Shown one piece after another: positions 1-34,504 of a stretch of 34,504 nt of DNA. The notes beneath the pieces were generated by a model that was not told the DNA's origin, made no database searches, and was given only the letters and a program-made list of their open reading frames with translations. Numbering within the stretch: position 1 is the stretch's first letter; each line of letters starts with the position of its first letter. This stretch comes from Methanosarcinales archaeon. Its GTDB lineage: Archaea > Halobacteriota > Methanosarcinia > Methanosarcinales > Methanogasteraceae. The position numbers and the translations under genes are program-made. The stretch lies in NCBI GenBank assembly GCA_004211975.1, contig RXIK01000117.1, forward strand, positions 1-34,504, written 5' to 3'.

Positions 1-156
1 GAGCGCGGAACAAGACCCGACCAGACAGTGACCACCGGGAGCCTGCGCACAATCGTTGACATCGCCAGAAAACACAGAGTGAAAGCACCCGCAATCGTTG
101 TGATCGGCGACGTAGTGCAGCTACACTCCACGATTTTTTCACAAAAAATCGAGTAA
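1..156 (+). CDS. cobA: Uroporphyrinogen-III C-methyltransferase, C-terminal end (partial)
   Basis: The window opens inside this gene and only the last 51 codons are present, in frame 1, ending in TAA at 154-156. The visible residues include ERGTRPDQTVTTGSL and, further on, KAPAIVVIGDVVQL. These match the usual end of SUMT/CobA proteins, where a GT-x-x-DQ-x-V-x-x-G segment is followed by P-A-x-x-V-G-x-V-V. The family methylates uroporphyrinogen III twice with SAM to give precorrin-2, the branch point to siroheme, cobamides and F430. The window also carries ahbA and ahbB, which use siroheme. The last codons lie inside a perfect hairpin that belongs to a repeat found again near 27.06 kb, so the natural C-terminus may have been altered by that repeat. 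The family is assigned from the tail only. Confidence 0.72.
   Translation, partial: ERGTRPDQTVTTGSLRTIVDIARKHRVKAPAIVVIGDVVQLHSTIFSQKIE
131..151 (+). terminator. Perfect 9-bp hairpin at the end of cobA
   Basis: The arms CGATTTTTT (131-139) and AAAAAATCG (143-151) pair perfectly around a 3-nt loop. The hairpin overlaps the last codons of the cobA tail and could end transcription, though no long T-run follows. The same hairpin with one loop change occurs at 27065-27085 in opposite orientation. Confidence 0.4.
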
Positions 157-174
157 AAACTGCCCTCCGGGTGG
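131..174 (+). repeat. Dispersed 44-bp repeat, copy 1
   Basis: These 44 bases match the reverse complement of 27042-27085 with only three differences. The unit contains the 9-bp A/T hairpin followed by a stretch starting AGTAAAAACTG and ending CGGGTGG. It lies at the 3' end of a gene here and in an intergenic region in the second copy, as expected of a repetitive extragenic element. Confidence 0.7.
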
Positions 175-209
175 GGGTTGGTGGTATGCAGTCCCGAAGG
201 GCAGTTTTT
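155..209 (+). repeat. Large imperfect hairpin downstream of cobA
   Basis: The left arm 155-171 and right arm 193-209 are complementary at 16 of 17 positions. The left arm starts AAAAACTGCCC and the right arm ends GGGCAGTTTTT. The loop of about 21 nt contains the motif GGGGGTTGGTGGTATGC, which recurs at 267-283. The structure follows the cobA stop directly. It could be a terminator, an RNA-stability element or part of a small RNA; the sequence does not decide. Confidence 0.5.
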
Positions 210-283
210 GATCAAACTTTTGTGAAAAGTTTGGTGAAAAGTTTGCGAGTGAGAAATGCCCTCATGGGGGGTTGGTGGTATGC
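173..283 (+). repeat. Direct repeat GGGGGTTGGTGGTATGC, two copies
   Basis: The identical 17-mer occurs at 173-189 and 267-283. Each is preceded by a GCCCTC-type stretch, and the second is followed by a T-run (284-288). Repeated G-rich loops next to hairpins are consistent with a small structured RNA or a decayed repeat cluster. No ORF explains them. Confidence 0.45.
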
Positions 284-415
284 TTTTTCGCAGATGAAAA
301 TATGTGGAGTGTCCCGGATGTTAGAGCAGATACTTCAGTGCTAAAACAATGATGTTAAGACGGTTATTTATAGTCTCCGCGGCAGAAGACCCGGTTACTT
401 GTAGCGGGGGTGAAG

Positions 416-1906
416 TTACTGATGTAGATTTCCATCTTCGTTCAAGATCCCGAGCAGCTCCACAATTGAGTGTGCGGCGCGAGTTATGCCCATGCTTCGA
501 CTGTCTGTGTCCGTACCGGCAAGATACAGGTTTTTGATGGGTGTTCGGATGTCTGCAAATTTTCCGTTGATCGTGACCGCTGCTTTTTCAGGAATTGTGA
601 TCTGTTCGTGCTGCATCACTATGTGCTCGCTGATATTTGGGATGGCGCAGTAGATGGTTTCATAAGCCTTCTTTGTCTCTGATTTCTCAGGTTTTTTCTC
701 ATTTATCACAAACGCAAATCCCACAAGCTGCTTATCTTTCGGTGCAAGTGATGAGTCGTAATTGCTGATTGGCATTGCCCAGTAGGGATTATCCTTAAAC
801 CATACCTCAGAACCAATGTAGTTAAACTCGCTGAGTCTCCTGTCAAGACCCAGCCAGATGGTCAGGCTTTTAGTTCGGGCGATTCTGTTCAGGTCATCTG
901 TGTAGGTCTCCGGAAGATCATTGATAACAGATGGCAGATCTTTTGCAAAGCCGGTGTAGATCACCATGTCGGAATAGTATATTTCATCTGCTTCCACGCC
1001 AACTACCCTGCCATCTTCCACAAGAATGCGTTTCACCTCGCATTCGGTCCGGATCTTAGCTGTTGTTGGAAGCGAGTGAAGAACTGCGTTTAGCAACGAT
1101 TTAAGTCCTTTGCGCGGGTATCCCTGTGGGTCGGTGACCCGGTTTGTTGCAAGCCTGCTGATGTAGGTGAGCGGGCGGGAAACGATTTTAAGCGGGACTG
1201 CGGGTGCAAATGAGCTGCTTAACCTCGCATAGAGAGATGCATGAAGGTTGGATGGTAATATGGATCGGAGTATGGATTCGGTCTTCTGCGGGTCTTCGCT
1301 CTTCCCGACAATGTTTTCAAACTGTTCCTGCGTGACGCTGTCCCTGATAAAGTTGCTGCCCGTCAGGATCCGGTGGATGGACATCTCTTTCATTGACTTG
1401 CCCGACAAAAAATATGAGATTGTGTTAACAAAATCATGCGCATCTTTCGAGAGTGTGTGTGGCAGCGTTTCATATACAGACTGTTTGGAGAAGTCTACGC
1501 CAAAAGTAGAGAGTGTAAGCACTTTGGTGATAGCAGGGGCTAAAACAAGCATGTCCTTTTTTGAAAGCACATCAAATGCCATGAACTCCTTTAGGTTCGA
1601 AGGGAGCTTAACAAAACTGTGCTCGGTTCTCACATAGTAATACCCGTGATCTTCAAACACCGGCACATAATCAAAATAATTATCCATCAATCTCTTCAAG
1701 GGACCAACCGCAAGATGCGTGATGGCATGCGGTCCGGTGTCAACCTGAAAACCGTCAACCATATAACTGTTGCAGTTTCCGCCAACACCCCGACCTTTTT
1801 CAAGCACCATAACTCTCTTACCATGCTTTGACAGTGTCAGTGCAGCCAGAAGCCCGCTTATTCCTGCGCCGACAACAATAACATCATACTTCGCCTCCAT
1901 TTTCAC
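416..1906 (-). CDS. CrtI-like FAD-dependent phytoene desaturase/oxidoreductase family protein
   Basis: This is a 496-residue flavoprotein of the phytoene desaturase/CrtI and amine-oxidase superfamily. The N-terminus has a dinucleotide-binding fold with G13-A-G15-I-S-G18 and an acidic residue (E36) at the end of the second strand, followed by a VGGNCNSY segment like the GG motif that contacts FAD. Near the C-terminus the segment NLYLAGTDTDSRSMGI matches the family's second FAD contact. The length is normal. Archaeal members desaturate or saturate isoprenoids or carotenoids, but the substrate cannot be read from sequence. The listed start is a GTG; an ATG two codons later (1900) is equally possible, and no clear ribosome binding site separates them. 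It stands alone, converging on the cobA tail. Confidence 0.8.
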   Translation of the reverse strand: MKMEAKYDVIVVGAGISGLLAALTLSKHGKRVMVLEKGRGVGGNCNSYMVDGFQVDTGPHAITHLAVGPLKRLMDNYFDYVPVFEDHGYYYVRTEHSFVKLPSNLKEFMAFDVLSKKDMLVLAPAITKVLTLSTFGVDFSKQSVYETLPHTLSKDAHDFVNTISYFLSGKSMKEMSIHRILTGSNFIRDSVTQEQFENIVGKSEDPQKTESILRSILPSNLHASLYARLSSSFAPAVPLKIVSRPLTYISRLATNRVTDPQGYPRKGLKSLLNAVLHSLPTTAKIRTECEVKRILVEDGRVVGVEADEIYYSDMVIYTGFAKDLPSVINDLPETYTDDLNRIARTKSLTIWLGLDRRLSEFNYIGSEVWFKDNPYWAMPISNYDSSLAPKDKQLVGFAFVINEKKPEKSETKKAYETIYCAIPNISEHIVMQHEQITIPEKAAVTINGKFADIRTPIKNLYLAGTDTDSRSMGITRAAHSIVELLGILNEDGNLHQ

Positions 1907-2204
1907 ACTCGTGTTGTTGGTTAGTGGTTGAGGTAGTTAGTGAGATTACCGGACATTATCCAAATCCAATTGTATTCAGACTTTTTACCCACATCATGCC
2001 GATCCTGCCTCTTTCCTGTGCAGCGAAAGTCCGGAAGCTGCGGTTTTCTTCGCGGGATTCATCACAAGAAGATATCATGTTCCGATATGTGTCTTACGAT
2101 ATCGAGTTTCACACAACTGGTTTCGATGTCACGTGCCCCTGTAACCGGGCAATAGATCGCTCAAGTTACTTTCATGGTGATCGCCCCGGTATTCATGATG
2201 TCCC

Positions 2205-2513
2205 CTATTTTTCGACCAGTTTCTGGATGGTTTTTTCAAGTTCTGTGATCTTGTCTTCCAGGCGAGAAACATCGTCCTTTGATGCGATCTTTGATTTGCC
2301 GATGGCGTTGTGCACATCCATCGAGATCTTTTCATCGAGATCCTGCATCTGCTTTTTCTTCTCGGCAAGGAGTTCGTTAACAAGGGTTTTTCCCTCCTCT
2401 GTGCTCACATCTCCTTTTTCGACAAGTTCGTTTACAACCTGCTTGACCTTCTCTTCGGTGATTGCTACCGCACCGATTCCAAGAAGCCCCAGTTTTCTGA
2501 GTGATTCTATCAT
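2205..2513 (-). CDS. Phasin-like small coiled-coil protein
   Basis: This 102-residue protein has a short hydrophobic N-terminus (MIESLRKLGLLGIGAVAIT), then a charged helical region with heptad-like spacing and a C-terminal coiled coil (DDVSRLEDKITELEKTIQKL). This architecture matches the small phasin-like family (polyhydroxyalkanoate synthesis regulator phasin-like) often found beside UbiB/AarF genes. The start is well supported: a GAGGAGG Shine-Dalgarno sequence lies about 8 nt upstream of the ATG. It is divergent from the ubiB-like gene, with about 108 bp between the starts and a palindromic TATA-like box between them. The partnership with UbiB is inferred from proximity and from the family pattern; the biochemical role is unknown. 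Confidence 0.7.
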   Translation of the reverse strand: MIESLRKLGLLGIGAVAITEEKVKQVVNELVEKGDVSTEEGKTLVNELLAEKKKQMQDLDEKISMDVHNAIGKSKIASKDDVSRLEDKITELEKTIQKLVEK

Positions 2514-2578
2514 GATAAGCCTCCTCTATGCACAGGACACTTATCTGACTTATGTCTTTTGGAACAATGACTGGAAAA

Positions 2579-2588
2579 GTTTTAAAAC
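2579..2588. promoter_or_regulatory. Palindromic TATA-like box between divergent phasin-like and ubiB-like genes
   Basis: GTTTTAAAAC is a perfect 10-bp palindrome in the divergent intergenic space. It is 32 nt from the preferred ubiB start (2621) and about 65 nt from the phasin-like start (2513). A symmetric TATA box can recruit TBP in either direction, so the two genes may share it. Confidence 0.45.
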
Positions 2589-2620
2589 CGGGGCAACCAA
2601 ACAAACACCCGGGGAAGATC

Positions 2621-4315
2621 ATGCCCATACAGAAAATTGGAGCTATCTCACGCACATACCGTCATATCGAGCGTTACCGCCAGATTCTTTCTGTTCTGTT
2701 TAAATACGGCTTTGGCGACATAATAGATGCCCTGCATATTGGACATTACATCAAGATCGCACTCCCAAAAAAGGTCAGACGACGGTGGGGGATGGTTGAG
2801 GAGTTCACCCTGCCAGAGCGGGTGAGACTGGTGATGGAAGAACTTGGCCCCACATTCATCAAAATGGGGCAGATCCTGTCCACACGCCCGGACCTGATCC
2901 CGATGGAGTTCATCACCCAGTTGGAGAAACTTCAGGATAATGTGCCGCCGTTTCCATTTGAAGATGTTAAGACAACGATCGAATCTGAGCTGGCTGCTCC
3001 GATCACAACGATATTCAGGGATTTTAGCGAGACACCAGTTGCAGCAGCCTCCATCGGACAAGTGCATCGCGCCACACTTGCAACTGGGGAGGATGTGGCT
3101 GTTAAGGTGCAGCGTCCTGACATCAAAAAAACGATCGAGGTTGATCTGGAGATTATGTTTCATCTGGCAACGCTTCTGGAGCAGAATGTGGATGCTTGCC
3201 AGATATATAACCCCACAAGGATTGTTACAGAATTTGCAGACACCATTAGGAAGGAGATCGATTATAATAACGAGGCGTTCTATATCGAGCGATTTTCAAG
3301 ACAGTTTCTGGACGATTCCACGGTTTACGTGCCAAAAGTCTTTCCTGATGCGACAACAGCGCGTGTTCTCACGATGGAGTACATCGACGGCGTCAAAACA
3401 TCTGACACCGATCGACTGGAAGCGGAGGGTCTTAACCGGAGTGTGATTGCAGCACGCGGCGCAGACCTGATCTTTGAGCAGATACTTGTGCATGGCTTCT
3501 TCCATGCCGACCCACACCCTGGAAATATCGTGATCCTGCCTGATAACGTGATATGCTACCTGGACTTTGGGATGATGGGGCGCATCGACAGGCAGACCAG
3601 AGATGAGATCGTGGATCTTGTTGTTGCGGTTGTGCGCCAGAACGAGGTAAAAGCGACCGATGTGCTGCTGCGGCTCACAACTCAGGATGTGCTTGTGGAT
3701 CGCAGAAAAATGGAACTGGATGTTGCTGACCTGACAATGCAGTACATTGGAAAACCATTAAAAGAGATCAATGCAGGACGGCTCTTGCGCCAGTTCATGG
3801 ATCTTGTCTCGCATCACCGTTTGCAAATTCCGCCAAACCTATTCCTGATGATAAAGGCGATCACAACGGTCGAGGGGCTTGGAACAGTGCTTGACCCGGA
3901 TTTTGACTGTATGAGTTCAGCAACCCCATTCATCAAACACATCCGGAGGGAGCGAATGAATCCAAAACGCGTGGCATCGAACATGTTAAACGCAGGCGCC
4001 GAGATCATCCACCTATTTAAAGAGATTCCAGAGGCTTTTCGTGACATCCTAACACAGGCAAAGAGCGGAGAGACCACGATCAAGTTTGAACACAGGGGAC
4101 TTGAGCCAATACAGAAGACTCTTGACCAGGTCAGCAACCGCATCAGCTTCGCGATCGTGCTTTCATCACTTGTCATGAGCTCATCGTTAATCGTGCTCGC
4201 AGGAATCCCGCCAGTATGGCATGAAATCCCGATAATCGGAATCATCGGGTTTCTCGGTGCCGGAGTAATGGGGTTCTGGCTCCTATTCTCAATTCTCAGG
4301 CACGGACAGATGTAA
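2621..4315 (+). CDS. UbiB/AarF/ABC1-family atypical kinase
   Basis: This is a 564-residue protein-kinase-like ATPase of the UbiB (ABC1/ADCK/AarF) family. Visible signatures are the KxGQ motif (K81-M-G-Q84), the Ala-rich loop AAASIGQVHRA near 141-151, a VKVQRP segment near 161-166, the catalytic HADPHPGN segment and the metal-binding YLDFGMMGRI segment. The last 50 residues or so form two hydrophobic helices, as in membrane-attached members. UbiB proteins support isoprenoid-quinone biosynthesis or lipid homeostasis in other organisms; the archaeal substrate is unknown. I chose the ATG at 2621 because homology begins there and a TATA-like box lies 32 nt upstream. An in-frame ATG at 2552 would put that box inside the gene. 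Confidence 0.88.
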   Translation: MPIQKIGAISRTYRHIERYRQILSVLFKYGFGDIIDALHIGHYIKIALPKKVRRRWGMVEEFTLPERVRLVMEELGPTFIKMGQILSTRPDLIPMEFITQLEKLQDNVPPFPFEDVKTTIESELAAPITTIFRDFSETPVAAASIGQVHRATLATGEDVAVKVQRPDIKKTIEVDLEIMFHLATLLEQNVDACQIYNPTRIVTEFADTIRKEIDYNNEAFYIERFSRQFLDDSTVYVPKVFPDATTARVLTMEYIDGVKTSDTDRLEAEGLNRSVIAARGADLIFEQILVHGFFHADPHPGNIVILPDNVICYLDFGMMGRIDRQTRDEIVDLVVAVVRQNEVKATDVLLRLTTQDVLVDRRKMELDVADLTMQYIGKPLKEINAGRLLRQFMDLVSHHRLQIPPNLFLMIKAITTVEGLGTVLDPDFDCMSSATPFIKHIRRERMNPKRVASNMLNAGAEIIHLFKEIPEAFRDILTQAKSGETTIKFEHRGLEPIQKTLDQVSNRISFAIVLSSLVMSSSLIVLAGIPPVWHEIPIIGIIGFLGAGVMGFWLLFSILRHGQM

Positions 4316-4690
4316 ACAGTGTTTTACAGCACAACCGCACGTAACCTCCCGCACAAGAAGCGTTCACAGCAAGAAGATTGCGGAGGTGATCTCAAGACGT
4401 TTCGGGTCAAGAAGAACGTGTTGTTCGTTGACCCGCTTACAAAGCTGATTAAGCCGCAATCACAACTAAATCTGCTTGCGATACAAGAGGTGATGCAGGA
4501 TGCGTAGAATTGGGATGGTTCTCGGGAATCTCATCTCGCGGGCGTGCGGACAATCGCGATGGCTCGCGGGCGAGGAGGCGGCAGCATGACCCGCTTGCTG
4601 GTGGTGGCGGCGGCTCTCGTGGCGGTGCTTGCGGCGACGTGTGTGGTGTCGGGGGCAGATGAGACGCGGCAGCGCAGCAGCCGCGAAATA
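4316..4690. other. Degenerate gene-poor region with a truncated signal-peptide ORF
   Basis: No convincing intact gene is seen between the ubiB-like gene and the HEPN gene. An ORF at 4586-4699 (start ATGACC) encodes a classic signal-peptide N-terminus, MTRLLVVAAALVAVLAA and onward, but stops after 37 codons. It is preceded by GCGAGGAGG (4570-4578) as a ribosome binding site. Just upstream an ORF ending in EEAAA overlaps this start by ATGA. The same junction recurs at 5462-5518, so this looks like the remains of a gene for an exported protein. Confidence 0.5.
4570..4636 (+). repeat. Diverged direct repeat, left copy, flanking the HEPN/MNT pair
   Basis: Positions 4570-4600 match 5462-5492 at 29 of 31 bases, and 4611-4636 match 5493-5518 at 24 of 26. 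The left copy carries ten extra bases in between. The repeat covers the ribosome binding site, ATGACC start and signal-peptide codons of an exported protein. The HEPN/MNT pair lies between the copies. Confidence 0.7.
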
Positions 4691-4700
4691 GTTATATAAA
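4690..4700 (+). promoter_or_regulatory. TATA-box promoter of the HEPN/MNT pair
   Basis: AGTTATATAAA, preceded by the purine-rich GAAA expected of a BRE, lies about 32 nt upstream of the HEPN start at 4732. That spacing fits archaeal TATA-directed initiation with a very short leader. Confidence 0.55.
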
Positions 4701-4731
4701 GATTGGCAGCAGGAATGAATGAGGGCGGTAA

Positions 4732-5217
4732 ATGCAACAAAACAAGTTAGTAGAATTAACTCCCGACAAATGGGGGCTGCTCGTTTATTTGAACGAGCAT
4801 GATGCAGTGGATTTGACTACGATAAAACGCTTCATGAATGATATTGCAGAGTCCAGATTGACGCTTGCAGAAGACAATCTCTCTGTCGCGGAGAAACTCC
4901 TTGAAATTGGTTTAAGCAACCGAACCGTGATTCACAAATCGTATTACTCGATGTATCACGCTGCAAGGTCTGCTGTGTATGTACAGATGCAGCTTGATGT
5001 CAAGGAGCATCGAACGCTCGTGGGCAGGTTCAAAAAGCTACTCACAAGGCAGTTTGGAGATGGGACACTGGCGAGGCAGATGAATAATTGGAGAACAGAG
5101 CGTATAAAGTGTGATTACGATATAGGTGTGAAGGTTAGGGATGTGGTGTGCGAATCTGCGATATCAGACGCTTCCATGATCATTAACACAAGTAAAAACC
5201 TTGTGGAGGAATTTTAA
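4732..5217 (+). CDS. HEPN-domain protein (UPF0332-like), putative toxin
   Basis: This 161-residue alpha-helical protein has the core HEPN signature SYYSMYHAARSAV (residues 70-82), followed by EHRTLVGRF and a C-terminal CDYD segment, as in the UPF0332-type HEPN family. Proteins of this family are usually paired with a minimal nucleotidyltransferase (MNT), and many pairs act as toxin-antitoxin modules in which HEPN is an RNase. I do not see a clear R-x4-6-H catalytic motif at the usual C-terminal place, so RNase activity is uncertain. An N-terminal extension of about 35 residues precedes the HEPN core. The stop codon directly abuts the ATG of the next gene, indicating translational coupling. 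A TATA box lies 32 nt upstream. Confidence 0.75.
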   Translation: MQQNKLVELTPDKWGLLVYLNEHDAVDLTTIKRFMNDIAESRLTLAEDNLSVAEKLLEIGLSNRTVIHKSYYSMYHAARSAVYVQMQLDVKEHRTLVGRFKKLLTRQFGDGTLARQMNNWRTERIKCDYDIGVKVRDVVCESAISDASMIINTSKNLVEEF

Positions 5218-5481
5218 ATGGATAAAGAAGAAATCATAAAGATAATCAGGCACGAAGTTTCAAAGGAGTTTGGAGCTGAAAGGATAAAGGAAATCGAGTA
5301 TTTCGGACCTTATGAGGGTGAAGATCTCGATGTGATCGTTTATGTTGAGGGGATCGATGAACGTGAGGATACCTTGAATGTTAGCATGCGGCTCTTTGAT
5401 ATGCTCTACGAGCTGGATCTCGATGTTCCGTTCCATATAACAAGCGCAAAGAGCGGCACGAGCGAGGAGGCAGCAGCATGA
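5218..5481 (+). CDS. Degenerate MNT-like (minimal nucleotidyltransferase) protein, HEPN partner
   Basis: This 87-residue protein starts at the ATG immediately after the HEPN stop. The segment EYFGPYEGEDLDVIVYVEG lies where MNT proteins carry GS-x9-DxD. Here the serine is replaced by proline and the spacing is shortened, although a D-x-D remains. It may therefore be a catalytically weak or dead member of the family. Its last codons (EEAAA then TGA) lie inside the right copy of the flanking direct repeat, and the TGA overlaps the ATGACC start of the broken signal-peptide ORF. The original C-terminus may thus have been replaced by recombination. The family call rests on size, the D-x-D-like segment and the HEPN neighbour. 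Confidence 0.6.
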   Translation: MDKEEIIKIIRHEVSKEFGAERIKEIEYFGPYEGEDLDVIVYVEGIDEREDTLNVSMRLFDMLYELDLDVPFHITSAKSGTSEEAAA

Positions 5482-5518
5482 CCCGCCTGCTGCGGCTCTC
5501 GCGGCGATGCTTGCGGCG
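5462..5518 (+). repeat. Diverged direct repeat, right copy, with frameshifted signal-peptide ORF
   Basis: This is the right-hand partner of 4570-4636. After ATGACC (5478) the first five codons match the left copy. A 10-base deletion then shifts the frame. In the other frame the codons read ALAAMLAAAGVGAADD and onward, the end of a signal peptide and the start of a mature region, before meeting further disruption. It is a pseudogene fragment of an exported protein. Confidence 0.6.
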
Positions 5519-5839
5519 GCAGGGGTGGGCGCGGCGGATGATGTGAATGTGACATTTGAAGGACGTTTCGGGGTTCTGTGTAATCAGTGTTATTCTGTGG
5601 CTAAAAGCTTTTATCAGCCACAGATTTCACAGAGGGACACCGATTAAATGTTATTTGCCCAAGATCAAGGTTCATTCAAGAGATTTCATACTGTGGTTGG
5701 GCTTATCCGACCGCACCACCGACGAGGCTGTGACCCGAACACCACATAGTGTGACAGCGCCCTTCTCAAGAAGGCTTTATGCACTATGGGTTCGCACATC
5801 CATCGCATGAAGTGTGGAGAACTTCGCCATGATTTGTGC
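5519..5839. other. Gene-free stretch with a hairpin related to the MITE centre
   Basis: No convincing gene lies between the repeat copy and the glycosyltransferase. A 9-bp stem (TCTGTGGCT at 5594-5602 with AGCCACAGA at 5616-5624) encloses AAAAGC-rich sequence and is followed by a TTTCACAGA-type motif. This strongly resembles the central part of the 245-bp MITE-like element (CTGTGGC...TTTTAGCCACAG...TTTCACAGATTA), but no terminal repeats are seen. It may be a decayed relative. Confidence 0.45.
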
Positions 5840-6586
5840 ATGGAACCTGAGATCTCGGTCATAGTCCCGGTTTTAAACGAGGCTAACTGTCTTGCGGCGA
5901 CGCTTGAATCAGTCGCAAACCAGAATACAAACGTACCGTGGGAACTGGTCGTGTCAGATAGTGGCAGTACGGATGGAAGTTTTGATATTGCAAAGAGGTA
6001 CACTGACCGTGTTATTTGCTGCGAAGAGCGTGGGATTGGGGCAGGCAGACATTTTGGAGCTGTGAATGCAAGCAATAGCAGCAGGTATTTCATATTTATC
6101 GACGCGGATACCGTGATACCTGGGTACTATCTTGCTTATGTATATGAAACATTTAAGACCGATCCTGGTCTTGTTGCATTCTCAACCGGATTTGAGTTCT
6201 CAGAACAATCAGAGCAGATAAAGCTTGCAGAGGCTGTTGCCAACAAGTATTTTCTGATGCGTGATAAATTGCTTTCGGTCACCCTTCCGGGTTTTAACAC
6301 CTGTGTGCGGCGGGATGCATACGAGGAGTGTGGTGGCTACAGGAATGTTTTGCTTGAGGATGTGGACTTCAGCAGACGGGTACACAAGATTGGGGATGTG
6401 AAGTTTTTTCCTCACATAAAAGTTATGAACTCGTCCAGACGTCTGGAGTCAATGGGGCTTCTCGGAACGGTCTATTATTATGCACAACTGGATCTTGGCG
6501 GGAAACTGGATTCGACATTTATAGATCGGCTTGCACAGAAACTCAGAGTCGCGGATATGCGGGAATACGTTGGCATACGCAAGTGA
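5840..6586 (+). CDS. Family 2 glycosyltransferase
   Basis: This 248-residue GT-A fold enzyme begins EISVIVPVLNEANCLAATLES, the standard GT2 nucleotide-sugar-binding start. It continues with VVSDSGSTDGS near residue 37 and a D88-A-D90 metal-binding motif (FIFIDADTVIPG). The segment CGGYRNVLLEDVDFSRRV fits the acceptor/catalytic ED motif. GT2 enzymes transfer sugars from nucleotide-activated donors to polysaccharide, lipid or protein acceptors. I prefer the ATG at 5840 because the fold begins there; in-frame ATGs at 5786 and 5810 would add non-homologous residues. The GH35 gene starts one base after its stop. Confidence 0.85.
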   Translation: MEPEISVIVPVLNEANCLAATLESVANQNTNVPWELVVSDSGSTDGSFDIAKRYTDRVICCEERGIGAGRHFGAVNASNSSRYFIFIDADTVIPGYYLAYVYETFKTDPGLVAFSTGFEFSEQSEQIKLAEAVANKYFLMRDKLLSVTLPGFNTCVRRDAYEECGGYRNVLLEDVDFSRRVHKIGDVKFFPHIKVMNSSRRLESMGLLGTVYYYAQLDLGGKLDSTFIDRLAQKLRVADMREYVGIRK

Positions 6587-6587
6587 T

Positions 6588-8762
6588 ATGGCGCTGACGG
6601 TACGGGGTGGGGGCTTTTATCTTGATGATGATGAACGGATGCTTCTTGTGAGCGGTAGTGTTCATTACTGGCGGCTTGAACGCTTGCGATGGGGGGAGAT
6701 TCTTGATCGAGTATGTGAGATGGGGTTTTCAGTCATCTGCACCTATATACCATGGGGTGTTCACGAAATTTCCCGGGGAGAGTTTGATTTTGGCGAGATC
6801 AATCCTGATTATGACCTGGACGCGTTTTTAACACTTTGTGAGGATAAGGATCTGCGTGTGCTGCTGCGTCCGGGTCCGCATGTTAACTCTGAGATCACAT
6901 ATTTCGGGTTTCCAAAGCGGGTTCTTATGGATCCTCTGGTTCAATCGGTCACTGCCAATGGCACACCGGTGGTATTCCCATCGCCTCCAAGGATGTTTCC
7001 TGTACCGAGTTATGCATCAGAAAAATTTTATCAGGAAGTTGGCATATATTTCGATCGCGTCTGCCCGATCATACGAGATCATCTTCATCCGCACGGCGGT
7101 GTGATCGCTGTTCAGGCAGATAACGAGATGTCCTTTTTCCTGCGCACCCAGCCCTATGATCATGACTATTCAACCGGCGCGATTCTTCTGTATATAGGGT
7201 TCTTAAACGAAAAGTACCAGGATATCAAGCGGTTGAACAGTGCATACCGGACTGATTATGGTTCGTTTGATGAAGTGCCGCCACCCCGCAATTTTAATGC
7301 AGGGAAGGGGGATGATATTCCATATTATCTGGACTGGATCGAGTACAAGGAATATTATCTGCGGCACGGACTTGCACGTATCAGCGATATGTTAAAGGAA
7401 CGCGGCGTTGCCACGTTTATGTACCATAATTTGCCAGGGACCTGCTTAAAACCACCATACAACCAGATTAAGATGGAAGAGATCGTTGATACGGTTGGGT
7501 TTGACCTGTACTACTATAAAGAGGAGTATCACAAGGTAAAACGGTGCGTCCAGTATCTCAGTAGTATGAGTCGCGTGCCGTTCATAACAGAGTTTGCATC
7601 GGGATTCGTCGCACTCCCGATCCCGGTCAAACCGATCATGCTCGATGATGCCGAATTCACAACTTATGCCGCGCTCATGCACGGATTTTCGGGGATTAAT
7701 TTTTACATGTTAGTTGAGCGTGAACGGTGGGTTGGAAGCCCGATCGACCGATTTGGAGGAGTCAGAAAAGATCGGTTCCGGTTTTACCAGAGGTTTAACC
7801 GGATCATCAAACAGATAAATTATCAGAAACTAAGGATACAATGTGAAGGAATCCTGTTAGTAAACCGTGATTGTGCCCGTCTCGAACTTGCATCATCGCT
7901 TCTCACACCGATCCCGATCATTGGAGGTGTCACGCCGGAATACTATGTTAGCGAGAACAATCTCGGATTTAATGACATAATCCAGCTTGAATACGGGCGG
8001 CAGTGGGATGCGCTGTACTATGGGTTTGGCGCTGCGAAGTACGCTGTTACTATTGGGGATACCGAACTTCCACTGGAGCGACTTTCCAAGTACCGGGTGG
8101 TAGCAGTACCTGCATTTGATTTCATGAGCAGAGACGTTCAGGATAAATTAATCCACTATGCACAAGATGGTGGATGTCTTGTTATAGGACCAAGAATCCC
8201 TGAATACGATGAACACATCAAAGAATTTGAGATTATCGGAGAATACCTACCAAAACCTGACAGACGAATGGATAAGGTGATGGTGGAGGGTATCAAACTG
8301 AACGATGCAGATATATTTGATACCGGCGCAACCGACAATACAACTGATGGTGCAACCGGTGGCACAGACGATGCTGTTTCTGTTCTGACCGCTGACCCGG
8401 GAACAATCATCTACCAGCAGAAGATCGGGAGCGGTAGCATCATCCACTTCGGATTCCTCTTTCCAGGGATTACTGAGGATGTCCCGGCAGGGCTGATCAG
8501 CATAATCGATCGGATCGCAGCTGCTGGCGGGATGCGGCGCGTGATTCCATGTACTGACCCACAGATCGATGCAGCAGTGCATACATCGGACGGAGCAGAT
8601 GGCAGAGATATTCTATTCGTTGCAAACACAGGAATGGGGTGGAAAGATGTTGATATCGGCGGGATATATCTTGATCCGGATAGTGAAGAGATGGTTGGTC
8701 CGGTGATCAGGATTCCTGCGTACACGGTCAGGATTCTTAAGGTTGCTTCTCATGATCGGTGA
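6588..8762 (+). CDS. GH35-like beta-galactosidase family glycoside hydrolase
   Basis: This 724-residue TIM-barrel glycoside hydrolase resembles GH35. Its N-terminal block (LLVSGSVHYWRL, then TYIPWGVHE near 52-60) matches the GH35 barrel start. The putative acid/base is E180 in VQADNE and the putative nucleophile is E335 in PFITEF. A C-terminal part with a Rossmann-like segment (YRVVAVPAFDFMS) fits the extra domains of large beta-galactosidases. An Asp/Thr/Gly-rich linker (TGATDNTTDGATGGTDD) lies near residue 600. There is no signal peptide, so it should act in the cytoplasm. I chose the ATG at 6588, one base after the GT2 stop; a start at 6531 would overlap GT2 and adds nothing homologous. 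Coupling with a GT suggests glycan turnover or remodelling; the substrate is unknown. Confidence 0.82.
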   Translation: MALTVRGGGFYLDDDERMLLVSGSVHYWRLERLRWGEILDRVCEMGFSVICTYIPWGVHEISRGEFDFGEINPDYDLDAFLTLCEDKDLRVLLRPGPHVNSEITYFGFPKRVLMDPLVQSVTANGTPVVFPSPPRMFPVPSYASEKFYQEVGIYFDRVCPIIRDHLHPHGGVIAVQADNEMSFFLRTQPYDHDYSTGAILLYIGFLNEKYQDIKRLNSAYRTDYGSFDEVPPPRNFNAGKGDDIPYYLDWIEYKEYYLRHGLARISDMLKERGVATFMYHNLPGTCLKPPYNQIKMEEIVDTVGFDLYYYKEEYHKVKRCVQYLSSMSRVPFITEFASGFVALPIPVKPIMLDDAEFTTYAALMHGFSGINFYMLVERERWVGSPIDRFGGVRKDRFRFYQRFNRIIKQINYQKLRIQCEGILLVNRDCARLELASSLLTPIPIIGGVTPEYYVSENNLGFNDIIQLEYGRQWDALYYGFGAAKYAVTIGDTELPLERLSKYRVVAVPAFDFMSRDVQDKLIHYAQDGGCLVIGPRIPEYDEHIKEFEIIGEYLPKPDRRMDKVMVEGIKLNDADIFDTGATDNTTDGATGGTDDAVSVLTADPGTIIYQQKIGSGSIIHFGFLFPGITEDVPAGLISIIDRIAAAGGMRRVIPCTDPQIDAAVHTSDGADGRDILFVANTGMGWKDVDIGGIYLDPDSEEMVGPVIRIPAYTVRILKVASHDR

Positions 8763-9603
8763 GGATATCAGGATCCTGGACTGGGGTGTTGAGCAGTGGA
8801 ACAACCTCTACCACGCCCTATTTCACAGGGGCAAGCCAGAGGCAGCGATTATCATCATCCACGAGTCCGGTGTGCCACTGAAGATCATGCAGACCGGGCA
8901 GGGGTCAAGACCTGAACTCAAAGATCGATTTGCGGATGACCGGCAACTGAAAGACGTTGTCAAAGCGATACACCACGAAGAAGATGTGGACCGGGTCTAT
9001 GCCATATCTTATCCTGCGATACGGCGTATATTCACCAGATTTGAGAGCACTGTTGACTTTGACGCCAATTATATCAAGCAGTTGTTCTCGTTAAAAGACG
9101 CCATATCATCAGAGATCGGGACCGGGATCTGCCAGTACCCAGGCGGCTCAAACTGGCTTTCTGATCTTGAGTATAAAACGGTTAAAAAGATCATGACTTT
9201 CACACCTGATGACGCACTTGTCATGCTCACAATCTTCAGCGGTAATGATATCTGGACAAACTGGATCATTGGAATCGAGGGAGGCACGATCAACCTGATA
9301 ACAACACTCGATGCGATAAAGCCAGGAGCCAGATCGGTCGTGGATTGGCGACGTGAGTACCATCAGATCGCGGGTAGCGTGAAGAGACATTTTGGGGTTA
9401 AGCCGCTTGCGTTTTTCATGGACCACGAGACCTTCCGGGATCTGATCAGGAGTAAAGAGAAAACGCGGTTTTTTAGAGATGCACTATCCGGACGGAAGAT
9501 CCTGTCAAAGGCACTGCCGATCAAGTACCGGATTATTTTGTTTTTGCAGAGGGTGTTTGGGTGGTTAACCGGTAACAGGCGAGGTGGGACGGGTGGTTCT
9601 TGA
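8752..9603 (+). CDS. Conserved-looking protein of unknown function in the GT2-GH35 operon
   Basis: I do not recognise this 283-residue protein. Its ATG (8752) overlaps the last codons of GH35, so the two are translationally coupled. It appears soluble, with alternating beta and alpha patterns (AAIIIIHESG, VYAISYPAIRRIF, VMLTIFSGNDIWTNW, INLITTLDAIKP). The C-terminal 40 residues or so are basic and hydrophobic (KYRIILFLQRVFGWL), which could let it attach to the membrane. There is no signal peptide and no known catalytic motif. Its position suggests a role in the same carbohydrate pathway. An in-frame TTG at 8743 is a weaker start. Confidence 0.7.
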   Translation: MIGEDIRILDWGVEQWNNLYHALFHRGKPEAAIIIIHESGVPLKIMQTGQGSRPELKDRFADDRQLKDVVKAIHHEEDVDRVYAISYPAIRRIFTRFESTVDFDANYIKQLFSLKDAISSEIGTGICQYPGGSNWLSDLEYKTVKKIMTFTPDDALVMLTIFSGNDIWTNWIIGIEGGTINLITTLDAIKPGARSVVDWRREYHQIAGSVKRHFGVKPLAFFMDHETFRDLIRSKEKTRFFRDALSGRKILSKALPIKYRIILFLQRVFGWLTGNRRGGTGGS

Positions 9604-9665
9604 GTTGGCTTATACCATATCTGTCAGTGTTATGAAAACAACATCTAAGTTAATCAAATCAAAAC

Positions 9666-9674
9666 ATATTTAAA
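9666..9674 (+). promoter_or_regulatory. TATA box of the TrmB-family regulator gene
   Basis: ATATTTAAA, preceded by CAAAAC, lies 22 nt before the ATG at 9697. This spacing predicts a leaderless or nearly leaderless transcript, common in archaea. Confidence 0.6.
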
Positions 9675-9696
9675 GCAATGCAGCAGATAAAGTGTC

Positions 9697-10479
9697 ATGA
9701 AGACCGCTGTTGAATCCCTGCGTGATCTCGGGCTCACCGAGTATGAGGCAAAGGTGTACACTGCACTTGTAAGGATTCGGAGTGGAACAGCATCTGACAT
9801 CCATCTGGTCTCAGGGATTCCGCGTTCTGCGGTGTATGGTGCGCTAAATAGGCTTGAAGAGTGGGGGATAGTTGAGGTTCAGTCCTCCAAACCAATGAGG
9901 TACCGGGCGGTTCCTCCAGAGATTGCCCTTGGAAAACTGAAAGATAATTTTGTGGCTGAAAGCGAAAACGCACTTGCTGCACTTGAAGAAATCTATCAAA
10001 CACAGAAGGTGGGGGCGCGAGAAGAGGCAATATGGACAATAAGCGGAATAAAAAACGTAAGCGACAAGATTATCGAGATGGTTCAGGGGGCGCAGAACGA
10101 TGTTATCTTCGCGGCGTCTTATCCATCGTTTCACGAGATTGCGAAGACATACCCGATTTTCAAGAGTATAAAAGATGTACTATCCGATAAAATTGAAGAG
10201 GGCATTACTGTGAGGGTGACTGGCTTACGGAGCGAAGGACTTTACGATATTGCAAAGGATACCCCGGGAGCGATCATAAGGGCATTTCCCACGGATAAGC
10301 CAACTGCCGGCGGCGGAATACTGATCGTTGATGCTAAGGATGTGTTGATTGCGATCATGAGCGAAAATGCAGATACCGGCATGTATGATCTCATGGCAAT
10401 CTATACGGAGGGGGTTGGGGCTGCATCAATATTCAAACACTTCGTTGAGACTGAGTGGGATGCATCGGTTGCAATATGA
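9697..10479 (+). CDS. TrmB-family transcriptional regulator
   Basis: This 260-residue regulator begins with the typical TrmB winged helix: LRDLGLTEYEAKVYTALV, then SGIPRSAVYGALNRLEEWGIVE as the recognition helix and wing. Residues from about 100 on form a larger effector-type domain (beginning EEAIWTISG), as in long TrmB proteins that sense sugars or other ligands. Known archaeal TrmB proteins repress or activate sugar uptake and metabolic genes. Here it lies just upstream of an RND exporter and two COG1361-type exported proteins, and just downstream of the GH35 operon, so either could be its target. A TATA box 22 nt upstream suggests its own promoter. Confidence 0.88.
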   Translation: MKTAVESLRDLGLTEYEAKVYTALVRIRSGTASDIHLVSGIPRSAVYGALNRLEEWGIVEVQSSKPMRYRAVPPEIALGKLKDNFVAESENALAALEEIYQTQKVGAREEAIWTISGIKNVSDKIIEMVQGAQNDVIFAASYPSFHEIAKTYPIFKSIKDVLSDKIEEGITVRVTGLRSEGLYDIAKDTPGAIIRAFPTDKPTAGGGILIVDAKDVLIAIMSENADTGMYDLMAIYTEGVGAASIFKHFVETEWDASVAI

Positions 10480-10574
10480 AGGGAGCATAGGGGGCGGCTT
10501 ATATCTCGATTAAGGATATTTTTGAGAAGCTCGGTGTTGTAATCGAGAAGAACCCGGGTCTGATACTCGCAGTT

Positions 10575-12800
10575 GTGGCTATTCTTATTCTCATCTCTTT
10601 TTCCGGTGCGCAGCAGATCGAGATGGGGACTGGTATCGACATGTTTGTCGCGAAGGAGTCCCGCCTTTACCAGGATTTTGATCTCCTGTACCGACAGTAT
10701 TTTGGCACAGCAGCGATTGTGGTCATGGTTGAAGGCGGAGATGTGACCACGCCAGAGGTATTGTGCGCGATCGACCGCCTACAAACAGGTGTTTCCGGAA
10801 CTGAGGGTGTTATAGAGGTTATAGATATCGCAAGCATGGTGAAACATGCAAACCTTGGCGTATCAGGGCGCAGCCGAATCCCGGGTGAGGGGAGCGCGAT
10901 CAGGGTGCTCATCAATACGCTACCTGAAAAACAGCGCGGGATTGTGCTGCCTGACACGCGGCATACCGCTGTATTTGTAACCATGCCTGCACGAGCAACT
11001 GATGCCGAGATGGAGGGGGTACTATCCAATGTCGAGGATATGGTGGGATGGGCAGCGTTTCCAGCAGGATATAATGTCATCGTCACAGGCGAACCCGCGT
11101 TTGGTATTGCCATGAAAAACGAGATGAACTCGAGCATGGGACCGCTCCTTCTGATTGCATCGCTTCTGATGGTAGTTGTGCTCTTCATCGCGTTCAGACA
11201 TGCACGGTGGCAACTCCTCCCGCTTCCAATCGTCCTTATTGGGATTATCTGGACGTTCGGTGCGACTGGATTTCTCGGAATACCGCTCTCGATGGTCTCG
11301 ATGTCTGCTTTTCCGATCCTGATCGGACTTGGAATCGACTATGCGATCCAGTTCCACAACCGCATCGAAGAGGAGTTCGCAAGAAGTGCTGATGCAAAGA
11401 GAGCGGTAAGAGCGACAGTAAGACATACCGCACCTGCCGTCCTGATCGCACTGATCATCACAGGGCTTGGTTTCGTGAGTTTGTTTACATCAACGGTGCC
11501 GATGATTCAGGATTTTGGACTTCTGTGCCTGGTTGGCATCATCTGCTGCTTCTTTTCTGCTCTATTCATCGAAATCACGGTGATCTACACGCTACATCAC
11601 ATAGGCAACAGGAAGAATCGTAAGCAAATGACTAATCGGACGGTTAACAAGAATAATATGGCAGACAGTGCCGCCGAACGATTTTTCGGCAGTCTTGCAG
11701 TCTGGGCTGCAAAGAATCCCGTGCTGGTTCTCGGTGTCGCCGGGCTGCTCTGTCTCGGAGGGCTGTACGCCGACACCTGTGTTGGCATCCAGACCGATGT
11801 AAAGAAGTTCGTGCCATCTGACATGCCTTCACTTGTCGATATGCACCACATGGTCAAGGTTCTTGGCGGCACTGACCAGTTAAACGTGATCGTTAAGGCA
11901 GATGACGTGACCGATCCTACTGTGATCGAGTGGATGGATCGGTTTGCCGCACACGAGGTTGAACTACACCCCTATATTTCCAGTGGAGAAAGCATAGCGG
12001 ATCTGATAAAGGCAACGAATCAGGGGGTGCTTCCAGAGGATGCCGGGCAAGTGGACGCTATTATTCAAACGATTCCCGAGAGCACAAGAGACAATTATAT
12101 CTACGGGCGCACAACTGCGCTTCTCAACCTTGGTATCGGGGATGCGATATCAGGGCTCGGGCTTCCCCGAATCGAGCGGCTGATCAGACTCGTGGAAGAT
12201 GATGTCCGGTGGATGCCGCCACCACCCGGTGTTACCGTCACGATCACAGGACAGTCTGTTGTGATGACAACGGTGATTGTGGCACTCACGACCGGCAGAC
12301 AGTTTATGACGTTTGTGGGGCTCGTTCTGATTCTCGGTGGGCTCTTCTTGCTCTACCGCGACTGGCTGAAAGCGATAGTGCCAGTGCTCACAATGACCCT
12401 GGTCATCGGCTGGTCAGGAGGCGTGATGTACTTGCTTGGTATGGACTACACTCCAATGACCGCAACGCTCGGAGCACTGATCCTCGGCGTCGGCTCCGAG
12501 TATGCAGTGATGATGATGGAACGGTACTTTGAGGAGCGGGAGAACGGACTTGCCCCAATTGATGCAATCCGGGTGTCCACGGGTAAGATCGGAGTTGCAA
12601 TCCTGGCATCCGGGTGCACGACTCTTGCAGGGTTCTCAGCACTGATTGCGTCGCCGTTCTCGATGAACCAAAACTTCGGAATCGTGACCGTTATCGATGT
12701 ACTGCTCGCGCTGATCGCAAGTTTCTTCGTCTTTCCGGTGATTGTGGTGTGGCTGGATGGGGCGCGGGAGAAGAGGAGAGCGCGGAAAGGGGTGCTTTAG
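10575..12800 (+). CDS. RND superfamily exporter (HAE3/MMPL-like)
   Basis: This 741-residue membrane transporter of the RND superfamily (HAE3/MMPL type) has two homologous halves. Each has a large external loop followed by five transmembrane helices. The helix-4 signatures GLGIDYAIQFHNRIEEE and GVGSEYAVMMMERYFEERE appear in the first and second half. Such proteins use ion gradients to export lipids, hydrophobic compounds or envelope components. The GTG start at 10575 lies inside the expected first transmembrane helix. In-frame sequence from 10491 reads IKDIFEKLGVVIEKNPGLIL, exactly the family N-terminus, but contains no ATG, GTG or TTG. The true start is probably upstream with a rare codon (ATT at 10509 is a candidate), or the start was lost. 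The COG1361 proteins downstream commonly accompany such exporters in archaea. Confidence 0.87.
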   Translation: MAILILISFSGAQQIEMGTGIDMFVAKESRLYQDFDLLYRQYFGTAAIVVMVEGGDVTTPEVLCAIDRLQTGVSGTEGVIEVIDIASMVKHANLGVSGRSRIPGEGSAIRVLINTLPEKQRGIVLPDTRHTAVFVTMPARATDAEMEGVLSNVEDMVGWAAFPAGYNVIVTGEPAFGIAMKNEMNSSMGPLLLIASLLMVVVLFIAFRHARWQLLPLPIVLIGIIWTFGATGFLGIPLSMVSMSAFPILIGLGIDYAIQFHNRIEEEFARSADAKRAVRATVRHTAPAVLIALIITGLGFVSLFTSTVPMIQDFGLLCLVGIICCFFSALFIEITVIYTLHHIGNRKNRKQMTNRTVNKNNMADSAAERFFGSLAVWAAKNPVLVLGVAGLLCLGGLYADTCVGIQTDVKKFVPSDMPSLVDMHHMVKVLGGTDQLNVIVKADDVTDPTVIEWMDRFAAHEVELHPYISSGESIADLIKATNQGVLPEDAGQVDAIIQTIPESTRDNYIYGRTTALLNLGIGDAISGLGLPRIERLIRLVEDDVRWMPPPPGVTVTITGQSVVMTTVIVALTTGRQFMTFVGLVLILGGLFLLYRDWLKAIVPVLTMTLVIGWSGGVMYLLGMDYTPMTATLGALILGVGSEYAVMMMERYFEERENGLAPIDAIRVSTGKIGVAILASGCTTLAGFSALIASPFSMNQNFGIVTVIDVLLALIASFFVFPVIVVWLDGAREKRRARKGVL

Positions 12801-12924
12801 GATATGAGCCGTGAAATGCTTGGTTATGAGACTGAGGTGCTCTGGTTACATTATCCGGAGATATTGAATTGGAACGATCAACATTCAACATAAAAGATAA
12901 ACAGAAACAAGGAGATGAGAACAG

Positions 12925-13122
12925 ATGTTAAAGACAGTACATGCAACATACGGTGGTGAGGTGCCACGTCCCAAAGGAATCGAAATAATCAGACATGCAA
13001 AGACAAAAACCGGCTCTTTTTTAGAGACCGCTCGATTGCTCAGGTTAGAAGGTCCGGACGATTGGTCAAGTCATATCGAGGATTACCTCTACGGAAACAG
13101 GAGTGGGGAGGATACTGAATGA
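12925..13122 (+). CDS. Small VapB/AF2212-like antitoxin protein without a partner toxin
   Basis: This is a 65-residue protein with a good ribosome binding site (AAGGAGATG about 10 nt upstream). The N-terminus MLKTVHATYGGEVPRPKGIEI resembles the short beta-strand start of AF2212/DUF104-type antitoxins. The C-terminus DDWSSHIEDYLYG matches the tail by which VapB antitoxins contact PIN toxins; the VapB at 33942 ends VDEYLYR. No PIN-domain gene follows. Instead its TGA overlaps by ATGA the start of a COG1361-type exported protein, so the two are translationally coupled. It is either an orphan antitoxin or a domesticated regulator of the exported-protein genes. Confidence 0.6.
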   Translation: MLKTVHATYGGEVPRPKGIEIIRHAKTKTGSFLETARLLRLEGPDDWSSHIEDYLYGNRSGEDTE

Positions 13123-14219
13123 ACACAACAAAAACAGCATTTGTAGCACTACTACTAATCGCAGCGCTCACCACACTCGCAACATCGATACCAGTCGCGT
13201 CCGCAGCAGGCTTGCCAGATGACCTCTCGCCGGGTTTCACATTCTCGAAAAACTTCTATGACATTCACGGCAAGCCAAACATCACCGCGTCAATCATCGG
13301 CGACAACGAGTTCGATCGGGGTGACGAGATAACACTCACAATTGACCTCATCAACCGCGGCGTCGTTCTCGGGTTCGAGTCCGACCGGATGCCTGACGAC
13401 GACAACGAGATCGATCTTGCAGAGATGGAACTTGGATACGAACTCCAGCAGGTAAATGCAATCGGGATAACAGCAGTCCTCGCCACTCCGGACGGGGTCC
13501 CAATCGATGTGAAATCAGGACCGCAGCAGGTTGGCTCGATCAGAGGAAGCAAAGGAGCACGCGAGACGGTTAAATTCAACATCGATATCGATGAGAACGC
13601 GCCCGCAGGCACATATCCACTCGTCCTTGCCACGAGTTACATCTACCAGAAGAACGTGCAGATGGACGGCAATGTCTCTGAGAATAGGATGGATGGGAAC
13701 TTCTGGTACGATACGCTCAACCAGACGCAAATACTTTACCTATCGGTCAGGAAACTTGCTGATTTCAATATCACAGACGTCTCATCCGATCTTCAGGCGG
13801 GGGAGGATGACCGGGTGCTTTCCATAACTTACCGGAATATTGGTGAGGAGGCAGCGGTGGACGCGGTAGCCCGGATCAGTGTGACCGACCCGTTCAGCAG
13901 CACCGACGATCAGGCATATCTTGGGGTGCTCGAACCGGGTGAGAGTGTGATCGCTGTATTCGTACTTGACACGGATTCCAGCGCAGCAATAAAGCCGTAT
14001 GGAATCAACACGGAGATCAGGTTCAAGGATTCAGGCGGGGAGTTAAAGATATCCGAGTCAATGACCGCGAGGGTCACGATTGCACCCCTGATACCAGGGT
14101 CAGAGAAGATAAAGCCATACATATTCCCGATTGTGCTGATCCTGCTTCTTGCGCTTCTGGCAGTCGGGGTCAGGTACTATATCAGGAATTTCATGAGCGG
14201 TGGTTCCGGTGCAAAATAG
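13119..14219 (+). CDS. Exported COG1361-type (S-layer-like) protein with C-terminal membrane anchor
   Basis: This is a 366-residue exported protein. It has a signal peptide (MNTTKTAFVALLLIAALTTL, with likely cleavage after VASAA near residue 30), an extracellular region rich in Ig-like beta strands with repeated VLSITYRNIGEEAAVDAVARI-type motifs, and a single C-terminal transmembrane helix (IFPIVLILLLALLAVGV) followed by a short basic tail. The 'N-G-E-x-A-x-D-A-x-A-R-I' type repeats are characteristic of archaeal COG1361 proteins. It is a paralogue of the next gene. Both follow the RND exporter, suggesting an envelope complex in which these act as external partners. Confidence 0.78.
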   Translation: MNTTKTAFVALLLIAALTTLATSIPVASAAGLPDDLSPGFTFSKNFYDIHGKPNITASIIGDNEFDRGDEITLTIDLINRGVVLGFESDRMPDDDNEIDLAEMELGYELQQVNAIGITAVLATPDGVPIDVKSGPQQVGSIRGSKGARETVKFNIDIDENAPAGTYPLVLATSYIYQKNVQMDGNVSENRMDGNFWYDTLNQTQILYLSVRKLADFNITDVSSDLQAGEDDRVLSITYRNIGEEAAVDAVARISVTDPFSSTDDQAYLGVLEPGESVIAVFVLDTDSSAAIKPYGINTEIRFKDSGGELKISESMTARVTIAPLIPGSEKIKPYIFPIVLILLLALLAVGVRYYIRNFMSGGSGAK

Positions 14220-15255
14220 ACGGATTATGGTTGCTCTGATCGCTGCGACCATGATCATGATCTGCATGGCGCAGGTTTCGCTCGCAAAGTATATTCCTGA
14301 GAGCTACACACGATCCACAAACTACTACGACGTCACCGGCGACCCCCTCCTCGTTGCGACACTTGTTGGAGATAACGAGTTTCGCCGCGGCGAGGATGCG
14401 GTGCTTGAGATCACGCTCCAGAACTACGGGGCGATCTTTACGATCAAGGGAGACGAATATATCGATCCGGACGATTCAGATCATTCCAACGAGGAAAAAC
14501 TTGCCGCGATCGAATTCGGAGTGGAACTGAAAAAATCCGCCGCAGACCGCTCCCGGGCTGTTCTTCTTGCAGATGGTGCGCCAATCGATGTCGCGGCTGA
14601 GGTCAGGGAGATTGAGACGATTGAAGCCGGCAAAACCGGAACCATGCGGTTTCCGATCCGTATCGATGATGACGCGCCAGCCGGAATCTACCAGCTACGT
14701 CTGGAGGTCTGCTACGATCACATTGATAACGTGCAAGTAGAAGGAACCCCGAACAACCCGGATGTTAACTACTGGAACGTGACAGAGACATGGAACCAGA
14801 GCATACCGGTTGTGGTCGAGAAAGAGTCAGATTTTAAGGTTGTTTGCGTCTCTTCCACCCTGATAGTTGGGGAAACTGGGTTTCTGAACATAACATACCA
14901 GAACACCGGCGAGGTGGTGGCGACAGATGCGATCGCCCGCATAAGCGACATGCTGCCATTCACTGCTGCCCGGAATCAGGAGCGCATCGGTTTGATTGCG
15001 CCGGGCGAGTCTGTGACCGCATCATTTGCGGTGGGGACTGATCGGAGCGCGGTTCCGAAAGTATACGATGTGAGCACAGGGATCCGGTTTAAAGACGAAG
15101 ACGACGAGATCAAGATCTCAGACTCCATGCAGATCGGGGCAGTGGTTGCCCCAGGGGTTCCGTTTTCCGAGAAACTGGGTGCTGCGAAGTGGTGGATCAT
15201 TGCGGCGGTGCTCGCGGTCATAGTGGCTCAGGGATGGCGGGCATGGAAACGATGA
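14200..15255 (+). CDS. Exported COG1361-type protein, paralogue of the preceding gene
   Basis: This 351-residue protein has the same architecture as its upstream neighbour. Both share S/NYYDVTGDP-like, VGDNEFRRGEDA-like and FLNITYQNTGEVVATDAIARI-like segments, plus IRFKDEDDEIKISDSM near the end. The signal peptide is MVPVQNRRIMVALIAATMI and following, and the C-terminus is a membrane helix (WWIIAAVLAVIVAQGW) with basic residues after it. The GTG start at 14200 overlaps the preceding gene by 20 bp and gives a proper basic n-region; an ATG at 14227 is an alternative. The tandem duplication suggests a heteromeric surface complex with the RND exporter. Confidence 0.77.
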   Translation: MVPVQNRRIMVALIAATMIMICMAQVSLAKYIPESYTRSTNYYDVTGDPLLVATLVGDNEFRRGEDAVLEITLQNYGAIFTIKGDEYIDPDDSDHSNEEKLAAIEFGVELKKSAADRSRAVLLADGAPIDVAAEVREIETIEAGKTGTMRFPIRIDDDAPAGIYQLRLEVCYDHIDNVQVEGTPNNPDVNYWNVTETWNQSIPVVVEKESDFKVVCVSSTLIVGETGFLNITYQNTGEVVATDAIARISDMLPFTAARNQERIGLIAPGESVTASFAVGTDRSAVPKVYDVSTGIRFKDEDDEIKISDSMQIGAVVAPGVPFSEKLGAAKWWIIAAVLAVIVAQGWRAWKR

Positions 15256-15590
15256 GCGCGCGGATGCCGGGCGGTGCGATCATGATAGCTTCTGAGACTC
15301 TCTTGGTAATTCGCGAGTGTGAGTGTCTCGTGGATGGATTGTGGTGATGTGATATTAAGTGCTTAAGGATCCTGAAGTTCACGAATGCTAAACCGGAATT
15401 AGATTCGTGCCATTTGTCCAAACGCACTAATTCATGATAAAAACTGACATAACTCGATAAAATTTCCGATAAACGACTGGAACTAAAGTTTAGCGATCAA
15501 GGGTAAATGAACAAACTCTGTATGTGTCGGTCACTGCAACACAAGATGCCAGAGACCGTTTCTGATCAATGAAGTGATAAAGAATAAAAC
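15256..15590. other. Intergenic region with no recognised feature
   Basis: These 335 bases lie between the convergent ends of the COG1361 gene and the minus-strand zinc-ribbon gene. I see no ORF with support, RNA gene or strong hairpin. It is more A+T-rich than the flanking genes. Confidence 0.5.
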
Positions 15591-15953
15591 TCATCTCAAG
15601 ACGTCATCGTCTGTTTCTTCGTCCGGAACTTCTTTTTCCAGGTGTTCAATCTTGCAGAGTGGCGGATATTTCGTGAAAGCTGCGAGCACGGTCAGTGCCC
15701 TCGTACGAATTGACTTTCGTCCGCTTCGGGCGTATTTCTCCAGCATCGCTCGGTCGTCTTGCGAGAGGTTTTGGCAGGATAGTGCACTGTAAATGCGAGT
15801 TATGGCTGTATCTTCGGACTTTCGCGCCTTTGCTTTTCTTGCGCATTTCTTGCAGATATGGGCTGCGTGTCCTTTGCCAGTGAACTTCTCGTTTGGCAGG
15901 ATCTTTTTGCACACCCTGCAGAAGTGTCCGCGATATCGTTTTTTCTTTGTCAT
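15591..15953 (-). CDS. Small zinc-ribbon protein of unknown function
   Basis: This is a 120-residue basic protein. Residues 12-37 form a four-cysteine zinc ribbon (C12-x2-C15 in FCRVCKK and C34-x2-C37 in HICKKCARK) with the segment NEKFTGKGHAAHIC between. The rest is helical, with an acidic C-terminus (EVPDEETDDDV). Short proteins with this RxFCRVC...GKGHxxHIC pattern are known but uncharacterised. The ribosome binding site GGGGTAA precedes the ATG. It lies downstream of the mtr terminator on the same strand, so it is probably expressed separately or by read-through. Confidence 0.72.
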   Translation of the reverse strand: MTKKKRYRGHFCRVCKKILPNEKFTGKGHAAHICKKCARKAKARKSEDTAITRIYSALSCQNLSQDDRAMLEKYARSGRKSIRTRALTVLAAFTKYPPLCKIEHLEKEVPDEETDDDVLR

Positions 15954-16002
15954 TCGTTACCCCAAAAACAACCGGTCAAAGAGTTTCTCTCAGTGGTTTT
16001 CC

Positions 16003-16046
16003 AAAAAAAATAAAAAGAGATCCTCCCGCCGCGCAGGCGAGAGGAT
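16003..16046 (-). terminator. Terminator of the mtr operon
   Basis: On the minus strand, ATCCTCTCGCC and GGCGGGAGGAT form an 11-bp stem with one G-T pair and a 5-nt loop (16020-16046). It is followed by CTCTTTTTATTTTTTTT. It begins 13 bp after the mtrH stop. Confidence 0.75.
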
Positions 16047-16058
16047 TTTCACCCGGGA

Positions 16059-16994
16059 TCAAATCAGCTTCTTGATCGGGTGGTTTGGATCCATTACCGT
16101 GAGCCCGAGATCCTCTGCGTTCTCTGCAACCATGATATCGATCATAGCGGCTGCTGGCGTGATCATCTTCGCATTCTCGATTGGTCCGTACAGATAGTAG
16201 TCTGCACCACCGATTCCGGCGATCAGATTGGTTCCGATGTCAACAGGAGCCCATACATCGCGGTGCTCCTTCTTAAACGTCTTCATCCAGTCCCATGCGG
16301 ACGCTGAGTTGTGGTATCCTGCGCCAACAGGGAGTCCGAGTCGTGCCTTCACAGCAACGCCTGCACGAACGTTTGCGCCTGCGCCTGCTCCAAGTGGCAT
16401 TGCAGCAACGTCTATGAGTGGCTTGGTGATGCCGCAGTCTGCAGCGATCTCAAGCATGCCCTTATCGATTCCTGCTGCGCCTTCCTCAAGGATCTCGATC
16501 TTTCCTTTGACGCCGCCTTCGGTTGCATTGAATGCAAGAACGATCGCGGATGTTAGGTCAGATTCCTTGACCGCCAAGACCTCGTCTTCGTGTATGCTTG
16601 CGTTGATCGAGTTGTGTATGGCGCGATCGGCAACACCGATCTCGGTTGCATACCCAACACCGTACGCTCGGACGTCACCTGCTGAAGAGTCAATTAAGAA
16701 CGGCTCATCATATCCGTCTACGAACCAGTCGATGTATTTTTTCATCGCCTCGTTCGTCTCTGCAACGATCTGGTTGCAGTGCGGGTTGCCTGTGATGTCA
16801 CTGACCTCTTCTGCTGCAGTCCAGAGGTTGTCAGCAGCGTTCTTGTCGAATTCTCCTTTGTCCTCATCCGTTACGATCTTGTGCCTGTTATAAAACATCG
16901 AACCGAAGAGTACGGTTGGATATTCACCTGGCTGACCTCCTATAGCTGTGCCTCCTAAATCGAAGACCTTCTGTTCTTTATCAAATCTGAACAT
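16059..16994 (-). CDS. mtrH: Tetrahydromethanopterin S-methyltransferase subunit H
   Basis: This 311-residue cytoplasmic subunit of the Mtr complex transfers the methyl group between methyl-tetrahydromethanopterin and the corrinoid on MtrA. The protein starts MFRFDKEQKVFDLGGTAIGGQPGEYPTVLFGS and contains NPHCNQIVAE, typical of MtrH. Later segments such as GLPVGAGYHNSASAWDW and ADYYLYGPIENA form the TIM-barrel pterin-binding region of the MtrH/AcsE-type methyltransferases. The length is normal. It is the last gene of the mtrEDCBAFGH operon, 9 bp after mtrG, and is followed by a strong terminator. Confidence 0.95.
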   Translation of the reverse strand: MFRFDKEQKVFDLGGTAIGGQPGEYPTVLFGSMFYNRHKIVTDEDKGEFDKNAADNLWTAAEEVSDITGNPHCNQIVAETNEAMKKYIDWFVDGYDEPFLIDSSAGDVRAYGVGYATEIGVADRAIHNSINASIHEDEVLAVKESDLTSAIVLAFNATEGGVKGKIEILEEGAAGIDKGMLEIAADCGITKPLIDVAAMPLGAGAGANVRAGVAVKARLGLPVGAGYHNSASAWDWMKTFKKEHRDVWAPVDIGTNLIAGIGGADYYLYGPIENAKMITPAAAMIDIMVAENAEDLGLTVMDPNHPIKKLI

Positions 16995-17003
16995 ATTAAT
17001 ACC

Positions 17004-17231
17004 TCATACAATTCCAGTCAGGATTGCGTATGCTAACACGATAACAATCCCTGACGCTATTCCGTAGAGTATGCCAATATCCCTACCAACCTTCTTTCCA
17101 ATCCGCTGATATATCTCGGAATTCACGAACTCAATCTTCTCATCGATCTCGTCCAGCCTTCCCAGAACCTTGTTGTACTCAGACCTGTCAACGACAACGT
17201 GTGGAACGATGACCTGTCCTTCTTCTGCCAT
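17004..17231 (-). CDS. mtrG: Tetrahydromethanopterin S-methyltransferase subunit G
   Basis: This 75-residue small subunit has a cytoplasmic N-terminal part (VPHVVVDRSEYNKVLGRLDEIDEKIEFVNSE, helical and charged) and one C-terminal transmembrane helix (GILYGIASGIVIVLAYAILTG). This is the normal MtrG architecture. It lies between mtrF and mtrH with short spacers and has a GAGGTGAT ribosome binding site. The subunit is thought to help assemble or stabilise the Na+-pumping Mtr complex. Confidence 0.93.
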   Translation of the reverse strand: MAEEGQVIVPHVVVDRSEYNKVLGRLDEIDEKIEFVNSEIYQRIGKKVGRDIGILYGIASGIVIVLAYAILTGIV

Positions 17232-17244
17232 ATTTAATCACCTC

Positions 17245-17559
17245 TTACATCCACAGTATCGGTGCCAAAACCAGTATGAGGGCAAACAATATGCCTGCTG
17301 CGACACCGATTGGTGCGCCGGCTGTGAAGCCCGAATCCAGTTTCTGGTTACGTGCGATCAACTGCGCACGGCGCCGTATGCTTTTAACAGATGCCTCAAA
17401 TGGTTCCATGAATGGATCAACCACCATAGGGGTACCGATATCGTACGCGATCAACTCTCCCGCTTCTTCCACAGGAGATTCTTCGGAAACTTCCTCTGCA
17501 ACTTCTGCAGCATCGGTGGCTTCCTCGACGGTTTCTTTAATCTTTTCTTCTTCTGCCAT
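17245..17559 (-). CDS. mtrF: Tetrahydromethanopterin S-methyltransferase subunit F, with acidic N-terminal extension
   Basis: The conserved MtrF part is the C-terminal half: EASVKSIRRRAQLIARNQKLDSG followed by a membrane helix (GVAAGILFALILVLAPILW). It is preceded by about 40 residues very rich in Glu and Ala (EEEKIKETVEEATDAAEVAEE), making the protein 104 residues, against about 70 in many methanogens. I chose the ATG at 17559 because GAGGTG lies just upstream; in-frame starts at 17565 and 17574 are possible. The acidic extension is predicted to be cytoplasmic. Confidence 0.9.
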   Translation of the reverse strand: MAEEEKIKETVEEATDAAEVAEEVSEESPVEEAGELIAYDIGTPMVVDPFMEPFEASVKSIRRRAQLIARNQKLDSGFTAGAPIGVAAGILFALILVLAPILWM

Positions 17560-17570
17560 CGTCATACACC

Positions 17571-18311
17571 TCATACAAGGAAGTTAAGAGCGCCTTTCGC
17601 CATTACTGTAAGACCAAGAAGGATCAGTGTTATCGTAAGACCGATCATGATGCCCTCAATCTTGGCTGCGTAGACACCTGCTGCAAACTTGTTCATGTCG
17701 CCTATGCCAATCATAGCGGCTTCAAGCTCATTGATTCGTGAGCGGACCGTTGCAACTTCTGCTGCCATTGGCCTGAATCCTTCGATCTCTTCTTCGCCTC
17801 CACCTTCCTCCATCTTGACTTCCATCGGATCAACATCAAGTGCTCCAGGATCCTTTGCAACGCATGCCTTGATCGCGGCTGTTATCTTGCCCTCGTCCTC
17901 GGTGTCAATCAGGTCAATGCACTCGACAACCTGCTCCTGGAATCTCTTTATCGCTGCATCATCCAGGTTCTGGATGAACGGAATCGCTCCTACCGATTCA
18001 ATGATCCGTCCGTCCTGATCGATTCCGTTCTTGTAGAAATCGAGTAGCGCATGTCCTGTGATATGACCCTTAACCTCCATTCCAGTTACGATAAGGAACC
18101 TGATATTCGGGTTTGATACGATGTTTGCGACCAACTTCTCGATTCCGATGTTCTCGGTCTTGCACGGTCCTGTGATCGATGCACCTGCACCGAGCGGGAA
18201 GTCGCTCATGTGCGATCCGCATGTGGTGACTGCAACGCAGTTTTCAGGGTTTCCGATCTCAAACTCGCCCGGAAGTGGGGGCCATGGATCAGTTGTTGCT
18301 GATTTTGCCAT
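17571..18311 (-). CDS. mtrA: Tetrahydromethanopterin S-methyltransferase subunit A (corrinoid protein)
   Basis: This 246-residue corrinoid-carrying subunit accepts the methyl group from methyl-H4MPT and passes it to coenzyme M. H83 in MEVKGHITGHAL is the expected axial cobalt ligand. The conserved GSHMSDFPLGAGASITGPCKTENIGIEK block (residues 32-59) is also clear. After the corrinoid domain comes an acidic linker (MEVKMEEGGGEEEIEG), a helical segment and one C-terminal transmembrane helix (IMIGLTITLILLGLTVMA). It is in the operon after mtrB and before mtrF with short spacers. Confidence 0.96.
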   Translation of the reverse strand: MAKSATTDPWPPLPGEFEIGNPENCVAVTTCGSHMSDFPLGAGASITGPCKTENIGIEKLVANIVSNPNIRFLIVTGMEVKGHITGHALLDFYKNGIDQDGRIIESVGAIPFIQNLDDAAIKRFQEQVVECIDLIDTEDEGKITAAIKACVAKDPGALDVDPMEVKMEEGGGEEEIEGFRPMAAEVATVRSRINELEAAMIGIGDMNKFAAGVYAAKIEGIMIGLTITLILLGLTVMAKGALNFLV

Positions 18312-18314
18312 TGT

Positions 18315-18629
18315 TTAGGTCCCTCCCATTACAAGTATTGCCATCGCTGCCATGAACGCGATTATGAGTCCGATTACAAGACCATAGAATAGGTTCGCAT
18401 ACACTCCGGCACCCGGTGCGGTATTCTCTCGTCCTGGATATGTGTTTAACAGTTCTTTATCCGGTTCGAGCGAGTTCATCAGATCATCGGCAACGTCTTC
18501 GAGTATGTCCAGCTGTGCCTGAATCGAAACGAGCGAGAACATGATCAAGTCATCCCGCTCCTCTGCCACAACTCCAGACATCGGGTCAAGGATTATGTGG
18601 AATTCGGGTACTGTTCGTGCGACATCCAT
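18315..18629 (-). CDS. mtrB: Tetrahydromethanopterin S-methyltransferase subunit B
   Basis: This is a 104-residue subunit of normal length with a cytoplasmic N-terminal part (ARTVPEFHIILDPMSGVVAEERDDLIMFSLVSI) and a single C-terminal transmembrane helix (LFYGLVIGLIIAFMAAMAIL). Its start lies directly after the mtrC stop, and the mtrA start follows 3 bp after its own stop. Confidence 0.93.
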   Translation of the reverse strand: MDVARTVPEFHIILDPMSGVVAEERDDLIMFSLVSIQAQLDILEDVADDLMNSLEPDKELLNTYPGRENTAPGAGVYANLFYGLVIGLIIAFMAAMAILVMGGT

Positions 18630-19424
18630 CTACATCGCCCCCGGTGGAAGTAGTCCGGTTCCAACCCAGCCCGCGCCTGCGTCGCGCTTAGCTAATTTCA
18701 CGAAACCTCTGAAGGTTACATACCAGATGACAAGCCCTACGACGGCTGAGATTGCACCTGCAATCGGGTTAATAGCAATCGAGCAGATTCCTGCGATTAG
18801 CATCGCAATCGCGCCGCACGAGTATGCGTGTACCATTGTCCGGTCCTGAGTCTCATCAGGTCCAAGACTGGCGTTGAACGGATGCAGAATACCAAGTGCA
18901 CCAAGAATGAAGATTGGTGCGATGTATCCGGTTGAGACAACATCCCTTGCGATATCCGGAAATTCCAGGCTTCCTGCAACCATTACTGAAAGCCCGGTCA
19001 GGACGAGTACGCCAGCACCTGCAATCTCCGTTAAGCACCGCTCCATTACAGGGATGTTTAATTTGATGACCTTGTTTGCGAGCGTTCCTACGATAAATCC
19101 AATTGCAAGCGCAAGCGCCAGACCTACGATCGGTCCAAGGAATGGTATGTCCACCATCCATCCGAATGCAAGCCCAAACATCGCTGAGATAATACCCATA
19201 CCAAGAGCAAGCATCCCAATCGACGGGACACCGGTCCCGATACCGTAGCTACAAACACTGCGCACAGCATTAGCTCCCATCTTGGTTGCAAATATCGCAC
19301 CGATTCCCGCTAAGAACGCGAGATATGGTATTCCGGACATGCCTGCTATGTAGATTCCAACGAGTCCTATAACAATTCCCTTTGCATCTATCTGGTTTGC
19401 AGTCTCCGCAGATACTTCTGACAT
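18630..19424 (-). CDS. mtrC: Tetrahydromethanopterin S-methyltransferase subunit C
   Basis: This is a 264-residue integral membrane subunit with several helices, for example GIVIGLVGIYIAGMSGIPYL and VSTGYIAPIFILGALGILHP. The segment HPFNASLGPDETQDRTMVHAYSCGAI is typical of MtrC. MtrC, D and E form the membrane sector that couples methyl transfer to Na+ export. I chose the ATG at 19424, which follows the mtrD stop by one base and has GGAGGTG at proper distance. A GTG at 19433 would overlap mtrD. Confidence 0.94.
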   Translation of the reverse strand: MSEVSAETANQIDAKGIVIGLVGIYIAGMSGIPYLAFLAGIGAIFATKMGANAVRSVCSYGIGTGVPSIGMLALGMGIISAMFGLAFGWMVDIPFLGPIVGLALALAIGFIVGTLANKVIKLNIPVMERCLTEIAGAGVLVLTGLSVMVAGSLEFPDIARDVVSTGYIAPIFILGALGILHPFNASLGPDETQDRTMVHAYSCGAIAMLIAGICSIAINPIAGAISAVVGLVIWYVTFRGFVKLAKRDAGAGWVGTGLLPPGAM

Positions 19425-19425
19425 A

Positions 19426-20172
19426 TCATGCACCTCCCAACGCTGGTATTCCCGGGATCATTACTGCGACGATTCCGCAGAGAAGCGATGCAATAAAGCA
19501 TGCAAGAATAGCCTTTGGCACTCGCTTGAACTTCGGATCATGGAATCCCTCGATTGTTCCCTGTATGTTGTACGACGGTAACACTGCGTTTACCAAAAAG
19601 ACACCTATCGCAAATATACTGGAGATTGCAGGATCGCCATTCACCCACATCAACATGCAGTAGACAAGTGATCCTCCGAGACCTCCGAGAAGACCTCCGA
19701 TTGCACCGCTCACGAAGCATACCGTTGGGATGCCCTGTCCAACAGTTCCCGGCGCGACATACGGCGCCTGCGAGTCACCAGTGATCGGGTCGTAGTCTTT
19801 CTTCGCTGATGCCGGCGGTACGCCCACACCATAGATGTATACCCAGTTTCCAACAAGCATCGTTACGGTGATCATGATCATCGCGCCAACCGCGCCAGTT
19901 GCGGATATCAGTACGACATCAGATATACTTGCTTCGCTGACTCCTGCCAGGGTCATATACATATATCCTGCGGCAAGCAGTCCTGTGAGTCCTGAACCAG
20001 CAGCAAGCTGCACGGTTCCTGTTCCAATACCGGTTGCCTGCGCCATAGCTGCAGGAGCTCCTCCTACCGGAACAAAGTGAACACCGACCGCGATACAGAG
20101 ACCACCAAGGATGATTCCTATAATCGATCCCCAGTTCTCTGCAAGCATTCCTATAACAGTAATATCGCTCAT
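19426..20172 (-). CDS. mtrD: Tetrahydromethanopterin S-methyltransferase subunit D
   Basis: This 248-residue integral membrane subunit has about six helices and the conserved segment DPITGDSQAPYVAPGTVGQGIPTVCFVSG. Its ATG overlaps the mtrE stop by 4 bp (ATGA). It is part of the Na+-translocating sector. Confidence 0.94.
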   Translation of the reverse strand: MSDITVIGMLAENWGSIIGIILGGLCIAVGVHFVPVGGAPAAMAQATGIGTGTVQLAAGSGLTGLLAAGYMYMTLAGVSEASISDVVLISATGAVGAMIMITVTMLVGNWVYIYGVGVPPASAKKDYDPITGDSQAPYVAPGTVGQGIPTVCFVSGAIGGLLGGLGGSLVYCMLMWVNGDPAISSIFAIGVFLVNAVLPSYNIQGTIEGFHDPKFKRVPKAILACFIASLLCGIVAVMIPGIPALGGA

Positions 20173-21095
20173 GCCTCTATATCTCCTGCGTATTCTGGAA
20201 ACGGTCCGTATTTCTTTCTGGCATAAGTCTCAAGCTTCCGGTTGTAGAGGGCCAGCACAAGAACGATTGTCAGTCCTGCAATAACAGCACCCCATCCATT
20301 GATGACATGTGCGAATACTGTTGATCGCCAGTTGTCAAGGAATACTACCATACCAAAAGCAATGCCTGTTGCAGGTCCTCCGAACTTTGAGCAGAACCAT
20401 GCGTTGTCTATCGATGACCTAATTCCGGCCTCTGCAAACCTGGTGATATTCCCGGAGTCCGCAGCGTTCAGTCCAGAACCGAACTTGAAGTCCTGGAACT
20501 CTCTCTCTGCACCGTAATGTACGTCACCTGTGGATGATCCAATCGCACCAACACAGAGTCCCCAGATCAGTGCAATCACTGGAAACGGGAACGGGTGTCC
20601 GCCTAGACCAGTTATTGGATCCACCATGACATACGTCATGACGTACGAAATCAAGACGATGCAGAACGTCGTTATGTATGCGTGTCCCATCAGCGAAAGG
20701 ACCTGATTACGCAATACATCGAGATACACGTACTGGTTAAACCGTTTCTGACTTGTGCTTCTTCCTATGTAGGATGTAACTGAGTATATCCCGTCCAATA
20801 GCGCGCCAACAAATGCGCCAATTGCGATCGCGATAAGTGGCGATACATCCGTAGAAGCCATCAGCATCGCGGCAACGCCTGCGCCTGCTGCACAGATCAT
20901 CGCGTTTGAAGGTGGTTCACCAGAAATAGCTTTGTTGAATATTCTGTGCGGATAGCCAACTTGTGCAGCCAGCTGAACCTGCGAGTTCGGATTGCTCTGT
21001 GATCCGATATCTGATTCGAGGTCTTCGCTGCATCCTGCGACTGTGGCTGCCGCACCCATGAGGGCTACAAGGCCCATACCCATTGCGGGTTCCAT
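20169..21095 (-). CDS. mtrE: Tetrahydromethanopterin S-methyltransferase subunit E, first gene of the mtr operon
   Basis: This is a 308-residue integral membrane subunit. The N-terminus MEPAMGMGLVALMGAAATVAGCSEDLESDIGSQSNPNSQVQLAAQ is characteristic of MtrE. Several transmembrane helices follow, with the segment FGSGLNAADSGNITRFAEAGIRSSIDNAWF between them. The ribosome binding site GGAGGA lies about 6 nt upstream. The operon promoter with a TATA-like box lies about 100 nt upstream, leaving a leader of roughly 75 nt. The gene order EDCBAFGH is the standard one. Confidence 0.95.
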   Translation of the reverse strand: MEPAMGMGLVALMGAAATVAGCSEDLESDIGSQSNPNSQVQLAAQVGYPHRIFNKAISGEPPSNAMICAAGAGVAAMLMASTDVSPLIAIAIGAFVGALLDGIYSVTSYIGRSTSQKRFNQYVYLDVLRNQVLSLMGHAYITTFCIVLISYVMTYVMVDPITGLGGHPFPFPVIALIWGLCVGAIGSSTGDVHYGAEREFQDFKFGSGLNAADSGNITRFAEAGIRSSIDNAWFCSKFGGPATGIAFGMVVFLDNWRSTVFAHVINGWGAVIAGLTIVLVLALYNRKLETYARKKYGPFPEYAGDIEA

Positions 21096-21444
21096 TCAAT
21101 TCCTCCTATGTTTTTTATTGGTTGTGACCCATTCTTAGCGAGTAGGTCGTGACCTTCGTTTGGTCGAATGGTTGCGAATTATTATCCGAAGGGATATTAT
21201 AAACCTTTCGAGCAATGTGCTGTGGTCAACTGTTATGATGCGGTTGGATGTTGGTTTAGTAATATGTATTTACTTAATCGTGTTACGAAATCCACCAAGA
21301 CCACCAAATACTATACCATAACCACTCCAAAGAGGTTGCGCAAGCAGCATACCCGGGTCTTAACCACCATTGCCCAAACCACAAACCACACCGAAACTTT
21401 TTACTAAACAGATGCACAACTAACAGGACGAAAGAGGCATAACT
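21096..21444. other. Divergent mtr / proC intergenic region
   Basis: This 349-bp region separates the divergent mtrE and proC genes and holds both promoters. On the mtr side there is a TATA-like box (21195-21203) and two related motifs, GGTTGTGACC (21120-21129) and GGTCGTGACC (21145-21154), inside the predicted leader. The proC side has a BRE/TATA-like CGAAACTTTTTACTA near 21392-21406 and a GAAAGAGG ribosome binding site. No gene is supported inside. Confidence 0.5.
21195..21203 (-). promoter_or_regulatory. TATA box of the mtr operon
   Basis: On the minus strand the sequence reads CGAAAGGTTTATAATA, a purine-rich BRE-like stretch followed by a TATA box, about 100 nt upstream of the mtrE start. 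This predicts a leader of about 75 nt, longer than most archaeal leaders. Confidence 0.55.
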
Positions 21445-22242
21445 ATGAACATAGGTTTTATTGGTGCTGGCAAGATCGGTGAAGCGCTAATCCAGGGCGT
21501 GCTTGCTGCAAATCTCACCAGAAGCAACCAGATCTTCGCAAGCGATGTGAACAGCAAACATCTGCAGATGCTGCATTCAAAACTAGGGATCAACATATCC
21601 GTGAACAACACAGACACCGTGGATAATGTAAACACCATAATTCTCGCGGTAAAGCCCCAGATCATCAGCAAAGTTCTGCAATCGATCAACAAGAAGATCA
21701 CAGATGAACATCTGGTTATCTCTGTTGCGGCAGGAACCCCAATTACAACAATTGAGGATGAACTGCCAGACGGCGCGCACCTGGTCCGGGTGATGCCAAA
21801 TATCGCCTGCACAGTCAAACAGGCGATATCTGCGATCACCCCCGGCAACAATGCCACAGAATCAGATATCGAGGCTACGCGCACAATATTCGGGTCGGTC
21901 GGACGAGTTGTTACTGTGCCCGAGTCAATGATGGACGCCGTCACCGGGCTATCCGGAAGCGGACCTGCGTTTGTGTTCCAGATCATTGAGGCACTCTCTG
22001 ACGGCGGGGTGCACGAAGGACTCCCAAGAGACATCGCCACCAAACTCGCCGCACAGACCGTGCTTGGCGCGGCTGCCATGGTTCTTGAGACCGGCGAGCA
22101 TCCGGGCGCGCTAAAGGACATGGTCACATCTCCAGCCGGCACAACGATCCAGGGTTTGCGTGCACTTGACGAACACGGGGTCCGCGCGGGAATGATGGCA
22201 GCAGTAATTGCTGCAACCCGGCGGTCAAAAGAACTTGGATAA
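21445..22242 (+). CDS. proC: Pyrroline-5-carboxylate reductase
   Basis: This 265-residue enzyme performs the last step of proline synthesis, NAD(P)H-dependent reduction of pyrroline-5-carboxylate. The N-terminal Rossmann motif is GFIGAGKIGEAL (G7-x-G9-x2-G12). Typical family segments follow: ILAVKPQ near residue 69, SVAAGTPITTIE, VRVMPNIACTVKQ, and the signature block TGLSGSGPAFVFQIIEAL. Near the C-terminus, TSPAGTTIQGLRALDEHGVRAG is the classic ProC signature. The length is normal. The gene has its own promoter region and a GAAAGAGG ribosome binding site. Confidence 0.95.
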   Translation: MNIGFIGAGKIGEALIQGVLAANLTRSNQIFASDVNSKHLQMLHSKLGINISVNNTDTVDNVNTIILAVKPQIISKVLQSINKKITDEHLVISVAAGTPITTIEDELPDGAHLVRVMPNIACTVKQAISAITPGNNATESDIEATRTIFGSVGRVVTVPESMMDAVTGLSGSGPAFVFQIIEALSDGGVHEGLPRDIATKLAAQTVLGAAAMVLETGEHPGALKDMVTSPAGTTIQGLRALDEHGVRAGMMAAVIAATRRSKELG

Positions 22243-22403
22243 ACACCATTTCTTTTTCCCCATGCACGCTCATGCAACACTCAAACCACCGGACAATGAC
22301 AACATGCGGTAGCGCAGACCGAAATCTCATGGCAGGACACCTGCGGAAACACAGATACCCTTATTATCTCATAAAATAAGTCAGATCAAAGGTGAAAACG
22401 TCA

Positions 22404-22682
22404 ATGAAAATGCCAGCACAATTTCGAACACACTGCCCATACTGCAACAAACACACCACACACAAGGTGGAAAAGGTGAAACCGGCAAAAGCATCATCCA
22501 TGACCCGGATCGCACGGCAGAAGAAACGACAGAGCGGTATTGGGAACAGTGGAAAGTTCTCGAAAGTCCCTGGTGGCGACAAGCCAACCAAAAAGGTTCA
22601 TCTCAGGTATCGGTGCACCGAATGCAAAAAGGCGCATGTGCGGCCGTGTTTCAGAGCGTCCAAATTCGAACTGGTGGAATAA
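22404..22682 (+). CDS. rpl44e: Large ribosomal subunit protein eL42 (L44e)
   Basis: This 92-residue archaeal ribosomal protein starts [18 protein letters not shown], with C11/C14 and C71/C74 (RYRCTEC) forming the zinc site. The [20 protein letters not shown] block is diagnostic. I chose the ATG at 22404 because GGTG lies nine bases upstream and homologues start here; the in-frame GTG at 22392 is the ribosome binding site itself. It starts the chain rpl44e, rps27e, aIF2-alpha and nop10, a conserved archaeal order. Confidence 0.94.
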
Positions 22683-22684
22683 TC

Positions 22685-22885
22685 ATGGTAAAAAACAATG
22701 AAAATCTAACACCTGCCCCAAAAAGCAGGTTTCTGAAGGTTAAGTGCGTGGACTGCGACAACGAACCAGTAGTATTCGGAAGCGCTAGCACGCATGTGAA
22801 ATGCGTTGTCTGTGGGCGAGCACTTGTAGAGCCAAAGGGTGGCAGAGCTAAGATACTTGCCCCGATCCTTGAAGTTCTGGAGTGA
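22685..22885 (+). CDS. rps27e: Small ribosomal subunit protein eS27 (S27e)
   Basis: This 66-residue protein has a four-cysteine zinc finger (C21-x2-C24 and C40-x2-C43) in the segment [20 protein letters not shown] and following. The tail [11 protein letters not shown] is typical of archaeal S27e. The ATG at 22685 lies two bases after the L44e stop. Its end overlaps the upstream in-frame GTG of the next gene. Confidence 0.93.
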
Positions 22886-22890
22886 TTATT

Positions 22891-23670
22891 ATGCGAGACT
22901 GGCCAAAATCAGGTGATCTGGTCGTGTGCACCGTCACAAAGGTGATGGATTTTGGCGTATTTGCAGAACTGGACGAATACGGTTCAAAGGAGGGCATGAT
23001 CCATATCTCTGAGGTGGCTGCCGGGTGGGTGAAGTACATCAGGGATTATGTACGCGAAGGGCAGAAGATCGTGTGCAAGGTGCTTGCGGTGAACCCACAG
23101 CGCGGTCACATCGATATGTCATACAAGGATGTGAACGAGCATCAGCGGAGAAAGAAGATCCAGGAATGGAAGATCGAAATTCGTGCAGAGAAATGGCTCA
23201 ACTTCGCAATAGAGGATGATGACACCAGATATCAGGTCGCAGACAAGCTGGTCGATTCGTTCGGCAGTTTGTACAACGCTTTTGAAGAGGTTGCGATCTC
23301 TGGTGAATCGGTGCTGGATGATGCTGGCATTGAGAAAGAACATGCAAGCCAGATCGTCAAAGTTGCGATAGAGAACGTGAAGGTTCCTTTTGTCAATATT
23401 ACTGGTTTCGTGGATCTAATGTGTCCCAAACCCGACGGCGTAGACCTGATCAAAGAAGCACTTGCAGCGACTGCGATCGATGAGGGCGACGAGGTCACAC
23501 TCACCGTCCGCTATGTGGGCGCTCCACGATATCGTCTGCAGGTCACTGCACCAGACTACAAACTGGCAGAGAAGGTGCTGAAAGGTGCTGCAGATCGTGC
23601 AATAGATAAGATAGAGCGTTGCAACGGGACCGGCACATTCCACAGGCACGAAGAGCCTGCAAATGCGTGA
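22891..23670 (+). CDS. Translation initiation factor aIF2 subunit alpha
   Basis: This 259-residue alpha subunit of the trimeric aIF2 delivers initiator Met-tRNA. The N-terminal S1 domain is clear: SGDLVVCTVTKVMDFGVFAELDEY, EGMIHISEVAAGWVKYIRDYVREGQ, then VNPQRGHIDMSYKDVNEHQRR. A helical domain follows (EWKIEIRAEKWLNFA), then an alpha/beta C-terminal domain (LTVRYVGAPRYRLQVTAPDYKLAE). I chose the ATG at 22891 because the conserved part begins there; a GTG at 22882 overlaps rps27e by 4 bp and is an alternative. It is co-transcribed with rps27e and nop10. Confidence 0.94.
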   Translation: MRDWPKSGDLVVCTVTKVMDFGVFAELDEYGSKEGMIHISEVAAGWVKYIRDYVREGQKIVCKVLAVNPQRGHIDMSYKDVNEHQRRKKIQEWKIEIRAEKWLNFAIEDDDTRYQVADKLVDSFGSLYNAFEEVAISGESVLDDAGIEKEHASQIVKVAIENVKVPFVNITGFVDLMCPKPDGVDLIKEALAATAIDEGDEVTLTVRYVGAPRYRLQVTAPDYKLAEKVLKGAADRAIDKIERCNGTGTFHRHEEPANA

Positions 23671-23688
23671 AATGCCAGCCGGGATGTT

Positions 23689-23868
23689 ATGAAATCGAAA
23701 ATCCTTAAATGCACTCAGTGTAACAGATATACGCTGGAAGACACTTGTCCGGCGTGTGGTTCCGCAACCGTAAACCCGCGTCCCGCCAGATTCTCCCCGG
23801 AAGACCGATATGGCGAATACCGACGTCGTATGAAGGCATTTCACAATAATGGATCGATTTCACAATGA
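23689..23868 (+). CDS. nop10: H/ACA ribonucleoprotein component Nop10
   Basis: This 59-residue protein reads MKSKILKCTQCNRYTLEDTC at the start, with the zinc ribbon C8-x2-C11 and C20-x2-C23, followed by NPRPARFSPEDRYGEYRR, the diagnostic Nop10 helix region. It is part of the archaeal H/ACA guide RNP that makes pseudouridine in rRNA, where it binds Cbf5. Its position directly after aIF2-alpha is the usual archaeal arrangement. Its stop overlaps the ahbA start by ATGA, so ahbA is probably translated from the same message. Confidence 0.95.
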   Translation: MKSKILKCTQCNRYTLEDTCPACGSATVNPRPARFSPEDRYGEYRRRMKAFHNNGSISQ

Positions 23869-24323
23869 TAGACCAAAAAGAACTCGATGATGTCGATAGA
23901 CAACTGATAAATATAGTTCAGCTGGACTTTCCACTGGACCCCCACCCATTTCGCACGCTGGGAGAGCAGATCAGCATATCTGAAAAAGAGGTCATTAGCC
24001 ACCTTAAGAAACTCACAGAACTTGGCGCCATACGGAAAATCGGTCCGATCATCGACACAAGAAAAATCGGGGGAGATAGCACGCTCATCGCGATGCGGGT
24101 GCCAGAGCACGAGATCAACGAGGTTGCCATGCAAATCAACAGCTTTGACGAGGTGTCACACAATTATCTGCGCCCTGGCACGTACAACTTATGGTTCACA
24201 GTATCTGCACGGAGCAAATCACGACTGCTCGAGATATTCAGCGAAATCAAGAAAATGGGCTACCCGTTTCTTGATCTCCCGGTCGAGCGAATGTTCAAGA
24301 TTGGCGTAATGTTCAAGGTGTAA
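23865..24323 (+). CDS. ahbA: Siroheme decarboxylase subunit A (Lrp/AsnC-like)
   Basis: This 152-residue protein has an Lrp/AsnC-type winged helix (DDVDRQLINIVQLDFPLDPHPF, then SEKEVISHLKKLTELGAIRKIGPI) and a ligand-binding ferredoxin-like domain. It has the AhbA pattern EVSHNYLRPGTYNLWFTVSA. AhbA and AhbB together decarboxylate siroheme to 12,18-didecarboxysiroheme in the alternative heme pathway. The paired arrangement with ahbB, two bases downstream, supports this over a generic Lrp regulator. The ATG overlaps the nop10 stop by 4 bp. Confidence 0.88.
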   Translation: MIDQKELDDVDRQLINIVQLDFPLDPHPFRTLGEQISISEKEVISHLKKLTELGAIRKIGPIIDTRKIGGDSTLIAMRVPEHEINEVAMQINSFDEVSHNYLRPGTYNLWFTVSARSKSRLLEIFSEIKKMGYPFLDLPVERMFKIGVMFKV

Positions 24324-24325
24324 TC

Positions 24326-24784
24326 ATGAACGTTATTGATATGCAACTAATAAAGCTCACGCAAAATGGAATTAAGCTTGTTCCAGAGCCTTTCAAAAAA
24401 ATTGCGGTTGAACTAAACATTTCAGAAGAAGACGCAGTTCAAAGGATCGGTTCGCTGATCGACCGAGGCATCATCCGCAGGTTCGGGGCGTCAATCGGGC
24501 ATCGCGCACTTGGCATCGTTGCAAATGCGATGTGCGTCTGGAACGTTCCTGATAAGCGCATCGAAAGTGTAGGAACCACAATGGCAGGATTTGATGAGGT
24601 TTCACACTGTTATGAGCGCGCAAGATGCCAGGACTGGGACTATAACCTGTACACAATGGTTCACGCCCGCACACAAGAAGAATGCGAGCACATCGCACAA
24701 GAGATCTCGCGGGCTACAGGCATCACCGATTACACTATTTTGTTCAGCGAAAAAGAGTTTAAGAAGACTGGCGTGCGGATATAA
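24326..24784 (+). CDS. ahbB: Siroheme decarboxylase subunit B (Lrp/AsnC-like)
   Basis: This 152-residue protein has the same two-domain fold as AhbA. A winged helix (LNISEEDAVQRIGSLIDRGIIRRFGASIGHRALG) is followed by a ligand domain with DEVSHCYERARCQDWDYNLYTMVHA. The C-terminus FSEKEFKKTGVRI is the typical AhbB ending. The histidines and basic residues near RRFGASIGHR would contact siroheme carboxylates. It lies two bases after ahbA, which fits a heterodimer. Later steps (AhbC, AhbD) are not in this window. Confidence 0.89.
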   Translation: MNVIDMQLIKLTQNGIKLVPEPFKKIAVELNISEEDAVQRIGSLIDRGIIRRFGASIGHRALGIVANAMCVWNVPDKRIESVGTTMAGFDEVSHCYERARCQDWDYNLYTMVHARTQEECEHIAQEISRATGITDYTILFSEKEFKKTGVRI

Positions 24785-24791
24785 CGGACAG

Positions 24792-25379
24792 TCACCGATA
24801 CCTGCCCCGCGCCTCAATCTCGCGCACACGATCAAGCACCTGATCAGCCCCCGTAAAGGTGCGCCGGTATCCTGCTGAAAACGCACCCTCAAGTCCAGGA
24901 TCGCCGTGTGTGCTCATAAACGTCTGGAAGAGGACGTGCACATCGACGCCCTGTGATTCCACGTTTCGTTCGAAGTAGCCAAGCCCGAAATCGATGAAGT
25001 ATATCCGGTTATCGGCATCGTTCAAAATCAGGTTTGAGGTCGTGAGATCACCGTGAATGATCCCGCAGCCATGCAGCCTGCCAACAAGCTCGCCAACACG
25101 CTCGCTCACCCGCATATCCAGCACGTTCTTCAGCGGCTGACCTGCGATAAACTCCATCGTGATCGTGTAATTCATGAGGTCAACATCATGGATGATTGGT
25201 GTTGGAACTCCACATCTGCGCGCTTCGGATAGGAGTTTTGCCTCCATTCGGGTTCTTGTGGATCTGATTCGTGTGTCAAGGTCGGGGAGGCGGTAGTTTT
25301 TTGGCATCCTTCGCTTTATAATCAGGTTATCGCTGCGCTCGATCACGGCTTCTGCTCCGGCTGCTAACTGCTGATCCAT
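24792..25379 (-). CDS. bud32: KEOPS complex atypical kinase/ATPase Bud32
   Basis: This 195-residue small RIO-like kinase is part of KEOPS, which makes the t6A modification of tRNA with Kae1. The active-site segment is IIHGDLTTSNLIL (D111, N116), followed by the metal-binding DFGLGYF (D130). The N-terminus AAGAEAVI and the lysine-rich IIKRRMPKNYR give the ATP-binding part, and STRTRMEAKLLSEARRCGVPTP is the typical family segment. It stands alone here; in many archaea Bud32 is fused to Kae1. It converges on ahbB with a 7-bp gap. Confidence 0.93.
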   Translation of the reverse strand: MDQQLAAGAEAVIERSDNLIIKRRMPKNYRLPDLDTRIRSTRTRMEAKLLSEARRCGVPTPIIHDVDLMNYTITMEFIAGQPLKNVLDMRVSERVGELVGRLHGCGIIHGDLTTSNLILNDADNRIYFIDFGLGYFERNVESQGVDVHVLFQTFMSTHGDPGLEGAFSAGYRRTFTGADQVLDRVREIEARGRYR

Positions 25380-25451
25380 GAATACCGATTCTCGCGGGCA
25401 TCAATATTAATGATCGCTCTTTGCCGCGTGATTTTTTTGTTTGATGACGCT

Positions 25452-25459
25452 GGAATTGA
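25452..25459. repeat. 8-bp target-site duplication, left of MITE copy A
   Basis: GGAATTGA here is repeated exactly at 25705-25712, directly on both sides of MITE copy A. Confidence 0.8.
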
Positions 25460-25704
25460 GAGACTTTTTAATTTGTTCTGGTCGGTTGAACAACATGATG
25501 CCAATCCTGCAAACAGTGGCAGGATATGACTTCCGAATCAGTGAAATCAGTGTTTATCTGTGGCAAATAAAACTTTTAGCCACAGATTAACACTGATTTC
25601 ACAGATTAACGATATAAATGACTTTTCAGATTGCTAGCGCTCAATTTTATCAGTTTTGCTTACACAAGACAACCCAGGGTAACCAGAAAATAATAAAAAG
25701 TCTC
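25460..25704 (+). mobile_element. MITE-like element, copy A (245 bp, complete)
   Basis: The element begins GAGACTTTTTAATTTGTTCT and ends in the reverse complement of GAGACTTTTTATTATTTTCT, giving terminal inverted repeats that match at about 20 of 23 bases. It is flanked by an exact 8-bp direct repeat GGAATTGA. The interior holds a hairpin (CTGTGGC...GCCACAG) and the phrase AACACTGATTTCACAGATTA, but no transposase gene. It is therefore non-autonomous. Copies B (28174-28419) and C (from 34344) are about 90% or more identical by eye. Copy A lies between bud32 and the winged-helix gene. Confidence 0.88.
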
Positions 25705-25712
25705 GGAATTGA
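25705..25712. repeat. 8-bp target-site duplication, right of MITE copy A
   Basis: GGAATTGA, identical to 25452-25459. Confidence 0.8.
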
Positions 25713-25807
25713 AAACCAACAGTATCTCCAGAATCCGGGCTATGAATCGCGTAACTGTTGGTTTCCGATATACTCAAGGTATAAGATATGTACACCAGAT
25801 AAGTATT

Positions 25808-26095
25808 ATGAAACGTGTGCTCTGGTGGCTGATTGCCGGCACAAAAGGTGGAGTGAACCGTGCCAGGATGATTAATGCATTGAATGACCGACCGTACAAT
25901 GCTAATCAGCTGTCAGCAGTGATGGAGCTGGACTACAAGACGATAAGGCATCATCTGAAGGTTCTTTCTAAGAATAATGTGGTCATATCTACAGGAAATG
26001 GCTACGGCGCGATGTACTTTCTATCCCCTGCGATGGAGGAGAATTACGCACTCTTTGAAGAGATTTGGGAGAAAATTGGGAATAAATTCAAGTGA
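25808..26095 (+). CDS. Winged-helix (ArsR-like) transcriptional regulator
   Basis: This is a 95-residue single-domain regulator. The segment GGVNRARMINALNDRPYNANQLSAVMELDYKTIRHHLKVLSKNNVVIS is a typical archaeal winged helix of ArsR type; the recognition helix is YKTIRHHLKVL and the wing follows (GYGAMYFLSP). I chose the ATG at 25808 because homology begins at MKRVLWWLIAGTKGG. A TATA-like GGTATAAGATATG lies about 30 nt upstream, giving a leaderless transcript. A start at 25709 would begin inside the MITE target duplication. The next gene encodes a small membrane protein, a common pairing in archaea. Confidence 0.82.
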   Translation: MKRVLWWLIAGTKGGVNRARMINALNDRPYNANQLSAVMELDYKTIRHHLKVLSKNNVVISTGNGYGAMYFLSPAMEENYALFEEIWEKIGNKFK

Positions 26096-26107
26096 GGATG
26101 CGATAAC

Positions 26108-26413
26108 ATGCAACTATCTATGTACGATCCGGTTTTTATAATGAATGTTAAGACGGTGATGACCACGGCAAATGTGGTGCTGCTGGTTTTATTGCTGGCT
26201 ATTTATGTTCGAAGTTACGCACAGATCAAATCGAAGTTCACGCTGGGCTTGATGATATTTGCGTTTCTTTTGCTTTTACATGCAATCACATCGACTCCAG
26301 GCATGCATGCTGCGGGCGGGCGCCGGATGTGTATGCTCGGACCGCTTGATGTGATACCGGACATACTCGAATTTATGGCGTTGTTGGTGCTGCTGTACCT
26401 CAGTTCGGAATGA
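26108..26413 (+). CDS. Small membrane protein paired with the winged-helix regulator
   Basis: This 101-residue protein has about three transmembrane helices (TANVVLLVLLLAIYVRSY, FTLGLMIFAFLLLLHAIT, DILEFMALLVLLYLS). The last part (GPLDVIPDILEFMALLVLLYL) is typical of small archaeal membrane proteins that accompany ArsR-like regulators. The specific function is unknown; a signalling or anti-regulator role is inference. The gene has a GAGGATG ribosome binding site and lies 12 bp after the regulator. Confidence 0.65.
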   Translation: MQLSMYDPVFIMNVKTVMTTANVVLLVLLLAIYVRSYAQIKSKFTLGLMIFAFLLLLHAITSTPGMHAAGGRRMCMLGPLDVIPDILEFMALLVLLYLSSE

Positions 26414-26460
26414 ATTTGGGTATGATTCTGGTGAGATTTGGATATAATTTGGGAATAATT
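26414..26460 (+). promoter_or_regulatory. Triple direct repeat upstream of the secreted-repeat protein
   Basis: Three near-copies of one 14-mer occur: ATTTGGGTATGATT (26414-26427), ATTTGGATATAATT (26436-26449) and ATTTGGGAATAATT (26447-26460). Their starts are 22 and 11 bp apart, two and one helical turns, so they face the same side of DNA. They directly precede a TATA-like TTATATATATC (26459-26469). This is the expected layout of an operator or activator site. Confidence 0.5.
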
Positions 26461-26527
26461 ATATATATCGAACCCACTGATTGAGTACTGCCTAAATGGG
26501 CTAAACTCAAACAAGGTGAAAACAACA

Positions 26528-26929
26528 ATGAAAACAAGAACAATGACTGGAATACTGATCGTTGCACTGGTTGCAGTTTCCGCAGGAGTTGCTGCCGCCC
26601 AGTACGGTCAGGGTAGCGGCGCTGGCGGCGCCCAATATGTAGACGGCAACAACGATGGAATCTGTGACAATATCGGCGACCGCCCGGGATTCGTGGACGA
26701 TGACGGCGATGGAATCTGCGATAACGACTGCGGACGCGGACGCGGTGGATGCGGATGCGGCGGCAGGGAGTTTGTGGACGAAGATGATGATGGCATCTGT
26801 GACAACATCGGCAGCAACGGCAGGGACGATGACGGCGACGGCATCCCGAACGGACAGGACGATGATTATGAGCCGCCGCGAGATGGACGCGGCCGCGGTG
26901 ACGGACAGGGCAAAGGGCGTAACCGATAA
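26528..26929 (+). CDS. Secreted protein with Asp-rich calcium-binding-like repeats
   Basis: This 133-residue protein has a signal peptide (MKTRTMTGILIVALVAVSAG, cleaved near VAAAQ) and four repeats of the type (F/Y)-V-D-x-D-x-D-G-I-C-D-N: YVDGNNDGICDN (37-48), FVDDDGDGICDN (55-66), FVDEDDDGICDN (82-93) and RDDDGDGIPNGQDDD (99-113). The D-x-D-x-D-G spacing is that of EF-hand or thrombospondin type 3-like calcium loops. The single Cys in each of the first three repeats could form disulfides or bind metal. A Gly/Arg-rich tail follows. The ATG at 26528 is supported by GGTG upstream. The NapH-like gene follows after a terminator. Confidence 0.75.
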   Translation: MKTRTMTGILIVALVAVSAGVAAAQYGQGSGAGGAQYVDGNNDGICDNIGDRPGFVDDDGDGICDNDCGRGRGGCGCGGREFVDEDDDGICDNIGSNGRDDDGDGIPNGQDDDYEPPRDGRGRGDGQGKGRNR

Positions 26930-26940
26930 GTCTGTGCGGT

Positions 26941-26970
26941 GTGCGTGGAATGTCCACGCACTCTTTTTTT
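26941..26970 (+). terminator. Intrinsic-type terminator after the secreted-repeat gene
   Basis: GTGCGTGGA and TCCACGCAC form a perfect 9-bp stem around ATG (26941-26961). The sequence TCTTTTTTT follows. It lies 11 bp after the stop codon. Confidence 0.75.
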
Positions 26971-27041
26971 ACGGTATATGAACTATAGCGTCAAGTCATT
27001 CTACGCACCAGTTCCATTTATGAAAACGTATATCGCCAGCT

Positions 27042-27085
27042 CCACCCGAAGGACAGTTTTTACTCGATTTTTTGCGAAAAAATCG
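27042..27085 (-). repeat. Dispersed 44-bp repeat, copy 2 (inverted)
   Basis: This is the reverse complement of 131-174 with three differences. It contains the hairpin CGATTTTTT-GCG-AAAAAATCG (27065-27085) followed by TTTTT. It lies in the spacer upstream of the NapH-like gene, where it could also act as a terminator for upstream transcription. Confidence 0.7.
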
Positions 27086-27145
27086 TTTTTGAGGGACCAA
27101 AACATTTTTGAATAATGTATCACTATACTCTAACGGGAGCGGAAT

Positions 27146-28117
27146 ATGAAACAGAACATAATATACCTATCAGTCATCTGCATCGCGTTATCCATGATAC
27201 TGATCTGCGTGCCAGTTATGGCAGAAGGTGAGGGTGGCGGCGACGGCAGCGGAATGGGTGGCGGCGGAAACACAGACATCGCCTCAGTCTCATCCGGGCT
27301 ACTATCACTACAATACATTCTCGGAGGACTTGTTGCATTAGCAGGACTCATCCTCCTGAAAACAACCAAAATCAATTGGAACATCCGGATACTCCTGATG
27401 TGCGCCGTCTTTATACTCTTCGGGGTGCTGGTAGTCATGCACCAGCCAAGCCCACTACGCACAGTGGTGGACCCGGTAACAGCACTCATAATCGGCAGCA
27501 CAATCACCATTAAGAAAATAACAGCGCTAATCTTCATCGGCAGCCTTTCAGTCATCGGGGCAAAACTATTCTGCGGGTGGGTCTGCCCGTTTGGAGCACT
27601 ACAGGAGATTATAAACAGGATTCCGGCACCAACTGGAAAAAAGATCAAGCTGCCATTCAATATCTCAAACAGCATCCGGATCTCGATATTTAGCATTAGC
27701 CTGATCATGGTTCTCGCAACAGGAAGCGATCTTTACACATACCACAACATCCTGAACCCATTTGAGCTCTTTGACTGGCATTTTGAGCTGGTGCTATCAG
27801 TTCTGGTCGGAACGATCCTGATCGCATCACTATTTGTGTACCGCCCGTTCTGCTATCTTGTGTGCCCCGTCGGGCTACTATCATGGCTACTTGAGCACAT
27901 AAGCATCTTCCGCGTGCGCATCATCCAAGACCTGTGCAATAACTGCAATAAATGCATCCGTGTTGCACCATGCCCATCGGTCAAAGCAATCGTGAACGGT
28001 GATACGTTGCAACCCGACTGCTTCGCATGCGGCGTGTGCATTGACGCGTGTCCGACTGATGCGCTGAAGTTCGGAATCCGGAAGCCAAGGTACAAGCAAA
28101 ACAAGTCTGATAAATAA
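27146..28117 (+). CDS. NapH-like membrane ferredoxin (4Fe-4S) protein
   Basis: This is a 323-residue membrane protein. A signal-like helix and a Gly-rich segment (EGEGGGDGSGMGGGG) precede several transmembrane helices. Two C-x3-C-P motifs, CGWVCP (C143, C147) and CYLVCP (C236, C240), are the NapH/RdxA/CcoG-type signature. Two C-terminal iron-sulfur motifs follow: C264-x2-C267-x2-C270-x5-C276 (first cluster, with a longer last gap than usual) and C292-x2-C295-x2-C298-x3-C302. Such proteins pass electrons between membrane quinol or phenazine pools and periplasmic or cytoplasmic partners. The physiological partner is unknown. It follows the secreted Asp-rich repeat gene but is separated from it by a terminator and the 44-bp repeat. 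Confidence 0.85.
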   Translation: MKQNIIYLSVICIALSMILICVPVMAEGEGGGDGSGMGGGGNTDIASVSSGLLSLQYILGGLVALAGLILLKTTKINWNIRILLMCAVFILFGVLVVMHQPSPLRTVVDPVTALIIGSTITIKKITALIFIGSLSVIGAKLFCGWVCPFGALQEIINRIPAPTGKKIKLPFNISNSIRISIFSISLIMVLATGSDLYTYHNILNPFELFDWHFELVLSVLVGTILIASLFVYRPFCYLVCPVGLLSWLLEHISIFRVRIIQDLCNNCNKCIRVAPCPSVKAIVNGDTLQPDCFACGVCIDACPTDALKFGIRKPRYKQNKSDK

Positions 28118-28165
28118 CCGATATAACCGGTTGTTTGAACACTTTCACGCAAAATACCAAAGAGC

Positions 28166-28173
28166 CAAAATCT
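28166..28173. repeat. 8-bp target-site duplication, left of MITE copy B
   Basis: CAAAATCT here is matched by CAAAATCC at 28420-28427, seven of eight identical, on the two sides of copy B. Confidence 0.65.
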
Positions 28174-28419
28174 GAGACTTTTTAATTTGTTCTGGTTGGT
28201 TGAACAACATGATGCCAATCCTGCAAAAAGTGGCAGGATATGACTTCCGAAATCAGTGAAATCAGTGTTAATCTGTGGCAAATAAAACTTTTAGCCACAG
28301 ATGAACGCTGATTTCACAGATTAACGATATAAATGACTTTTCAGATCGATAGCGCTCAATTTTATCAGTTGTGCTTACACAAGACAACCCCTGGTAACCA
28401 GAAAATAATAAAAAGTCTC
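28174..28419 (+). mobile_element. MITE-like element, copy B (246 bp, complete)
   Basis: It has the same terminal inverted repeats and interior as copy A (GAGACTTTTTAATTTGTTCT at the left, AATAATAAAAAGTCTC at the right), one base longer. It has a 7-of-8 flanking duplication, so the insertion is older or one flank has mutated. It lies just after the NapH-like gene. No coding sequence is inside. Confidence 0.86.
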
Positions 28420-28427
28420 CAAAATCC
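28420..28427. repeat. 8-bp target-site duplication, right of MITE copy B
   Basis: CAAAATCC, one base different from 28166-28173. Confidence 0.65.
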
Positions 28428-28858
28428 ATGGTTATTCCCTCAGCTAAATACACGCAGTTTGTAACTACTCAAGCACCTAAAACCACCATCATAAGACTTC
28501 AATACACCGGAACTGCCCCCGACATGGTGGATACTGCAACCAAACATGGAATTTAACCGTAGACTAAGGGGGAAGCGATCACTCACGCCCCCTCATCTAA
28601 AAACGGTACGTGAGACTTTCACCGCATATCACTCAAGCATCATTGCAACCCTCAAAGTATCCGGCAACAACAATCATCCGATTACCACTTTTGTAATTCC
28701 TGTTTTAATCCTATTAACACTATTTTGAGCGTTTACAAGTCTCTCGCCTGGTTTAGACGTAATTAAGTATTGCCCACATAAGCTTTCTATGCAAAGCCTC
28801 TAACTGCGTGAGGAACACCTGAAACACGATGTACCGGATCATACGAAGCAGGGGCGAT
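28428..28858. other. Accessory intergenic region with group II intron relic
   Basis: No gene is supported between MITE copy B and the minus-strand HTH gene. A group II intron domain V/VI-like relic is present at about 28559-28640 (minus strand). The rest shows no recognisable motif. Confidence 0.5.
28559..28640 (-). mobile_element. Relic of a group II intron 3' end (domain V/VI-like)
   Basis: On the minus strand the segment ATGCGGTGAAAGTCTCACGT, then ACCGTTTTTAG, is very close to a bacterial-type domain V (ATGCGGTGAAAGTCGCACGTACGG). A hairpin with GAGGGGGCG and CCCCCTTAGTCTAC follows, resembling domain VI and the intron 3' end. The 5' strand of domain V (GAGTGAT where GAGCCGT is expected) is altered, so catalysis is unlikely. 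No reverse transcriptase ORF is nearby. Confidence 0.5.
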
Positions 28859-29059
28859 TCAATCACCATCATCAAAGATGAACAGCTCCTCAATCGTCGT
28901 CTCCAGAACCTTTGCAACATCATGAGCCAGTTTGAGCGACGGATTGTACTTTCCCTTCTCAAGAAACACAATTGTCTCCCGTCTCACCCCGACCTTCTTT
29001 GCGAGCTCTTCCTGCGTCAGATTATACCGTGCTCGCAGCTCCTTGATTCTGGTGTTCAC
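28859..29059 (-). CDS. XRE-family helix-turn-helix regulator (YozG-like)
   Basis: This is a 66-residue single-domain regulator: [60 protein letters not shown], a textbook short XRE fold like YozG. It starts at a GTG whose bases overlap the stop of the DUF2178 gene upstream, so it is the last gene of the array. It is the natural candidate for controlling the array promoter. A truncated relative occurs inside the array at 30427-30525. Confidence 0.88.
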
Positions 29060-29460
29060 CGGGCGTCGCCCCTCCGATTATAATACCACGTGAGCATGAT
29101 CCACGACCCCATACCAACAAGGAAGAGCTTGGGCGAAACAATCCTATAATCAAGATTTAGTCTTCCGAACATGGATATTAATTGAACGAGAGACAGGGTC
29201 ACAAGCAGAATCAAGAACGCATGATAACCTGCCTTCTCCTTGATTCTATTAGACCGTTCGTCCTGTATCAGGTCATCTTTTGGTCTTGCTGCTGTGATGG
29301 TAGCTATGGTGATTGCACCAACCCCCATGATGATCATGGCAAAACCAATCCCCGGATAGGTGGAACCGGGAAGAAAACTCATCATAAGAATACCGGTGAT
29401 TATTAATAGAACAGCAATACCGATGAAACGCAGGATATATTTGTCACTTCTGAATTTCAT
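29056..29460 (-). CDS. DUF2178-type membrane protein, unit 1 (subtype A)
   Basis: This 134-residue membrane protein has four predicted helices in two pairs. The pairs are separated by a conserved cytoplasmic segment, [19 protein letters not shown], which carries the DER motif (67-69). The C-terminus is [10 protein letters not shown]. It belongs to the DUF2178-like small membrane protein family. I chose the ATG at 29460, whose bases overlap the stop of unit 2 (TGATG). It closely matches unit 4 (30522-30926), sharing for example SMFGRLNL and [10 protein letters not shown]. Function unknown. Confidence 0.8.
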
Positions 29461-29867
29461 CAAACCACATCCCCCTTCCTGCTGTAGTGCCACCTGAAAA
29501 CGCTCCACGAAATCGTTCCGACAACCATCGCCGCATAGTACAGATCCACAAGTTCGATTCCGATCTGCCATGCCCGATCCGACCAAAACAGGACGGTTAT
29601 CGATACCAGAACCAGCCAGAACGCAGAGTTGCCTGCTTTTTCGTTGACTCTCGTGACCCGCTCGTCTGCCACGAGTTCTGTTTCCGGCTTTGTTGCGGCG
29701 TGTAACAATATAGCAAACATAAGCAGCCCGGCAACGATCAAAACCAGACTAAGGAAGACCTGCGCTCCGGAAGTCATCCCTAAGGGCATTATGGCAATAA
29801 CCAGCACAATCACAATCAGAACGACCCGTATAAACGACAGAATCTTCTTGTTTGCCATTATACTCAT
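29460..29867 (-). CDS. DUF2178-type membrane protein, unit 2 (subtype B)
   Basis: This 135-residue protein has four helices and the central motif LVADERVTRVNEKAGNSAFW. The C-terminus FRWHYSRKGDVV matches the array consensus. Subtype B is defined by VADERVTR and by FWSDRAWQIGIELVDLYYA after the motif. It starts directly at the stop of the small ORF upstream (TGA then ATG) and overlaps unit 1 by TGATG. Function unknown. Confidence 0.78.
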   Translation of the reverse strand: MSIMANKKILSFIRVVLIVIVLVIAIMPLGMTSGAQVFLSLVLIVAGLLMFAILLHAATKPETELVADERVTRVNEKAGNSAFWLVLVSITVLFWSDRAWQIGIELVDLYYAAMVVGTISWSVFRWHYSRKGDVV

Positions 29868-30008
29868 TCATACATCCCCTGTTAGATAGAAGCAATCAAC
29901 CCCCAAAACACTGCCAGATAGCAGGAACCAGTGCAGACTCATCGCTCCTACAGCTGTTTTTGCCATTCTTGACAGGCGTTCACTTTTTCCATGATCGGTG
30001 CCCCTCAT
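29868..30008 (-). CDS. Possible 46-residue ORF between DUF2178 units 2 and 3
   Basis: The ATG overlaps the unit 3 stop by ATGA and its stop abuts the unit 2 start, so it fills the gap exactly. The product begins MRGTDHGKSERLSRMAKTAV, then has a hydrophobic stretch (AMSLHWFLLSGSVLGV). It may be a small membrane peptide, or decayed sequence kept open by chance. I see no homology to its neighbours. Confidence 0.35.
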   Translation of the reverse strand: MRGTDHGKSERLSRMAKTAVGAMSLHWFLLSGSVLGVDCFYLTGDV

Positions 30009-30391
30009 ACCACCTCACCCATCCTTCTGTAGTACCAGAAAGATATGCCATAAGAAAAGATTACAACGGAGAGGGTTGCATAGTATAAACTACTAAGTTC
30101 AAGGTCCAATGACCAGATTTTATCCACCCAGAATAGTACTGTTACGGATAACAAAACCATCACGAGCGCGTTCAAACTGGCTTTTCCTTTGATCTTCGTA
30201 ACCCTTTCATCCACCACAAATTCAGTTCTTCGTTTTGATGTTGCAGCAGATAACGCTATGATGACCGCCATAAATACCCCACCACAAAACAGTGCTCCAT
30301 AATATATCCGGAACTGGAACGCAAGCACACCCAATAAAATCGACCCCAGACATATAGTGAGCAAAATCTTTTTGTTTGTTCTTATTTTCAT
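30005..30391 (-). CDS. DUF2178-type membrane protein, unit 3 (subtype B)
   Basis: This 128-residue protein starts MKIRTNKKILLTICLGSILLG. It has four helices with the central motif FVVDERVTKIKGKASLNAL and FWVDKIWSLDLELSSLYYA after it. The KIWSLDLEL block is shared with unit 5 (KIWSLNLELEDMYW). The C-terminus is FWYYRRMGEVV. The ATG at 30391 follows the hybrid HTH/lipoprotein scar by 35 bp. Function unknown. Confidence 0.78.
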   Translation of the reverse strand: MKIRTNKKILLTICLGSILLGVLAFQFRIYYGALFCGGVFMAVIIALSAATSKRRTEFVVDERVTKIKGKASLNALVMVLLSVTVLFWVDKIWSLDLELSSLYYATLSVVIFSYGISFWYYRRMGEVV

Positions 30392-30426
30392 TTACATCGC
30401 CCGCGTTCCCAGATTAAAACACGAAG

Positions 30427-30525
30427 TCACACAATCGACTCCGCTGCTCTTATCAGCTTGTCCTTCTCAAGTTCCTCCTGAGTCCGGCTGTATCGCGCCC
30501 GCAGTTCCTCGATTCTGGTTTTCAC
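30427..30525 (-). pseudogene. Hybrid relic: HTH N-terminus fused to a LolA-like protein tail
   Basis: This 32-codon ORF begins with a GTG overlapping the unit 4 stop, exactly as the intact HTH does after unit 1. Its first half (MKTRIEELRARYSRTQEEL) matches the intact regulator [19 protein letters not shown]. Its second half (EKDKLIRAAESIV, then stop) matches the last residues of the lipoprotein at 32720 (EKGELVKVAESLV, then stop), with similar DNA across the stop. A deletion thus joined the start of one HTH gene to the end of another lipoprotein gene. Confidence 0.75.
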
Positions 30526-30926
30526 ACGATATCCTCCCTTCGATTATAATACCATCTGAGTATAACAAACGAAAGCATTCCAACAAAGAAAATATCAGGC
30601 GAAACGCTCTTATAGCTAAGATTTAATCTCCCAAACATAGCTATTGATTGAACAAGAGCCATGGTCCCAAGCAGAATCCAGAACGCATGATAACCTGCCT
30701 TTTCCTTAATTCTCTCAGACCTTTCATCCTGTATCATATCTTCTTTAGGTCTTGTTGCTGCACCGATTGCCATGACGATCGCAATAATCCCCACGATGAT
30801 CAGGACAGAACCGATCCCGAAATAGGTGGGACCGGGAAGAAAACTCATCATGAGGATGCCGGCGAGGATCCATAGAACAGCAATGCCTGAAAAACGCAGG
30901 ATATCTTTATCTTTTCTTATTTTCAT
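30522..30926 (-). CDS. DUF2178-type membrane protein, unit 4 (subtype A)
   Basis: This 134-residue paralogue of unit 1 starts MKIRKDKDILRFSGIAVLWIL, has the motif [20 protein letters not shown] and the following block SIAMFGRLNLSYKSVSP. The C-terminus is LRWYYNRREDIV. I chose the ATG at 30926, which overlaps the unit 5 stop by ATGA. An upstream in-frame ATG would overlap more. The high similarity to unit 1 and the position before an HTH start support block duplication. Function unknown. Confidence 0.8.
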   Translation of the reverse strand: MKIRKDKDILRFSGIAVLWILAGILMMSFLPGPTYFGIGSVLIIVGIIAIVMAIGAATRPKEDMIQDERSERIKEKAGYHAFWILLGTMALVQSIAMFGRLNLSYKSVSPDIFFVGMLSFVILRWYYNRREDIV

Positions 30927-31330
30927 ACTACCTCCCCTCTCCTGTTGTAGTACCATCTGAGTATAAGCCAGGAATATGTTCCGGTGAGCAGGGTTGTCCA
31001 GTACATATCCTCAAGTTCGAGGTTTAATGACCAGATTTTATCTGCCCAAAACAGAATCATTACAGCTAACAAGACCAGCAAGCCTGCGGTATAACCTGCT
31101 TTTTCATTGATTCTCGTGACCCTTTCATCTGCTATAAGCTCTGTTTTTGGTTTTGTCGCGGCGTATACCACCATAGCAGACATAAATAGCCAAGCAAAAA
31201 TTAAACTAAATTCTATGAAAAATATGGCTTTGGATTGTGCTTGAAATATCAACATAACTACACCCAACAGAACCGACCCCAGACCAATTCCTGAAATGAG
31301 TAAAATCTTTTTATCAGTTCTTATTTTCAT
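30923..31330 (-). CDS. DUF2178-type membrane protein, unit 5 (subtype B)
   Basis: This 135-residue protein starts MKIRTDKKILLISGIGLGSVLLG. It has four helices with the motif LIADERVTRINEKAGYTAGL and FWADKIWSLNLELEDMYW. The C-terminus is LRWYYNRRGEVV. It overlaps units 4 and 6 by ATGA at both ends. Function unknown. Confidence 0.8.
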   Translation of the reverse strand: MKIRTDKKILLISGIGLGSVLLGVVMLIFQAQSKAIFFIEFSLIFAWLFMSAMVVYAATKPKTELIADERVTRINEKAGYTAGLLVLLAVMILFWADKIWSLNLELEDMYWTTLLTGTYSWLILRWYYNRRGEVV

Positions 31331-31716
31331 ACTACATCACCTTTTTTGTTGCACATCCATTGGGATGCAAGCCACACATACATCCCAACGAAAAATAGCA
31401 ATGCGTATATTTGAGATGGTGACGGCATCCATATTTTATAAAAATAAAGCAAATTGAGGATAATTATCAAGATAATCATTGTGTTAAATGCATGATAACC
31501 TGCTTTTTCTTTGTTTCTTACTGATCGCTCATCTTCAATAAAATCTTCTTTTGACTTTGCAGCATTGTATAATACGCCAAGTGTCAGGATTAATCCTGCA
31601 AGAATCCACCCATACCCTATATCAAAACCAAGCATCAGGATTGCTGAACCCAATGCAATTGATCCCATGCTCAGCATCAAACGATTCCTCACATCTTCAT
31701 CTGTTCTTATTTTCAT
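31327..31716 (-). CDS. DUF2178-type membrane protein, unit 6 (subtype C)
   Basis: This 129-residue protein starts MKIRTDEDVRNRLMLSMGS and has the motif [20 protein letters not shown]. The C-terminus is SQWMCNKKGDVV, close to the array consensus. Its DNA is more A+T-rich than that of units 1-5. It overlaps its neighbours by ATGA. Function unknown. Confidence 0.78.
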   Translation of the reverse strand: MKIRTDEDVRNRLMLSMGSIALGSAILMLGFDIGYGWILAGLILTLGVLYNAAKSKEDFIEDERSVRNKEKAGYHAFNTMIILIIILNLLYFYKIWMPSPSQIYALLFFVGMYVWLASQWMCNKKGDVV

Positions 31717-32675
31717 CCCACATCACCTTTTTTCACAATCACTTTTTCTTCTACCATTGGATGTTGGATTCTTTGAGACATCTCGTAGGTGGTATTTGCG
31801 CGTTTTAGCAGGTCATCTATTTCTTTTTCTGTTATTTCAGGATTCTCAAGTTTTAGTATGATTTCATCACTGACGTTTGCGTAACTCAGCAAAGTTTTCC
31901 TTAAAAATCCTTCTATGGCTGTTGTTGTTGTTGGGGTGAAATCAGAAAAAATACCTTCTTTGGAATAAACCGTAATTCTTCCCGTATCTAAATACTCTTC
32001 GTGAACCACAAAAAATAAGAAGATACTGTCGTCCACCAATGCTTGTTTTGCCGATTCAATATCTCTGTACTCTGTAAAATTACCCCCGCATTCTGCAAAA
32101 TTTTGAGCGGGTTTCAATATATTTGAATCGTCTACAAATCCTATATTTCCAAGATTATCTGGAATTATTAATGATGGACAATTTATTAAAACAATCAGTC
32201 CAGATATAAGAATAAGGATAAAAAAAGCAGAAAATAAAAGCTTATTTTCTTTGACAGTTCTTATGATGTAACCGATCCCTCTCTTGTTATAGCAAGAATT
32301 TAAGATGAAAAGTGAAAACAGTCCTATAAAAATAGTTGCAGAGAGTACATCGCTGGTTTCAAGATTGTATAACCCCTTTTCATTTGCCAATAACATTAGA
32401 CCGACCGACACTAAAATTATCCAAAATGTGGTAGACCCTGCTCTTTGATAATTCCTTTCAGTTCTTTCATCTGGCAGAACCTCTGATTCGGATTTATTTG
32501 CTGCATACAATCCATAACCGAGTGTGAACATCCCAAACCAAAAACTACTATCAATAAGAATACATCGGATAATATTTTCACTATTAAGACACCTAATTAT
32601 GCCCTCTGAAATTATCACTATCCCTGCTATCAATGCTCCTACAACAAGTGCATCTTTGTTGTTTCTAATTTTCAT
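31713..32675 (-). CDS. DUF2178 unit 7 fused to an ABC-2 permease-like extracellular domain
   Basis: This is a 320-residue protein. Residues 1-140 or so are a DUF2178 unit: MKIRNNKDALVVGALIAG, four helices, central motif VLPDERTERNYQRAGSTTFW, and NSCYNKRGIGYIIRTVKENK at the end. Another helix follows (LLFSAFFILILISGLIVLIN). The next part resembles the external domain of ABC-2 type permeases: NIGFVDDSNILKP, YRDIESAKQALVDDSIFLFFV, then EEYLDTGRITVYSKEG. The permease helices that should follow are missing. I chose the ATG at 32675, since MKIR starts are shared by the units. It may sense or bind an external ligand. Confidence 0.7.
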   Translation of the reverse strand: MKIRNNKDALVVGALIAGIVIISEGIIRCLNSENIIRCILIDSSFWFGMFTLGYGLYAANKSESEVLPDERTERNYQRAGSTTFWIILVSVGLMLLANEKGLYNLETSDVLSATIFIGLFSLFILNSCYNKRGIGYIIRTVKENKLLFSAFFILILISGLIVLINCPSLIIPDNLGNIGFVDDSNILKPAQNFAECGGNFTEYRDIESAKQALVDDSIFLFFVVHEEYLDTGRITVYSKEGIFSDFTPTTTTAIEGFLRKTLLSYANVSDEIILKLENPEITEKEIDDLLKRANTTYEMSQRIQHPMVEEKVIVKKGDVG

Positions 32676-32719
32676 CCAACACCACCACCAACCCTCGCAT
32701 AAATAAAAGAAGTGCAGAG

Positions 32720-33796
32720 TCACACAAGCGACTCTGCTACTTTTACTAACTCACCCTTCTCAATCGCACCTGACAGCGAATAATCGATGCTATCTACGCT
32801 CCACTGAATCGAGTTCCTGCCAAACATTGACGTAAACTTCCCATCTGTGCCGTTGATACTCACAATCTCTGGTTCACCCATCGCAGGTTCCAACTGACCT
32901 GAACCATCGCTGACGCATTCTCTGAGGTGCAATATCCCGGATCCATTTGTGTATTTCAGCGATAGTATCTCCTGCTCGCTGCCATAGATATCGCCAATCA
33001 ACATCACATGGTCGAATTCGTATCCATCCGGCAGGTACGACGGCGTCTTCAGATCAAACGTGAGATTATCTCTCACCTCATCAAGCGTCATCTCCTTGGG
33101 CATCATATCCTCAAACGATGTCTCCACAACCGTGGCACCTTCCGGAATCTCGAATATGAACTCGCTGTCCGGAATTCCGGTGTTAAACGTTATATCCCTG
33201 TATTCCACTTTTACCATGGGATTGTCGTCTGCATCGTACATCTCGGTCCCGAGCAGCATCCAGTTTTCACGGTCGACCCATACGCGTGTCTTTGAGATGA
33301 ATTCACGGTTAGATTCGTTCTTGGGCGTTGCCTCGATCACATACGTGCTCCGTCCACCAACGTCCTCGATGCCTTCGAGGGCTATGTCGGTCTCATTAAG
33401 AATGCCTTTGACGATCTGGGTATAATCCATCCCGGATGGCATATCTTCCGGAAGCGCCATCTTTGTCACCTGATTATCTATAGGATCGTATGTCCAAATC
33501 GTGCTGTTGTTTGTGACCATCACCGTGCCTGCAAGTTCGGCTGGCTCAATGTATTCGAAGCGACTCTTGTCTGGCGGTATCGTTACCATTGTCGCCTGCA
33601 TAGTCATACCTTCTTCACCATACGATGAGGTCATGACCATCGTGGCTGAGAAGTCTGTAATCTCTGCCTGTTTCGTCTCCATCATGGATGCGATCTCGTC
33701 TGCGGACATCTCAGACATCTGATCAACGCATCCTGTGAGCAGGACTGCTGCAAGGACTATTGCGGCTACTGCTATCTGTTTCGTCTGTTTCTTCAT
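32720..33796 (-). CDS. LolA-like lipoprotein with C-terminal DUF4367-like region
   Basis: This 358-residue lipoprotein has the lipobox LLTGC (signal MKKQTKQIAVAAIVLAAVLL, Cys at residue 23). The middle resembles LolA/outer-membrane lipoprotein-sorting folds (ITDFSATMVMTSSYGEEGMTM, then TPKNESNREFISKTRVWVDRENWM). The C-terminal 130 residues or so (DLKTPSYLPDGYEFDH onwards) resemble DUF4367. It starts the array: GGAGGATG precedes the ATG, and a TATA box and nested palindrome lie upstream. The product likely sits outside the membrane. A role as sensor or lipid-binding partner of the DUF2178 proteins is inferred from context. Confidence 0.78.
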   Translation of the reverse strand: MKKQTKQIAVAAIVLAAVLLTGCVDQMSEMSADEIASMMETKQAEITDFSATMVMTSSYGEEGMTMQATMVTIPPDKSRFEYIEPAELAGTVMVTNNSTIWTYDPIDNQVTKMALPEDMPSGMDYTQIVKGILNETDIALEGIEDVGGRSTYVIEATPKNESNREFISKTRVWVDRENWMLLGTEMYDADDNPMVKVEYRDITFNTGIPDSEFIFEIPEGATVVETSFEDMMPKEMTLDEVRDNLTFDLKTPSYLPDGYEFDHVMLIGDIYGSEQEILSLKYTNGSGILHLRECVSDGSGQLEPAMGEPEIVSINGTDGKFTSMFGRNSIQWSVDSIDYSLSGAIEKGELVKVAESLV

Positions 33797-33830
33797 CTGG
33801 TTTCATCCTCCGATGTTGTTTCTGTTGTTG

Positions 33831-33871
33831 ATGTTACTTATTTCTAACTCTATGTTAGATATAGGTAACAT
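33831..33871. promoter_or_regulatory. Nested symmetric inverted repeat at the array promoter (operator candidate)
   Basis: The 41-bp structure reads ATGTTAC, 6 nt, CTAAC, TCTAT, GTTAG, 6 nt, GTAACAT. Outer arms (33831-33837 and 33865-33871) and inner arms (33844-33848 and 33854-33858) are each perfect, and both 6-nt gaps are equal. On the minus strand it lies directly after the TATA-like box, over the predicted transcription start of the lipoprotein/DUF2178 array. This is the expected place for a repressor operator. Confidence 0.6.
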
Positions 33872-33875
33872 TAAG

Positions 33876-33889
33876 GTATAAAAGCGTTT
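33876..33889 (-). promoter_or_regulatory. BRE/TATA promoter of the lipoprotein/DUF2178 array
   Basis: On the minus strand the sequence GAAACGCTTTTATACC has a BRE-like GAAACG and a TATA-like CTTTTATA. It lies about 85 nt upstream of the lipoprotein start. The same bases on the plus strand (GGTATAAAAG) could also serve the vapB gene. Confidence 0.5.
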
Positions 33890-33941
33890 CCCCACACATA
33901 CGAAAAATTATAGGGTAGAACATTCTACTTTCAAACAGGAA

Positions 33942-34202
33942 ATGTCAACATACACAAGTATAAAAGTAAAAGGCATCACCAAAAATAAACTGGATGTCTT
34001 GCAATCAAGATTCACCATCAACACCGGTAAGAACATATCCCTTCAAAACTTGCTTGATAAGATCTCGGATTATGCCCTGATGCATGAAAATGAACTCATA
34101 AAAAAGATGCCCGCATTGAAGGATGACCCGGCATGGAGCGAGACTATGGATTGGGGCGAAGAGACCAACGCCTCAAAGGTGGATGAATACCTGTATCGAT
34201 GA
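33942..34202 (+). CDS. VapB-like antitoxin
   Basis: This 86-residue protein begins STYTSIKVKGITKNKLDVLQSRFTINTGKNISLQNLLDKI, an RHH/VapB-like DNA-binding region. Its C-terminus WGEETNASKVDEYLYR resembles the tail by which VapB blocks PIN toxins. It is followed after 9 bp by the frameshifted PIN-domain gene. With the toxin broken, the antitoxin may be kept as a regulator or as an anti-addiction relic. Confidence 0.72.
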   Translation: MSTYTSIKVKGITKNKLDVLQSRFTINTGKNISLQNLLDKISDYALMHENELIKKMPALKDDPAWSETMDWGEETNASKVDEYLYR

Positions 34203-34211
34203 GAGCGGGCA

Positions 34212-34343
34212 ATGGCTGTATTTATTGATACCGGAACATTCATGGCATACAGGAATAAAAAGACGTACACCATAGCGAGGCGGATTGCCTGTTACGACGC
34301 GCCCTGCAAGGGGAGTTTGGCACCATATTCACTACCGATTTCA
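34212..34343 (+). pseudogene. VapC-like PIN-domain toxin gene, frameshifted and interrupted by MITE copy C
   Basis: The ATG at 34212 opens a typical VapC start, MAVFIDTGTFMAYRNKK, with the first PIN aspartate at residue 6. The frame then breaks near 34266: the matching continuation HHSEADCLLRRALQGEFGTIFTTDF is read in another frame from 34268, equivalent to losing one base. After TTDF the MITE-like element begins (34344), removing the rest of the domain. The gene was thus hit at least twice. Confidence 0.75.
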
Positions 34344-34504
34344 GAGACTTTTTAATTTGTTCTGGTCGGTTGAACAACATGATGTCAATCCTGCAAACAG
34401 TGGCATGATCTGACTTCCTAAATCAGTGGAATCAGCGTTCATCTGTGGCAAATAAAACTTTTAGCCACAGATTAACACTGATTTCACAGATTAACGATAT
34501 AAAT
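34344..34504 (+). mobile_element. MITE-like element, copy C (truncated by the window end)
   Basis: It begins GAGACTTTTTAATTTGTTCT like copies A and B and runs for 161 bases to the end of the window, so its right end and target duplication cannot be seen. The eight bases before it are CGATTTCA. It lies inside the PIN-domain coding sequence. Confidence 0.85.

Follow-up and report, generated by a model that had tools for sequence, protein, structure and literature searches.

The window, meaning the whole 34,504-nucleotide stretch of DNA that was analysed, is contig C97 of an archaeal assembly of 2.66 Mb in 249 contigs, which is 87% complete. It encodes the methyltransferase subunits MtrE and MtrH, as expected for a methanogen or anaerobic methanotroph. 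On the minus strand, positions 29000–32700 hold related genes in tandem for small, membrane-protein-like products of about 128–176 aa, one longer; several of the genes are 60–86% alike at the DNA level. A short dispersed repeat, ACGATTTTTTCACAAAAAATCGAGTAAAAACTGCCCTYCGGG, is present at 130–174, 193–228 and 27042–27086. The window also contains three copies of another repeat, a MITE with GAGAC-type termini.

Copy A (25460–25704, plus strand) is 245 bp long and is bounded by an exact 8-bp target site duplication, GGAATTGA, at 25452–25459 on the left and 25705–25712 on the right. The inverted termini are ~22 bp long, with the left repeat GAGACTTTTTAATTTGTTCTGGT at 25460–25482 (plus strand) and the right repeat, GAGACTTTTTATTATTTTCTGGT when read inward, at 25682–25704 (minus strand). 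Between them lies an imperfect hairpin core (25536–25607) with 32-nt arms that are 91% complementary and an 8-nt loop, giving fold-back z scores of -7.6 as DNA and -8.8 as RNA. Copy B (28174–28419, plus strand) is 246 bp, ~96% identical to copy A and flanked by CAAAATCT and CAAAATCC, which agree at seven of eight positions. Copy C (34344–34504, plus strand) consists of the left 161 bp, and its second end is not visible because the contig ends inside the copy. All three copies begin with the terminus GAGACTTTTTAATTTG without mismatch (25460, 28174 and 34344), and its inverted partner is found at 25689 in copy A and 28404 in copy B. Shuffled sequence would give 0.33 such matches, against the five in the window, and none of 100 shuffles reached five. 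The shared start, the inverted ends where visible, the exact duplication at copy A and the 7-of-8 duplication at copy B, all described in the original prediction, were each confirmed. At 245–246 bp the element is too short for a transposase gene, and no ORF of at least 100 aa was found inside copy A.

Copy C was also said to be inserted in a gene. It sits in a degraded VapC/PIN-like reading frame, and this part of the claim stands as far as a broken PIN-type frame can be recognised by eye; Pfam gave no match to support it. Also read by eye, the region 33942–34343 contains a small antitoxin-like ORF followed by the VapC/PIN-like frame, which is apparently frameshifted and is interrupted by copy C.

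The three copies are correct for the window, with copy C cut by the contig end, whereas the number across the host genome is about 100. The termini occur 86 times in forward and 88 times in reverse orientation (174 in total), compared to none for a reversed control pattern. The host contigs retrieved contain 109 distinct places matching the MITE, of which 47 are full, 34 truncated by a contig end, and 28 internal and partial, with some of the latter matching the hairpin core only; the number of full copies is therefore at least 47. Termini without a partner in the host genome belong to MITEs that are truncated or have diverged, or else match by chance. Divergence from a 246-bp consensus has a median of 2.8% and a range of 0.5–21%. 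Many copies have diverged little, which speaks for a recent burst. The predicted recent mobility is borne out at the level of the family, with some individual copies being old or having lost part of their sequence. Both flanks were available for 45 copies: 24 carry a perfect 8-bp duplication and 32 one with no more than a single mismatch; perfect flanking repeats at each of the other lengths between 5 and 12 bp turn up once at most. The duplication of flanking 8-mers thus extends to copies well beyond the window. The repeat is a real MITE, a non-autonomous DNA transposon of 245–246 bp.

The duplicated sites have no strict motif, with a weak A/T preference in the centre. When sites were rejoined, a stop-free span of at least 200 codons crossed only 1 of 29, compared to 77% at random positions, and insertion or survival is therefore strongly intergenic. 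Empty sites were sought by rejoining the flanks of six sites, with one duplication copy each, and searching these against the genomes of the family. The congener G004 has matches spanning four of the six joins (copy A, L095, L083, and L102). At the copy A site the match is 79% over 282 columns, with a single copy of GGAATTGA, and the 3.2-kb locus contains no MITE terminus. This site and the empty sites for the L095 and L083 copies, also at 79%, were read base by base; for L102 the evidence is a match across the join. Hence, rather than relatives sharing the sequence at the same sites with no empty alleles, G004 has empty sites for copy A and at least two other copies. A further copy (L009) lies inside another dispersed repeat, unoccupied versions of which occur in several genomes. 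The repeat next to or in which this copy is inserted is of the ACGATTTTTTCACAAAAAATCGAGTAAAAACTGCCCTYCGGG type, with many unoccupied copies in relatives.

Matches to the MITE were found in all 17 sampled genomes of Ca. Methanogasteraceae (ANME-2c), and searching the host and related genomes with the element, as originally proposed, yielded numerous copies flanked by 8-bp duplications. Exact duplications are present at two of the copies examined within this family. Among the matches inspected in other families of the order, most consist of the hairpin core or a terminus alone, and searches of plasmids with the MITE and with the transposase described below gave no match. One family member (G013; L190, L191, L192, and L195) carries an element of ~130–160 bp with GAGAC-type ends and a different fold-back core, ACCACAGAGGACACGGAGGGCACAGAG..., which is probably another MITE of the IS described next.

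The candidate parent was reached through termini in G013, a better-assembled family member, where ends adjoin an open frame with a zinc ribbon. It is a ~1.6-kb IS of Methanosarcinales encoding a zinc-ribbon/MULE-domain (Mutator-like) transposase of 428–430 aa. Complete copies of 1574–1597 bp in Methanosarcinaceae encode proteins of this length, with exact 8-bp duplications at three (AGGTTCTT, TAAAAATC, and TGATTCAA) and one mismatch at a fourth. In Methanosarcina, the end on the upstream side of the transposase gene is GAGACTTTTTATTATTTTCTGG and matches the MITE right end at 22 of 22 positions; its counterpart in an ANME-3 genome is GAGACTTTTTATTATTTTCAGG. The end downstream of the gene, GAGACTTTTTAATTTTTTCTGG, matches the MITE left end at 21 of 22 positions in the ANME-2c genome UBA261 (G009, DAWR01000009.1, 'Methanosarcinales archaeon UBA261', placed by its taxonomy in Ca. 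Methanogasteraceae of the ANME-2 cluster, and in the same family as the host), and is GAGTCTTTTTAATTTTTTCTGG in Methanosarcina. The two unequal MITE ends therefore each match the corresponding IS end variant. Similarity is limited to the first ~22 bp, with the inner sequence matching no better than shuffled sequence, and ends-only similarity is usual for archaeal MITEs (PMC3852290). An IS with the same termini and 8-bp duplications, which the original prediction suggested looking for, was thus found in related genomes, and it is the likely parent of the MITE based on these sequence matches.

Protein searches found homologues of the transposase in 5 of the 17 family genomes and, across the order, in 48 of 186; none turned up in the host assembly. 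The reported lack of a transposase in the window therefore extends, for homologues of this IS, to the whole host assembly. Three of four congeners likewise have no homologue, and the fourth has a 30-residue trace. Within ANME-2c, where contig ends and N runs occur, the IS was not recovered whole with its two ends, and pairing termini 0.6–3.5 kb apart in the host genome gave no IS. Clustering of repeated ORFs in the host genome returned only an IS605-type pair with two copies, assigned by eye. No autonomous partner was found in the host genome; a partner in the same genome is not strictly defining for a MITE, and its absence is not disqualifying because the assembly is only 87% complete.

The transposase matches the Pfam MULE family PF10551 at 2e-7, with the UBA261 protein and three of four full-length proteins above the cut-off. 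In an alignment using the numbering of L228, D174 and D254 are invariant and are followed by C275..H278 and later E371. The partner IS has 22-bp ends and 8-bp direct repeats, in line with the 18–39-bp repeats and 8–9-bp duplications of p-MULT elements (PMC3942029). C275 lies 21 residues after D254, slightly outside the 11–19 published for p-MULT. As the repeat and duplication features fit, with the C..H spacing off range, the transposase is predicted to belong to the p-MULT (Mutator-like) superfamily. An AlphaFold model has a mean pLDDT of 52, which is too low for the fold to be read. The best scores against NCBIfam models are 38.8 bits for IS256 (NF033543, cut-off 150), 25.6 bits for ISH6 (NF041731, cut-off 240), and 16 bits for ISKra4 (cut-off 205). 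As these fall far below the cut-offs, the partner transposase looks like a separate Methanosarcinales group, possibly one with an existing ISfinder name.

The MITE is thus very probably moved in trans by a p-MULT-type DDE transposase of the ~1.6-kb Methanosarcinales IS. The transposase, either this enzyme or a lost or unassembled relative, would recognise the 22-bp ends of the MITE, which would then be inserted mainly into intergenic sites, each time duplicating 8 bp of the target. Transposition may proceed via a circular intermediate, as IS256-type elements do (PMC3942029), and the hairpin may be a passenger or an aid to transposition or expression. The host's transposase may have disappeared, may be missing from the assembly, or may come from transient copies, such that the family would either be coasting after loss of its source or have its source within unassembled repeats. 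On this account, closed ANME-2c genomes would be predicted to carry, alongside the MITE, at least one intact ~1.6-kb IS that ends in GAGACTTTTTATTATYTTCTGG / GAGACTTTTTAATTTTTTCTGG-like sequences and makes 8-bp duplications.

Movement of a real MITE by another family that makes 8-bp duplications (IS1595, IS256 proper, ISL3, or ISH6) would make the terminal match to the MULE-type IS a product of shared ancestry or convergence. The missing homologue in the host assembly fits this explanation, and the sequence common to IS and MITE is only ~22 bp. However, 16 of the 17 family genomes lack IS1595 (PF12762) and 15 lack Transposase_mut (PF00872); the three PF12762 or PF00872 loci that were found have no MITE termini. 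Together with the correspondence of each MITE end variant to its own IS end variant, this makes a different mover improbable.

The explanations that deny transposition fare worse. Repeats maintained as REP/BIME-like or regulatory hairpins, because they act at transcript ends or in chromosome organisation, would account for the strong fold-back (RNA z -8.8, DNA z -7.6), the strongly intergenic placement, and the presence of the hairpin core in other repeat families. Intergenic bias is, however, also expected from selection against gene disruption, and no Rfam family was matched at its gathering threshold. The exact 8-bp duplications, the unequal termini shared with an IS, and the empty sites in a congener refute this as a complete account of the repeats, and immobile hairpins are considered very unlikely. 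There is next to no chance that repeated contig ends have multiplied one sequence by assembly or binning artefact. Contig ends truncate 34 of the 109 places, but at least 47 complete copies sit within contigs; their flanks differ, and most have a duplication of their own. Sixteen other genomes also contain related copies. The copies internal to contigs exclude an artefact.

The most unusual feature of the MITE is its hairpin core, which at least one repeat family with other ends also carries. A 26-bp core pattern matches the host genome 179 times, and across the phylum 22 of 394 genomes contain it. A second, MITE-like repeat family of ~250 bp in the host genome, with ends GGGGCTGTCACATTATG... 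/ ...GGCGTGACAGTCC, carries the same hairpin core as the GAGAC MITE at L118 (~273–526 around a core at 394–446), L121, L113, L117, and L065, with one clear 8-bp duplication, ACCGGTAT, at L118. The region around 5575–5625 of the window (minus strand) also belongs here, its core lacking GAGAC termini and representing a different repeat family with a related core rather than a copy of the GAGAC MITE. A probable third family with the core has ends near ATACGTGCAAGCTCAATGCC ... TTATGATAAACTATCGTAG (L151:14328, L125:3247, and L157:7154). On a Bacteroides finegoldii plasmid (L254, NZ_OY725914.1, 51554–51728), two genes are separated by an inverted CCACAGATTAACACAGATT-like pair that resembles the archaeal core, a weak case because its E value is 0.1. 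It is tentatively suggested, as a somewhat doubtful reading, that the hairpin, in which iterated CACAGATTAA-like units face their complement, could be a reusable module that enters several transposon families with unrelated termini. Such a module may itself be mobile, aid transposition, or shield the host from read-through. If so, the MITE would be a composite of Mutator-type ends and hairpin cargo.

That archaeal MITEs can have IS partners is well established. A MITE family with this host group and partner was not found in the open-access literature searched, nor were its sequence strings found in papers, with ISfinder outside the comparison. Within this scope, the proposal of an undescribed family is upheld by the negative searches, and the family is undescribed-looking. 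The MITE is one main repeat breaking up assemblies of ANME-2c methanotrophs, and its study points to a partner transposase that can be sought and supplies a marker of recent genome movement in these uncultured archaea.

Archaeal MITEs, including those of Methanosarcina, linked to ISMba11, ISMac21, and ISHwa6 (PMC3852290, Table 4) are likewise short and transposase-free, with tens of copies and target duplications, and share inverted ends with an autonomous IS over only ~15–26 bp, as here. None of the 18 archaeal MITEs in that table fits the present family, as none combines 245 bp, an 8-bp duplication and this partner; ANME-2c is absent as a host and the copy number of the present MITE is higher. 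The Chunjie MITE of Geobacter uraniireducens (235 bp; PMC10969869) also has tens of copies, conserved ends and internal deletions, although its host is of a different domain and the likeness is by description only. The p-MULT groups IS256, ISH6, TnGBS/ISLre2, and ISKra4 (PMC3942029) resemble the partner IS in their MULE/IS256-type catalytic domain with a C..H motif, and in repeats of 18–39 bp ending in C with 8–9-bp duplications, whereas the partner transposase falls below the IS256, ISH6, and ISKra4 cut-offs. Despite a target motif, AANATNTT (PMC3942029), that is not seen in the duplications of the present MITE with their weakly A/T-rich centre, the ISH6 family (archaeal p-MULT 2) is similar in consisting of euryarchaeal Mutator-like ISs that generate 8-bp duplications.

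Follow-up and report, generated by a model that had tools for sequence, protein, structure and literature searches.

Chimeric pseudogenes and deletion scars between neighbouring genes are recognised by an in-frame fusion of the head of one gene to the tail of another, a joint at short homology and signs of decay. The 34,504-nt stretch of DNA analysed here (the window) has, at 30427-30525 of its minus strand, an open reading frame (ORF) that shares these features, but what is fused in it is the gene that closes one module and the gene that opens the next; duplication alone accounts for such an order. A second described type comprises the XRE (HTH_3) regulators found downstream of DUF2178 membrane-protein genes, an operon family in which up to ten units are closed by one XRE regulator; a literature search under the term DUF2178 found no paper. 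By Pfam, the intact terminal gene and the units of the window belong here, whereas the chimeric ORF has no HTH match and retains only about 19-20 regulator codons. Thirdly, tandem arrays such as yeast CUP1 can arise from one-copy strains through unequal joining with little homology or none, as set out in PMC4232551. The locus resembles the CUP1 arrays, as described there, in having a join point attributable to unequal non-homologous recombination, and differs from them in that it is an old, diverged archaeal operon made up of different genes, has two modules only and has a joint that is common to different genera. A joint of two arrays is ordinary in kind, and this one is unusually informative because three genera share it. 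On balance, we consider it rather probable that the ORF is the joint of two tandem operon copies, that it was exchanged between genera and that it is now a relic.

All genes of the array are read from the minus strand, in the order lipoprotein, A, B, C, D, joint, E, a remnant of another gene, F, G and HTH. The array is headed by an intact lipoprotein gene (32720-33796; LolA_like, E = 2.5e-16; DUF4367, E = 9e-8) and closed by an intact XRE regulator gene (28859-29059; HTH_3, E = 4.6e-16). Unit A (31713-32675, 320 residues) consists of a DUF2178-like N-terminal part, with a weak Pfam match, and a C-terminal extension; the other units are DUF2178 by Pfam, namely, B (31327-31716, also by class membership), C (30923-31330), D (30522-30926, the terminal unit of module 1), E (30005-30391, the first unit of module 2, which comes after the joint as the first unit comes after the lipoprotein gene), F (29460-29867) and G (29056-29463, the terminal unit of module 2, also by class and DNA tree). 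The block C-D-HTH head is collinear with F-G-HTH at a constant offset of about 1.46 kb (1463 and 1466 nt), and the self-alignment (739 nt at 73%) ends at the joint base, where a 46-nt lipoprotein match starts; between D and G, 67% of residues and 77% of nucleotides are identical. The sequence from the joint to the first unit resembles the DNA that follows the lipoprotein gene in a related genome, G006 (73% over query positions 91-182), and the homology to the lipoprotein ends of other genomes extends into the first unit. The collinear block expected of a tandem joint is present, but module 2 lacks counterparts of A and B, and E and F fall into separate classes beside the C class, indicating that the modules have been remodelled. 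The earlier note had taken the array for two modules joined by a deletion: the repeat of C-D-HTH head in F-G-HTH supports the two modules, while the deletion is dispensable, since one tandem join gives the same order.

The chimeric ORF starts with GTG and encodes 32 residues. Its first 60 nt or so, together with DNA upstream of the start, align without gaps over 98 nt with the region of the XRE gene, and the ORF overlaps the stop of the preceding DUF2178 unit by 4 nt (30522-30525) exactly as the intact XRE gene does (29056-29059). From about nt 55, the ORF follows the last codons, the stop and the 3' flank of the lipoprotein gene: 30415-30466 and 32708-32759 agree at 35 of 52 nt, no other place in the window, on either strand, exceeds 26 of 52, and similar ends occur in other genomes. 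The lipoprotein side has a local score of 22, and none of 2000 dinucleotide shuffles scored above 16. A repeat finder returned the two halves independently of each other, the HTH half as 28997-29296/30463-30762 (76%, 300 nt) and the lipoprotein half as 30425-30470/32718-32763 (78%, 46 nt). Genome searches with a query spanning the joint likewise placed the halves at different sites: D-HTH junctions were hit by query nt 1 to 91-100 and lipoprotein ends by nt 90/91 to 136-182; G006 has two separate matches, one of 100 nt at 85% and one of 98 nt at 73%, and G015 gave a match of 84% over 56 nt (E = 1e-10). These alignments bear out the proposal in the earlier note that the start of the regulator at 28859-29059 was fused in frame to the end of the lipoprotein gene at 32720, including the DNA around its stop, both halves being significant and each being found separately. 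An HTH gene with an internal loss only, conceivable because TTGAGAAGGG also occurs further down the HTH gene (28859-29059), is ruled out by the downstream match to lipoprotein ends.

Aligning the ORF with both parents at DNA level maps the junction to 30460-30471, where the HTH-side and lipoprotein-side matches overlap by 8-12 nt in a zone that fits both parents, a microhomology joint at CTTGAGAAGGAC (minus strand). Comparison by blocks with nine intact HTH genes and with the lipoprotein ends of relatives showed that nt 1-54 of the ORF follow the HTH gene, nt 55-66 fit both and later nucleotides follow the lipoprotein gene, alike in all three genomes that carry the joint. The repeats reported by the finder overlap by 8 nt (30463-30470), and the base corresponding to 30470 is where the two self-alignments meet. 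In other genomes, the longer first-half matches stop at query nt 91-100 and the lipoprotein matches begin at nt 90-91, with the exception of three weaker first-half matches (G007, G012 and G009) that continue to nt 132. The head of the last gene of an array, the HTH gene, is in this way fused to the tail of the first, the lipoprotein gene, as the joint of a tandem duplication would be.

Single arrays are found among the relatives. Five arrays of the family are complete and free of the joint (G009, G006, G002, G014 and G013), a sixth (G016) is cut only at the lipoprotein start, and every array of a non-carrier in the family that is readable from lipoprotein to regulator is a single one; in G004 the contig breaks off within D, and this genome was not counted for the joint. 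An array without the joint is also present in another family, in the Methanosarcinaceae metagenome-assembled genome (MAG) CSMAG_2122 (locus L128). Two of the genomes with single arrays, G006 and G014, share upstream flanks with the carrier G012. In a DNA tree, each single array ends in a terminal unit of one type, the D type in G006 and G014 and the G type in G009, G016 and G013 (G-type clade, 100/98), and a third type, grouped with G002, takes the last place in G007 and G012. The carriers have a D-type unit before the joint and another type at the end, which suggests either a fusion of two different arrays or a later replacement. D and G differ by 23% in DNA within the one array, whereas D is about 90% identical to its counterpart in another genus; the modules were therefore either non-identical at the time of spread or replaced later.

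The origin of the joint can be explained by two alternative rationales: (i) two arrays would have been joined by a single illegitimate event at short homology (about CTTGAGAAGGA), with the breakpoint at codon ~19 in the regulator gene of one and at codon ~344 (of 358) in the lipoprotein gene of the other, and (ii) a whole module would have been duplicated in tandem, after which a deletion running from the first HTH gene into the second lipoprotein gene, with the loss of more than 1 kb, left the fusion. In its simplest form, the first is one unequal tandem duplication or array fusion. If the interval bounded by the lipoprotein tail and the HTH head is duplicated, the order becomes lipoprotein-units-(HTH head/lipoprotein tail)-units-HTH, so one event is enough, and neither a complete second lipoprotein gene nor a later deletion would be needed. 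The join would have made the second module dependent on the promoter that serves the first lipoprotein gene, and left the terminal regulator alone intact; units would later have been gained, lost and exchanged by recombination, a piece with C, D and the joint would have moved between genera of the ANME-2 family, and the chimeric ORF would have stayed behind as a relic that kept its coupled start codon and has no function.

The second rationale leads to an identical end product with two illegitimate events in place of one, and we regard it as credible, though unlikely, because deletions are common in these arrays, a fact that counts against a preference for one step. Deletion remnants are indeed seen elsewhere, at 29868-30008 in the window and as a unit remnant before the HTH gene in G032. 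Lipoprotein genes also occur after an HTH gene (G033, G076 and G070, family f5 of the order), and complete lipoprotein genes stand in tandem in G009 and G010; in the former three, however, no units directly follow the downstream lipoprotein gene, and in the latter two the duplicates are directly adjacent to each other, not placed after HTH. The intermediate with an undeleted second module, which the earlier note expected in related genomes, was sought in 38 loci picked from the best search matches (one of these searches matched 94 of 185 genomes), with array runs split at gaps of at least 500 nt, whereby the arrays of the window and of G182 were divided. These 38 selected loci hold 26 arrays with at least two units and a complete terminal HTH gene; a truncated HTH gene lies inside three of them (window, G007 and G012), and a complete internal HTH gene, or HTH plus lipoprotein followed by further units, in none of the 26. 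A complete second lipoprotein gene between units 3 and 4 of that note's numbering, as proposed there, is not needed to account for the gene order, and the single join at short homology remains the origin that we favour.

The example of deletion next to the joint is a minus-strand ORF of 46 residues at 29868-30008, which aligns with the head of a small gene whose frame, of about 117 codons, remains open in G007 and G012. The remnant ends at the motif GGNGAYGT, which also closes the units, and the simplest reading is an internal deletion via this repeated motif.

The joint is neither local nor recent, as it is present in two other genera. The full 183-nt joint query was matched end to end in 3 of 185 genomes of the order, namely, the window genome, G007 (95%) and G012 (89%), which represent three genera of one family (17 genomes sampled) that we take to be the ANME-2c group. 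The DNA around the joint is 89-95% identical among the carriers. At fourfold sites, the identity of the window to G007 and G012, respectively, is 87 and 89% for C and 88 and 92% for D; for the lipoprotein gene it is 61 and 56%, for E 50 and 52% and for G 68 and 73%. The core genes give 64 and 63% (mtrH) and 45 and 43% (eIF2a), a yardstick of two genes only, with three fragmented metagenome genomes as carriers. The piece with C, D and the joint is thus much closer than the core genes and than the remaining array, and downstream of the joint the units of the three carriers are strongly different, as in mosaic modules. Such illegitimate joins are rare, and one that lies at an identical base in three genera is unlikely to have arisen twice, which indicates common descent of this DNA even between distant core genomes, and since silent divergence is this low, loss in other lineages alone would be insufficient. 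The C-D-joint segment was probably exchanged between genera, judging from these identities, and the exchange may have taken place by recombination inside the arrays. Mis-binning is unlikely for two of the carriers, since the genes upstream of the array site in G012 are common to G006, G008, G010 and G014 of the same genus and the window contig carries core genes; among the loci compared, the flank in G007 matched the downstream region of G012 only. A pattern scan of IMG/VR across the joint gave no match, and neither did a search of plasmid proteins with unit D.

The chimeric ORF itself is probably a non-functional relic that is not under selection. The alternative is that it encodes a working small protein, for instance a truncated regulator or a coupled leader peptide, that is maintained by selection. 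This would agree with the start codon and the 4-nt coupling to unit D being kept in three genera and with the frame being open in all three carriers. Several observations make it very improbable: (i) no HTH family in Pfam or NCBIfam matches the ORF, only residues 1-27 of 66 of a single-sequence HTH model find a counterpart, the recognition part is absent and a complete helix-turn-helix domain is not present; (ii) within the first 30 codons, five codons differ between the window and G007, and all five differences change the residue; (iii) the tails in two of the three carriers (G007 and G012) are shifted out of the lipoprotein frame. Over the same first 30 codons, the window and G012 show seven nucleotide differences in synonymous and eight in non-synonymous codons, and G007 and G012 seven of each, giving no sign of purifying selection in a comparison whose power is low with three sequences. 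Part of the ORF in G012 resembles the HTH gene of G012 itself; conversion from that gene is suspected and would in part explain the differences between the window and G012. The terminal HTH gene is 92-100% identical in protein with 50-77% identity at fourfold sites, and this conservation despite silent divergence points to selection on the terminal regulator. A working regulator was rejected on these grounds.

An assembly chimera, to which a genome in 249 contigs might be prone, or a chance similarity can be dismissed, as the same joint was assembled in the two other carriers (G007, AUK006; G012, UBA203) and the lipoprotein-side score lies far above the shuffles.

As for the role of the array, its domain types and arrangement would be consistent with an envelope operon under autoregulation by its XRE protein; the LolA/RseB-like lipoprotein and the four-helix membrane units might then sense or buffer envelope stress. 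A structural model of the DUF2178 unit (unit D with 33 relatives) shows four helices at moderate quality (pLDDT 70.6, pTM 0.40), and a fold search of the PDB with it returned nothing at E <= 0.001. PADLOC gave generic XRE-type matches for the HTH gene and one weak match for unit F, and assigned no defence system. There is perhaps an even chance that, in ANME archaea, the lipoprotein-DUF2178-HTH arrays act as hot spots of recombination, with membrane-protein units shuffled between genera and families as at a diversifying surface or immunity locus, the joint being a heritable tag of this process. The joint can serve as a natural tag for DNA exchange among genera of methane-oxidising archaea and, as gene exchange is hard to measure in uncultured ANME archaea, as a direct handle on recombination between genera; it also points to a variable family of DUF2178-XRE operons.

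Several further observations were made in the course of these comparisons. Unit B (with A, 31327-32675 in the window; 5347-7099 in L128) is 88% identical in protein to its counterpart in the Methanosarcinaceae MAG CSMAG_2122, and A is 67% identical over 323 residues, a likeness that suggests exchange between families. A lipoprotein end 63% identical to that of the window is present at 51-440 of L140, a contig filed under a Zixiibacteriota MAG that is likely mis-binned ANME DNA. In three loci of family f5 (L055, L162 and L165), the lipoprotein gene is located downstream of HTH, not upstream of the units, and in L165 its frame ends after query residue ~225, the C-terminal DUF4367 part being missing. 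The two adjacent lipoprotein genes in G009 (L037, 10355-11428) include a second copy with an in-frame TAG at about codon 253, a site that is an invariant serine in close homologues. The array of ANME-2 cluster archaeon HR1 (G032; L041, 7529-8889) retains, besides the lipoprotein gene and an intact HTH gene, a short piece from the C-terminal end of a unit. One TGA was counted in the eIF2a match of 8 of the 17 family genomes (G006, G007, G008, G010, G012, G013, G014 and G016), and this may simply be the stop codon of the gene, close to where the alignment ends. Finally, a dispersed repeat of about 163 nt occurs in the window at 28171-28334, 34341-34504 and 25460-25619; two copies, 93% alike and in direct orientation, flank the array, and the genome holds at least 40 near-full-length matches (40 of 176 candidates scored).
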